Of a stretch of DNA of 64,000 nt, positions 1-64,000 are shown piece after piece. The notes below the pieces were generated by a model that did not search any database, was not told the DNA's origin, and saw nothing but the letters and a program-made list of their open reading frames with translations. The DNA comes from Opeltia flavorubescens (Eukaryota; Ascomycota; Lecanoromycetes; Teloschistales; Teloschistaceae), in NCBI GenBank assembly GCA_000442125.1, contig KE546976.1:496001-560000 (forward strand), written 5' to 3'. Made by a program: the position numbers and the translations under genes. Every line of letters starts with the position of its first letter. The first letter of the stretch is position 1.

Positions 1-118
1 TGTTGGTAGGACCAAAGACACCTTATCAAGACACATAGGGGAGTTTGTGGGAGAGACTTCCAACAATCAGTACGTGGAAATACGGTGCTGTTTGGAGCTG
101 TGAAGTCGGAGATATACC

Positions 119-1639
<1,521 letters not shown>

Positions 1640-2860
1640 GATGACTGCTGTGAAATTTCGTAAACACCAAGGAGAGTATCTAATAGGCGCAGGATCAGAA
1701 TTCAGAGACCTTTGAACAGCGAATGTAGGATAAGATGGAGGAGCACTGTTTGTTGGGGAAGGTCAGAAGTGCTGCCAACAGACTTGAGGCTTAGGAAGGG
1801 TCGAGGCGGTAGATGGCCGTTGAAAATGTGGGTTGGAGCGGCAAGCGAGACTGCTAAATTTTAGTATCAGTGACTTTGTTGCCGCCTTTTACATTCATTC
1901 TACGGATTGCTGTTGGTTTGAAAATTCACTTTTGTGTGAAAAAAGATAAATCGTCTCAGTTAAATACATGTTTCATACTCATCTCTTCGTCAGCTAAAGC
2001 AGGCACCAACTATTGTACCTCTTTGCTAAGGCGATGTTTACGCGCGTCAATGCTCCTTCCCTTTAATGGACCCGTATCTGCCACTTCCGACTCCCAAGGC
2101 GCATCTGGTAATACATTTTCATCGAGGCTTGCTACTGACTGTTCCTGAATCAATACAAAGAGAAAGTTAACACCGTGGTCACACCAAATGGTCGTGACAG
2201 AATGATATGCTAGGAAGCAATCTGCGAATGGTCACGGATGGCGGGGTGGAATGTTCGGCAAATCGCTTGGCGGTGAGGGTGGACTGAAATGTCACGAGAA
2301 TCGGTGTCACAAATCTCGTCTATCTGCAGGGGAGAGGTAGCTCTCTTAGTCTGTCGTTGAAGACCATATTGTAGACTTGTAGACTTTAGCTATAATATAT
2401 TAGAGCCGCTCATACACCCAAACCTACTACAAATTCCGATTCTTCTGGTGCTGGCCATTATTACCCCTATGAGATTAATAGTTGTAAGTCATTCCTACGG
2501 GACATGACATTTGGTCTGAAGCCTTGCAGGTTATACGCTGGAAGCAAAAGTTATTATCATAAGATCCCAAAGTGGCAAATTTCAACACCTTTGATGAAGC
2601 TCATGGAAGCGTAAAGAATCTTAGAGAGGTTTCTTGAAATTTCCACAAGGACCTTTCAGAATACCTAAATCCAAAAGAAATCTTCTATTAGATTTGTATG
2701 ACCTTCCATCCCTTTTGACTTACCAAAAGAATACACNGCCTGAACCGCTCGGACATTGTTCACTACAATCTTACTCGGCTCAATTGACACGTTATTACTA
2801 TCGTGCCCTTTGTTCAGTCTATAGACTTTCTCTTGACTCCTCCTATCATTCAAAATGATT
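1640..2860. promoter_or_regulatory. Shared upstream region of ACT1 and FES1
   Basis: A 1.2 kb gap between the divergent ACT1 and FES1 starts. No convincing coding exon was seen; the short open frames here have no recognisable domain. An AT-rich patch (TATAATATATTAG) lies near 2390-2403, and one unresolved base (N) sits at 2737. It presumably holds both promoters and 5' leaders, which is inferred from position only. Confidence 0.4.
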
Positions 2861-3575
2861 ATGGACCCAGGCATGAATCAGCTCTTGAAGTGGAGTATCG
2901 AGAATTCGGATGCAACCCGTAATGACCCTACTGCTACCACAGACCCAAAAACCGACCGGCAAGATTGGTCATCTGGCCGTGGTCTCAATCAAGAAGCAAT
3001 TAAAAGTCTCATGGGAGGTCCTTCCGACGCCGAGTTGATGAAACAGTCTATGGAGGCCATTCAATCGTCAGAACTTTCACTTGAGAATAAAATGGTGGCC
3101 TTCGACAACCTTGAGCAACTGATCGAGAATGTTGACAATGCAAACAACATAGAGAGTCTCGGCCTTTGGATGCCGTTGAAAGCGCAATTGAATAGCAATG
3201 AGGCTGACCTGCGGAGGATGGCCGCTTGGTGCATGGGCACTGCAGTGCAAAATAATATCAAGTCACAAGAGAGGGTAAGCAAAAAGTGCCACTCTTCGCT
3301 GAACATATGAGCTCATCATTCTCTAGCTTCTTGCTCTTGATGCCATACCGATCCTTGTCAAGCTGGCCTTAGAGGACTCGGACGAGAAAGTAAGACGGAA
3401 AGCGATCTATGCCCTTTCAAGCGAGTCTCGAAACTATCCTCCGGCCCTCAAGAATTTAGTTCAGGCTCTCCCACAAGAACTACGTCCTGATGGGTTGGTG
3501 GACGCATGTGATATGGACGAGGTTGATAAGGTTATAGATGTGATCAAGAAAGCATCTAGTAAGGGTGTGTCATAG
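2861..3575 (+). CDS. FES1: Hsp70 nucleotide exchange factor Fes1
   Basis: Armadillo-like nucleotide exchange factor that releases ADP from cytosolic Hsp70 (Ssa) and helps hand misfolded proteins to degradation (family knowledge; human HspBP1 is the relative). Exons are 2861-3274 and 3327-3575, giving about 220 aa, usual for filamentous fungi. The N-terminus [16 protein letters not shown] is the Fes1 signature. A proline-poor alpha-helical repeat region follows, including [15 protein letters not shown] and, after the intron, [16 protein letters not shown]. An in-frame ATG two codons upstream (2855) would add M-I; the family start favours 2861. Divergent from ACT1 and followed in tandem by LOC1. 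Confidence 0.93.
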
Positions 3576-3794
3576 ATATTCGGTAGAAATGTGGGTTCAA
3601 TGATGGTAATTCACATAATCGATATTGTGTTCCCAGCTTTGATAATGTCCTCTGAAAATGCAATTCCTGCTAAATTGCGATAGGAAGTGATTGATTGGGC
3701 TTGGGATTGGGATATGCTTCGCTTAGTCATCGTCACTGTAACTTCAATGTAAATTAGCCCAACAACTTATTTTCTTCATCCATCACTTGCCAGA

Positions 3795-4480
3795 ATGGCA
3801 CCCACAAGGACGGTACGCTCAAAATTTGCAGCCAAAAAGACTGACAACAGCAAGGGATCCGCCAAGTCTTCTGCGACGTTATCGGGCGTAAAAAAAGCCA
3901 GGCCCTCAAAAGGGCCCAAATTACCACCGCCGAAACAGCAGAAGACCAAGCCCCAGACAGGACTTCCAAAGAAGAAAAAACGAATCTACACAGAAAAGGA
4001 GCTTGGACTTCCAAAGCTGAACACGATCACTCCAGTAGGCGTTGATAGGCCGAAGGGTAAAAAGAAAGGAAAGATTTTTGTGGACGACCAAGTATGCCTT
4101 AAGCAGGCTACGCATGTCCCAAAGTAATGCTGACAATCGTGCTTAAGGAGAGCATGATGACAATTCTAGCGATTGTGAACGCGAACAAAGAAGGTCAGAT
4201 TGAAAGCAAGATGATGAAGAGCAGGCAGATGGAAGAAATCCGGGAGGCTAGGCGGAAGGAAGCTGAGGCACGACATGAGCAGAAGAATTCAAAGTTGGTC
4301 TGTACTTGACGGTCTATGAATTTGACAACTGCTTATGTCAATTAGGAGGATACTAAAAACACATTACGTCAAATGAAGAAGCGCAAGTCTAAGGGTATAG
4401 TATCTGTGGACCTTTCCAATACGCGAGAAGGGACACAGCGATCTATACGATCGGGCAAGAAACAGGTTTCATTTGCTTGA
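3795..4480 (+). CDS. LOC1: 60S ribosome assembly/export protein Loc1
   Basis: Nucleolar RNA-binding factor for 60S subunit biogenesis and, in yeast, ASH1 mRNA localisation (family knowledge). Exons are 3795-4091, 4148-4297 and 4346-4480, all in phase, giving 193 aa. The protein is very basic: a lysine-rich low-complexity N-terminus, then the conserved core [39 protein letters not shown], and an [11 protein letters not shown] segment running into a Glu/Arg-rich coiled coil ([17 protein letters not shown]). It ends with a basic tail, KKQVSFA. The second intron has a weak GTCTGT donor, but the downstream frame and the C-terminal match support it. Tandem after FES1, 219 bp downstream. Confidence 0.92.
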
Positions 4481-4517
4481 AGCTGTTTTGTCGCGATGAC
4501 CTCAAATTCTGGCAACC

Positions 4518-6153
4518 CTAACACAATCTCTGATATCCAGCTTTCCGCCGCATAGGATCGAAAGGAGCACCTCCGTCAGGCGTGCTACTTTTCTTACCAG
4601 AAGTATGCAGACGCTCAGATTTGTAGCTGGTAAGATCGACGTCGCGAGCCACCTTCGTAAAGAATTGAATCGCCTAAAAAAAGTCATTCGAAGACCCTGT
4701 TGATGCCCGATCGACTGTACCGTTCTCGCAAACCATCGCCCACCTCCACTTTCGAACCATCCCAAATGACCGCCTAATCTGGTCACACACAACACTGCGA
4801 ACGGATTTTGGTGAAACTCTTGGTATGGAATTGCTTCATGGACGGCGATCTTGGCTCGATCAGCATTACCGTCCTTGCTTCGGAGGAAAAGCCTACCGGA
4901 TCGTCCTGAGCATGCAATGCTAACAGTGGTGTACGGACACCTAGGAGGGAGTCACATGATGATGCATCTCGATCTAGCTCAATAAGCCATCAGTAAGCTT
5001 GTCCTCTCTGTATCTTTGCTTGAGGAGCAATTGGTCGTACAATACGCTCCCTCGGTGGGATAGCCCCATGTTGGCCCTTGCAGCTCTCTAGGGGTTTAAT
5101 TAGCTCCGAGCAGAGCTAGAGCTATTCGAATAAGATTCACCTGTCGAACTCGTGAAGGTATTTTACATTTCGGATCTTCTCAACGTCGATACGTGGGTTT
5201 TTCGAAAGTTGTTCTACGTGACTGCAAGAGGATTAGCAGCTAGTAAGGAAATGGCTTATTGGCAGGAATCGAACAGCTCAAACAGTCCTTTCAGATCTCG
5301 AGCCATTGATCTGGAGTAGCCTTCTAATCCGGCCCAAGTCCTTTGCAAGGCCGTACTCCCTACGTCCAGATTCCACGGGTTCGAGCACACCACAGCCGCG
5401 TGTAGCAAGCACTTATCTCCTTCCTCGCCGAGGTACTGCAGAACAATCACGGAGAATCAGAATCATCCAAACCATGTTTAAGTCGGAGCGTTGCCGCTCT
5501 AATCTACTACGTACATTGACCAGAATGTTTGCACCAAGCGAGTATCCAATTGCAAAAAGCGGTCTGTTCGGGAAATTTTCCCGCAGCCATTTCACAACTT
5601 GTCGAAAATCCCAAGTTGCCCGAGCATTGAATAAGAAATCAGTTGTTATCTTGCTTTGCGCACACCCTCGTGCGTTGACTACACAGGCCTCCCATCCATC
5701 TTCAAAGAGCGATACAAGAACATGTTTCAAATACGCTTCTTGAGATCCGCCTGTCAAGCCGTGCAGGGTAAGAAGCATCGGGTTTTCATCCTTGCTCCCC
5801 ATCACCTCCAATTCACCATCACTAAAATTGACGGTTCGAGGTGGTAATGTGTCATCTGTATCTGCGTGTGAACGGACCACAAAATCAACAGCAAAAGTAC
5901 CTGCGAAAGCGGGATCCTCGGCTCTAAAGATCTTGCGTTTATAATACACCAGAGGATCTCGTCCTTTCACAACCGTCCAGGTGGTTTGAAGATGCCCATT
6001 AAAGAGAAAAGGATTGAGCCAACATAACGGGGTAATGGACCTACAGATACTTAAGAAGGTGGTTTCATTGCCGTTGGCGTCTCGTAATTGCAGAGGATGC
6101 TCGTGAGAATAGAACGTGCTTTTAGAAAATCCAAAGAGCCGCCGTATGTCCAT
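4518..6153 (-). CDS. YheT/EHT1-type alpha/beta hydrolase, apparent frameshift
   Basis: Alpha/beta hydrolase of the YheT/Eht1-Eeb1 group; yeast members make or hydrolyse medium-chain fatty acid ethyl esters. The substrate here is not known. Exons read on the minus strand are 5515-6153, 5275-5435, 5141-5221, 5041-5087, 4721-4973 and 4518-4673. Visible marks are GHLQTTWT, the oxyanion-side LHGLTGGSQEAY, nucleophile elbow GYSLGAN (Ser), ALHAQDDP (acid Asp) and LGGHLGWFE (His). Exon 5 lacks one base: the frame from ALHAQDDP does not reach IAVHEAIPYQEF without a +1 shift near 4890-4900. A 23-nt GT-AG removal would restore phase but is too short for a spliceosomal intron. The start at 6153 (MDIRRLFGFSK) suits the family; an in-frame ATG exists at 6279. 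Divergent from MAU2. Confidence 0.85.
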
Positions 6154-6451
6154 ATCTACAACGATAGCGTTAGCACTCAAGCTCTCCTCGTAGCATAAAG
6201 AAATGAGGTTGGCATTTTCCACGAGTTCAACGGAGGTTCTCAACGAGGCGGCGGCTATCGCGCTTGCTGATCTCTTCACTTGTTGGACGAAAGGCGGTTC
6301 ATACTCAGTGACTTAATTCTAGGCAAGTCGATCCTTTTTACGTTCCGTTCCCTCGTAAACTCCGTGGCTTGAGGAAAATGACCAGACACAGCAGATGTAA
6401 AGCGCAGAGTGGAATCTCCATGGGAAGGAGGAGCAGTGAACGCGGTCACAG

Positions 6452-8861
6452 ATGGACTATGGGCCCGAGATGATGGACACAGTGAATGGTTCCCGAGATG
6501 GAGCCCGCCGTTCGAGCAACCCAATTCATGCGAATACCCGCTTCTCAGCTTACGGCCATACTCCAGCGGTACAAAGCACGCCCTCACTACCTTCGTATAG
6601 TCCCTACCCGCAGTCACCGTATCCATCTCGGAATAACATCAATCCACCAGCGCAACCTTTTCCCCATCTCTCAAGCCCGCTTCCCCAAAGATCTTCTGGA
6701 ATAGCCGTAGTCATCCCAAGCCCTTCTCAGAACCATGCTCATCGGGCGCCACCAATGCATGATATCTCTCGTGAGCGAATGGAGGTTATACCACGCGTCG
6801 TATCAGCACCAACAGCCGCCTCCAGAGCTAGCACCACAGCTGGCGAAACACCTCAATCAACTCCAATTGATTATCAGTTACTCTTGTTGTCATTGGCGGA
6901 AGATTATCTTGCAGCAGCACACACTGAAGCATCACATCGAACAATGAAAGAGCAAAGTATTGACATTAGGCGATACTTCAAGCTCATTGGCACTGCTTTA
7001 GGCTGCCTGGAGACTTTACTCAACCGATTCAAGCTGCAACCACAAGTGGAAGCCAATGTCCGGCTACGATATGCATCAGTCTTGTTGGACGAGACAGAAA
7101 ATATGATGGAAGCAGAGCAGAGTCTTAGCGATGGTATCAAGTTGTGCGACAGATATCGCTTCTTCGATCTCAAGTATAACATGGATCACCTTCTTGCTCA
7201 AGTCTTGTTCAAGGGCAGCCCACGTGCATCAATGAAATTCTTAGATGGGGTAATCAGCGACGTCGAAGCTTATCAACATACCGCTTGGGTTTATGCCTTC
7301 CGTTTTCTCAAAATCTCTCTTTCACTCCAGCTTTCCTCTTATCAAGATATTCTCTCTGCATTTGCGCAGCTAAGAAGTATATCGGCATTGGCGGACCAGC
7401 TTGGTGATAAAGCAATTCTTGCCCTTGCCTCCACGCTAGAGGCACTCATCCATCTGCGAGCGTCAAGTAGTGCTGAGAGCATTGAACAGGCCCAGCGTGC
7501 GCTTGCTTTGGCTAGGAGTTTGCAACTTGATCCAGCGATTGGCCAGATATCTCAGATTGAGGTATTAATTAATGTTGTCGATCTTTCGTGCTCTTTACAA
7601 CATTTCGACCCCTCGCAAGCAGTATCGAAGATGCAAGCAATGCAAGCGTCATTGGAGAGCCACAATGAGAGCTGGCAAGACGACGGTTCATTTTTAATTC
7701 CAGTCAAATCCCAAGGCGCATCTAGAGCCCCCAATGGTAACGGCATCGTACGGATGGGCTCCAAAGGCTCGCTATCGATAGTATTTAGCTGGATGCCTTG
7801 GTCAGATATCTACGCACTTGGTTATCTCTTTAGTAGCATGGCCATTGCTCATCGGAGTACTTCAGATGGCCTGAGATCGGAGCAGATGCTCAAAGAGGGA
7901 GTACGATGTCTAGATAGTGAGCTTGACTTTCCTTCAATGTATGACGAGCTGATGATGGGTAGAAAACGCAGTGAAGACGGACTCGGCTCTCCAACCAATT
8001 TCAAGTGTGGCTTCACGATATAGCTGGCGACAAACATTGAAGTGCTTCTTCCAGCTGCACCTTGTCTTCGCTCTCTGTACTCGGACAGTCTGGAAGCAGG
8101 GCCAAGAACATTTCAAACAGCTCGAGGAAGATGCAGCTCTAATCCCTAGCAAACCCGAGCTGTTGGATCTCCTAATACAATACCTCGACGGTATCATTAA
8201 CCAGGGGATAGGCCAGCTCGACAATGCCTTGTCCATCTTCCAACGACCCTGCTTCTCCTTACCTGCAAAATCAGTCACCTCGTCTCCACCCACACACATT
8301 GATCTCGCTATTCTATCTACGTTCAACAGCATCCTCATTGTCCGCTCTCCATCCCATCCTTCGTACTCCCTTCTTCCCACCCTCCTTTTGTCTCTCGAAC
8401 AGCACCTCCCTCGCATCAACAGTACCAAGCCCCTCCTCTCAGCGTATAACATCATCCTCGCCACATCCTCTCACCCGGCCCCTACCATTGTCAAAACCAA
8501 GCAATACCTTCAGCTCTCCCTCCAGGCCGCCAAAGCAGTATCAAACAACCAACTCATGTGCATCACCCTGAATTTCATGAGCTACAAATTCTTCAAAGGC
8601 GTCGTAGGGGAGCAGGCGGAGAAAAGTGCAAGAGCCAGCGAGAACCTGGCCAGGAAGGGTATGGATGGATTGTGGAAGAGTGTTAGTGCGGGGGTGTTGG
8701 GTGATACGCTGGAGATGGTGGGTAGGGTGGAGGAGGCGGAAAAGATACGAGATCGCGGGCGAGAGATTGCCCGGGGGTTGCCAGAGAGGGTTCTGAGGTG
8801 GGAGGAAGGCGGGGAAGAGGGAGAGGACGAGGGAAAGGAGAATGACGAGGAGATGAGGTGA
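6452..8861 (+). CDS. MAU2: Cohesin loading factor Mau2/Scc4
   Basis: Partner of Scc2/NIPBL in the complex that loads cohesin on chromatin (family knowledge). Exon 1 is 6452-7938. Exon 2 starts at about 8006 and ends with TGA at 8861, giving about 780 aa. The first ~125 residues are Pro/Ser/Gln-rich and disordered. A TPR-like helical array follows, beginning DYQLLLLSLAEDYLAAAH and including LRYASVLLDETENMMEAEQS, typical of Scc4. The C-terminus is Glu/Gly-rich (EEGGEEGEDEGKEN). The intron (GTATGA donor at 7939) is the only phase-2 donor I found that joins the frames. The acceptor at 8005 is preferred but 8023 also fits. Its start lies 298 bp from the divergent hydrolase. Confidence 0.88.
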
Positions 8862-9515
8862 TCAGATGGGCATTATGTATCACTTGTATATGGGGCATCC
8901 ACGGGCTATAGGCGTTGCTGGGAAGGTTGCTTTTTCGGATGATCATTCAGGACGAGGGAAATAGGATGCTGCTGGCGCTACATGGAGGACTGATAGTGCA
9001 TTATATCTTGTAATACCAAGATGCAGGGGTATTATATTGATGGAGGAATATGACCGGCCGGCTACACGAGAAGGAGGATGCTAATGATAAATGATCTTAT
9101 AGGCTGATTATTACGCTCGCGGTGGCTATTCTACATGCTCTTTGCAAAAGAAGAATAACACAGAGTCCATGATCTCCAAGCGCCTGGTCTCTAGCTTTCA
9201 ATAAAACCATCTGCGCTTCCGAGCAGGCTTTTTATCGTTCTTCTCGGGTATTGAGCGTTGAATTGCCTTGCCCTCAACGATTCCCACCGCTTCAAAGCTT
9301 GATCGTTCCTTTTCCTTTGATTCCTCCCTTCCGTTGATCATAAGAGAAGGCGCTTCATATTAAAGAAACCCAGCAAACGCCAAAACCTGGATTCAAGGGA
9401 ACAAAATACATCGACAATGCCAGGTTGAATCCCCCTTGCAGCGTGTCCGCCCTCATCCTCGCGAGTGAATACCCTCCACCCGTCAATTGTTATTCCCTTG
9501 TCGACGAGACCAATT
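8862..9515. other. Intergenic between convergent MAU2 and CENP-A
   Basis: Region of 3' ends of the convergent MAU2 and CENP-A genes. The only coding-like item is a 47-codon minus-strand ORF at 9198-9341, listed separately. No repeats or RNA genes were recognised. Confidence 0.4.
9198..9341 (-). CDS. Small ORF or 3' exon downstream of CENP-A
   Basis: A 47-codon frame starting MINGREESKEKERSSF and ending in a strongly basic tail, KKPARKRRWFY, before TGA. The composition is protein-like: charged, alternating, with a nuclear-localisation-like KRR cluster. I do not recognise the family. It lies on the CENP-A strand, 175 bp past the CENP-A stop. It could be a short separate gene, the last exon of an unpredicted transcript, or chance. 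The open frame extends a few codons upstream of the ATG (EAPSL) before a stop, so an upstream exon is possible. Confidence 0.25.
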   Translation of the reverse strand: MINGREESKEKERSSFEAVGIVEGKAIQRSIPEKNDKKPARKRRWFY

Positions 9516-10157
9516 TTATCCCAGACCCCCCCAAGCTCCCCTAATCCTCCTCGCCAATTGCACATCCTTCTGCATGATCGTCACTCTCTTCGCGTGGATG
9601 GCACAGAGGTTCGTGTCTTCGAACAGATGTACCATGAATGCTTCGCAGGCTTCTTGGAGAGCTTGTATGGCTTGAGATTGCCAGCGGAGGGCCTCGCCGC
9701 CGGACGGGACAAGAGAAAGGGCGATTTCGCGGACCTGGGTGTTAAGAGAGAAAGAGTCAGTTCAGGAGGTTGGTGTTTGGGGGCGAGCGGAGACGAAGAA
9801 AGGGGGAAGACTTACGAGACGGGAGAAAGGGAGTTTGAGGAGGAGGAGATCTGTGGTACGTTGATAGCGGCGGATCTCACGCAACGCGAGGGTGCCGGGT
9901 TTGTATCGCCGAACTTTGCGCGCTCGAGGTTCGTCTGAGCCTGTGGCAATATGTCAGTCGATGTTGTGGTTTGCATTAAAAATCGCGGAGGGATCGTGGG
10001 AAAACGAACGCTGAACACCGCTACTTCTCCTCTTCTTAGCCTTTGGGATCCCACCGACTGTTTTTCCTGCTATCGTCTTTCCGCCTGTCGAAGGTCGCCC
10101 TGATGGTCGTTTACCTGCGGTTCCGCTCCGCTTGGCGGGTTGTAATTTGGCGGGCAT
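9516..10157 (-). CDS. CSE4: Centromeric histone H3 variant CENP-A
   Basis: CENP-A/CenH3, which replaces H3 in centromeric nucleosomes and seeds the kinetochore. Exons read on the minus strand are 10019-10157, 9816-9940 and 9516-9734, giving 160 aa, in the usual range. The N-tail ([15 protein letters not shown]...[20 protein letters not shown]) diverges from H3. The fold then starts at [15 protein letters not shown] with [16 protein letters not shown]. The CATD region is [19 protein letters not shown], one residue longer in loop 1 than H3 (SGGEAL). The end is [17 protein letters not shown], a CenH3-type extension, unlike canonical H3. Introns are GT-AG and in phase (first donor GTGTTC is weak). 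Divergent from the derlin gene. Confidence 0.96.
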
Positions 10158-10785
10158 TGAGGGAGTGGGGAGGTTCGAGAGTGGGAGGAGGAGTAATGGA
10201 GATCACTATCGAAGTTGCGCCAGGAGTATTGAAGCAGCGGTATGGCGTGGCGCAAGGGGAGGAAGTGGAGATGAAGTCGCGCGGTAGCCGCTTGTACGCG
10301 TTGTATGCGTTGTGTAGCTCGAAAAGGTTCGCACAGTTCCAATTATTTTATGGAGATATCTTCATGAGTGAGTGAGTGAGTGAAATGTAAGGAAAGAGTG
10401 GAAGGCTTCGTGAGCTGCACGACAGAATGATATGGTCCCAGACCAGCCACCTATATTTACATCGATAGCTTATTGTAAAATGATGGCGCGGAGAATTTGA
10501 TCTAACCTGGATGGAGATTAGTATCTAACGGGCTGGGAAAGCTTAGCATTCTTGGCACATGCCGTTGCAAATGGAACACTAGCTTACGGAAGATTCCGTT
10601 CATCGACATCAGGCCAGGTCGATCATTTCGCATTCATCATCCCGCTGCCGTTTCCTGCAACATGTCTCTCACCTATCTCACCTTTTTTCCCCAAGAAACA
10701 CTCTGAGCAGTACCTAGACTCGTCCTTGTCGCTGCAGCCTCCCGCCTCGCTTCACCAGGATATCGTTCTTTCGTTTGCTTGGAAG
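10158..10785. promoter_or_regulatory. Divergent promoter region CENP-A / derlin
   Basis: A 628-bp gap between two divergent starts. It holds a short TGAG tetranucleotide microsatellite at about 10363-10381. No coding exon is supported; open frames here are extensions of leaders on both strands. Confidence 0.4.
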
Positions 10786-11646
10786 ATGGATATGGATAAT
10801 ATGCTTGGAGGTGGGGGAGGGGCAATGGGACAGTTCCCACTGGAGCAGTGGTTTTACGAGATGCCCGTATGTACGAGATGGTGGACTGCGGCTACCGTCG
10901 CTACATCTTTGTTGGTCCAGTGTCATATCATCACACCTTTTCAGCTCTTCTATAGCTTCCGGGCCGTCTTCGTCAAGAATCAGGTATGTCCGTTCTACAA
11001 GCGCTTTGAAAGCTTCATTATGCGCAACTCTTATTCTGACATGTTCATCCATAGTTCTGGCGATTAATTACAACATTCGTTTATTTCGGGCCCTTATCAC
11101 TTGATCTGCTCTTTCACGTCTTCTTCCTCCAGCGGTATTCTCGGCTTCTTGAGGAATCATCGGGACGATCTCCTGCACACTTTTCATGGCTACTGCTTTA
11201 CGCCACCTCGATCCTCCTCTGCCTGTCTCCCATGTTGTCGATGCCCTTCCTAGGTTCTGCCCTCAGCAGTAGCTTGGTATATATTTGGTCACGAAGAAAT
11301 CCAGAGACCAGGTTGAGCTTCCTTGGCCTACTGGTCTTTACTGCTCCATACTTGCCATGGGTCTTAATGGCGTTCAGCCTGGTCCTGCATGGCACCATTC
11401 CCAAGGACGAGATTTGTGGAGTTATTGTCGGTCATGGTACGTTCAAAATCTGGGTACATAAACCTGTGCTAAAGTTCTACAGTGTGGTATTTCTTTAGCG
11501 ATGTCTACCCTTCATTACATAATGGCCAGCGACCTTTAGACCCTCCGGACTGGTGGCGACGAATATTTGAGGCGAGACCACCGGACACTGGTGCACAAGA
11601 TATTAATAATGAAATAGCAGCAGCCGCGGCACCTGAAGTCCGATAA
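10786..11646 (+). CDS. Derlin (Der1/Dfm1 family)
   Basis: Rhomboid pseudoprotease of the ER membrane that retrotranslocates misfolded proteins in ERAD (family knowledge). Exons are 10786-10983, 11055-11436 and 11483-11646, all in phase, giving 247 aa. The N-terminus MDMDNMLGGGGGAMGQFPLEQWFYEMPVC is followed by hydrophobic helices. The derlin signature crosses the first intron as FWRLITTFVYFGPLSLDLLFH. At least four membrane segments are visible, including LLYATSILLCLSP and PYLPWVLMAFSLVL. The tail after YFFSDVYPS is short and polar (DPPDWWRRIFEARPPD). No SHP box is evident, so Der1-like and Dfm1-like cannot be told apart by eye. Confidence 0.93.
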
Positions 11647-12208
11647 CATGCAAGGCGCAAAATTCACGCCTTATTTTTAATTTCAAATGCCACAAAAGGC
11701 TTGGGTTGGCGAACATGGCCAAAGAAGAATGGAAAAGCAGATGCTTGATCATCACAAGGAAATAATCAATTCCCCTGCGGAAGAATGCCAAAATAACACC
11801 TCGCATATAGCATAGATAAAAGACTTCGAGGACTATGTCGGCCAGTGCGCTCTTGGAGGCCTTTGTCAATCCCGGAGTTACTATGATTGTCCTGTAGAGA
11901 GATTAAGCCATGTCCAGCATTTCCAATGTCTCGTCAAGACCGGGAAGAGATTATCTCTTGTCCAACTCCTCAACAAGCATGGTGCAGTATAGGTGGAAAA
12001 TCGGATACAACAACCGCAGCGGAGTTCGTCCATGGTTTCATAGATGATCTATTGCTGGCTTAAGCAGACCACCCGTAAGACCAAGGTTGTGCACTCCACA
12101 GTAGACTGAAGTTTGAGATCGCCAGCGAAGCACAATATGTAACAACCTCCGTACTCCCGCTCCATACCAATCTCGTGATGTACATAGTTGTCCCTCATTT
12201 CAAGGCAA
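11647..12208. other. Intergenic between convergent derlin and VPS68
   Basis: Region of convergent 3' ends. Short minus-strand open frames lack homology-like composition. No RNA gene or repeat was recognised. Confidence 0.4.
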
Positions 12209-12931
12209 TCAAAGAGCCAGGTTATATGTGTAATCGTCTTCCATGTTTTGTGATACCCAAAGGACGACGGAGCTGTGATGCTGTCAGCCATGGCCACGGT
12301 GAGGTATTAGATGTGGATCTTGCTGACCTGAGCATTATAAGCCCATTAGCGAGTACATTGGCGATGCCAAAGTAAAGCGCCGGAAATCCATACTCGGGCA
12401 CCACGTACTTGAGCACAAGCACAGCCTAAATCGAGTCAACGGTTATGTTTGTTCCTCCTAATACACTCCAACAAAGTTGACGGTACGTACCACACTCCCC
12501 GCCAAACCCCCAGCCATCAGCGCAAAGCCCAGAAACAGCACCAACCTCGCCTTCCACGCAACGCCGGTTCCGCTATAGCTGTAACTATCCGCGCTCAACC
12601 TGGTCTTCTCTATGCTGTTTATGACAAGCATTCCCAAAGCGCTGCATATGCCTGGAATCCAATCGACGAATTTAATGTGGACCTCGCTGCCGGCATTCAG
12701 GTGCGAATGGGAATAGGTGGAAGCGTCGATGAAGAAGAAGAAACCTATGGAGAACTATAGTTGCCACAATGTTAGCGCCCTGGCTGAAATCCTAAAGCTG
12801 AGATCTGATGGAAGAGCCTCTGTGGAGAAGATACGTACAAGGGCGCCGGCGAGATAGACGCCTGCTGTGCGAGTGTTGGGGCTGTTTAGCCACTCGGGCT
12901 TCTGGAAGCGGAACAGGCGGTGGTCAGACAT
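12209..12931 (-). CDS. VPS68: Vps68 (TMEM50/UPF0220 family) membrane protein
   Basis: Small endosomal/vacuolar four-TM protein that works with Vps55 in endosome-to-vacuole transport in yeast (family knowledge). Exons read on the minus strand are 12839-12931, 12491-12754, 12328-12425 and 12209-12272, giving 172 aa in phase. The start is MSDHRLFRFQKPEWLNSPNT. The TM segments run TAGVYLAGALFSIGFFFFIDAS, IKFVDWIPGICSALGMLVINS, LVLFLGFALMAGG and a last helix around FGIANVLANGLIML. The tail SSVVLWVSQNMEDDYTYNLAL matches the UPF0220 pattern. The last donor is GTCAGC. Convergent with the derlin gene. Confidence 0.93.
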
Positions 12932-13272
12932 TTTGGTGGTACTTGAGAGCAATAAGCCCATCGAGGGCGCTGATGGAGGTAAAGTGTGTCTTTGGACTGT
13001 AGAGTAGGTGAGCTCCGTAATTCAAGGCTGTTTAGATACTCTACGGAGGCTCGACACCTCGACATGCGGTGCTTGCTTTGCTTTCCTTGGCGGTCTAGCC
13101 TGATCGAGGGCGTGCAATTCGCGTCACATATTCCGTACCAGCCTTGAATTCCGCAAATCAGAATTCACAACCTTGGTCTATCATGAATAATAGGCGTCCG
13201 ACAAAATGGTATTTCTACAATATCCTTACGAGACTACTGGGGCTTTGAGTGAAATAAGATGAATTGCTTGCC
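12932..13272. promoter_or_regulatory. Divergent promoter VPS68 / mitochondrial rescue factor
   Basis: A 341-bp gap between divergent starts, with no coding potential noticed and no clear TATA box. Confidence 0.3.
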
Positions 13273-13841
13273 ATGCTTCTTCATCGCTCTCTCAAATCTC
13301 CCCTGTTCACGGGCGTCGCGACAGGTTGCTATGGCCAGGTCTTCGTGGGAAACGCGCGGAGATTTGCAGCCCAATTACCAGCTCGTCTGGTGATACCAGA
13401 GGAAGATATCGAAGAGAGCTTCCTCAAAGGGAGCGGTCCCGGCGGGCAGAAGATTGTTTGCCTCAATGCTCCCACCTACCAAGATCTCCTAACTGATTTT
13501 CATTTCGAACGAAGAATAAAACCTCTTCTGCCGTACAACTTAAACATCTCCCTACTGGGATGGTCGTCAAGTCACAAGCAACAAGATCTCGGTCGCAGAA
13601 CCGCTCCATCGCCCGCCGGCTGCTCGCTGATAAGCTTGAGAATGCGGAAAAGGGACCGGAAAGCAGGACTGCGTTGAAGACGGATATCAAGAGGAAGAAG
13701 AAGGCAAGCAAGATGAAAAAGGCACGAAGAAAGTATCGGTCTTCAGCAGAGGATGATGACCCCGACTCGGCAGCTCCAGACTTTAGCGCTCCAGATTCGA
13801 AGGATGGGGCATCTTCTGGACAAAGTAAGATCGAACCGTAA
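13273..13841 (+). CDS. Mitochondrial GGQ ribosome-rescue factor (mtRF-R/Rso55-like)
   Basis: Single-domain release-factor-like protein of the C12orf65/MTRFR group, expected to rescue stalled mitochondrial ribosomes by peptidyl-tRNA hydrolysis (family knowledge). Exons are 13273-13455 and 13515-13841, giving 169 aa. A basic, hydroxyl-rich N-terminus (MLLHRSLKSPLFTGVATG...NARRF) looks like a mitochondrial presequence. The catalytic motif GSGPGGQKINKTSS is split by the intron just after GGQKI. It is followed by LKHLPTGMVVKSQATRSRSQN and a basic helical tail (KKKASKMKKARRKYR). There is no codon-recognition domain, as expected for this branch. ATG at 13273 is the first in the frame. The donor GTTTGC is acceptable. 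Confidence 0.93.
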
Positions 13842-14820
13842 ATTGTACATGCAGACATTTTTCTCCGTTTTCGTTCCTTTACACGTCGCAACCTTTTAGG
13901 CTTTCATTGGCGCCATATAGGTCCAGTACATCCTAACGTTATCCTCAACAACAGCCACCATCATGCCCAACCCATGAAGTAGCATTGCAAATCAAGGTAG
14001 AATCCTTTCAAGAGTATCATGCTTCCGTTCCATGACCTGATGAAAGTCTCGTTATCAGAAATATTCTTCGCTGTGCTTCTGGGGAAATCAGCATGGCAGC
14101 AGTATCGCTATCTCATTAATGTTGCTACGGTACCATGAGGTCAAGATTCGACACTACATCTTCTGCATCTAGCAGCTTGAGGTTACTAGCCAACCCAAGC
14201 TCCTGAAGGTGTTGCGACTTCGCTCTCTTTCTTCCTCCTCGCCTTGCCACTGACAAGTCAGCTGCAACCACCGCTTTCATGTTATTTTCCTTGACCAAGG
14301 AGCAAATGATCGAGCCCAATACCTATTATAAAAACAACCTGCATTTTTACTGTTGTCTGTGACGTATTCTTGCAGCTTTCAATCTATAAAAAATCTCGGT
14401 CCGGTGGTGTGGGTTGTTTATGCGACGCATGCGCTTAACCAGTCATTGCCCGTCGCATTCAAAGAACATTCCGATGATATGGCAGCATTCAATCGGATCA
14501 TCCCACGGTCGTCAGCTGGAATGCCCACGTTTCATGGACGATCCGTTTCACCACAGCCCTGCAAGCGTGGAGATGCAGCAGGTGCGCCAAAAAGATGTTG
14601 TGCTGTATACTGAGTACCCGGTACCTCTCATATTACTAGTAATATCTGCACGCCTTTCCTCCCATTCTATCGCTTGCTTTTTTCTTTCTTTCGCCAATCG
14701 ATGGTGTTTAAGTCAGAGGCAGGATGCTATTGATCCTTCATTGTCATTCAGCCGTAACAACGTCTTAAACGCTGTCATCCGTCGTGTTTCTAACGCCCTC
14801 GAATTGTACAACATCTCACC
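13842..14820. other. Intergenic upstream of secreted cysteine-rich gene
   Basis: Almost 1 kb without a supported gene. It contains a TATAAAA element near 14326 and a pyrimidine-rich stretch at about 14640-14700, which could be promoter and leader of the following secreted-protein gene (position-based inference). Confidence 0.35.
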
Positions 14821-15558
14821 ATGGGTGCCATCGTATTGTTCCTCTACGCTGTCTCCTTTGCCCTCCTCGCTAGTGCTCTTGTACCACCACCTGCTGCGCC
14901 GGGGACGGATGCATGTGGTCCTTTCGATCACACCGGCGATGCCGGCTTCTCCACGTGCAAGACACCGGTATCTGGTTCTAGTGGTCCAGCACCCTATGGT
15001 ATCATCTGCGGTCGTGATCCCAGCATAAAGCCTCGAACCAAAGTGCAGTGGTGTGCAACCAGTGCTGCGAGTATGTGCACCTTCCTGGTTACAGGCCAAC
15101 TTACTCGCGGCGAGTGGCACTGGACGGGTGACAACATGATGTCAGCCTGTCGGGTTGGCATATTCCTCCCTACCGGACCTGGAGCAGCTCCGCTCCCCAA
15201 CTACACCCGCTGCCTCAACCAAATCTTCCAGCCCATGGTCATCGGCTGCATCTATCAAGGGCCGTACAAAGTCGCCACCGTCAACCTCGCCGCCTTGCCG
15301 GACGTTTCGAAGAATTTTTCGGGGAGAGCCGTCAATGCGGGCTACCCTTCCTACGTTATTTCGCCAAAGGCCCTATTTCACTCCAACTTCCCCGTCGCTA
15401 CACCCAATGTGTACGGCGATCCGAACGGCGGAGTAGAATCGGTGCCGATCAAGAATTATACAGCGATACCCAATTGGCCTTATATGAGTCAAGAAGACCT
15501 TGCTAGGATAGAACGTGAGCTTGCTGACGCAGCGAGCAATGGGACTAGTTCACAGTAG
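14821..15558 (+). CDS. Secreted eight-cysteine protein, unknown function
   Basis: I do not recognise the family. The 245-aa single-exon ORF starts with a clear signal peptide (MGAIVLFLYAVSFALLASA, probable cleavage before LVPPP). The mature part has eight cysteines (DAC, STC, IIC, QWC, SMC, SAC, TRC, IGC), an even number that would allow four disulfides. N-glycosylation sequons include NYT (twice), NFS and NGT. There is no GPI signal and no transmembrane helix after the signal. Acidic, polar C-terminus. Size, secretion and paired cysteines fit a cell-wall or effector-like protein; no enzyme motif is visible. Strand-isolated between two long gene-free stretches. Confidence 0.85.
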   Translation: MGAIVLFLYAVSFALLASALVPPPAAPGTDACGPFDHTGDAGFSTCKTPVSGSSGPAPYGIICGRDPSIKPRTKVQWCATSAASMCTFLVTGQLTRGEWHWTGDNMMSACRVGIFLPTGPGAAPLPNYTRCLNQIFQPMVIGCIYQGPYKVATVNLAALPDVSKNFSGRAVNAGYPSYVISPKALFHSNFPVATPNVYGDPNGGVESVPIKNYTAIPNWPYMSQEDLARIERELADAASNGTSSQ

Positions 15559-16863
15559 AAGGGACGGCATGGATACAAAGCTTTGAATCATCCTTGAGAA
15601 GTGTTAAAATAGCCAGAAATGGAGGTGGGAGGATTGTGGCATCCCGTTGCGCGTTGAAAGCACTCAAAGTGTACACAGTATATGTATCAATATATTAAGA
15701 GATATGCTGCTCACGCTATTTAAATTAGCATTGCTTCGATAGTTGTTTGGTCCATATTTGGGCCTATACGGAATTACTCCATATGTCTTTACCATGTCTT
15801 CGCGGGATCAATGTTGCTTCTTCCTCATCTATGAACCAAATGCTTGAGCCTGGGAAAACATTTTCTTAAGAGAAGGGAGTTACTTTAAGATGCTTAATGA
15901 ACAGTCCTTCAACCTAGAGAAATGACTTGGTCTGTTCTTCCCTTTCTTCTTGCTTCCACCTTTATTTTTCCCCTTTCCTAATCGGATAAACGCAAAACAT
16001 GAAGAATCAACGACCAAGCAAATAGTTTTCATTGTACATTTTGTAACATCTAAGATTTGCTACCTTTTCTTCTGGATTCACGAATCTGATGAGAAAATGT
16101 TGATAGCTAAAAGAAGTAAGGAGCGGAGGGAAGGAAGATGATCTGCTGTGCTAGTGTCTGTCTACGAGTCAATCGTTGAGATAGAACTTCCTGCAAACTA
16201 TCAAATACAAGAACTTCAAAATGGAATGGAAAAATCGGATTGATTTATATCCAACCCGTGCTGGATTGGGAAAGAGAGAGGGAAGGAGCGGATTCAATTC
16301 ATGATTATAGAGAATTGAATAGAATTGAGAATTGAAATGGGTAATCTTGTTTGGATTTCCCGAGAGATCGTCTCAAATATGGCAATGTCAGATACTTGCG
16401 AAAAGAGTGATAGTAATGTTGATACAAAGTAGGGCATCAATTTCAATAAGGATGGCCGGTTTTAAATCCGATCGGATGGAGTTCTGTGAGAAATCCACAT
16501 AAAGAATTTGACGGGTGTACATTAGGCAAACATGATTTAGAGACTGCGAGAATGAGTTGAAACGTCCTCTTATCAATGTATACAAAAGGTGATCTTCTGA
16601 TATGAGCTAATATCAGATACACAGTCCTTTAAACCCTATAGATCTAACGAAGCGGTTCTGACAACACTGTGACGAGCTCATAAGATACTAAAGGCATGAT
16701 GTAAACGTACTTCAGGGGTATATATGCTAGACGCAGCAAAATTAGAAGCAAATCAAATCATGTATTCGATCTTCGAATACAATTAAGCACGAACATGGCG
16801 TACATCTAATTCCCCAAGTAGTGTTGGGGATCGAATAACGCTGGATGGACTTTGGAATTAACC
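15559..16863. other. 1.3 kb gene-free, AT-rich stretch
   Basis: No gene supported. There is an imperfect GAATTGA-type low-complexity run at about 16290-16340 and a hairpin CCCCAA...TTGGGG near 16813-16830. The open frames (up to 65 codons) are AT-biased and unlike the flanking genes. Confidence 0.4.
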
Positions 16864-18060
16864 TTAGTCATCTGTGAGGTCGACCGTTTCGATGGGACCT
16901 GAGAGTCGGCCTCGTTTTCGTATAGTTTCATTCTCTAGATTGTCTCTTTCACGTTTGACTACCGTGCGCATGGACGACGTTTCGGCCTTGATGCCGGCCA
17001 CAGAAGGCTTTGTATCACATTGACGTTCAAGCTCGGCCAACCGGGCCTGCGAACAAGTTTAGCTACGCTAATGGTTCCTGGATGTCGTAATTTACCCGTA
17101 ATATTCTCACTTCCTCCAGTACAGAGGTGTTAGTGGCAGCATTCGGTGCCGCTGGGGACATTGTGACCGGAACCGGAGAAGGAGAAGGAGAACGTGGGAT
17201 GCAGCCGATCATTTGAAGGGTCCCTAGGCAATGTTTGAGAAAGGAGGGCAACTTTTAAATACTCTGATGCTTACTCTTGGATCGATATAGGAAATCCACG
17301 GTCACTTTTTCTCCTAAACTACCAGGCAAGCGGTGGCCCTCAGTATACCTTCGGTTCGGCGATTTTGATCTGACCAGATCGGTCCAACTAGACTCACATG
17401 AGCAGGATCCATCGCTCAACTTCTGTGACAAGTTCACATACTCAATCGTATTTTCAACCGACTTCCCCTTTAGAGTTTTCTCGGAGACCTCCGATACTCT
17501 TTGGGTATAATGGAACGCGGATTTGAGGGGGTCTATGTCTCGTTCTTGACCATACATTATTCGTTGGTAAGACACTCGGATTCTGCCGAGACTCTTCAGT
17601 TCGTCCGTGGAAATAGTTGAATTGCTGGTTTCCTCTTCAAGATAGAAGTTCAATCAAATCACAGCGCAGAAGTAACATGACCGTGAGGCATACCAATCTT
17701 CAAACCGCCAAGAACAAGACAACCCTGCAGCCACCGGTTGGTTTGGGGGCAGTAGGTTCTCATGCGATCGAGTCTAGCACTCCGGATTTGGTTGCTTTTG
17801 AAATCTTGGCGTTTGATATCCTGAGAATAAGAATGATTTGCACTGTCCAGAGTGAATCGTACACGGACAGCATCGCTTGAGTTGAAAGCAAAGCTATCCT
17901 TCAGAGTAACTTTGATCTTGAACTTTGCCCCTGTGATGGCCTCAATATACCGTTGCTGCGTCCATGGATCTTCGTTTTCATGCGCCTCAGGATCATCGTA
18001 TACGGGACATGTTCCATTACCCGAGATGATCTCAAAAGTTGCTCCTTTGAAAGTTGTCAT
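16864..18060 (-). CDS. DUF7918 protein with C-terminal SUMO-interaction-like motif
   Basis: Fungal DUF7918-type protein of unknown function. Exons read on the minus strand are 17694-18060, 17275-17634, 17096-17223 and 16864-17046, all in phase, giving 345 aa. The start MTTFKGATFEIISGNGTCPVYDDP opens a beta-rich domain (QQRYIEAITGAKFKIKVTL, then WLQGCLVLGGLKI). GRIRVSYQRI follows after the first intron and YRSKRTLQMIGCIPRSPSPSPVP after the second. The last exon is a Glu/Arg-rich coiled coil (ARLAELERQC) ending VDLTDD-stop, a hydrophobic-acidic motif of the SUMO-interacting type. The family name is from recalled architecture, not a search. Lies 680 bp upstream (transcription-wise) of nothing recognisable; TSC2 precedes it on the same strand. 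Confidence 0.8.
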
Positions 18061-18740
18061 TGCTCCAGTAGTGACCTACTCAGCGAGCGAATGATTCAAG
18101 AGAGAAAAGCTTCCCTTTTCACGTAGCTCGTGGGCAGGTGGGGAATTGAAGACTCAAAGATTAACGGCGCCTGCCTGAAGATTGAGCCCGCTAGGCCGAA
18201 TGAGGTGCTGAATTCGAGTGTATGAATCACTGGTTGTTGCAGTGTGTCATGATTCCGGTAGAGATCGGTTGCTGGTGGAAGTATACTAGACACTTTTGTC
18301 TTTCTCGTTTGTTTGATTGGTCAGTTGAGTTTGAGAGCTCCAAGCGCGACCGGTCACGTGAGTGTAAGCCCCTTTTCGAGGTCAACGCAGTGTGTGAATC
18401 TGACCAAATCGTTCATGATCGAAGCAAGATGCAGACCATAATTCATTTCATTTGCCACTATATACATGGGAGTGATACATCGTCCTAAGCTTGACCGCCG
18501 GCGCCATCAAGGCTTTCAATTCAACGCCAGCCTGTGCTCTTTGTTTGTGTCTTTCGTAGCCGTGTCCTGCAAACCTGGAAAGGAAATAATATAACAGAAC
18601 TTTTTGGTGGCATTATACAAGTGCGCCATGTATCGTCATTTAACTTTCAACTCCTGCCTCGTTTGGCGTTTTCATCCCCACCATTTTCCATGCCTTGCGA
18701 ACTCCGAGTGTATATTGAGATGACCACCGTCCAATCTGCA
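18061..18740. other. Intergenic between TSC2 and DUF7918 gene
   Basis: TSC2 3' end and DUF7918 promoter region. Nothing coding is supported. Confidence 0.35.
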
Positions 18741-21700
18741 TCATGTCCATCGCGTGAAATCCAAACTCATCAAGTAGTGGCCTTCCTCGGCCAAACCGCC
18801 CATGGCGTGCGTTCCCTTCCAATCGTCGCCATCCACGTATGATCTGGCGCCTCCACGATCTGCCGCTGTTCCCATCCCAGGATATCCAACGTTTGCCGAA
18901 ATCGCCGTGTTCGCATACCGCTCTCGAAGTCGACGGATCTCGCGAAGCCGACTACGCCAGTTTGAAACATACTCTCCTCCGCCACGAGTCGACCAGACAA
19001 GGCAGAAGACCGACGCATGGATTGCCAGCTGCCGCACATAGCCCCCGAGCGACGGAGCCTTGACGATCTTCGTTATCGCAGCCGGTGAGATCTCAGGAAG
19101 GGAGGGATCACACAAAACCTGCACTTTGAAGAATTCGGATTTCACAAGGCTGTCCGTCCCAGAACAGCCAGCTTCGCCCACTTCTTCTGCCAACCGCGCC
19201 GAAGGAAGTCGAACCATGATTATCTCTGGCGTGACGACAATGTTGACAAGGTTGAATGCCGAGGCGAATGTACCAAATTGGAAGGGCTCGCCGGAATCGT
19301 TATAGATAATGTTGACGAAGTCATTGCCCGTATGCCGCTTCTTGCTTGTGCATTGTGGATCATGCTCTAAATCGGCGGGCATCATGGTTGGAATATGGTA
19401 CACCATCTCTGTGACCCGGTCGCGCCACGCATACGTGTGCGTGCCGTCCAAGTTGGATTCTCGATCTAAGCCCTGCGTGTTGAAATCTGCCCCTTGCAAC
19501 TCGACCCTCGTACCCAAGCCATCCAGGAATCCATCGAAAGCCTCGCTTCCTTTGTCGTTGGCTAGGATCTCTCGCTCTTCCTTCTGTCCAGGACCAATAT
19601 AGATTACCCCGGCCTTATGACCGTCAACGGTATCAATTCGGTCAAACGTACTGATCGCTCGCTTCACGTGCAAGTCATCAGGAAGAACAATCGGCTGAGT
19701 GGGAATGGGCATAGGTGATATGGTTGAGTTCAACTGCAGGAGTACGTGATTCGGGTAGATGCGCGGAGATGGGTCCGGGCGCCCGCTTGTGACCTGGTTG
19801 GAAGCTTCAACATGATGGGCTGGCAAGTTGGCGTAATTCGACTGGTAGATGGAGAAGGTTGTACCGGAAGCTTGACGTTTGGTAATCAGGGTGTAGCCAG
19901 TCGCCTCGTTGGTTTCAATCGTTACAATGCTCATACCAATCACCCACTTCTTCTCGATCGTGTTGCAACCAACGTCCAATGGTTCACTGGGTTTCAAGGT
20001 CTCGCCAAGATCCAGATACGCTGTCCTATGCATCATGTCAAGCGTCACTTGGCTCTGTTCTTCGAACATTTCATTGCCAACTTTATCCTTCCAAGCCAAG
20101 TTTTTCGCGATCCATCCGACATGCTTGGATCTGTCCTCAATGCGGATCGCAAGGAACCAATGTGTGATGGTGTGATATGCCAAAGTGTAAACATACTCAG
20201 GCACTTCCTTCCTGACTTCGATGGGAAGCTCCGACGGCGAGGGCAAAAAACTCTCACCAGAGATATTGCTCAGACGGTTTCCGGAACGAGAATTCGTTGT
20301 CTCGCTTTCAATCTGGCGCTTGCCTCGATACTGATGAAGATAGCCAATGCAGATACCAAAGATGGTTCGCAGCTGATTTTCTTCAATACTCTTGTACGCG
20401 TCAGGCAACCTCGCGAGCCGGACTAGGAGTTCGAGGATGTCCATGGCCAAGTGCGATTGGCTAATGATCTGGGACATCTTGGTCAAGATGAGTGAGAGGC
20501 ACTTGTCCACAGATCTTGGTAGCTCGTGGCAGCACAAGGCGAGCGCATGGATGCAGCATCTTGCTGTCCGATCCCACATGCCGATCCCGATCAAGAATGC
20601 GTGAACTGTGCTGTCCGTCTTCTTCTGAGGCTGAAACCACCCACTATACCCGATCAGAGCGGTGAGGATGTGATACAAGCACAGTGCCACATCTCCTTTC
20701 TTCAGTCCGGTACCGACTGGTGGCTCGAAGATCTTGTTCTTCTGTAATTGAAGTACCACCAAATCGTGCAATTTCTCTACTTGCGGGACATATCGTGCGA
20801 AAAGCGCGACATTCGAGAGCTGAGAAGGTAGATGAACCAGGACGTAGCTGTAGATCTCCCAGTCCCCCCCATAGTCCAAGATGTCCGTGACAAGACTGAT
20901 CCAAGTGGAGAAGTTGATTTCAGATCTTGATGAACCTTCGTTCGCGTAGGGTGGATAGGCCATTAATGAATGGCTCGGTGAAACGGGAGGATCTTGTGGC
21001 AGACCGCTGGGTCCAGGATACATCCAGAGTGGAACACTTTGTTCAGCCTGGGGCTCGCCTAATGTAGATCGTGTTCTTGAGTTCGATTGACTACGGTTAG
21101 AGCTGCTATTCACATCACTTAGACCGGACCTAGGGCGAGCGTTGTCTTCAGCCAAAGAGGCTCGATTGACGAGGATCGGTGGTTGGTAACGTCCATTAGC
21201 TGATTCCTCAGTTCTGTGAAGTAATGCAGCCAAGCCTTGAGAATCTGGCATACTTACAACCATTACATTGCCATGCGAATCGCACCGTATCCGTGCGAGT
21301 AGTTTCAGCGAGTCAAGCCGTGTCCTGATGAGCACTTCTGAGTTGGCGGCAATTGTAATTAAGCTATCATAAGTCTTTCGTGCCTTCTCTGGTTGGTTGG
21401 GGAGACAATTCAAGAATAACTCCACAAGATGGCTGCTCGTGGCGTTATGCGGAGTCTCGAACAAATCCGAGTGTAATCCCGTTGAGCTGGGTAGTCCCTT
21501 TTTGGCAGCAAAATCAACAAACCTATCCATGTAGAAGTCAAAAGCGTCCATATCGGTATCAACCATGAATTTACACGCGAAGCCTGTTAGGCGACTGATG
21601 AGTGCTAAGTCGGACTCTTCTGGACGCAGTACCAGAGGAAAACAGATACGACCGAAAACGATCTTGTTTTCTGGCACATTTTTGACGGAATCGTAGACTT

Positions 21701-23453
21701 CCGTTATGAGCTTGAGAGCTCGAAGTCGATACAATGGATGCTTGCTTGTGTCCTTGAAGCCTCCGTCTGCTAGGATACTGAGATGGCTATCCCAATTTTC
21801 ATCTGGCGGAAAAACCATTCGATTATCTTGCATGTAGTCGACCGCGATGGTCAGTACTTCGGGATCGGCCAGTTTTCCAAGGAAAAGCAGTATTTGGACG
21901 ACAATCGTTTGTTTCTCGAGCGTGAGTCTTGGGTATATCTCCGAGAATCCCCGACAGATACTTTGCAAGGCCTGTTCCATCTCATCCGTAACACTGCTGG
22001 TCTCAATTTCTTTACCGCAAGCAAATTGATAGATTGGCGATGAGACCTTTATCTTCTCGTACATTTGTTGTGTCCTCTGCTCAACCCAGGTAGCGTCGGC
22101 AATTTGTCTCACTACCTTGTCCATGCACGTCCAATTACTTTCTAGTAGGGACTGAACAATTTTATCACTCTTGATGAGCAACGCTACTGTCTCAAGAATC
22201 AGTGTCAGGGTCGTTTGATTTTTGCTGGAATCGCCATGATCTATCGTTGCAGCGCCTCGGAGGGCTTCCACCATTTCATCAAAAGGTGGTACAGCAATTC
22301 CAAGATCTTGATCGCAGCTGTAGATGTGCCTGAGCTGTAACAATGCGCCTCGAAGAGCTCGGACGAAAGTAAAAGCTGCTTTGCGTTCATCAGATGGTAC
22401 TGCCAGATTACGCAATAGTAGCTTCATCGCCTGAAAATGCTCGTACTTCACAAGGAGCATATCTATACAGGTTTGAGCTTCGTTGCGGAGCTTCTCTCTG
22501 TAATACGAGGTGTAACAAAGGGCGTCAATCAATGGTTTAAGAACGTCTTTATGGATCTTTGCCATATCAATGATAGCTCTAATGGCAGATATAGCGCCTT
22601 CTGAATCGGATTCGGCCATTGTTTGGTTGCAAATGGCAATGAGTCTATTCATTAGGAGGTTTGAAATATCATCATTGATGATCTGGAAATCGTGGATTAC
22701 AAGATTTTGGAGAAGAGACAGGAGATTCGCGAAAGCATGCTCTTCCTCAGAGCGGGAGGATGTCGATCGCTTGTTGGCCCGAGACTGATTGGCTGCCTTA
22801 AAGCAAGTTGACAATAATTCACTTATGAAAGAAAATAGGCGGGGTTGAAGAGAAGAACCGGCTTGGCCGTGATGAGTGAGCCTGTCGATTGCCACGGCTT
22901 GATCAGGAGAACTCGAATGATCAGGAGCCGCTTTAGTGATGAGGTCGAAGAGTCTCGCTCTGGTTGCGTCGTCCAGGGCTGAATGGGCTGAAGCTGCTAC
23001 GAGGAAGGCAAGGCCAGCTTCTCGTCCATCAATGATCCTAGTCGTCGTGGAAAGGTCCTGAGTAGCTTCCAAGATGACGTTGACGGTCGCTGAGGAGCAT
23101 TTGAGAATCTCAGCGGATGCTGCACGTAGACTCTTGATCCTGTCATTTTGGTTCCGAGAACTACTGACCTCGGCGACATATTTAAGCTTGAAGGCTGAAT
23201 CTTGGTCATGAGTGAAGGCATTCTGGGCTTCGCTTTTCTTGGGAGAGCTGCTGTTGCCTCGTGGGTATGCAAGGCTCCGGACGCGTTCGGTGAAGCTTGG
23301 CCCTGGACTGCTTTCTACCGATTTGTTGGGCGTTGAGCTGGCATCAGTGGAGTAGTTGGGCATCACTCGGCGGGGTACGTATCCGATAAAGTTTGATAGC
23401 AAGAAAGGATCAGGGGAGGGCTGACGACGTCGCCGACCTGTAAAGAGATGCAT
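18741..23453 (-). CDS. TSC2: Tuberin (TSC2) Rheb GTPase-activating protein
   Basis: Tuberin, the GAP subunit of the TSC complex that turns off Rheb and TORC1 (family knowledge). Single 1570-codon frame. The first ~1200 residues are a long helical HEAT-like solenoid including the DUF3384 and tuberin regions. The Rap/Ran-GAP domain occupies about residues 1280-1460: GVIYIGPGQKEEREILAND, then GTHTYAWRDRVTEMVYHIPTMMP, with the asparagine-thumb segment GNDFVNIIYNDSGEPF. A GTAAGT inside the frame near 21254 is not used: removing it would break the frame, and the encoded residues match the family. A strong acceptor (CTCTTTACAG) lies at about 23441-23450, near the assigned start, so a short upstream exon could replace the first residues (MHLFTG). 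Divergent from CSE1. Confidence 0.93.
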   Translation of the reverse strand: MHLFTGRRRRQPSPDPFLLSNFIGYVPRRVMPNYSTDASSTPNKSVESSPGPSFTERVRSLAYPRGNSSSPKKSEAQNAFTHDQDSAFKLKYVAEVSSSRNQNDRIKSLRAASAEILKCSSATVNVILEATQDLSTTTRIIDGREAGLAFLVAASAHSALDDATRARLFDLITKAAPDHSSSPDQAVAIDRLTHHGQAGSSLQPRLFSFISELLSTCFKAANQSRANKRSTSSRSEEEHAFANLLSLLQNLVIHDFQIINDDISNLLMNRLIAICNQTMAESDSEGAISAIRAIIDMAKIHKDVLKPLIDALCYTSYYREKLRNEAQTCIDMLLVKYEHFQAMKLLLRNLAVPSDERKAAFTFVRALRGALLQLRHIYSCDQDLGIAVPPFDEMVEALRGAATIDHGDSSKNQTTLTLILETVALLIKSDKIVQSLLESNWTCMDKVVRQIADATWVEQRTQQMYEKIKVSSPIYQFACGKEIETSSVTDEMEQALQSICRGFSEIYPRLTLEKQTIVVQILLFLGKLADPEVLTIAVDYMQDNRMVFPPDENWDSHLSILADGGFKDTSKHPLYRLRALKLITEVYDSVKNVPENKIVFGRICFPLVLRPEESDLALISRLTGFACKFMVDTDMDAFDFYMDRFVDFAAKKGLPSSTGLHSDLFETPHNATSSHLVELFLNCLPNQPEKARKTYDSLITIAANSEVLIRTRLDSLKLLARIRCDSHGNVMVVSMPDSQGLAALLHRTEESANGRYQPPILVNRASLAEDNARPRSGLSDVNSSSNRSQSNSRTRSTLGEPQAEQSVPLWMYPGPSGLPQDPPVSPSHSLMAYPPYANEGSSRSEINFSTWISLVTDILDYGGDWEIYSYVLVHLPSQLSNVALFARYVPQVEKLHDLVVLQLQKNKIFEPPVGTGLKKGDVALCLYHILTALIGYSGWFQPQKKTDSTVHAFLIGIGMWDRTARCCIHALALCCHELPRSVDKCLSLILTKMSQIISQSHLAMDILELLVRLARLPDAYKSIEENQLRTIFGICIGYLHQYRGKRQIESETTNSRSGNRLSNISGESFLPSPSELPIEVRKEVPEYVYTLAYHTITHWFLAIRIEDRSKHVGWIAKNLAWKDKVGNEMFEEQSQVTLDMMHRTAYLDLGETLKPSEPLDVGCNTIEKKWVIGMSIVTIETNEATGYTLITKRQASGTTFSIYQSNYANLPAHHVEASNQVTSGRPDPSPRIYPNHVLLQLNSTISPMPIPTQPIVLPDDLHVKRAISTFDRIDTVDGHKAGVIYIGPGQKEEREILANDKGSEAFDGFLDGLGTRVELQGADFNTQGLDRESNLDGTHTYAWRDRVTEMVYHIPTMMPADLEHDPQCTSKKRHTGNDFVNIIYNDSGEPFQFGTFASAFNLVNIVVTPEIIMVRLPSARLAEEVGEAGCSGTDSLVKSEFFKVQVLCDPSLPEISPAAITKIVKAPSLGGYVRQLAIHASVFCLVWSTRGGGEYVSNWRSRLREIRRLRERYANTAISANVGYPGMGTAADRGGARSYVDGDDWKGTHAMGGLAEEGHYLMSLDFTRWT

Positions 23454-24174
23454 TAGTGTGAAGCTTTATAGGAACTCGGTAGGAATTGATATGTAAGCAA
23501 TCAAAAAAGAAATGGTAGATGTAAACAATGGTGAAGTGGGCAACATGACGCTATGGGGGAAGTGATGAGATGTTACTGGCCGCGGGCACAACGAAAGATG
23601 ATGTAGTTTATGCTCGTCGCTAAGCAGTAATGTGAAAGGCTTGAATGAATCCATTTTATCTTCGAAATCTTACCATATTCCTTTAAGCACCTGGTTGAGC
23701 TTCGATCCCTTTACGTCCACTCTGGAAATATTTGAAATATATTGCAATGAAATAAGGTCTTCCACTGTGCATTGCTCAATCATTTTTCGTCCGGTTTCGA
23801 AGATTTCATGACAAGGGGATTCAATATATAAGTACTTAAAAGGACTTTAGACAACAATTTGTGGGAAAGGATCTGAATATATAGTGTTACATATTTTTGA
23901 AGGGTTTGAAGGTTTAAAAACCTGGAGCCGATATGCCAGATCATGTGGTCTGTGCTTGAGACGCCACAACCGCTTCCCGCTGCGAGCTTATCCATAAACT
24001 TTGCCTATCACAGACTACTTCCACGGATGCTTACCGCGTTTTATATGCAGAAGCTCACTGGCCGGGAAGTACTGCAATTCATGGAGCGTTGCAGGCACCT
24101 CTTTACCTCTCGCGTGTTTTCGTCTGAGGTCACCGACCTTCCTTCTCTTTGATCTTTCCTTCTTATAGCCAGCT
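23454..24174. promoter_or_regulatory. Divergent promoter region TSC2 / CSE1
   Basis: A 721-bp gap between divergent genes. It may contain an unassigned first exon of TSC2: a candidate frame begins MDSFKPFTLLL at 23654, upstream of a good branch site and acceptor. Otherwise nothing is supported. Confidence 0.3.
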
Positions 24175-27100
24175 ATGGATATGCAGAGGTTAGCAGCAAC
24201 TTTGGAAGCAAGCTTGGATCCCGCACAGAATAAGCAAGGTTTGCGTATTCGAAACATTCCCATTTGCTGCTCGCCCACTGACGCCAACCAGCCGAAAATG
24301 CGATTCTCAACGAGCAGAAAAAGCCTGGCTTCTCTCTTCTTCTTTTACAGATCGTAGCGTCCGACGCATATGGCCCAACGGCACGATTGGCCAGTGCCCT
24401 CTATTTCAAGAATTATATTCGTCGGAACTGGACGGTAAGCGTACTACGATACCACGCCATCCATGGGGGTGCTAAAATTACGACAGGATGAAGATGGCAA
24501 TTACAAGCTTCCCGAAAATGAGGTCATCTCCATCAAGCGTGAATTGATCGGTCTCATGATCAGCGTTCCAGCGAATATACAGTACCAATTGGGGGATGCA
24601 GTCGGTGTTATTGCTGATAGTGATTTTTGGAGGCGCTGGGATACCCTTGTGGATGTCAGAGCCATTCCAAAAGCGGAGAAAGGCAAATGAGACGCTGACG
24701 ATACCCTAGGATCTTGTATCAAGGCTGACACCTGACAACGCTCAAGTGAACAATGGGGTCTTGCAGGTCGCACATTCGATTTTCAAGCGATGGAGGCCTT
24801 TGTATAGGTCAGACGAGCTCTTCACTGAGATTAATCATGTCTTGGGGAAATTCGGCGAACCCTTCGTCCAACTCCTTGGCGTAAGTCTACAGTCTTTGCC
24901 CTGGACCGCGGAGTTTACTGACGCTTTAGGATCATAGAGTACAGATCAACTCATTGAGCAGAATAAAAATAATAAGCAGATGCTATCGCAGTATTTTTCG
25001 ACCATGAATCTGACAACAAAATTGCTGTACGATCTGTCCGTTCAGGATCTTCCCCCAATTTTCGAAGACAACATGCAGTCGGTCACATCCTTGCTCCACA
25101 AATACCTTGTATACGACAACCCACTTCTGCATACCGACAGTGACAACGAAGCGGGAGCTCTCGAATTTGTCAAAATAGGGATATTCGAGGTACTCGCGTT
25201 GTATACGCAGAAATACGAAGATGCTTTCGGTCCGTTTGTGGAACAATTCATTGGCAGCTCGTGGAACCTCTTGACAACGATTGGACTCGACACGAAGAAC
25301 GACATCTTGGTCAGCAAGGCCCTGCACTTCTTGACATCCGTCACACGTATGTCGCAACACGCACGGGCTTTCAACAGCGAAGAGACTATGAGCCAAGTGA
25401 TTGAGCGCGTCGTTTTACCAAATCTCAGTTTACGAGAGTCGGACATGGAAACATTCGAGGACGAACCTATTGAATTCATTCGAAGCGATCTGGAGGGATC
25501 CGACAGCGATACCCGCCGACGAGCAGCCACAGATTTCCTTCAGCAACTTCTTGCCCAATTTCAGAGATTGGTCACTGATATCGTAATGCGTTACGTCAAC
25601 CACTACCTCTCCGAATATTCAAGGAATCCATCCGCCAACTGGAGATCGAAAGATACCGCCGTCTATCTCTATTCCTCTATCGCGGCGAATGGTGCTGTTA
25701 CAGCAAGTCAGGGAGTGAAAAGTGTCAACGAGCTCGTCAATGTCCTTGAATTCTTCCAAGCAAATGTCGCCAAGGATCTCACGGCAGAAACTGACGTGCA
25801 GCCGATTCTGAAGGTTGATGCAATCAAGTATCTCTACGTGTTCCGCAGTCAGATCACGCGGGAGCAATGGCGAGATGCATTTCCTTTGGTGGTCAAACAA
25901 TTGGGCTCTTCGGATTATGTTGTCTATACCTACGCTGCGATTGCAGTTGAAAGGGTGCTGGCACTGACAGACGCTTCGAAGCAGCCCCTTATCAGCCCAG
26001 CAGATGTGAAGCCACTGTCGGCTCAACTGCTACAGCACTTGTTCCAGCTAATAGAGCGAAGTCCAGAAGCTGCAAAATTACAAGAAAATGAGTTCCTTAT
26101 GCGTTGTGTCATGCGCGTTCTTATCGTGATTCGAGACGGCGTCGTCCCGGTTACTGACGATGTACTTGCGCATTTTGTTAAGATAACCCAGATCATCAGT
26201 TCGAACCCAGCCAATCCAAGATTTTACTACTACCATTTTGAAGCTTTAGGCGCATTCATTCGGTGAGTAATCCTCTCGACTCGCAGGCCACTTCACTGAT
26301 TGTATAGTTTCGCCGCTCCATCACAGTCAGAGAAACTTGAGAATGGCTTGTATTCCGTCTTTGGTAACATCCTTCAGAACGATGTGCAAGGTAAAAGAGA
26401 TGTAACGCTTCCTGAGGAATTCGACTTACCTTTTGTTAGAATATGTACCCTACGTTTTCCAGTTATTCGCCGCTCTTCTTGAGGCAAATCCTTCTGGGAT
26501 TCTCACCACATATTACGCATCTCTCATTCAACCTATCCTAAGTCCAGAGCTTTGGACATCAAAAGGCAATGTTCCTGCACTCGTCCGCCTCCTATCCTCA
26601 ATGATGACTCGAGGTGCCTCGCATATTGCCGAAAACAACCAGCTTGAGTCCATTCTTGCCGTTTTCCAGAATCTGATTACCACTAAAGCGAACGAAATCT
26701 ACGGCTTCGAGCTTCTAGAAAGCATAGTGGCAAACCTCGCACCGTAAGCCATGTAGATCTCTAGCTGGTACGCCTATTGACGAATACACAGGGCAACCAT
26801 CGAAAGATACTTTGTCACTATTCTGCAGCTCCTCTTCACGCGATTACAAAGTTCCAAGACTGATGCCTTTACATCAAGGTTTGTCCGATTTTACCACCTC
26901 GTCTCTGCGCGGGTTGAAAGTGGCCTGGGAGCGGACTGGTTCGTTACGTACGCCAACCAGGTGCAAGAGGGGTGAGCAGATTAATCCACCCATGATCTGC
27001 TGGTTGCAGGCTGACAGATGGTGCCAGCATATACGTTCAACTCTATCTTTCAATCATTCTTCCCGATTCACAGAAGCTCGTCCGGCCGCTCGACCGGAAG

Positions 27101-27478
27101 ATTGCAGTAATATCGCTTTGCAAATCCCTTACGGATTCGGTTGCGTTTGCAGAAAAGTACAAAAAAGGGTGGGGCTATAGCTGCGAAGCATTACTAAAGC
27201 TTCTGGAAAACCCCCCGGTCCTGGCGACATCGGACGAGACCATTGTCGATCACGACGTGGATGATATGAGCTTCGGTGTGGGGTTCACACAGCTGCAGAC
27301 GATCAAAAGGCCAGCTCGAGACTATTGGCCAGAGGTGACAGATGTCAAGAGTTGGGTCGGACGGCAGCTGCAAGATGCGAATGCACGACAAAATGGAAAG
27401 ATCAAGAATTTTGCCGAGGAGCGTTTGGCACAGTCACCTCAGGCATTGCAAGTCCTTTCCATGTACATGAACCGATGA
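24175..27478 (+). CDS. CSE1: Importin-alpha re-exporter Cse1 (exportin-2/CAS)
   Basis: Beta-karyopherin that returns importin-alpha to the cytoplasm with RanGTP (family knowledge). Nine exons: 24175-24238, 24292-24434, 24487-24654, 24710-24880, 24938-26262, 26308-26390, 26440-26743, 26792-26971 and 27028-27478. All are in phase, giving 962 aa against about 960 in yeast. The N-terminus MDMQRLAATLEASLDPAQNK is followed by the importin-beta N-terminal motif ASALYFKNYIRRNW. The CSE1 central domain includes KLLYDLSVQDLPPIFEDN and DLEGSDSDTRRRAATDFLQ. The C-terminal CAS domain has FYHLVSARVESGLGADW and YVQLYLSIILPDSQKLVRP. HEAT repeats throughout. Divergent from TSC2. Confidence 0.97.
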
Positions 27479-28634
27479 GAGACAATCGATTGAAGAACGG
27501 GAGAGGGATTTGGCGTCCTGGATAGTGACAGGTAGGTGCATATCTCATGTATGTAGATACCGAGCGGAAGGTGGGTAGAAAAGCTGTGCCGTTTAGCATG
27601 CATTAGATCACAATACCCAATTTGTTTAGAACAGCAGTCGAAAAGCCACTTCTTTTTTCGTTTAGTGTTCACGTGGCTCGATTCTTCTGGCTTTATCCTT
27701 GGCCTGTGCCTGCAAGATGGCGTTCTAGGCTTGCATTGGAGGAGGGCCTAGTTGACAAGATCAAGAGTAAATGTATCTCATACATTGAGTTTGTACAAAC
27801 GTCTGCTGACGAACAAGACAGAATACACGCAATCCTGACTTCTCCCAACGGAGCTGTTTCGCAACATTAAGGATCCGACAAACATCCCGAGAAGGAGTCT
27901 CGAGGGTGGGGGCCAACCCAATCACCACAGGAAGGGTTGTAAAAGGTCGAAACCGAGGTGGATTCGGTTCGGCTGAGCCGTGGATGTCTTGGTGCAGGTT
28001 GGAGCGCGTAAAGCGCTTGTACACTTGGACGTCAAGCCATTCCCCATCGGAATATCCAGGACTCTCCAGGAAATCAGAGGAGCCGAATCTGGATCGCCGA
28101 ACAGCTGCAACTTGAAGCACTACGGCAAGGTAGATCCTGAGCCCCATAACTTTATTACTGTCACCACCTCTAGCGTTGCCTTTTAGTTTGCTCCTTCATA
28201 CTATCATGGTCCTCCCCCTCCCGTCTCTGGCCAGGCCCATCCTCGCTGTAGACTTCGTCATTGGTCCAGCAAGACTCAAGATGAGGGAGGAAATTAAGAG
28301 GGAGCTTCGGACTGAATGCCAGGAGCGGAGGAAGCCGTTGACCGACTGAAATGAGGGGGTCTGTTGTCTCGATATCCCACTATTACAAAGGCTCGTACAT
28401 CTGCACCATGCATTCACACCGCAAGGCCAGAGCCATCGCCACTCCTTTCAATAGCCTTCCTAATCCGGTACGTCTATCAACCTGTCAACCTGACCATGAG
28501 CTTCTTTCACTGACCATGAGCCAGGACATATATTGCTAAAGGNCTGGTCCTCAAGCACCACGTTCATTACAACCACATTCATTATTACCACGTTCTTTCA
28601 GAGTCAAAAAAAGCTTGAAGAGTTCACTACGATC
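27479..28634. other. Gene-free stretch with small direct repeats
   Basis: No supported gene. Just before the sialidase-like gene are two tiny repeats: CTGACCATGAGC twice at about 28491-28522, and tandem variants of ACCACRTTCATTA at about 28557-28600. An N lies at 28543. Open frames of up to 128 codons on the minus strand (27761-28147) have no recognisable feature. Confidence 0.4.
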
Positions 28635-29750
28635 ATGTTGTCATCCGTCTCCGTCTGGCTGACAATAGCCACTTGGATAATAACAACTCTGGCCTCCCCT
28701 ATCCCCGAGCTCCTCTCACGAGCCGCCATCAAACCCACCTTGACCGGATCACCCATCGTTGTTGGTGCCGGCACTTACCCCAGAGCCACCCGCCTCCGCG
28801 ATGGCAGTATCCTCGGCGTCTACACCGCCTTCCAGTCCGGTAATAATGTCCTCCTAACTGTAACCTCCACCAATAACGGCGCCTCCTGGTCCCCCCTTGG
28901 AGAAATCTCCCGCGGCCCCTCCAACGCCAATGATATCGATAACCCCTTTGTCCTCCAGCTTCCCTCCCCCTCCAATCGTATCCTCTGTGCCTTCCGCAAC
29001 CACAGCAAAAACCCCTCCACTGGCGCCTATACCTACTTCCGCATCACAATCACCTACTCCGACGATGGTGGCCGCTCCTGGCGCTTCCTCTCGGAACCCG
29101 CTGGCAATGCCGGTCCGGTACAGGGCAGTTGGGAACCCTACCTCCGGACCGCCACCGACGGCTCCCTCCAGCTCTACTACTCCCACGAAAACAGCGCTCA
29201 GGATCAAGACACCCTGCAGCGCATCTCCCGCGACGGCGGCGCAACCTGGGGCGCCGTAGCGTGCGTCTCCGGCGCCGGAATCACATCCCGCGACGGCATG
29301 ACTTCAGTCGCTGCCCTCAATCCCTCGAACCCCCGATCTCTGATCCTGGTCTACGAAACCGAGACCACAGGTCTCTTCTCACTCGGCGCCGTTTTCAGCA
29401 CCGATGACGGGATGACCTGGTCCGGTCGCAAAACGATCTACACGCCTTCGTCCCCCAACACGAGCGCGGGCGCACCGCAGGTCATCAACTCCGCCGGCGG
29501 GACGCTGGTGGTCAGTTTCATGACGAATGAGGATCAAGTGCTGAGCACGCCGAGCGGTAGCTACACGGACCATACGGCCGTGAAGGTGATCACGAGCGGG
29601 GATGGAGGCAGTACTTGGGGGAATAAGGTTACAGTGGGGACGCAGCAGAGTAGCTGGCCTGGGCTGATGGATATGGGTGCGGGGAAGGGACAGTTTCTGT
29701 ATCTGTTTGATAAGGGGGGAGCAAAGAGTCAGTTGATGACTTTGAGTTAA
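28635..29750 (+). CDS. Secreted sialidase-like Asp-box (BNR) protein
   Basis: Secreted beta-propeller protein of the sialidase superfamily, 371 aa, single exon. The signal peptide MLSSVSVWLTIATWIITTLAS is followed by PIPELLSR. Five Asp-box-like motifs (S-x-D-x-G-x-[TS]-W) are visible: STNNGASW, SDDGGRSW, SRDGGATW, STDDGMTW and SGDGGSTW. They mark propeller blades. An early PRATRLRDGSILGVY segment resembles the first catalytic arginine region of exo-sialidases, including fungal KDNases. I cannot confirm the full Arg triad, so catalysis is inferred. Codon use is C-rich in the 5' two-thirds and G-rich in the last ~200 bp. An in-frame upstream extension to 28533 contains an N and lies before the signal peptide, so 28635 is chosen. 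Confidence 0.88.
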   Translation: MLSSVSVWLTIATWIITTLASPIPELLSRAAIKPTLTGSPIVVGAGTYPRATRLRDGSILGVYTAFQSGNNVLLTVTSTNNGASWSPLGEISRGPSNANDIDNPFVLQLPSPSNRILCAFRNHSKNPSTGAYTYFRITITYSDDGGRSWRFLSEPAGNAGPVQGSWEPYLRTATDGSLQLYYSHENSAQDQDTLQRISRDGGATWGAVACVSGAGITSRDGMTSVAALNPSNPRSLILVYETETTGLFSLGAVFSTDDGMTWSGRKTIYTPSSPNTSAGAPQVINSAGGTLVVSFMTNEDQVLSTPSGSYTDHTAVKVITSGDGGSTWGNKVTVGTQQSSWPGLMDMGAGKGQFLYLFDKGGAKSQLMTLS

Positions 29751-30185
29751 ACTATGTAGAACTGACTAGGTGCGTATGTGTGGATGGCCAGTAGAGTTGA
29801 GGAGGATGGATTGTAGGGGGAGTGATTGTGCCCTATTTAATAGTACATAAAGATTTGTAAATAGTAAACAACGAACTCGCCACAACAATCTCTTTTTGAA
29901 GATTCGATTCTTCACTCTTGTTCCATATACATGGTTTCTTACATTTGATTTGATCTTCTTAGTATTACAATCTTTCATAGTGGCGCTAGAATATCTCGAA
30001 GTGAATCCCTCCCCAAACCCACCGACTCCATGCCTTCTCGGTGCTTCTAGCACAAGATGATATTACGATCAGCCAATCGAGAACCAGCTATGTGATAGAG
30101 TACAATATTTCCGCCCTGGTGCCACCGACAACTCCGCTGAAAGCATCCTAAAATGTTACACGTCGCCTCCAAACAAATTTTCTCT
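29751..30185. other. Intergenic between convergent sialidase-like gene and SEC16
   Basis: Convergent 3' ends; no gene, RNA or repeat supported. Confidence 0.4.
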
Positions 30186-33100
30186 CTACTTCGCCATAAC
30201 GTCAACATAACCCCTTCCCTTTTTCCCTCTCCTCACCGTTCCTCCTTTCCTAGCTTGCGGCTCCCCGATCAAGTCATCGATGCTGCTCGCTCCACTAGTG
30301 GCAGTCGGTGGTCTTGACGGAGGCGCTGTTACCAGTCCTACGGATGCTGCTCTCTCCCCACCCACGTTTGCGTGCGGCATAGCGGGTGATTCCATCCGGG
30401 CTGGCGTGCCGTTCCTGGAAGGTGGTCCTGAGTCGGGATTGGTCGAAGACGGAAGCTGTGGGACGTTAATAGGAGGTGTTTCCATTTGTCCAGGAAGTAC
30501 TGATGGTAGAGGTGGCACCGGCGGGGTTGCAGTCCTCGACGTCGACGCTGGAGGAGGGCCGCCTGCCGCACTGACAGCTCTTGATGGTGGTCCCCTTGGA
30601 GGCGGCGCCTTCGGAGCTTCGGTAGCAGCAGGCGTGGGACTTTTCTTGTTGACCCATTTCTTCAATTCCTTATCATAATAGAAGGAGCTTTCTTCCCCGA
30701 GCTTTGCCTTGATGGCCTTTGGTTCTTGACTGCTGAGATTATCATCCTTTTTGCCACCTAACCAGCCACCAACACCACCAAACCATGATTTCTTAGACTT
30801 GAGATCCTTTTGCTCCTTTTGAGCTAATTGTTATGGTAAGCTTCGGTCATTTACTACCAGAAGGGGACAAGCTTACCATCAGCTTCCGCTGCTTTCCTAA
30901 AGGCTTCGTCCGCCTCCTTGTCTTTTCGGGCTTTGTCGCCTCTTAGGATCGCAGCAGCTCGAGCGGCAAAGTCATCGTTGTCGTCATCGTCCATGAAAGA
31001 CTTTTTCTTAGTAGGACTCCTTTGATCTGTCAGGCCGTGGTCCTCTTGACCTTCAGGGTTGTAGGGAGCGTAGGATGATGGAGGCTCATACAGAGAGGTG
31101 TCAGCTTCATACGTTGATCGGGATAGGTCATAACTGCCGTTTGGTTGGCTTTCGGTCTGGACTTCATGACCTTGTGGAGCCTGAGACCCTGAGGAGTTAC
31201 TCAGCTGGTAGGGTTCTGTTGGGTAAAGCGAGCTAGATGGGTCGATTGGAGGCGCTGTAGGCATATACTCGGGTTGAGACGGAGGTGTTGATAAGAACGC
31301 CTCAGGTTTGGGAGAAATGTAGGGTGAGGGTTGGTAACGTGGTTTCTGTTGTTGAACAGAAGGTTCCTGTTGGGGAGCTGGGGAAGCGGTATATCGGGGC
31401 TGAGCAGGGACATATGAAGGCTGTTGTTGCGATGGTCGTAGCGTACTTGGTTGACCATGCCTTTGATTTTCCTCCAAAGGACGGGTCTGCTGCTCAAGCG
31501 AAGAGCGAGGAGTGTATTGGCTGTTTGGGGCAATGTAATTGCCCGGGGCGTAGCGAGACCCAAATGCAGTATCAGCAGGTAATGGAGGCGCGACTTGGGA
31601 GGTCATGGCGCCGTATAGATCCATTGAAGATCCACTGCGACTGATGCTTGGTGTATCAGCTGCAACCCTTGCGAAAGGCCCAGTGTCCTGCTCTCCCTTT
31701 CCTGACGCCACGGAAGCAGAGTCGCCTTCGTCGCCCACGATGAAATTGTTGAACTTCTTCCACATAGATCCCGATACTTTGTCCATAGGTTTCGACATCC
31801 ACGAGGACGTGTCTCGTGGAGCCTGTTGGAGCCGCTCCACAAGATCGTCCAGGGCGTTGAATAGCAGACTATGATAGTATGGTGAGGGTTTAGTTGTTGA
31901 TTTCAGTGTGCCGATGATAGCATCACAATACTGCTGTGCTTCGGATCGGTAGCCATGGTCCGCTAACAACACGGCATGGTAGAGCTTGTATGACTGTAAA
32001 TGTGGTGAAAATGAGAGGTTTGCAGATGGCATTAGCACAGAACGAACAAACTCGTAGACCTCGGTCAGAAGGATGCTATCAGGATCGCGTCCATAGTCAA
32101 AAGGCTGCTGCTGATGATCCGCCCCGAGGAGGGTAATGCTGGCATGAGCCTCTTCCACACCGCCGAAAAGGCCTGATGCGCTGGCAAAGATGAGGCATGA
32201 ATGCGCTGCTTCTGTCCTGCCATAACCTGCTAGAAGACGTCCGAGCGCGACCAGGGCATTTTCGTCATCTTGTGTTCGATTGCTCAGGATAAATGTCAAT
32301 GTCTCTCGCCATCTATCGAGGCCATCGAGAGCATTCCTTGTTGGTCCAGCTGAAGCTGCCTTGCTCACCATCTGGAGACCTGCTCGGGCTGATGGTGGGA
32401 CCAATTGATCAATACTTTCCTCCCAATTCCCTGCGAAAACTTCGTAGAGCGCTGCTAAAGATTCGGTGTTCTCCCCATGTGCCTTTACCTCCAGGCGCGT
32501 GAACTCGTGTAGTACTTGCTTCCAGACAGACTTGTCAAGTGTTGATGAGAGAACCATGGCATGGGCCCACATTCGTTGATCAACTGCATGCCATACAGCT
32601 TTTTCCCGTTCGCCTTGTAGTAGGAGTCTTCGTATCGTTTCCATCGTGCCAGGACTTATCAGATCGACAGTGGGTTGCAACCCTTCAGGCTTAGATACGC
32701 CTGCCGACAATCCACCCGATGAAGACTCACCGTTTTCATTGTGGATGACGGCTGGACAAAGTACCGTTCTGATGGCACTTGTGGCTTTGGTGTTGGTAGC
32801 AACGGTGCCGTCACACTCCACGAAGATTTTGACGATCTTCCAAAGCAGAACTTTCTCTTCATGCTTCTTTATAGGATCGGGCAATGATGAGGTTGGAACG
32901 ATTGATGCTTGAGCCGATTCTAAAGCATCGATCTTCAGCTGAAGCCATTCAAGCAGCTCTTTCTTTTTCCCCTTGGACTTGAGTGGACCAGGGAATCGTG
33001 CGATATCATCACCGAGCGTCCCGATGTTACTTGTTTGAAGCTTCACCTCTCCTGGGCTACACTTGATCATCGGAAAACCATGCCCGGCAGTATATCGAGG

Positions 33101-36100
33101 GATGCGTTTAGGAAAACTTGTTGCTACGACACCTCCGAACCCAAATTTGAGTATCGGGGCTCCTTTCCAACGCTCAAGTGGATCATGTTCGCGGCCATCA
33201 TTGGGACGGATGTAATTCAGATCATGTAATGGGCTGTTCGCATTCGGGTGTGTTGGCGCATGGGAAGAAAGTACGGAGTGCTCAGCACGCACAGGAGACA
33301 AGCGACCGGCAGCCGAAGTAGGCCGCTGACGGATGTCTTCCATCCTTTTGAATACCTCAGGTCGATATCTAGTGGTCCCTGGGGATTGGGTTTGTGACCG
33401 TTGAGGTGGTCCTGTGATGGAGTCCTCCTTAGATTCCTGGGGCAGTGGCAGTGGCAGTGGCGGTGGATGTTTTGGATACTGCGAAGTTCCTTGCGGGCTA
33501 GCCAAGCTGATTGCTGAGTCGGGAGTGAAAGTGGCGGCACTACTTTGAGTAGGAGGTTTGCGAATTTTCCCATTACTGTGCTGTAAATGGAGAGGTGGGC
33601 TATACTGCATCGATTGTGGATCCACAGAACTTCTGTCAGTGGATGCCTCTGGTAAGTCATGCTCAGCACTCGATTCATAACGCTCTTCAAGAGGCAAGAC
33701 AGCTGGGTGATGAAGACTGTTCTGAGTTGTTGGACCTCTATGTGGTGAGCGAGAACGCTCTGGCCCATCGCCAGGTACGGACCTGTGACGATGCTGTTGC
33801 TGGGAAGGTGTAGAGGTCTGTGCAAGAGGACTTGAGGTTCGAGGTTGGAAAGGTATTGTATGCGTGGAAGGTGGCGGTCGGGAACCTGCACCAGGAGAAG
33901 CTGCATATCGGCCTCGAGGTGGAGGAACTTGTGATTGAAGCCCTACAGCTGGGGAGTATCTTGAATTAATCTGTGGCGGTGGATTCTGGAGGGTGTCTTG
34001 CTGAGGGAGGCTCGCATACGGGCTCAGTCGTTCGGGTGGGACAAGCTGGTAACCAGGCGCAGCATTGGAGGCAGTTGCAGGTTGTTGCTGGGGGATTGAA
34101 GGCATTTGGCGAGACGGCTCAGGGGGTGGTGGTAATTGATTGGACAGTTGCGGTGATGTTGTAGGAGCGTACCTGCCCGCGCTACTAGACGGTCGTGACT
34201 TTGTTAAAGGTAGCTCTTCAAAGAAGCTCCCTACGCTAGGTTTGTTCTGAAGATTCGATGGCATAGGCCTGCTACCCGATTGCGGAGGGCCGGCGCTGGT
34301 ACTCGGCTTGGGAGGAACCGGTAGTGATGAACCATCGCTTGTGGAGTTTCGTGCATACACGCTGCTGCTTCGCGGTGGTGGTGGAGGTTGAGCTGGCGTC
34401 CGAGAGTTTGACGCATTCTGTACTTGTTGAAGGTTTGTCCGCTTCTTCGGCCGAGTCACATCCATTGGGAGGTCGTAGGGAGAGGTATAACCACCCTTCG
34501 ATTTATCAGAGAAGCTCTGCGCAGGCTTCGGCATGCTCGGTCTCGTTGGAGCCAAAGCATTGCCTTGAGGCTGTCCGAAACCCGAAGGTGCAGAGGAGGA
34601 ATGGCTGAGGTAGGTTAATGAGGAAACTTGCGATTGTTGTCCCGCAATCGAGAATCGATCCGGATAGATTGACGATGCCGTATTTTGTTGACCTGGAGCC
34701 GACGAGTACCTATCTCCTCGGATTACTGAGCTATGTAAGCCGCGCATACTTCCATCAGCGCTGTCAGTTGGCTGCAAATTGGCCGGTTCCAATTTCTGCT
34801 GAGCGTCCACTGGAGAGATAACAGTCGGAGCCGCAGGTTGACTCGCTGTGAGATCGGCATCATCCAACAGATCATCATCATCCAAAGCCGCTTGCCACAT
34901 TGCCGCCAAGTCTTCATCTCCGACTGGAGAGTCTCTGGCTGAATGTGAGGGCTCAGTGAGAACCTGAGACACTACAGTACCGCTCGAGGCGGCGAAATCA
35001 CCACCAGAAACTTGTTCAAAGGGCTGGCTCTTCTGCGGATTGAAATCGTCACGAGCATTACTCTGAGAATGATAGCTCAAGCCATCCAGAACCTGGCTTG
35101 TCGTTTTACGGTCCAGTTGCATGGGTAAGAAGAAGGACGCTTCCTCTTCTGAGTCGGCTTCCTTTCCAAAGAAGTCCTGATCAAAGGTCGGCTGGTCATT
35201 ACTAGGTAACTTTTCCGATAATAACTCCTTCCGTGTAGAAATACACTCTGCGTCTCCCGATAATTTTTTAGATTGCATTAAGGGCAGTCCTTCTTCAAAT
35301 CTTGCTTCGTCATCGGGAGGAGAATAGCAGTGAGTAGGGCCATCTACACTGAGAGAGTGGCCAGGAAATTCATCTTCTCCCTTATCTGATAGATCCCCGA
35401 AAATATCACTACCGACCAGGTCCATTTTGTCCGCCTGCTGGGGGTTTCCTACGCGAAAGCTCTTTTCCACTCTGTCCCCAATCTCTTCGTCCTCCTCGAT
35501 TATATCATTCACTTGTGACTGAATACGAGCCTTGTGTTGGTTTCCTTGAACTTGATGGACGGGAGGAACAGCAGGGAATGAGTTGCTTCTGTTAAAAGCG
35601 CCGAGGTCCGAGAGGGTCTGTCTGTAGTCCCCTGTATCCAAATCTTGATCCATATGCTCAGAACTCGTGCTATTCTCACCAATATGCCCCGTTCTAATAG
35701 ATTGTAACGAGTTGGGATCGTCTGGCTGCAATGAAGGTGGGGAGTCGAAGCTCAGGCCATTGATGGTGCCGCTTCTTTGCTCGTCTCGATCCTCCTCCAC
35801 GTTCAAGTGCTCTCCGTCAATGCCTCTTCCATCGATAATAGAATCATTCCGCCGATCCTCAGCGTCACTTATAGATGTTTCCGGAAATGGTTGAACAATG
35901 GTTTCCGCGTAATCAGTCGTCTCATCTCTTGAGGAGTTGGTACTGGGCTCGACTCCGCGGTGAACCAAGGAATCAGGATCTTGAACCCCAACATCTGGGC
36001 TTAGAGCTGAACCTGTCTGGCTGGAAAGTGAATCTGCTGCTACTATATTCGAAAATTGCTCGATGATAGCTGATGTACTGTCTGAACTCGGCATATGCGC

Positions 36101-36157
36101 GGGATGCCAGGAAGCAAGATGTTGCTCCTCACTTCTTTGTCCGATATCTCCGTTCAT
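30186..36157 (-). CDS. SEC16: COPII coat scaffold Sec16
   Basis: Peripheral ER scaffold that organises COPII exit sites (family knowledge). Exons read on the minus strand are 30877-36157 and 30186-30823, giving 1972 aa. The N-terminus MNGDIGQRSEEQHLASWHPA is typical of filamentous-fungal Sec16. A long acidic and then Pro/Gln/Ser-rich disordered region covers about residues 20-980. The conserved central domain starts around FGFGGVVATSFPKRIP and includes KSKGKKKELLEWLQLKI and an alpha-solenoid (LLQGEREKAVWHAVDQRMWAHAMVLS). The C-terminus has KSWFGGVGGWLGGKKDD (after the intron) and SSFYYDKELKKWVNKK, then a Pro-rich tail ending RGYVDVMAK. An upstream extension lacks an ATG, so 36157 is the start. 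Divergent from NEO1. Confidence 0.95.
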
Positions 36158-36704
36158 AGCTAAAGAAGGAGTTTCTTGCGCAGCAAGAATTGGATAGCGA
36201 AACACGACTTTACTTTAGAAAGAAAAAAAGCTGTCTATCCAACCCAAATTAGCGATCAAGATTTGTCGAAGAGCGAGGAATTAATCCTTGCCCTTGAGAA
36301 TAAGAGTGCAGCTTACATGCACAACCTCAGCGCTGATTCCCTGGATAAGAATTGTACATAACGGGGAAATCGTTAAGAAGGTTATGGTCTGCCTCTAGAC
36401 TGATTACAACGAAGGCTGCCCTCCGCTTGCCGACGGCGAAGAGATTATAGATTACACGCATTTTGCGGAATCAAGAAGCTGTCACCAAGCCGGACTTGGC
36501 ATTCCGGAATTTAGCGGCTTTAGTGCCGACAATGAAGGCTAGACTCCTTTCATTCTGGTCGTCTACCTACCGTTAGGTAGCTCGACAGCTTGACACGTGC
36601 AATATCTCGAGTCACCAAATTCAGGGTGCCAGCAGCTCTACATGGTTTCGCTAAATCATGTCACCCTCTGTGTCTTCTAGTGCCGCAGTAAAGGGTAATG
36701 GAAA
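36158..36704. promoter_or_regulatory. Divergent promoter region SEC16 / NEO1
   Basis: A 547-bp gap between two divergent secretory-pathway genes. Nothing coding is supported, and no TATA box is obvious near either start. Confidence 0.4.
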
Positions 36705-39700
36705 ATGTCAAGACCACATAAATATCACCTTCCGGAGGCTTCAGATTCGCCAGCGGATGACTCGGAGTCAGACATCGAACTAGAGCTCGATGAACTTGGA
36801 CCGCATCAGGGGCAGTACGAGAGTGCTCCTGATGAACATCCGTCGCGGGATCAGGGAGGCCCAGACGAGAGAATACCACTCAAGAGCTTGCGAGTAAGCC
36901 GTACTAGAGGATTTGGAGCTCGACGTCGAAATGATGGTCACTGGGACCGCAACTCGGAGGATCTTCCACGAGATACCCTAGGCGGTAGAGACTCCGAAGG
37001 TACTATAGAGGACGATGCCCCTCTCCTCGAGGCCAGCAACGAATCTACGACGAAACGCAAGTCTCTGGACCAAGGCTCCCGTCGACCGTCCACACGACAG
37101 AGGCTTGCGAAATTCCTTTCATTTTCTTCCGCTGTGGCGGAAAGCCCCCTGTCTAGACAGCAAGATGCACAGGAGAACAACATCGCCGGCGCAACTCGTC
37201 ATATCACTGTTGGGCAATTTCCTCCTCCTCGATTCCCTCCAAACGCTGTATCGAATGCAAAATATACCGCATGGAGTTTCCTTCCAAGGACCCTGTATAA
37301 TGAATTTTCCTTCTTTTTCAACATGTATTTTCTGCTTGTTGCACTGTCTCAACTGATACCCCCTTTGCGAATTGGTTATGTATCAACATATGTTGTTCCA
37401 CTGGTCTTTGTCCTCTCTATCACACTGGGAAAGGAGGCCTTAGATGATATAGCTCGTCGAAAGCGAGACGCCGAGGCCAATAAAGAAGCGTACACCGTCC
37501 TTCGTTTGCAAGATCTCTCCAAATCCTCACTGAGGAAACAGGATATGAAAAGTCGAGCCGCAAAGGCTCCGTCAAGGCGAGGTCAAAGTGATACATCGTC
37601 TTCTTATCCGAATCGTCTTGATGTGATTGAAGAAGAGGAGGAGATACTTGGTCAGGATAGGAAGGATCCAAGCGTGGGTATTGAAATGGATGAGCTCAGC
37701 ATAAGGGCCCGAGATGTCAAAGTTGGGGATGTCATCAAGCTTGGCAGAGACCAAAGAGTACCAGCTGATCTTGTTATACTTAAGAGCTCGAGTGTCGAAG
37801 CAGCTTCTGCTGTTTCTCCGCTCCCTCAAGCGAGGATTAGCATACCAAATACAACGCGCGATGCGGAAGGTTCCACTTCGCAATCTTTTGAGGTAGAGAG
37901 TTCGATAGCAGTTGCTGAGCACGTCGAAACAAATGGAGTGCAAACCTCCTCTAATACCGCTGACTCTCACGGAGCCGGTGAGGCTTTTCTTCGCACAGAC
38001 CAGCTGGATGGGGAAACGGACTGGAAATTACGACTGGCTTCGCCATTGACCCAACGTCTTGATCCACGTGCATTTACAAGATTGCGCATCGTCGCTGGGA
38101 GACCGTCAAAGAAGGTGAACGAGTTTGTTGGGACCATCGAGTATACGCCCTCGGAGAGTCCACATTTCGATGGCGGACCTCAGCAAGCAAGCAACGGCGG
38201 AAAAGCGTTATCGGTGCCGCTCACGATTGACAACACAGCGTGGGCCAACACTGTTCTCGCCTCCAATGTCAATCTTTTGGCCGTCGTCGTCTACACGGGC
38301 GCTCAGACTCGGCAAGCGATGTCCACCACTACCCCAAGGTCAAAGACCGGATTACTAGACTGCGAAATCAATGACCTAACCAAAATCCTGTGCGCTCTGA
38401 CTTTGACCTTATCTATCGTGCTCGTCGCACTTGAGGGATTTGAAAACCGGGAAGATATGAAATGGTACGTAGCCATGACCAGGTTTTTGATCCTTTTCTC
38501 GACCATTATTCCAATAAGCCTTCGAGTCAATCTGGACATGGGTAAATCAGTCTATGCATGGTTCATTGAAAAAGATCAGGGAATCCCCGGCACTGTGGTA
38601 CGGACAAGTACAATTCCCGAAGAGCTTGGGCGCATTGAATACCTCCTGAGTGACAAAACTGGCACGCTCACGCAAAATGAAATGGAGTTGAAGAAGATAC
38701 ATATTGGAACTGTTTCCTACGCGAACGAAGCGATGGACGAAGTCACTTCCCACGTCCGGCAGGGTTTCGTGGCTGGCATGGCGAGTGACACCTTGCAGCC
38801 CACCCAGTTAGTAACACCATCGTCTAGCTACTATGTTTCAGCCGCCAGCAATCAAACAACGAGGACACGAAGAGAGATTGGTTCAAGAGTTCGAGACCTG
38901 GTTCTGGCACTCGCACTCTGTCATAACGTCACACCTACAGTTGAAGAAGAAAGCGGTGAAAACTTTACTTCGTATCAAGCGTCATCACCTGATGAGATTG
39001 CAATCGTACGCTGGACGGAACAGGTTGGATTACGTCTGGTCCACCGTGACAGGAGAAGCATCACGCTGCAGGCCGTGGAGACTGGGCAGATTGTGGTGCA
39101 AGTCCGGATCCTGGATATCTTTCCTTTCACGTCCGAGGGGAAGAGGATGGGTATCATACTACAATTTTTAGAGGAGCGAGGCTCCGCAGACTCCGCAGCG
39201 AACGCCAATGGCGAAATTTGGTTCTACCAGAAGGGCGCGGACACAGTGATGAGCTCGATTGTGGCAATGAATGATTGGCTTGACGAAGAAACCGCCAACA
39301 TGGCTCGAGAAGGCTTCCGCACATTGGTGGTTGGGAGGCGAAAGCTTTCAACCCAACAATACCAAATATTCTCATCACGGTACAAAGAGGCGTCATTGTC
39401 ATTGCAGTACCGAGACGCGAAGATGGCTCGTGACGTGAAGGAACATTTGGAGAATAATCTTGAGTTGCTAGGAGTTACCGGGGTTGAGGACAAGCTCCAG
39501 AAGGATGTCAAGCCATCACTGGAGCTGTTGCGTAACGCCGGAATTAAGATCTGGATGCTCACGGGTGACAAGGTCGAAACGGCTCGTTGTGTTGCGGTGT
39601 CCGCCAAGTTGGTCTCACGAACGCAATACATTCACACCATCACCAAATTGGCTCCTGATACCCCAGCAGCATCAGCTCTGGACGCACTTTCTCTTCTTCG

Positions 39701-40700
39701 GTCGAAACCCGACTCTACGGCGTTACTCATTGATGGTGACTCGCTCTCTTATTTTCTTAGTCATCACCGCTGGGAATTTGTCTCCATAGCCGTACTCTTG
39801 CCTGCCGTTATCGCCTGCCGCTGCTCGCCCACGCAGAAAGCTGACATAGCTTACCTGATTCGCCAATTCACCAAGAAACGCGTCGCCTGCATTGGTGACG
39901 GCGGCAATGACGTCTCCATGATCCAAGCCGCCGACGTCGGCGTAGGCATCGTCGGCAAGGAAGGCCGTCAAGCTTCCCTCGCGGCCGACTTCTCGATAAC
40001 CAGTTTCCACCATCTCACAAAGCTTCTGGTCTGGCACGGCCGAAACTCGTACAAGCGCTCCGCCAAACTGGCACAATTCATCATCCACCGCGGTCTCATC
40101 ATCTCCATCTGCCAAACCATCTACAGCATCGCCGCGCACTACGAGCCAATAGCCCTTTACCGCGACTGGCTGCTCGTTGGTTACGCAACCGTGTACACGA
40201 TGGCTCCTGTATTCAGTCTCGTTTTGGATAAGGATGTTGATGAAGGACTGGCGAATCTCTACCCAGAGCTTTACAAGGAGCTTACGAACGGCCAGAGTCT
40301 AAGTTACAGAACCTTCTTCGTCTGGGTCGCGGTCAGCATCTATCAGGGCAGCATCATTCAAGGCCTCAGCCAGATCCTCGTCGGTAGTTCCGATGCCGAG
40401 TTCCCACGTATGGTCAGCGTGAGCTTTACTGTCCTCGTCATTAATGAACTCATCATGGTGGCTTCGGAAATCGTGACTTGGCATCGGATTATGGTTGCGA
40501 GCCTCCTGGGCACTATGGGGATATACATAGGCAGTGTACCATTTTTGGGAGGATACTTTGATTTGGGATACGTATGGAGCTGGGCTTTTGCGTGGAGGGT
40601 GGCAGCTATCAGCGCGATCAGCTTGATTCCACCGTACAGCGTAAAGATTCTGAGGAGGACTTTGAGGCCACCGAATTATAGGAAGGTGCAGGGATTTTAG
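36705..40700 (+). CDS. NEO1: P4-ATPase, Neo1-type phospholipid flippase
   Basis: Golgi/endosomal aminophospholipid flippase (family knowledge). Single exon, 1331 aa. An acidic disordered N-terminus of ~170 residues is longer than in yeast Neo1 (1151 aa total). The TM1-2 pair begins at YNEFSFFFNMYFLLVALSQ. The A-domain has DQLDGETDWKLR (DGET near residue 435). Motif PISLRVNLDMGKSVYAW is diagnostic of the Neo1 branch rather than Drs2/Dnf. The phosphorylation site is SDKTGTLTQNE (Asp about 650). The P-domain holds KIWMLTGDKVETA and GDGGNDVSMIQAADVGVG. The C-terminal TM block is complete. No lipid-flippase beta-subunit signature is expected for Neo1. Divergent from SEC16. Confidence 0.96.
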   Translation: MSRPHKYHLPEASDSPADDSESDIELELDELGPHQGQYESAPDEHPSRDQGGPDERIPLKSLRVSRTRGFGARRRNDGHWDRNSEDLPRDTLGGRDSEGTIEDDAPLLEASNESTTKRKSLDQGSRRPSTRQRLAKFLSFSSAVAESPLSRQQDAQENNIAGATRHITVGQFPPPRFPPNAVSNAKYTAWSFLPRTLYNEFSFFFNMYFLLVALSQLIPPLRIGYVSTYVVPLVFVLSITLGKEALDDIARRKRDAEANKEAYTVLRLQDLSKSSLRKQDMKSRAAKAPSRRGQSDTSSSYPNRLDVIEEEEEILGQDRKDPSVGIEMDELSIRARDVKVGDVIKLGRDQRVPADLVILKSSSVEAASAVSPLPQARISIPNTTRDAEGSTSQSFEVESSIAVAEHVETNGVQTSSNTADSHGAGEAFLRTDQLDGETDWKLRLASPLTQRLDPRAFTRLRIVAGRPSKKVNEFVGTIEYTPSESPHFDGGPQQASNGGKALSVPLTIDNTAWANTVLASNVNLLAVVVYTGAQTRQAMSTTTPRSKTGLLDCEINDLTKILCALTLTLSIVLVALEGFENREDMKWYVAMTRFLILFSTIIPISLRVNLDMGKSVYAWFIEKDQGIPGTVVRTSTIPEELGRIEYLLSDKTGTLTQNEMELKKIHIGTVSYANEAMDEVTSHVRQGFVAGMASDTLQPTQLVTPSSSYYVSAASNQTTRTRREIGSRVRDLVLALALCHNVTPTVEEESGENFTSYQASSPDEIAIVRWTEQVGLRLVHRDRRSITLQAVETGQIVVQVRILDIFPFTSEGKRMGIILQFLEERGSADSAANANGEIWFYQKGADTVMSSIVAMNDWLDEETANMAREGFRTLVVGRRKLSTQQYQIFSSRYKEASLSLQYRDAKMARDVKEHLENNLELLGVTGVEDKLQKDVKPSLELLRNAGIKIWMLTGDKVETARCVAVSAKLVSRTQYIHTITKLAPDTPAASALDALSLLRSKPDSTALLIDGDSLSYFLSHHRWEFVSIAVLLPAVIACRCSPTQKADIAYLIRQFTKKRVACIGDGGNDVSMIQAADVGVGIVGKEGRQASLAADFSITSFHHLTKLLVWHGRNSYKRSAKLAQFIIHRGLIISICQTIYSIAAHYEPIALYRDWLLVGYATVYTMAPVFSLVLDKDVDEGLANLYPELYKELTNGQSLSYRTFFVWVAVSIYQGSIIQGLSQILVGSSDAEFPRMVSVSFTVLVINELIMVASEIVTWHRIMVASLLGTMGIYIGSVPFLGGYFDLGYVWSWAFAWRVAAISAISLIPPYSVKILRRTLRPPNYRKVQGF

Positions 40701-41101
40701 GACGGCGTATCAACAGCTTCGGCGAGAGGGATGGGCAAAAAGGAAAAGGCATGGTGGATAGCAATGACATTCTTGAATATGTGTTACATTAAGAGAAAGG
40801 GTGGGAGGAGCAGTGGCGTTTGACACGACCGTCCATTAGGGGTCTTTAATACCCATGACCAAATTCTGGTTGTTTTCAAATATTTCGGGCGTAAATATAT
40901 TACTCATTTGTCCTGTCAATGGAAAGATCGAGAATGCTTCTGGCTCAGGGTCCGTAGCAACAATATCGATAGAAAGAAGCACTCGCGCCAAGCAAATAGC
41001 AGAAAGACGTCACAATTCTACGAGTCTCTACAATCCCAAACCTCCCTACACTAATCCACCTCGACTTTCTATAATTGTACATAGGTCATCATTCCCATTC
41101 A
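40701..41101. other. Intergenic NEO1 to cupin gene
   Basis: Tandem spacer; no coding support. It holds the NEO1 3' end and presumably the cupin promoter. Confidence 0.35.
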
Positions 41102-41442
41102 ATGCCCACGCGTGCTGAAGCGGAATCCCTCGTTCAGTCATGGGGCTTCTCCCACGTCTTCACCTGGACCGATAGGCGGTATATCCTCTTTTTCTCAATG
41201 CAAACACCCTTCACGTTTTGACTCTCCATCTCCGATACAGAAACACGCACTATGCCCCCCACGCTCACAGTGGCCTCACCACACACTTAATCCTCCGTGG
41301 GAGCATGACTGTGACATATCCCCGAGACGAGAACCCGGAGAAGAAGACTTACGGGGCGGGTGAGAGGGTGGATGTGGAAGCGGATAGGGTGCATGAGGTA
41401 TGGATGGGGGACGAGGGGTGTGACTACGTAATTGGGGAATGA
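41102..41442 (+). CDS. Small single-domain cupin
   Basis: RmlC-like cupin of 92 aa. Exons are 41102-41178 and 41241-41442 (intron GTATAT...ATACAG, in phase). The N-terminus is MPTRAEAESLVQSWGFSHVFTWTDRR. The first cupin motif is present as HYAPHAHSGLTTHLILRGSMTVTY, with two histidines spaced as metal ligands. The second motif region is YGAGERVDVEADRVHEVWMG. The pattern H-x-H...E/R...H suggests metal binding, but the substrate is unknown. Similar short fungal cupins are usually annotated only as hypothetical. Near the protein end the coding strand is G-rich. Confidence 0.82.
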
Positions 41443-41883
41443 GGGGTGAGGTTGATCGAATGGGTATGTTCGTGGAAGAAGTGGCTGGATGCAGTCTACG
41501 AGGAACGATGCCCCAGAGCCGATATGCATGACCAAGGATGTCTTGGTGAAACTTCTACTTACTCAACCAGTTGTATGTTCTCCCCAAAATTGACTACTGT
41601 TGACGAGAAGTTGATAACACTCAATGTAACGCTTGAGTAAGCATTCGGGCCATCAGACCTGTGGTGTGCGAAGTATCAGAATGTAGAAAGAATAGGGTAT
41701 CATCGTTGAAGCATAGTAATAAAATAATCGTGTACTAGGTTCGATCTTAGTATCGAGTCTACTCGAAAGACCTTCCTGCTACTGTCCATCCTTGGCCCAT
41801 GCAATCTGTTTGCTAGAGGCCTGCGCAATTCAACTGAATTGATCCTTCAAAACCGAGCCATATCAGCTTGACGAGCGGACACA
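41443..41883. other. Intergenic between convergent cupin and protease genes
   Basis: Convergent 3' ends; nothing further recognised. Confidence 0.35.
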
Positions 41884-43379
41884 TCAGGCAAAGGTGAATG
41901 CGAGACTTATACTTCCAAAAATAATCCAGACCGCGACCCCGACTAGACCGGCAGAGTTTCCATTACCGGAAGCTTCGGCACTTCCTGTGCCTACGTCTCC
42001 ATCGAGGCGTCCCCCGATAACATTTGAATTGTCAGCTTGTGTTGGGTTTGGAACAGACGATGCCTCTGGAACCGAGCCTTCACCACGGCCAATTTCGACG
42101 ACATGAGACTTTGTAGCGTTGAATTTGGCTTGTGCCAAAGAAATCTCCTTGTTATCCAAATCATGGACAATATAGGCACTTCGAAGGAAAGTATCACCCA
42201 AAATGCCCCCATCGCCCAAGGATGGTGCAATTCCGAAGCCGCATATCGGATGGTCATCAGGGAGTCCTAGTTCATCGATGTGCGGAATATGGATCTGTAA
42301 AACCAATTCGGTCAGGGGAACCGAGATTTTCACCGACTTAAAGAAAAAATCAACAGCCTTGTCCGAGTTAGCCAGACTGCACTTTACCAGTGGAATGTCC
42401 AAATTCTCATGCAATACGACATCGAGTGCTGTGTAGATACCCTCGATCAGATGAGTCGGCAAGTATGTGATACTGGTTCCCGTGTCCAACACAACCGTTG
42501 CAGGCAGACCTCCGCTTGATGACAGACTTTGCCCACTGCTCGCAATGCTGAGCCCGCTCAACTCAACTATAAATGCGAGAACTCCCTCATCTTGGCGCTC
42601 AATGGGCAAGGTCTGCAGGGTCCCATGGAACTTCTCGGTATCAACGCCACCAAACAAAATAGTACCAGTACTTGACTGCAGATCATCCAGCCAAAGACTG
42701 TACGCATTAGACTGGATCAGGCCTTGATCAACCATCAGCTGGGGCAAATTTGAGTATCTCGCCTTGTCGTCTACCACACTTTCAAGACTCTTGAAGCCCA
42801 GACCAAGGACCCCTGTTGTAGACATGGACACGTAGCCAATGCCAAATTGCATACCAGTCAACACGTGTCCGTTCACCCGAATCGTGTCTGAAGCATAGTC
42901 GCCAGTAGCGCAGCTGCCATCAACATAGGAAATGGTGAACTTGCTGTCGATATATTTATACGTGCTGGAAGAATTGGGACTGTAAAGCCCTGATACTGAA
43001 CAAGTATCGACAGGTACCTGACAGAGGGAAGAGTTGACGATGTTGACCCATAAGTCACTGCTTCCGGTATCGATGACTAACTGGAACTCCTGCGGTGGTG
43101 TCCCCAAGCTGACGTTGGTAGAATAAAAAAAGCCCTGTCTACCCGTTAATGACTCAATTGCTTTCCGCAACGCGATTACAATATATCGACCTTGTTGTCT
43201 AAAGTTGCTGAGACTGGTGACGTTCGTTTCATGATATCCCATTTCATAAGTCGCTCCACATGTCTCTTTTCAATGCGCAGGCTAACTGTCGAGGGTGAGG
43301 AACCTCTTTCGACCAACTCAATGGCGGCGGTATGGAAGCTCAGCAGCCCAACATACGTCGAAAGCCACAAGCCCTTCAT
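41884..43379 (-). CDS. GPI-anchored-type secreted aspartic protease (yapsin-like)
   Basis: Pepsin-family A1 aspartic endopeptidase, 479 aa. Exons read on the minus strand are 43191-43379 and 41884-43134. A signal peptide (MKGLWLSTYVGLLSFHTAA) and short propeptide (ending SLRIEKRHVERLMKWD) precede the mature enzyme, which starts near FFYSTNVSLGTPPQEFQLV. Both catalytic motifs are intact: IDTGSSDLWV and LDTGTSITYLP. The flap region is YVDGSCATGDYASDTI. The C-terminus has a Ser/Gly/Asn linker (SAEASGNGNSAG) then a hydrophobic tail (LVGVAVWIIFGSISLAFTFA), the pattern of a GPI signal as in yapsins/opsB. The intron donor is GTCGAT. Activity likely at cell wall or membrane (inferred). Confidence 0.9.
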
Positions 43380-43626
43380 GGCTGGAATATGTCTTGACCT
43401 GCACGTTTCTGAGGTGTTCCCAGAAAGCAAAGAAGATAAGTGAACTATCAGTCACCGCGCCAGGCGATACCCCAAGAAACACGAAAGGTTACAGAGCCAG
43501 AAAGGCGAAAGGATTTTATTCTTGCGGCTCTTGGGTGCACACAATTTAGGGGTAATTCCAGGAATTGACGATGCAGAGACCCATGTGGAATTTTCCTGGT
43601 GGGTGGTTGTACAGTGTACCCAAGAA

Positions 43627-44277
43627 TTACTCGAGCGGGACAGCGAATGACAGAACCAAAGCACAGGAGTAAGGCCCAATACAGGACGGCAGCGGAAGAA
43701 AGAGTGATGCAAGTGGGTGATGTGAGAAAGACAGCGAGATCATGAAGATAGATGTGCGGCCATTTGGGCAAGAAGGAGCAATCCACCAGATTGATGTTGG
43801 AGAAGGTACAACCCAGAGCAGATTTGGACATTCAATGCAAACCCTTGCTCTCGACTCCAAAGGTGAAACCACCGTAGCAGTGACCGCAGAGCTAATAAGG
43901 GCCTTGCGAACGTCAGTATTCCATCCCAAACTGCCAATCGACGAAGCCAAGCGAGTTGACCAGTTGACAATACCTCTGGACATGTTGCCTTGGGCTTGAA
44001 TTACAGTCGTTGTTACAGTTTCTGGCGACTTAAGGGTACCGAGACTCTTACCCGACGAGGGCTTAAAAGTTGCAAGGATTAGAGATGTGAATGTAAGGAC
44101 TGAAAGATGGAGCTGCTCTCTACGTAGCTCGTGGCCTGAATACGGATCCATTCGATCACTTTCTGGGGTTCCGGCGTCTACTCTGCGACGTTGACGCTCT
44201 GCTGTATCTTGGCATTTTCTAGTTGCTCCATATCCAGATGGATATTCTTGTTCGAGGCCTTGAGACTTTGAGGTCAA
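43627..44277 (-). CDS. Uncertain 216-codon ORF
   Basis: Open frame of 216 codons, long for chance in this window, but I recognise no family. It begins MTSKSQGLEQEYPSGYG, has a hydrophobic patch (LHLSVLTFTSLILATF) after a charged 50-residue leader, and ends in a second hydrophobic stretch (GPYSCALVLSFAVPLE). A shorter open frame lies on the opposite strand (43742-43999). It sits in the upstream region of the aspartic protease on the same strand and may simply be leader sequence. Confidence 0.2.
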   Translation of the reverse strand: MTSKSQGLEQEYPSGYGATRKCQDTAERQRRRVDAGTPESDRMDPYSGHELRREQLHLSVLTFTSLILATFKPSSGKSLGTLKSPETVTTTVIQAQGNMSRGIVNWSTRLASSIGSLGWNTDVRKALISSAVTATVVSPLESRARVCIECPNLLWVVPSPTSIWWIAPSCPNGRTSIFMISLSFSHHPLASLFLPLPSCIGPYSCALVLSFAVPLE

Positions 44278-45269
44278 CGTGCGGATCGCTATGCCGTAAG
44301 CTCTAATAGACTGCTAAAGAACGTCTTTTGCCAATCGGAAAAATGAAGTATGTCCCTGGGCCAGAGTCCCTTACCTATTCCACTTGTGCTATTCATTCAA
44401 TCTCATTGATTCATGACTCCACCAGCCATGAGATAGAATGAATTATCTGAATGTTTTACTGCAATTTGGACTATATGCAAATTAGGATCTCTTCAACTCC
44501 ACATTCGCAGGATTTTTCAGGGATTGTTGGCCTAATGCGGCATGGCTTGCGGAGCGGTAGTGGTGGCTATGAAATAATCTTGCTGTGCTAAGAGCGCAAT
44601 GAACCGTCCCGACTGAAGTAATAAAAAGTCTCGCAGAAAGAGGTTGATTGGGAATCACAAATCTCGGATCGAAGTGTGATGCAGATTCTCACCATCCGTC
44701 ATGTGGAAACACAGAACTTGCAGGAACCCAAAAAAAGGGGTAGAGGACCCATAGTAAAACATGGACTGGATTTGACACTGAGAGGTGATACAATAAAGAA
44801 CAAGGCGGCAAAGGTAGCTCCAAGCCATTATCTATCCCGAGCAGCAAATTCCATTGCCAATTGAACATATGGTCGAAGCATCGGTCAGATTTTCCCAGAT
44901 GCTTCTTCCCACAATTAAGTCTTCTGTAACACCCTACTTTGTACTGGTACATCTTGTACCAAAATAGTGGATGTTGACTCAACCGAATGGGACGAGGCAC
45001 ACTTAAATCAGCTTGGTCCTTGACCAAAAAAATGAGTATGGAGCTAGGCTTGGTACGGGAACATTACAGCAGCAATGGTGCTGCAAACATTGCAACAGAT
45101 ACCTTGATTACCTCAATATCTCAGCCAACATCTAGAGCTCTATGATGCGAAAGGCAGTTGTTACTACTTACGTAGCTTTAATACAAGATTTGGCGACTTT
45201 TGGCTGGGTATTGCCATGTCCCGTTCGCTTCTGTTCACGTTTTTCGTCACCCGAGGATTCGGGCTTCCG

Positions 45270-45410
45270 TATAATTAACAATAAAAAAATTACAAATTTC
45301 TCGATTATTTTTATAAAAAATATAAATATAGAATAGAAATTAGTAAATAATATTTCTATATTATTAAATCATCAATTAAATAATACCTCAAATATTATAT
45401 CTTGTAGCGA
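45270..45410. repeat. AT-rich low-complexity patch
   Basis: About 140 bp with almost no G or C, made of A/T homopolymer runs and ATAT/TTTATA words, sharply bounded by ordinary sequence. No repeat unit could be defined by eye. It could be decayed mobile-element DNA, a replication-origin-like AT island or a scaffold attachment region; none can be shown from sequence. Confidence 0.5.
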
Positions 45411-45680
45411 AACTGGCTGACCCGCATTACGTCTAATTACAAAGTACTGCTTGCTTTACTTAAAAGTCGTGCACTCAGAACGCCCGGTGGTAGATAAATG
45501 CATTTATTTTAATTAAGTACTACGCTTGAGCATACAAAGCTGTGTAGAGACCTTATAGTGATATGGGACCCACACCTTTTTACTTTTCCTTTCTGCTCCC
45601 AAGAAAACTGTACGGTTTCATAGTGTGCTGCAGTGAGTTACGTATTGCAATAACCACATCTACTTTGTTCTGACTTGTCA

Positions 45681-46538
45681 ATGGTGTTGAGCACAGTATG
45701 CACGTCTGAGCTGATCCTGCGCAACTGGTTTTTTCATAACGGGGTAATCGCTCAAGGGGCCGAATTGCGGATCTTGCCTTTGGGAGACTCCATCACTTGG
45801 GGACAGTACAGCAGCGATGGGAATGGATACCGATTGGCCCTTCACGACCGACTGGTCCAGGGGAACCGCGTGACCTTCATTGGCCGCGAAAAGTCAGGTA
45901 CCATGGCCAACAATGAGAATGAAGGACACCCAGGCTTCCCCATAGGTCCTGTTGGCAACACGGGCAAACCGGACTACTCCCTTCGACCCAACGTTGTTTT
46001 ACTGATGGCCGGTACAAACGATGTGGTCTTCAACATTAATCTGGAGACTGCACCCCTCACCATGGCTAAGGTCATCGACGAGATTATCGACTCTTGTCCA
46101 GATGCAGCGTTGCTAGTCGCGCAGATCCCTATGCTGCTGGATCCAGTATGGGAGGAAAAGAGGGTCGCTTTAAATACCGCCATCAGTGACGTGGTCGAGG
46201 CTCGTTTCAATGCTAGCAAGCAAGTAGCTTTGGCAAGCATGGACAGATTTGCAGCGCAACACCTCAACGTCACGGATGGCATTCATCCTACTGATGAAGG
46301 TTACAAGCATATCGCTGCTGCATGGTATGACGCTATTGTGAGAGCTGACGAGAAAGGCTGGATCAAGGCTCCTGTGCATATAGGCCTCCAGCCTGAACTA
46401 CCAGACAGCCAGCTCATGGAACGCTGGACGCTGGCGGAGATCGCACTGTACAGTATCATAGCGGTGGGAATTGTTCTTGTAGTTCGGAGAGGGCTCATCA
46501 TTCTCGTTCGAAACTCTAGAGCACTTGGTTTTACGTAG
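45681..46538 (+). CDS. SGNH/GDSL hydrolase with C-terminal membrane helix
   Basis: SGNH-hydrolase (carbohydrate-esterase CE3-like), 285 aa as an uninterrupted frame. Block I is LRILPLGDSITWG (catalytic Ser), block III VVLLMAGTNDV (oxyanion Asn) and block V TDGIHPTDEGY (Asp and His). The C-terminus has a TM helix (LAEIALYSIIAVGIVLVV) followed by basic residues (RRGLIILVRNSR). The N-terminus (MVLSTVCTSELILRNW) is a poor signal peptide. A GTATGC...CTCAAG tract inside it resembles an intron, so the true start may lie in an unresolved upstream exon. Substrate unknown; deacetylation of plant or fungal polysaccharide is an inference. Confidence 0.82.
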   Translation: MVLSTVCTSELILRNWFFHNGVIAQGAELRILPLGDSITWGQYSSDGNGYRLALHDRLVQGNRVTFIGREKSGTMANNENEGHPGFPIGPVGNTGKPDYSLRPNVVLLMAGTNDVVFNINLETAPLTMAKVIDEIIDSCPDAALLVAQIPMLLDPVWEEKRVALNTAISDVVEARFNASKQVALASMDRFAAQHLNVTDGIHPTDEGYKHIAAAWYDAIVRADEKGWIKAPVHIGLQPELPDSQLMERWTLAEIALYSIIAVGIVLVVRRGLIILVRNSRALGFT

Positions 46539-46692
46539 ACCTCAAGAACGATTCGCTGATTGATCGTATCTTTTCCATATCCAATGACCAGTCGCGTCTT
46601 ACAGGGGTCTTAGCGCGTCTCCCGCGTCTCCCAAAGACATATCTTGCCCTTTCTGATCATCAAGTCCACCTGTGCATTTTCCAGTAGTTTCA

Positions 46693-47810
46693 ATGGCGCA
46701 AGCAGAGTCATCTTCCGCAGCTTCTAGTCGAACTCATATAGCAAAGGCCAATGGCTCCTCTGCAGCCTACGACCTTCCCTGGTAACATTATCCTTAAAGC
46801 CAACCCTCATCTCGCACTCACTGCTAACAGCCCTGCCTCAAAGGGTCGAGAAATACCGCCCCGTCTTCCTCGACGACATTGTTGGCAATGTCGAGACTAT
46901 CGAGCGCCTGAAAATCATCGCCAAAGATGGCAACATGCCCCATATGATTATTTCTGGCATGCCGGGGATCGGTAAAACAACCTCCATCCTCTGCCTCGCC
47001 CGCCAGCTCCTCGGCCCGCACGCATACAAAGAAGCAGTCCTTGAACTCAATGCTTCCGACGAGCGGGGTATCGACGTCGTTCGGGGACGCATTAAGGGGT
47101 TTGCTCAGAAAAAGGTCACTCTGCCTCAGGGAAGGCAGAAATTGGTTATCCTAGACGAGGCTGATAGTATGACGAGCGGAGCGCAGCAGGCGCTGAGGCG
47201 GACGATGGAGATCTACAGCTCGACTACCAGATTCGCGTTCGCGTGTAATCAGAGCAACAAGATTATCGAGCCGTTGCAGTCGCGATGTGCAATATTGCGG
47301 TACTCGAGACTAACAGACGAGCAAGTGGTGCAGAGGTTGATGGCGATTACGAAAGCGGAGGATGTAAAGTATAGTGACGATGGGATTGCAGCGTTGGTGT
47401 TCTCTGCCGAGGGAGATATGAGGCAGGCGATCAACAACCTGCAGTCTACGGCTGCTGGTTTTGGGTTCGTAAGTGGAGAAAATGTGTTCAAGGTGGTGGA
47501 TTCGCCGCATCCGATTAAGGTGCAGGCAATGGTCAAGGCGTGCTGGGAGTGTAAGGTGGAACAAGCGATGGAGGGGCTAGAGGAGCTGTGGGGGTTGGGG
47601 TATAGCTGTCATGATATCGTGAGTACGATGTTTAAAGTGACGAAGTCAGCGCCGGGTTTGAGTGAGCACGCAAGACTTGAGTTCATCAAGGAAATCGGAT
47701 TTTGCCATATGCGGATACTGGATGGGGTGCAGACGCTGGTGCAACTGGGAGGATGCGTGGCGAAGCTTTGCAAAATCAACATGAAGCCTGAACTTTTTGT
47801 TCCCCCGTAA
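46693..47810 (+). CDS. RFC4: Replication factor C subunit 4 (clamp loader)
   Basis: AAA+ clamp-loader subunit (yeast Rfc4, human RFC2) that helps load PCNA at primer ends (family knowledge). Exons are 46693-46781 and 46844-47810, giving 351 aa. The N-terminus has [19 protein letters not shown]. Walker A is [10 protein letters not shown]; Walker B is VILDEADSM; the RFC-box SRC motif appears in [13 protein letters not shown]. Sensor 2 region is [14 protein letters not shown]. The intron splits the Trp codon of LPW and has a TGCTAAC branch site. The 5' half is C-rich and the 3' half G-rich on the coding strand. Tandem after the SGNH hydrolase, 154 bp away. Confidence 0.97.
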
Positions 47811-48084
47811 TATCAAACGTACGGCGAAGGTTGAAACTGACAATGGAAGATGCAAGATGGGTTTTCTGATATGCAGCTGGATTTAGCAGGGCGTTGATTG
47901 GATGAATCAAGACTCTTTCTCCATGGAGCAGGGCCTAGGATGCCAAAGATAACAAGATTTTTCGATCAAATTGGTATCATCTGAACCCAACGAGCCTTAT
48001 GCCAGCAGCCTCCGCCATGTCCGAACTGTAGACGATTGAGCTATCGCGCCATTAGATCTCACAATTCATATCGGCTGACCGCTA

Positions 48085-49338
48085 TCAGACCTTGGCCAGC
48101 GCTCTGGGTGAGTCCGTCAAGACCCACAAGAACTGTTGGAAACACACAGCCCCGGCAACTAAGAGAATGTAATAAGCAGCGCTCCAAGCCCAATGGCCTA
48201 TAGCGGCTTGACCAAATAGCCTATCTCTGTCTTCCTTTCCTCGAACGCTCGGACCTCCGATGACTACCCTCGCTTCCACTCCTCCCCATACTCTTGGTAG
48301 ACCTGCCCAGTTGCAGAAGGTATGCGCTAGTGTCACAGCAACAACATTTCCGGTCCGGATGAAGACAAAGGTTGCGTACCAACCAAAGATAGTGGTGTAG
48401 GTGAACTGGACGAGCGAGCGGATGATAGAGGGCGCTATTGGAGTGTGTGGATGCGTGAGAACAAATTCGTAGAAGTGATGGATGTGAGCTATGCCAAAAT
48501 AAAGAGGGGTGAAGAGGACCACACGAGTGGAGGACAGAGGTGTAAGAAGATGCAAAGGCACTAAGAGCGATCGGAACAGAAGCTCCTCCGTCACTGGTCC
48601 TGCCACGTAGTTTCGCCAGCCAATCCAACTGCTAAGGCTTTCACGAATCGTCTGACCCCGAACCCAGTCCTTCCATCTGCCCTCGATGGCAATTCTTTCG
48701 AAAAGTGGACCGGTGAAGAGAAGAGCTGTTAACAGGAAGCTCTTGGCAATATCCAGAATGCCAAGTGGGTACCACCCCATTAGGCGAAGTATCTCGAGCC
48801 CGGAAGCATTGGCGCGAGTGGCAAGTACGAAGACGGTTATGATGGTTGAAAGGGCGACGGAAATGGAAACGAAGCGTATGCGAGCACGGATGACAGACGG
48901 GGCATCACGGGACAGCGTTGGTGACGGTCGAGTAGTAGTGGAGAGGTAGAAAGGAAGAACATAGGAAAGGGTGTAAACAACCTGGCCAAGCAGAAATGAG
49001 CCTATGAAGACAAAGTAGAAGAGTGATGGGAACTGCAATCCATTCAAAGCGACTCATGTTATCAAAATCACGAAAGCAACTTCCTGCGTATACAGATTGC
49101 ACATGACAAGAAAACACTAAGCTTGGCGTCGGGAGAATACATTGATCAACGTACCGAGAGCACTGCCGCGAGTGAAACCGACAAGGGCGGTAGAGGCTTC
49201 TCTTCTGCTCCAAAGAAAGATAATCAGCAATTACCAAGATATTGATACAAACAAGCACGGATTATGCTTAATAAACGCTTCCTTACCGGGTGTTTTGAAG
49301 TAAGAGGACAGATGGTGATACAAGGCTGTCGGAGCCAT
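48085..49338 (-). CDS. RCE1: CaaX prenyl protease 2 (Rce1)
   Basis: ER-membrane CPBP protease that removes -aaX from prenylated Ras, Rho and a-factor type proteins (family knowledge). Exons read on the minus strand are 49287-49338, 49155-49207 and 48085-48981, giving 333 aa in phase. The start is MAPTALYHHLSSYFKTP. The first TM is joined across intron 2 as AAVLSVVYTLSYVLPFYLS. The family signature RPSPTLSRDAPSVIRARI follows. The catalytic motifs are VTEELLFRSLL (Glu-Glu...Arg), FGIAHIHHFYE (His) and HTFCN. Intron 2 (173 nt) is longer than usual here, and an internal exon cannot be excluded. Divergent from the serine-rich membrane protein; convergent with RFC4. Confidence 0.93.
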
Positions 49339-50242
49339 TGACGAGATGCTTCCTCACAAGTTTGGTGACAATAGAGGGAACCAACGAGCAGCTTCATCAG
49401 CAGCGCCAATGCAGGAGTTTCATCCTTGAATGCAGCCGCCGGTTCAGAGTGATTGGATTTCAGGCACAAAGGGGCCGTACGCTCGTCGCCTTCACAAGCC
49501 TAAACTCGGACAGGAAGAATTCATTTTGCAGGATCGGGGAATTTCACTGGCAGAAGACGAGGATATTATTAGCAACAGGGGTCTCGACGCCGTGAACGCG
49601 TCGCAAATGCGTGTCAGGATATCGATAAGATTGATTAATCTCAGGCTGCTCGTGGAAATTACACCTTGTCCAACTCATCCGTGGCACTATGGGGAAATCA
49701 AAGTATATTGTCTTCTGCTCCTCACGCTTGCTCTCTTCATTCAAGCATACTTAATTGTGTATATCCTCCTGTATTATCATTGAACATTCATACCGTCAAT
49801 TGTTCCTTTCCCTTACTCGGATTTCAATCAATGGTTCCCGTCGACCGCGTTTTGGTCTAAACCAGATTGGGAATTTCGAATCACCTCCCTGACAGCATAA
49901 TCAAATCTTTTTTCTCCCCCAGAGGCACACAACGTAGCCTTCAGTAATAATCAACCTGTTGACAGCCTACCTTTTCTTCCTGTCATTCTTTGCACCATAT
50001 TTCACTCTTTAATGTATACTTCACTTCACTTCTAGACGCTCGTTCATTGCACCTGCTGTTTCGTTGCCCCAGTCACTCTTTTCATTCCTCTCTAATGAAG
50101 TCGCCTTAACAACGAACATTTACTCGCCTACCTGGCAAATTTTCAGTATCGTATTTTTCTCCGGTATACATAGTTTCTTCGGTATATTAATCGTTTCTCC
50201 TCGGCCCTCTCAACGTTATGCACCCTGCCGCAAGCAGAGGAA
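49339..50242. promoter_or_regulatory. Divergent promoter region RCE1 / serine-rich protein
   Basis: A 904-bp gap. Pyrimidine-rich from about 49900 to 50200, consistent with a promoter and leader for the downstream gene. No exon is supported. Confidence 0.4.
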
Positions 50243-52304
50243 ATGACTTCCACTACCCGTCCGCTGCGCCGTTCTCCACCAAGGCGACCTTTACACGAGC
50301 GATCCGACTCGGAAGCAAACCAAAGATCTTCACGCATAGTCGACGATATTATAGATCCCATTTACAAGAATTCTCCTTATCCGACCCACCCTTCTCATAT
50401 TCTTTCGCCTAAGCATGGTTCAAGGTCAGGGCTGGTACCTAAAGTGTTTGAGGATGAGGGCGGCACCCCGTCCCAGGAACACCCTTCAAGCAACTTTGAC
50501 TATGACTTCGGGACACCACAAGAGAAGAAGAGAACAGCTCCAATCGACCCAGAGGATGTGGAAAACGACTATCGGAACTCGGTTCGGCCACTTTCCATCG
50601 GCAACCCCAACCCCATTGCCGTACCGCCTCTCAACTTCAATCCGCCTGAACTATCTATCTCGAACACTAGTCGCATGGAAGAGGGCACTGACGAGGAACT
50701 TTCAGATTCGGACGAGATAGTAGAGCTACCCAGCGTTCCCAGTTTCCCCGATCTTCCCGACCAGGCCGTTACGGCACTAGAGTCTCACGATACATCGAGC
50801 CAACACCGCAACGACGCCAAGGCTTCCGACCTATCGTTGTCTTCATCTGACTCCACCGGGACTGTTCTTCGTCACAAGATTCGTCCTAGCCGCGGTTCTT
50901 ATTCAGCCTTTCCCCCAGTGAGCAGACCAACCTCGTCCAAGTCCGGAGGCTCTCCGACCACCCCTCAAAGAGCGTTTCCATCTTCCTCGGACGATGGATC
51001 ATCTGTATCGCCAGTCTCAGCAGGCTCTGCAAACTTCTCTACTCCAGAAATACACCAAGCTTCCGCTGCAACTTTTTCGAGGCAACATCGAGTCATCAGC
51101 GATCCCGTAAACTTCCAGTACCCCGTGGTACGACAACCAAGTGCATCAAGCTCGTGGGCAAAATCTTCCAAAGAACCGCAGAACGTTGCCATTCAACGAC
51201 CACAGCGGACCCTGGATCGGAGCCAGCAGCGCTGGAACCCTCATTTGTCCACTGTACCGTCCGAACTCACGGAGGACCGCGGTAGTGACACTGTTTGGTT
51301 CCCAAGCCCCACCGGTGCTAGCCCTACTTCCCCCAATGCAAGCAAATCCTCTGTCGCAGAGCAGCAGCGGGACGCGACCGCTTCCACCATCAGAATGGTC
51401 AGTGAAAGTGACGATAACGTGACTACGTTGTTATCACCCATCCCGGGCTCTCGCGGTTCTGCATATTATAGTATACTATCTGCAGGTTCCCGAAGCAAGA
51501 GGAGAAGCGTACCTCAGGCAAGGCCAACATCAAAAGGCAGCTTTTTCCGAGATAGTATACCAGCTTGGGCGAAGTTGTACTACGCTCGCAGTAATTCTGC
51601 ACTTGCTCTTTCTGATGGACGGCAAGATGCCAATCCAGCGGCTTCCTCCGAATCACTGAACGTCCGCCGAACGCGACCTAAACCCAGAGCCGATGCTCAG
51701 ATTCAGGCAAATCGGGATTCTTTGGCTATAAACCCTGTCTTGCAAGATGGGGCTGTTCTCGCGCAGGTGCAAGCGGAACCACGGCAGCCAGTCTCCCAGC
51801 TATGGTCGCCTCACTTGTGGCAAGACAGGAGAAACTTGGGACAACGACGAACTTTTTTCAAGGCGCCTAGCCTAGATGAACACGCTGAAGGGCCATTCAG
51901 TCGCAGAAATGCACAAGTCTTGCTTTTCACTTTTGGTTTTATATTTCCATTGGGTCAGTTATTCCACAGCCATGCAATTAAAAGGAACGAAAGCCTGCTG
52001 ACCTGAATTTGCCTCAGCCTGGTTCCTAGCATCTGTTTTGCCCCTTCCTCGCAAGCCCACCGCCGATTTCCATGACCATGCGGCAGAGGCACAACCTATT
52101 TATGACCTTGAAAAGAGACTTGGCATGGTGGATGAAGCTCGCTATGAGAACGCACGATGGTGGCGAAACTTAAATCGACTCATGTGTATCGTTGGAGTTC
52201 TCATTATTGCAGCCATCGTAGGTATCCTGGAAACCCCATTTGATGAGTAACCGCTAAATCAATGTTTTCAGATCGCCCTCGCTGTTGTAGCAGTCACGAA
52301 GTAA
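50243..52304 (+). CDS. Serine-rich protein with C-terminal membrane hairpin
   Basis: Fungal protein of unknown function, 647 aa. Exons are 50243-51953, 52018-52217 and 52272-52304, in phase. The first ~480 residues are disordered and rich in Ser/Pro with acidic clusters (EEGTDEELSDSDEIVELP). A segment near the C-terminus (SFFRDSIPAWAKLYYARS) is followed by two membrane helices: RRNAQVLLFTFGFIFPLAWFLASVLPLP and RLMCIVGVLIIAAIIALAVVAVTK, separated by a cytosolic-looking loop with YENARWWRNLNR. The arrangement matches a conserved Pezizomycotina family I know only as hypothetical 'serine-rich protein'. Intron 1 splits the first helix. Confidence 0.85.
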
Positions 52305-52949
52305 AACTTACCACCGTTGTTTTCATATTGCCTTATTACGAATCTTACTATACCTTTACGATTTAACTCAATTCACGAAGCGTCTAACTGACATTATTTT
52401 GTTTCGAAAATACGATTCGCCATAATTATTCTCGCGAGGATTCTGGGTGAGAGAGAAGTTTAAGCCCTCCGGGTTTTGCACGCCTTGCACGTCAGATCGA
52501 TGAAGGAAAGTCCTCGTAGTGCATACTGCAAGAGAAATATGTTCCATTCTTAATCTCTGATGCGTTTCAGCGTTACTTATGTTCTACATAGAAGATGATT
52601 TGGTTGAATGTGCTTCCGAACCAACGATTTTAAAGGACTTTTCCCCTGTTGTATGAATACCTCTGATGTATGGTACAAAAATAGCAGTTCATAGATATCA
52701 CTTTCAGTGAGCTTTTGTTGTGCATAATACGGAAATAAAGTGATGTTTTGCAAGTGAGGAATGATCATTTTTGTCTCGGAATTCATGAGACGACAGTATC
52801 AGGGGTTCACGTTAGGTTACATTGAGGTTGCTTCTGCTTACATGACCAGCCTGTCGTGTAAAAACACCACTACAGCGTAAACGGCCGAGGTTCACATCCT
52901 TTAGGAAAAAGTCATGTTCATTTATTGTATTGGCATCTAGCGATGACCT
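52305..52949. other. Intergenic between convergent genes
   Basis: Convergent 3' ends of the serine-rich protein gene and ALE1; AT-rich, nothing coding or structured recognised. Confidence 0.4.
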
Positions 52950-54812
52950 TCATAGTTTTCTCCCTAATTTATCCTCCACCGCGATCTTCATATCCTTACC
53001 TGTCGGCATACTTAGGCTCCCCCCTCTTTTTCTCCTCGATTCGACCTCCTCCCTGATTTCCATGATTACCTCGTCAAGTTCCTTCGCGGGATCACTCGGT
53101 AAACCAGGGCCCATAAGCGGATTCTCAAACAGTTGCTGATCCAGTGGCACCGCCGGACGTTGTTGCCGCTGTTGTTCCTCTTGCGATCGTTTCAAAGCCT
53201 TATTCCTTGTGTTCAATCGCTTGATGAGCCATGGCTTCGCCGGCGACGCGAAGAAAGCCAATGACGCCGCGGTACCCAGGATGGTATAGAAATACACGCG
53301 AGACCAGACTAAGATGCTGGCAGGCAGAGTTAGGAGGACAAATGGGGCGGTGGTAAAACAGAAAGCCGATTGCGTGGTAAGATAGGATAAGATATCATAG
53401 TATACCTTGTGTCGAGTTGGTCGCAGGCCATCAGGCGTGAGGAAAAAGGGCCTGATGTATCGTCGAAAGTTCTTGGCTACCGTCTGTAGAAATGCTGCCA
53501 GAAGGAAGGAGAGATAGTAGCCGGGGTAGAAGCCATGCCAGAAGGCGCTAGTGACGAATGTCGCGAGTGTGGCTCGGAAACCCGGTTTCTTGCCCTTAGG
53601 CGTGACTCGGAGATACATATAATTGCGGAGCCAATTATTCGTATTCTTGTTCCAGTTCTCGAGGTAAGCCCGGGAATTCTGTGCGGTCTCGATACCCCAG
53701 GGGTTGACATTCTCCAGTCGGTTCCATTTATGCTGGCCGCTTTGGGGGTCAATGCCTTTGTAACCAAGCCCAGAGAGGATACAGGCGCCCTCTGTCAGGT
53801 ACCAGACACCATAGTATTTCATTCGAGTGGAGAAGCCAAGCATCTCCAAGATCCAAATGCGGCGGAGGATGTTATAGGTCATGTAGGTATCACTGATGAT
53901 AAGAGAGGTATTGTACCATGAGGAGAATTTAAGGAAAAGCAAGATCCAAAGGAGGCCAATCACAGCTTTAGTAATAGCCGGGGTGCCGCTACGTGGAATT
54001 TTGCGCTGTCCGCGGGTTCGGGGGGCATTCCTGGGGTCTGCGCCTTTCGGTAATTCGAACATGGTCGTTTCGATCCAGCGGCGGTAGTCAACAAAATCGA
54101 ACGAAGGCCCAGCGAACAAAGAAGGAAAGAAGAGCACGAAGCCGGCAAAGTCGAGCAAGCTTGGCAACTGCAGTATCGCTCTTTCTTTCTGGAAATCTGC
54201 AAGATCGTCCTGTTTGAGCCGGCCATCGTAGATATTCCAGCAAAAGCCAGTCAGCTTCATAACAAGCACCATCTGCGCTCCTGTGATGTCAACCTTGTCC
54301 GGTGTGTTGGCGAACTGGCGGTATATGTGACTGATAGACATATGGCCCATCAGAAAGACAAAAGCTGTCCATGGCATGAACGGTCCGTCGACGTATTTAG
54401 CAATCATGTACGCGCCAGCTGAGCTGACGAGAAGCGTTCTTACGCCAGCCCATAAGTCGAATAGTCCAACCAGGTAAAAAAGGGAAACGCTAATTCCTTG
54501 TTTAACCCTGTGGCCATAAAAGAGAAATTATTCTGTACATACGAGATTATGAAGAGGTTTTTTTGATGTGGATTGGCGTCCGGTATTCTCTTGAGGAGCC
54601 CTGCCAAAGGGTAGGATATGAGGAATGAGAAAATAAGTTTCACTGTGTAACATTTTAAAGCATCAACTTGCCATAAGGAACTACGAACACCTACGCTCGT
54701 CGACGGACGCACCCGCTAAAGAGGCTGCGTATTCGAAGGCTAGATGCTGTAAGTGGAGTCAATGACTCGGTACAAAGGTCAAATACCTACGTATATTGAT
54801 GAATGGTAACAT
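52950..54812 (-). CDS. ALE1: Lysophospholipid acyltransferase Ale1 (MBOAT)
   Basis: ER membrane-bound O-acyltransferase that acylates lysophospholipids in the Lands cycle and de novo synthesis (family knowledge). Exons read on the minus strand are 54791-54812, 54695-54739, 54543-54642 and 52950-54489, all in phase, giving 568 aa. The N-terminus, spread over three tiny exons, reads MLPFINIPFEYAASLAGASV then DELKLIFSFLISYPLAGLLKR. MBOAT landmarks are the Asn-containing WNKNTNNWLRNYMYLR and the catalytic His in TSAFWHGFYPGYYLSF. About ten hydrophobic segments are visible. The tail is charged (EVIMEIREEVESRRKRG). Divergent from VPS45 across 369 bp. Confidence 0.96.
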
Positions 54813-55181
54813 GGCGACCCTTACGCCAAATTTTGAACGGAAACTCTGCTGGCGTAGGATCTTCTATAATACCATTCGATCTTAAAGACTCTCATTAACG
54901 TATGCTGTGTGATGGAAAGCCCATATGATGGAAGAGGGAGAGCTCAAGCATAGCGTTGAGAGAAGAACCCGCCCGCCGGGGCCATCCAGACATGGCGGAG
55001 TCTCTATGCCAAGCCCGCCCCCGCCCCTGTTGGGTCCTTTCAATCCGCTGCCTGAGCGCAGTACCAGTTCCACCACCGCTCAACAAATATTTCAGTACTC
55101 GTTGTCCCTTTAATAAAAGCGATGCATTGAACTGAATGGCTGTGGCGTCGTATAGCAAAGCTAATCCTACAAGTGCCCAAT
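54813..55181. promoter_or_regulatory. Divergent promoter ALE1 / VPS45
   Basis: A 369-bp spacer between divergent genes, containing a CCGCCC-rich block near 55012-55025. No exon is supported. Confidence 0.35.
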
Positions 55182-57162
55182 ATGGATGTCGTCTCCGCCG
55201 TCTCGGGCTATATCTCCAAGGTAGCTTCGGCTGGGGACACCACTGCTGGTTCAGCGAAGATGAAAATCTTGCTGCTCGACAGTGAGACAGTGCGAGTCTA
55301 AGAGACACAGCCCGTAAAGCCTAACGCTTACTTTCCCAGGTTCCGATCGTCTCTACGGCCATTACCCAGTCTGCTCTGCTCAGCCATGAAGTGTATTTGA
55401 TCGAGTCAGCTTCCTCCGTGCCGTCGAAGGGAACGCTGGCTTAACTTTGTGTACAGTCGGCTCGATAACGCGGCACGAGAAAAGATGAGGCATCTCCGAT
55501 GTCTTTGTTTCCTCCGCCCATCGCCCGACTCAATACAAAACCTGATTGAGGAGTTCCGCGAACCGAGATACGGCGAGTACTACGTTTGTACGATACCCTT
55601 TCTCTGAACGTCGACCAGAGCTCACCGTCTTCTCCAAGTTTTCAGCAATGTAGTCCGCAAATCGTCGCTGGAGAGGCTGGCGGAGGCGGATGATAACGAA
55701 GTTGTCAAGGGAGTGCAAGAATACTATGGGGATTATATCGTCATAAACCCCGACCTTTTTGCACTTAACCTTTCCTTTCCAAAACAGCGGTTGTGGGGCA
55801 GCAGTCCCGACGCGTGGAACCCAAACGCCTTCCAACGATGTGCGGAGGGTGTGATTGCGGCCTTGCTCTCGTTGAAGAAAAAGCCTTTGATACGTTATGA
55901 GAAAAACAGCTTGATGGCTAAGAGGCTCGCCGCCGAAGTACGGTATCAAATGACACAAGAAGAGCCATTGTTTGATTTTCGGAAGACCGATACTCCTCCA
56001 ATATTACTTCTGCTGGACCGCCGAGACGATCCTATCACCCCCTTACTTACACAATGGACTTATCAAGCAATGGTGCATGAACTTCTTGGCGTTTCGAATG
56101 GCAAGGTGGATTTGAGCGATGTCCCCGATATCAGACCTGAACTGAAAGAAATTGTTCTTTCCCAAGACCAGGATCCATTCTTCAAAAAGAACATGTACCT
56201 TAATTTCGGAGATCTCGGCGGCAACATCAAAGAATATGTCGAGCAGTATCAAAGCAAGACTCAAAGCAGCGCGGCAATCGAATCGATAGCAGACATGAAG
56301 CGATTCGTAGAAGATTATCCCGAATTTAGGAAGCTTTCCGGTAACGTAAGCAAACATGTGACCCTTGTTGGTGAGCTCAGTCGCCGTGTTGGTGCGGACG
56401 GGCTGCTTGATGCAAGCGAGTTGGAGCAAAGCCTGGCGTGTAATGACAGCCATGCCAGCGATCTCAAAGTACGTCTTAGTGTGGCTCCCTTGAGCAAAGT
56501 CCCGCTGACCCTTTACTCAGAGCTTACAGAGATTGATATCTTCACCGCAATTGACTTCAGATAGCAAGCTTCGCCTCGCAGCTCTTTACTCACTCAGATA
56601 CGAGAAGCATCCATCAAATTCACTACCCATATTGATTGACCTCCTTTCCGCTGCTGGCAATGTCTCCCCACGTCGTGTGGATCTAATCGCCAAACTCTTG
56701 GCCTACCATCATTCACTTCAAGCTCCTCCGCCTTCTGGTGGGTTTTCAGACTTGTTCGAGTCGGCATCGATCCTTTCAGGTGCTCGTGATCGCTTCAGAG
56801 GTCTTCAAGGGGTCGAAAATGTCTACACACAGCATTCTCCAAGGCTTGAGGCAACTCTACAGAATCTGATCAAAGGGAGACTGAAGGAACAGCAATATCC
56901 TTTCGTCGAAGGGGGAGCTAGTACGAGGGACAAGCCTCAAGATATCATTGTTTTCATGATTGGGGGAGCGACGTATGAGGAGGCGAAAATGGTCGCGCAG
57001 GTCAACGCAAGTACTCCAGGGGTCAGGGTGGTACTTGGTGCTACGGCGATTCACAACAGCACGACATTCCTAGAGGAGGTCGAGGACGCTGTATCTCTAT
57101 GGCCTGAACCAGCCCCCTCGACAGCGGCGGCCCGGTTAAAGAGGGAAGCGAGCAAACGGTAG
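55182..57162 (+). CDS. VPS45: Sec1/Munc18-family protein Vps45
   Basis: SM protein that binds syntaxin-type SNAREs (Tlg2, Pep12) for Golgi-to-endosome fusion (family knowledge). Exons are 55182-55289, 55340-55404, 55457-55587, 55639-56468 and 56521-57162, all in phase, giving 591 aa. The N-terminus MDVVSAVSGYISKVASAGD precedes KMKILLLDSETVPIVSTAI, then SHEVYLIDRLDN. Domain 2/3 has LLLLDRRDDPITPLLTQWTY. The C-terminal domain has DIIVFMIGGATYEEAK and the end LKREASKR. Length is close to the yeast protein (577 aa). Intron 3 has a GTACGA donor that gives the best match (EYYVFFSNVV). Confidence 0.96.
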
Positions 57163-57446
57163 ATTTGAGTTTTTCTGGCGTGTGGCATGGGCGGGCTCTG
57201 CTACTCGTAACCCTGCCTCACAAGTTCTGGGCAGAATGATAATGCCTGCGACACTTTCAGGATTTGGGACCAGAAACTTAATCAAATTCAAGCCTTGGTG
57301 TGAAAGATCCACCAATTAGAATGAGCGGGATTAGCGTGCCAAGACAAGCTTCGGATCTACCTTACTCACTAAACTTCATATTTAATCTAGACATTTCCGA
57401 ACGTTTAGACCGAGTAGATACGTTGACAGAGACATAGTGGGTGAAG

Positions 57447-59529
57447 ATGGCGTTTCGGAGCCCGGTACTATGGTGCTGGGGACATAGTCCTCGTGTGAGG
57501 TCAACAAGGGACCGGTGCTTTCGTGCTTTCGCCACAATCGCCGAAGTTGCTAGGTCTCGTTCCACTCCCATTAATTCCACCAATATTGCCCGCTTATTCA
57601 GTCCTTAGACCTTACGATGTGTGTGTTATCGGTGGTGGTCATGCTGGAACAGAGGCTTCCGCTGCTGCGGCTCGCTCTGGCGCGCGAACAGCCCTCGTTA
57701 CTCCCTCGTTGTCCAATCTTGGTGTATGCTCTTGCAACCCTTCCTTTGGCGGTATTGGAAAAGGTACAATGATTCGCGAAATCGACGCACTCGATGGCCT
57801 ATGCGGAAGGATCGTCGATAAAGCTGGTGTGCATTTTCGCATCCTAAATAGGAAGAAAGGACCTGCTGTATGGGGACCACGAGCCCAGATTGACCGGGAA
57901 CTCTATCAAAAGGAAATGAAGGCAGAGATCATGGCGACCAAGAATTTGGAAGTTCTAGAGGATAAAGTGGCAGACATTGTGACGCAGAAGGATCACACGA
58001 CGGGTCAAAGAAGTGTTGCGGGCATCAGACTGGAATCAGGAGTGGTCCTCAACTGTGACAAAGTTATTATCACGACTGGGACTTTTCTAGGTGGTGAGAT
58101 ACACATCGGTCTAGACGTTTTCCCGAGCGGGAGAATGGGAGAGGCTGCGACCTTCGGACTGAGCAAGTCCCTCAGAGAGGCAGGGNTTCAGCTTGGGAGA
58201 TTGAAAACTGGAACCCCGCCCAGGCTCGATAGGAAAACAATTGACTTCTCAAAGTTGGAGGTGCAACCAGGCGAAGTCCGTCCTGTCCCTTTCTCCTACC
58301 TTAATGAAAAGGTGGCTGTGGAGGAGCAGCTTCATTGCTACAGCACGCAGACAAACCCAGCCGCCCATGAGATTATCCGAGCAAATCTCGATAAGAGCAT
58401 ACATATCCGGGAGAGTGTGAAGGGCCCGCGATATTGCCCGTCGCTCGAAGCCAAGATCATTCGCTTCGGACATCGGGAGAATCACATCATCTGGCTCGAG
58501 CCCGAAGGTTTCAATACCGATATCATCTATCCTAATGGTATCTCGATGACCGTTCCAGCAGCCGCTCAAGAAGAAATGCTACAAAGAATCACCGGTCTGG
58601 AGAACGTTAGAATGCTTCAGCCTGGCTATGGAGTAGAATACGACTATGTCGACCCCCGCAATCTACGGTCAACACTCGAGACAAAGCTCATATCAGGACT
58701 ATACTTGGCAGGGCAGATCAACGGTACGACGGGATACGAAGAAGCGGCTGCCCAAGGCATTGTAGCCGGCATCAACGCCGGGCTAGCAGCTCAGGGTAAA
58801 GAAGAGTTGACGATCAGTAGAAGTGACGGGTACATTGGGATCATGATTGATGACCTCATAACAAAAGGAGTCAGTGAACCGTACCGCATGTTTACTTCCC
58901 GCAGCGAGTATCGCATGAGCGCTCGTGCAGACAACGCAGATTCGCGGCTGACAACAAAAGGCCGGAAAGCGGGGATCGTTAGCGACAAGCGCTGGAAGAC
59001 TTTCAAGGATACCGTTGTAGGCATGGAAAAATTACGAGCACTTCTCGAAGACACGATCTTCAAGGCCAGCGAATGGAATTCCGCGGGTTTTCCAGTGGGT
59101 TCAGAAACACGTCCTCACTCAGCATACGACATGTTACGAAAGAGCTTTTCGATTGAGTCCTTGCTTCTGCATATCTCTTCGACCTCGTCATTCTCGCCGG
59201 ACGTCCGGAATCGGGTCAGCATCGAAAGTGTTTATGCCCCGTACGTCAAGCAGCAGGAGGCGCAAATCAGCATCTTCGAACGCGACGAGCAGCTGAAGCT
59301 ACCTGTTGACTTGGATTACAGCAAGATCCATGGATTAAGCGCTGGAGAGCGAGAAGTTTTGGAAGTGGCGAGACCTGAAAGTGTAGGTATGGCGCGTCGA
59401 TGCGAAGGAGTCACACCTTCAGGCGCCCTCAGACTTCTGGCTTTTGTACGAGGCGCGAAGCCAGCAGATCGACAAGAAGCAATGATGGAAGAATTGGAGA
59501 CTAGAAAAGAGCAGTATGCCGGCCTATGA
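57447..59529 (+). CDS. MTO1: Mitochondrial tRNA 5-taurino/carboxymethyl-aminomethyluridine enzyme Mto1 (GidA/MnmG)
   Basis: FAD-dependent subunit of the MnmEG complex that modifies wobble uridine of mitochondrial tRNAs (family knowledge). Exons are 57447-57553 and 57609-59529, giving 675 aa. Exon 1 encodes an Arg/Ser-rich presequence ([18 protein letters not shown]) suited to mitochondrial import. The intron joins to [18 protein letters not shown], the FAD-binding fold. GidA signatures follow: [40 protein letters not shown] and [16 protein letters not shown], plus [17 protein letters not shown]. One base is N at 58186, making one residue ambiguous before QLGRLKTG. The donor GTCTCG is weak, but phase and the presequence support it. 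Confidence 0.95.
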
Positions 59530-61232
59530 TATATCTCTACGATGCTTAGCCGAATTGTGGGGTACATAAGCCCAACGCACGGTTGACATGGTGGCGAACG
59601 TTGGAGTCGCATTTCCCATGGAGCATCTGCCGATATGCCGAAATTGAAGGATGAAGGAGTAGATCTCGCCATGTTGGCGACGGGGTGCATACGGCGAGGG
59701 TCCATGCTTTTCCGAAACGAGACTGCCAAACGCCAGATTGCTTTTGGACGGCGTCGTCGGTAGCCGCGGGCCGTCTCCAAGCTCTCAGGGTCCGGACCCG
59801 ACTTGTAGTTGACCTCAAAGACTGGAACTCGTTTCTATAAGCTGGCTTAGCAAGAGATTTTCCGACTACTCCTGATTCGAATCTGCCGAGAAAAAAGAAG
59901 GCACCGAATGCTGGACATGGAACGTGTCATGATGGACGGTGGAAGGAATTGGCTACTCTACGGACGGATCCTTTTACAAAGGGCACGTTCGTTGGTGTGG
60001 CTTTCTATTTGCACAGACAGCCGCGAGCCTCTGTCTGATGCTCTGTATTATGAAACAAGTCGTTATCACGGGCCTACCACTTCGTTTGAAAATCGTCTGG
60101 AAACGCTTGCTTGGGCGCGAATGGTCAGGTAAGCTTAGCGAATCGCTCTTCTTTCCTTGGTCTGCAAGCCTGATGAGCCTTCACCTCAGGCTGGTGTTGC
60201 AAGTCCAGCGAAATTGACGTTGATGACCGAGTTCTTCAATGGTGAGTAGGGATCGGAATAAGCTCCATGGTCGAGGTGACCGTCGGGACTCGTAGATATA
60301 AATCACGGGATAGGTTGACTGGGGAGGTGTTTGTGGGGAGTGCAGATGTACCTTGGTACCCCGCAAATGACTAGTGCTAGTGCTAGCGCTTATATCGCTT
60401 GTACTAATAACCTTCTCTAAGCAATTTCTTGTGGGAAGTTGACGGCCCGCCGCCTGAAAGGCTGATTGTTATTGCCCCTGTCCGTGCNTGCTGCTGCTTT
60501 CCCGCTCCATTCAAGGCTAAGACACTTTGAGCGAGTCACCGACCAATTAATTAGGTAATCGGAGATTGAGTATTTGTCGAATTTCTCATGTCAACACCTG
60601 CCAACGTCCAAAAGAAGTTGGCCGGTTCGGCGGTCAATCAAGGCAAGCCATGAAGAATGAAGCTTCACCAGGACCCGGGTGATTACATGCCCCACAGGTA
60701 ATCATAACAATGCTGCTCCATATATACTCCACCCTTCGTACACCCGCCTTCTTCGGATCTCGTCCGAACGAAATATCCATGCACACCTCGCGCATCCTGT
60801 CTTCGCACGGAGATTTCCTTTTTTGCCCTGCGTGAGCTTCTCGCGCCTCATTCAAACCTCACATCCCCGTCAATCTTCGTCACCTCTTCCTTGTCGTCCT
60901 CACATCCCTTTTCTCTTCCTGTCATTGCGCCTTTCACTGTTGCATGACACTACTCCGCTTGTGGTACCTCGATCTGTGGTACGACTGCGCGGTAGTACAT
61001 CGTCCAACCTCTTTCCTTCAATCCTCATCGGCCTCCGCCAATCCGTTTCAGAGCAAGGATATCTAGTCTTCTCCACGTCCTTACCCATAGCCTCTCCTGC
61101 ATCCATTGTCTTCCCGCGCCAATATATTCACCTCCTCCGTGACGTGCATCTAACGTCACCTTGCCGGATCTAGAACCCCAGGGAGCTTGGACGTCGTCGA
61201 CAAACCCTTTTTACACATTCGCCGCCGTCAAC
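59530..61232. other. 1.7 kb region: MTO1 end and long leader of DUF3602 gene
   Basis: No firm gene. From about 60700 to 61230 the plus strand is strongly pyrimidine-rich (CT-rich), as in promoters/leaders of highly expressed fungal genes, and leads into the DUF3602 ORF. A short CTAGTG/CTAGCG repeat lies at about 60370-60392. An N is at 60488. Open frames here (up to 164 codons in the CT-rich part) reflect base bias. Confidence 0.4.
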
Positions 61233-61652
61233 ATGCCCTCCTCCACCACCAATCTCGATCAGAAGTCTGACCATTCCCCTCCACTTGACCCGCCTGAAGA
61301 AGACGGCATGCATACTTCAACTAATTCCACCTCATCCCTCGTCCGGGGCCGTCCCAAGACAACCTATTTTCACGGCGGCATTGGCGGCGCCGGCAACTAC
61401 CGCAAGGTCATCCGGGGGAGCAATCCCAACTCCGCTGCCCCCAACCCTCACACCGAGCATCGACAATCCCCCATCTCCCGTGGGCTCTCGACTTTGTTCG
61501 GCAGCAACGGCGGAGGGGGAGGAGGTAACGCTCACCCAGGCCGAGAGAGAGCGACCATTACCAATGACGACGACTTGGCACGGGCTAACGTTCATCAAAA
61601 AGTCTCTCCTTCAAGAGGCTTTCTAGGTATCGGCGGACTTGGCAATCGCCGT

Positions 61653-61686
<34 letters not shown>

Positions 61687-61844
61687 GACAGCATTCTCCA
61701 GCGAGCGACGTAACTACCTCAACCAACACCGACTCGGGCTACATCACTCAACTCAATCCGCCCGCTGCACACCTGGGGGCAGCCGAGATCATGCGACGGA
61801 AGATGCTGGGCGAGAAGCCACGACACAATGGCAGCAACCGATGA
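61233..61844 (+). CDS. DUF3602-type Gly-rich protein with polyQ
   Basis: Fungal DUF3602 family (function unknown), 203 aa, start MPSSTTNLDQKSDHSP. It carries the short repeated family motif Gly-Gly-x-Gly-Asn-Tyr: HGGIGGAGNYRKVIRG. This resembles the GRGGAGN motifs of DUF3602. A Gly run (NGGGGGGNAHPGRE) and a polyglutamine tract (ten Gln in RHQ...QRQ, encoded by CAG repeats at about 61657-61685) follow. The end is AAEIMRRKMLGEKPRHNGSNR. Low complexity throughout, no membrane segment. The ORF is open to 61161 upstream but only non-ATG codons occur there, so 61233 is taken. The CAG tract may vary in length between strains. Confidence 0.8.
61657..61686 (+). repeat. CAG trinucleotide (polyQ) tract
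   Basis: About ten CAG units in a row inside the DUF3602 ORF, encoding glutamine. A candidate length-variable microsatellite. Confidence 0.8.
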
Positions 61845-62630
61845 GAACGAGGCAAGGTCAGTTGGCGTACGGGTTCCGTTTGCATGAGGCTCGGGCCCAC
61901 ACAAGGTCGACTCATTGAGCAGTCCTCATCATTATCAGCATCCCGTCACATCACCCGTGTCACGTATATCAGGGATGGAAAAGTTTCATTTGTTTCTATG
62001 AGGTAATGAACGGACCAGGTGGCCGGGCGCTTGGGGGAGAGAGACGCATTCATTTGCTCATTCTGGCATTTGTGATACCACGGGTCTCTGACCCATTGCA
62101 GGCGTTGCATCTCTGGTTCGGAAGATAATGACCACAAGCACCATGGTGGCGAAAAAAGTTCAAGCGAGCAATCAAACAGAAAAACTTGCCAGGCCAGGAA
62201 CAGTGCATAGCTGCACTACCAATTTCCCTTGTGCAATCTTGCAGTGTGCAGTGATCGGCAGCTTACCTTGTATGCAAGCTGCAATATCCCGTTTCTATCA
62301 AGTCCACAGAAGAGGTAATTATCCGAGTAACTCTCAACATCCTTAATGACCATTCGAAGCAAATGTATTTATAAATGATGCTTCAGAAATTGATGGGCGG
62401 GTTTTGGTCAAAATAACAATACGTCAGATATCAGCATTATATGCCCGGTAAGGGGCTGTCTTTTGGGCTAGCGAATAGCTCGTCGCGGCAGCTCCATTAG
62501 GGAACATAGTAGACATTAGAGTAGCGTAAGCAGAATATGATCCCCGGTTGAAATAGGGAATGCAGTACATCCTAGAAGCGAAGAAACAACTCAAGATAAT
62601 ATAAGATCTTAAAATTCTTCCTCTATTATG
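61845..62630. other. Intergenic DUF3602 gene to tRNA-Gly
   Basis: No coding support. It becomes AT-rich just before the tRNA gene (62600-62630), as is common upstream of Pol III genes. Confidence 0.4.
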
Positions 62631-62758
62631 CATCAATAGTTCAGGGGTTAGAATTCGAGCTTCCCATGCTCGAGAGCGGGGGTAAGTGCTTCTTCAGTCC
62701 AATATGATTGGAGTGCACGTCTAACATTACCATTAAGTTCGAGTCCCCGTTGATGCAA
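62631..62758 (+). tRNA. tRNA-Gly(CCC) interrupted in the T-arm by a 56-nt intron-like insert
   Basis: The cloverleaf reads: acceptor GCATCAA (62631-62637) pairing perfectly with TTGATGC (62751-62757), discriminator A at 62758. D-stem is GTTC/GAAT. Anticodon stem CGAGC/GCTCG closes the 7-nt loop TTCCCAT, anticodon CCC at 62664-62666. Variable region AGAG. The T-stem halves are CGGGG (62678-62682) and CCCCG (62746-62750) with T-loop TTCGAGT (62739-62745), but 62683-62738 lies between the 5' T-stem and the loop. Removing it leaves a normal 72-nt tRNA-Gly. The anticodon loop has no intron at the usual 37/38 site. A-box TAGTTCAGGGG and B-box-like GTTCGAGTCC remain, and T5 runs follow. GET4 begins 232 bp downstream. 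Confidence 0.88.
62683..62738 (+). other. Spliceosomal-type intron inside tRNA-Gly(CCC)
   Basis: 56 nt beginning GTAAGT and ending AAG, with a CTAAC branch-site match at 62722-62726, 12 nt before the intron end. These are the donor, branch and acceptor features of protein-coding introns in this window, and the length is typical. It also folds: TCCAAT/ATTGGA with an ATG loop (62699-62713), enclosed by GTGC/GCAC. No run of four T occurs inside, so Pol III could read through. Confidence 0.75.
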
Positions 62759-62766
62759 AAAATATA

Positions 62767-62777
62767 TTTTTGTTTTT
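62767..62777 (+). terminator. Pol III terminator of tRNA-Gly
   Basis: Two TTTTT runs (62767-62771 and 62773-62777) 9-19 nt after the discriminator base, the usual Pol III stop signal. They support the tRNA reading as a transcribed gene. Confidence 0.8.
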
Positions 62778-62990
62778 GTTGGTCTTCTTATCTCAGATTC
62801 CCGCAATGCTGAACTCTGTTTTGTTTCTTGTATTCCAAGACTTTGTGCTGATTCGACAACAGGTCGTTTCAGCCTTAAGTGTTGATTACATCATTGGGGA
62901 TTTATGCCCGTTCCTGTGCTAGCCAGCCGTTTCTCCACGCAATTCTGATTGTATATCACTTCGAGAGTATACTCGTTGGTATTCCTGGAC

Positions 62991-64000
62991 ATGACCTCTG
63001 CGAAGATCCAGAAGACGATCGCTCGCCAGCAGGAGAAGTATACAACTTGTTTCCCGCCCCCTCTCTCTCTCTTTCCTATCTCAACCCCCACTCTCAAACT
63101 CTTGAGACACATACTTATCTCACTCGACCATATGTAGGATTTCAGAAGGCCAATTCTATGAAGCTCACCAGCAGCTTCGAGTTATTGCCTCTCGCTATGT
63201 CAAATCCGAATCCTGGGACGCGGCCATCGATCTCCTCTACGGTGGAGCATTGGCGTTGCTAAAAGCTGGGCAGGGGGGCAGCGGTGGGGACCTCGCAATG
63301 TTTTTGGTGGATGTCTTGGGGAAAGCAGGAAAAGAGGGAGGAGTTGGGGAAAAGAGTGTGTCTCTATCTAGCGCTGTGTTCGGTCAAGGTATGAAGGACA
63401 CGCTGACCAGAGGATTTTGTCATAGGCAAGCTGTTGACGGTATTACGGGCTTTCCCGGCAAAGGAGCCGACAAAGAAGAGATTTGTTGCGGAGATGATCA
63501 ACTGGTCGAGTCGAGTCGGGGAGTATCCGCTAGGTGATCCGGAATTGCACCATGTAGCAGGAAGTATATTCGCAGAAGGTACGATGTTCTGTCCCATCAA
63601 GCAATCGCTGTTATGTTCCTCCCGCACTCATCACGCAACTAGAGTGCGAACCGTATGAGGCCGAGCGTCACCTCGCCCTGGGCACCAAAGACTCCCCTGA
63701 GCAGCTTGCCCAATGCGAATACGATTGGTACACACAGGATGAGCCCAATACTGCCGCCCTCTACGCAGCTCGAGCTATCTTCCCATACCTCGTTGTTGGT
63801 AACCTCCGTTCCGCGAACAAAGCCCACCTCATTTTCACATCCCGCCTCCACAGCAGCAATAAATCCCTTAGTGTCCAAGAAGTCAGTAGCAAATCATCCG
63901 ATATGCGCGTCTATCCTATCCTTCCACTCCTAAATTTCCTCGGCTTGTTACTACTGGCGATACAGAGGGGTAACAGCGACCTATACAGGCAGTTGGCGAA
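62991..64000 (+). CDS. GET4: Get4, tail-anchored protein insertion factor (3' end outside window)
   Basis: Get4 bridges Sgt2 and Get3 with Get5 to deliver tail-anchored proteins to the ER (family knowledge). Exons are 62991-63037, 63138-63388, 63426-63578 and 63643 to beyond 64000. The start MTSAKIQKTIARQQEK joins to ISEGQFYEAHQQLRVIASRY. Helical repeats include SWDAAIDLLYGGALALLKAGQ and KKRFVAEMINWSSRVGEYPLGDPELH. Then HLALGTKDSPEQLAQ and the fungal Get4 motif LPLLNFLGLLLLAIQRGN. The third intron is only 37 nt (63389-63425), the shortest in the window. The frame is open at the window edge, so the C-terminus is missing here. Confidence 0.94.

Follow-up and report, generated by a model that had tools for sequence, protein, structure and literature searches.

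The splicing of tRNAs and the splicing of mRNAs are taught as separate systems, and spliceosomal introns in the ribosomal DNA (rDNA) of lichen fungi were reportedly described by Bhattacharya et al. in 2000. According to passages of PMC8527467, the rDNA of lichen fungi contains ectopic spliceosomal introns that are removed from the rRNA, and yeast spliced one such intron out of Pol I transcripts; the word "tRNA" does not occur anywhere in that paper. As far as these passages describe them, the rDNA introns resemble the inserts reported here in being short, of mRNA type, and placed in structural RNAs of lichen fungi that are not made by Pol II, whereas the interrupted molecule is rRNA transcribed by Pol I in the one case and tRNA, presumably transcribed by Pol III, in the other. 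The lichen rDNA is a strong precedent for removal by the spliceosome.

A second group of comparable introns is found in the U3 and U6 genes of fungi, and according to passages of PMC5832005 frequent interruption by an intron is known among small structured RNAs for U3 and U6 only; tRNA is not named there. Like the tRNA inserts, these introns are spliceosomal and lie inside small structured RNAs, U6 being itself a Pol III transcript. However, U6 is interrupted in the fungi treated in these passages but uninterrupted in the present genome, whose U6 gene and nine full-length 5S genes are all without inserts, so Pol III genes as a class have not been invaded.

Ectopic introns within tRNA genes proper are described from Cyanidioschyzon merolae and archaea (passages of PMC9602550 and PMC8450103), where, as here, introns in the D and T arms, including position 53/54, occur together with anticodon introns. 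The archaeal ectopic introns follow bulge-helix-bulge motifs in these accounts, whereas the inserts studied here carry splice-site and branch consensus sequences; in PMC9602550, the only occurrence of "spliceosom" is in the reference list. A portion of the tRNAscan-SE 2.0 paper describes the search for noncanonical introns for archaeal tRNAs. Canonical introns at position 37/38 likewise interrupt nuclear tRNA genes and are common in the present genome, but they occupy another position, measure 6-41 nt here (odd long-insert loci apart), and none of eight anticodon introns from intact genes, trimmed by hand, has GT..AG ends.

An interrupted tRNA-Gly(CCC) gene

The window, i.e. the whole stretch of 64,000 nucleotides that was analysed, corresponds to positions 496001-560000 of contig C12 in a 34.4-Mb assembly of 23 contigs. 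Its replication factor C (RFC) gene (46935-47810) shares 96-97% identity with the genes of Gallowayella concinna and Caloplaca ligustica. Gallowayella is a genus of the Teloschistaceae (Lecanoromycetes), and the DNA thus very probably comes from a lichen-forming member of this family. Near the end of the window lies a tRNA-Gly(CCC) gene with the following features, read from the sequence except where other evidence is given in brackets:

62630-62757, + strand: whole tRNA-Gly(CCC) gene, interrupted at 53/54
62630-62681, + strand: exon 1, nt 1-53, from the 5' strand of the acceptor stem to the 5' strand of the T stem (also ARAGORN on the joined exons; sole match of the mature tRNA in its own genome)
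62682-62737, + strand: spliceosome-type intron of 56 nt between nt 53 and 54, GTAAGT...CTAAC...AAG (the sole removal, give or take a one-base shift, that restores a strict cloverleaf)
62682-62687, + strand: 5' splice site GTAAGT
62721-62725, + strand: branch-site motif CTAAC, branch A 13 nt from the 3' end of the intron
62735-62737, + strand: 3' splice site AAG (an AAG end also occurs in an RFC4 mRNA intron of the window)
62738-62757, + strand: exon 2, from the T loop to the discriminator A (exon 62738-62756, discriminator A at 62757)
62637-62647, + strand: A box of the internal promoter, TAGTTCAGGGG (consensus match)
62736-62746, + strand: B box of the internal promoter, AGTTCGAGTCC (consensus match, one departure from GGTTCGANTCC)
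62767-62777, + strand: T-runs (TTTTTGTTTTT), likely Pol III terminator
62600-62609, + strand: candidate TATA-like element, 30 nt upstream of the mature 5' end

The promoter matches refer to A-box and B-box consensus sequences that we take as given; the first two bases of the B box are at the same time the last two bases of the intron. Once the exons are joined, ARAGORN reports a tRNA-Gly(CCC) whose stems have 7, 4 (one G-T), 5 and 5 pairs, and the gene has a cloverleaf, the anticodon CCC and an internal promoter; the unspliced gene is missed both by ARAGORN and by Rfam at the gathering threshold. The first-pass annotation had likewise seen a full tRNA-Gly(CCC) only after removal of the insert; its coordinates were one base off and are corrected above, and the architecture and the 56-nt length that it gave are retained. 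It had also pointed to the GTAAGT, CTAAC and AAG signals, all of which are present, to a length like that of mRNA introns, which agrees with eight of the nine mRNA introns of the window (45-62 nt), and to a site away from the canonical position 37/38, the boundary being at 53/54. No group I or group II self-splicing core was found in the window by Rfam at the gathering threshold, the insert itself being only 56 nt long.

Two neighbours of the tRNA gene may be mentioned. A gene of the MnmG/GidA family (Pfam GIDA; window 57523-59529), i.e. of a tRNA-modification enzyme, is situated 3 kb from the tRNA, probably by coincidence. From 62991 onward, a likely protein start (MTSAKIQKTIARQQEK...) follows the tRNA at a distance of about 230 bases downstream, with the same orientation; a stop comes after about 48 codons, so the gene is probably interrupted by introns. 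Its product is presumably GET4-like.

The latter gene raises the question whether the insert could be an intron of a Pol II transcript, e.g. in the 5' UTR of this very gene, whose overlap with the tRNA would then be accidental. The same-strand protein start at a short distance would be compatible with this; however, the ends of the insert fall exactly where the cloverleaf is restored, and the same arrangement recurs at eleven other tRNA loci (see below), and we regard such a coincidence as extremely improbable.

Eleven further split tRNA genes

We searched the genome for B boxes and read all 81 places with AGTTCGANYCC, which yielded Gly alone, as well as 94 of the 115 places with GGTTCGANYCC, ten of them at already known tRNA or U6 genes. 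The latter set gave Lys(CTT), Asp(GTC), Arg(TCT), Arg(CCT), Glu(CTC), Leu(AAG), Ile(AAT), Val(AAC), and His(GTG). Six tRNA family matches were located below the cut-off, one of which is the Lys gene; the other five were all read, and two of them are split genes for Arg(CCG) and Trp(CCA). From each of these eleven further genes the right tRNA is obtained only once an insert of 48-58 nt is removed. Since it was an intact B box that led to most of the loci, intron sites inside the T loop are under-sampled. As read from the genome, at least twelve tRNA genes of this fungus carry introns of mRNA type.

The insert sites are scattered over the molecule: in the acceptor stem between nt 4 and 5 (His), in the variable loop (Ile), in the T stem at 52/53 (Lys) and 53/54 (Gly), and in the D arm in eight genes (Asp, Trp, the three Arg, Glu, Leu, and Val). 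An anticodon intron is additionally present in 10 of the 12 split genes. ARAGORN identified all twelve spliced forms as the named tRNA and none of the unspliced genes correctly, seven being missed and five misread: Arg(TCT) was taken for Asp, Glu for Met, and Leu for Val, and in Arg(CCT) and Ile the intron was misplaced. The Ile gene depends on a GC-AG reading, its unspliced form being reported by ARAGORN as Ile(AAT) with a 56-nt anticodon intron. In Gly and in Lys, the bare, unmodified sequence has a minimum-energy fold other than the cloverleaf; in Trp, this fold is a cloverleaf.

The tRNA genes read without such an insert number 31, comprising 28 genes (two of them odd long-insert loci) plus L157, L178, and L186; further Rfam matches lie above the cut-off, mostly low-scoring 81-nt copies. 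These 81-nt tRNA-like matches (G000:C1:2791187-2794247, C10:31494-32671, C4:29492-29572, and C20:1181-2386; L010 was read), several of them near contig ends, have the appearance of a tRNA-like repeat that is dispersed or subtelomeric. Three weak matches to tRNA (L196, L197, L199), situated in very A+T-rich DNA, resemble mutated repeats. Among the unusual loci, L031:1347-2707 (G000:C1:405193 to about 406553) contains four tandem tRNA-Ser-like genes with anticodon-loop inserts of about 92-97 nt, which ARAGORN calls Gly or Asn and which possibly have long anticodon introns or are pseudogenes, and in the tRNA-like gene at L013:151-331 (G000:C2:1269032-1269212), about 110 nt of G+C-rich sequence are inserted close to the anticodon.

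Cloverleaf scan and chance controls

In a strict cloverleaf scan, any stretch of 38-130 nt could be removed irrespective of its letters; the scan covered 481 TTCRANYC regions from the window and the extracted loci, some of them overlapping copies, with at least 20 bases required downstream. A strict reading, intact or split, was obtained in 42 of the 481 real regions compared to 1, 1, 1, 0, and 0 of 481 when the upstream part was shuffled. It appeared only after a removal in 23 regions. Twelve of these belong to split genes and represent eleven genes (Lys twice; Val, for which there was no strict reading, is absent), six hold intact tRNAs that the strict rule for unsplit genes does not accept (L003, L005, L008, L027 and L048, which are one gene, and L186), and five are odd long-insert loci (L013, L029, and three in L031).

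At the Gly locus, the scan found exactly one mature form with two equivalent boundaries, GG-AA or GT-AG. Boundaries in the D arm are loose, with 20-53 mature forms for each of the seven D-arm genes that have a strict reading, and the ends were chosen there such that GT-AG was obeyed and a normal D loop or acceptor stem was kept. The twelve inserts as finally delimited comprise eleven with GT-AG and one with GC-AG ends, and this is the sole such reading in seven of the eleven genes with a strict reading (Gly, Lys, Asp, Arg(TCT), Glu, Leu, and Arg(CCG)). The remaining four (Arg(CCT), Ile, His, and Trp) have 2-4 GT/GC-AG readings each, of which the chosen one has a G at +5 and the others do not.

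In a simpler dinucleotide control, ARAGORN reported tRNAs in 21 of 146 regions for GT..AG vs. 16 to 21 regions for five other dinucleotide pairs; since this control did not discriminate, it was replaced by the strict scan. From the 21 GT..AG regions of this first screen, ten were kept, corresponding to nine genes (Gly, Lys twice, Asp, Arg(TCT), Arg(CCT), Glu, Leu, Ile, and His). The eleven dropped regions are L157, a Leu(CAA) gene whose anticodon intron measures 41 nt, the Ser-like cluster in four copies (L034), L069 (identical with the long-insert locus L013), L035 and L056 (the intact genes L018 and L005), and L037, L155 and L170, in which the cloverleaf was not credible by eye; an unsplit ARAGORN call in L037 was likewise not counted as a gene.

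The similar ARAGORN yield of the five other pairs is what would be expected if the split genes were a search artefact, i.e. if, given enough GT..AG pairs, some removal always produced a tRNA. The strict scan, with at most one reading among 481 shuffled regions, argues against this, as do the +5 G and the branch motif, which were no part of the search criteria and yet occur in six and four, respectively, of the seven genes in which no choice of ends was involved (the motif as CTRAY). We therefore give an artefact practically no credence.

Splice signals and likeness to mRNA introns

A G at +5 is present in 11 of the 12 inserts, the exception being Arg(CCG) (P = 2.2e-6 at 25% G and 3e-9 at the inserts' own G content), although this count is partly a matter of choice because the inserts of Arg(CCT), Ile, His and Trp were picked among alternatives. 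A CTRAY motif with its A 8-20 nt from the end occurs in eight of the twelve, compared to a mean of 0.89 in shuffled inserts, with none of 20,000 shuffles reaching eight, and it is absent from the reverse complements of all twelve. The four inserts without an exact CTRAY have TTAAC (Glu), TTGAC or TTGAT (Leu), or none of these (Val and Arg(CCG)). For comparison, we mapped nine mRNA introns in the actin, RFC4, VPS45 and CSE1 genes of the window by spliced alignment; eight are 45-62 nt long and one measures 141 nt, +5 G is found in six, CTRAY in seven, and an AAG end in one. The insert lengths of 48-58 nt are in line with these introns. In their ends, +5 G, branch motif and length, the inserts thus have the characteristics of U2-type spliceosomal introns, and we infer that the spliceosome removes them from the tRNA precursors.

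The main competing view of their removal is that these are ectopic tRNA introns like those of Cyanidioschyzon merolae and archaea, with the tRNA splicing endonuclease making the cuts and tRNA ligase doing the joining. The tRNA-Ile(UAU) of C. merolae has, according to a passage of PMC9602550, an intron at the very same 53/54 site, and the frequent anticodon introns of the split genes (10/12) would also be in keeping with endonuclease action; such cleavage, however, leaves the GT-AG ends, the +5 G, the branch motif and the mRNA-like length unexplained. A full 4-bp central helix of the bulge-helix-bulge type is seen in one of the twelve inserts and in one of eight anticodon-intron controls, so the test did not separate the known anticodon introns from the inserts and was not used. 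We consider endonuclease removal quite improbable.

Before splicing, 11 of the 12 genes already have a consensus A box (His has none by that consensus); in the D-arm cases, a G of the intron itself completes the A box, so that it exists before splicing. This fits genes that need to be readable by Pol III while the intron is still there, though the GT ends create much of the A box automatically. As to the origin of the inserts, we considered a mobile "introner" and rejected it: each of the twelve matches only itself in the genome, and a recent repeat family is thus not supported.

Intact copies and the possible need for the split genes

A BLAST search of the mature tRNA-Gly(CCC) against its own genome matches this locus alone, and a tRNA-Gly(CCC) anticodon-arm pattern with up to two mismatches occurs once in the genome (controls, 0). 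The first-pass annotation had proposed a check for other intact copies, and none was thus found by BLAST or by the pattern. BLAST of nine other spliced forms returned their own exons only, except for Ile(AAT), which has one intact relative (L019) and one truncated relative; a close intact copy is accordingly absent for nine of the ten genes subjected to BLAST (all of the twelve but Arg(CCG) and Trp). No other Asp, His or Trp gene was present among the tRNAs read. A BLAST search with 13 fungal tRNAs gave no match in the genome, a result that carries no weight because seeding needs near-identical words. A covariance model of the 3' part of tRNA found nothing in the window. At L194 (G000:C13:176640-176870), we observed a truncated 5' half of a tRNA-Ile with an anticodon intron and no T arm in the stretch read.

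These results bear on the possibility that the split genes are dead, silent or assembly errors and that intact copies do the work. Hidden intact copies are conceivable because the RF00005 search passed over some intact genes (L178, L186, and L157), because 94 of the 115 GG-type B-box places and 3 of 29 of another set were read, and because isodecoders can diverge in this genome, as in the two Gly(GCC) genes L027 and L186. Yet the stems and invariant bases of the split genes are kept, the pattern is repeated in twelve genes, among them the only Asp, His and Trp genes found, and BLAST of ten of them brought up a close intact copy for Ile alone. For Gly, the dead gene that had been offered as an alternative in the first-pass annotation is weakened by the lack of a second copy in the BLAST and pattern searches and by the pairing of all arms. 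We judge dead genes to be very improbable as an explanation, and infer that the product of tRNA-Gly(CCC) is functional. We lean, with some reserve, towards the view that the spliceosome is an essential tRNA-processing machine in this fungus: all twelve genes, among them the sole ones found for Asp, His and Trp, would become readable only through spliceosomal splicing, in most cases combined with endonuclease splicing of the same molecule.

Proposed route of processing

We propose, with a probability of roughly 0.86, that the tRNA-Gly(CCC) gene is a working one into which a U2-type spliceosomal intron was inserted at 53/54, and that the spliceosome removes this intron. The locus is best read as having a spliceosome-type intron in its T arm, as initially suggested, and this is far better supported than at first thought because eleven further tRNA genes show the same kind of insert. 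RNA polymerase III would transcribe the gene from its internal A and B boxes, GUAAGU and CUAAC would be recognised by U1 and U2, and the 56 nt would leave as a lariat via the spliceosome, presumably in the nucleus. The T arm could form only after the intron has been removed, and end processing, modification and export would follow. The same route would be taken by at least eleven other tRNA genes. Ten of these have a normal anticodon intron as well, which the tRNA endonuclease would remove, and two splicing systems would thus act on their precursors.

Our literature search was confined to open PMC papers; among the matches listed, there was no earlier report of spliceosomal introns in nuclear tRNA genes. 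This suggests spliceosomal introns in a class of RNA for which no earlier report was found.

If this reading is true, spliceosomal introns in fungal tRNA genes would link the two splicing systems and show that tRNA precursors can be substrates of the spliceosome. The failure of tRNA finders at such genes (seven of twelve missed and five misread by ARAGORN) would also be explained, and the gain of introns in a structured RNA would become directly observable. The translation of whole amino acids would then hang on the capacity for pre-mRNA splicing, and the split genes suggest that the machinery which edits mRNAs may also be needed for making the tRNAs of this lichen fungus.
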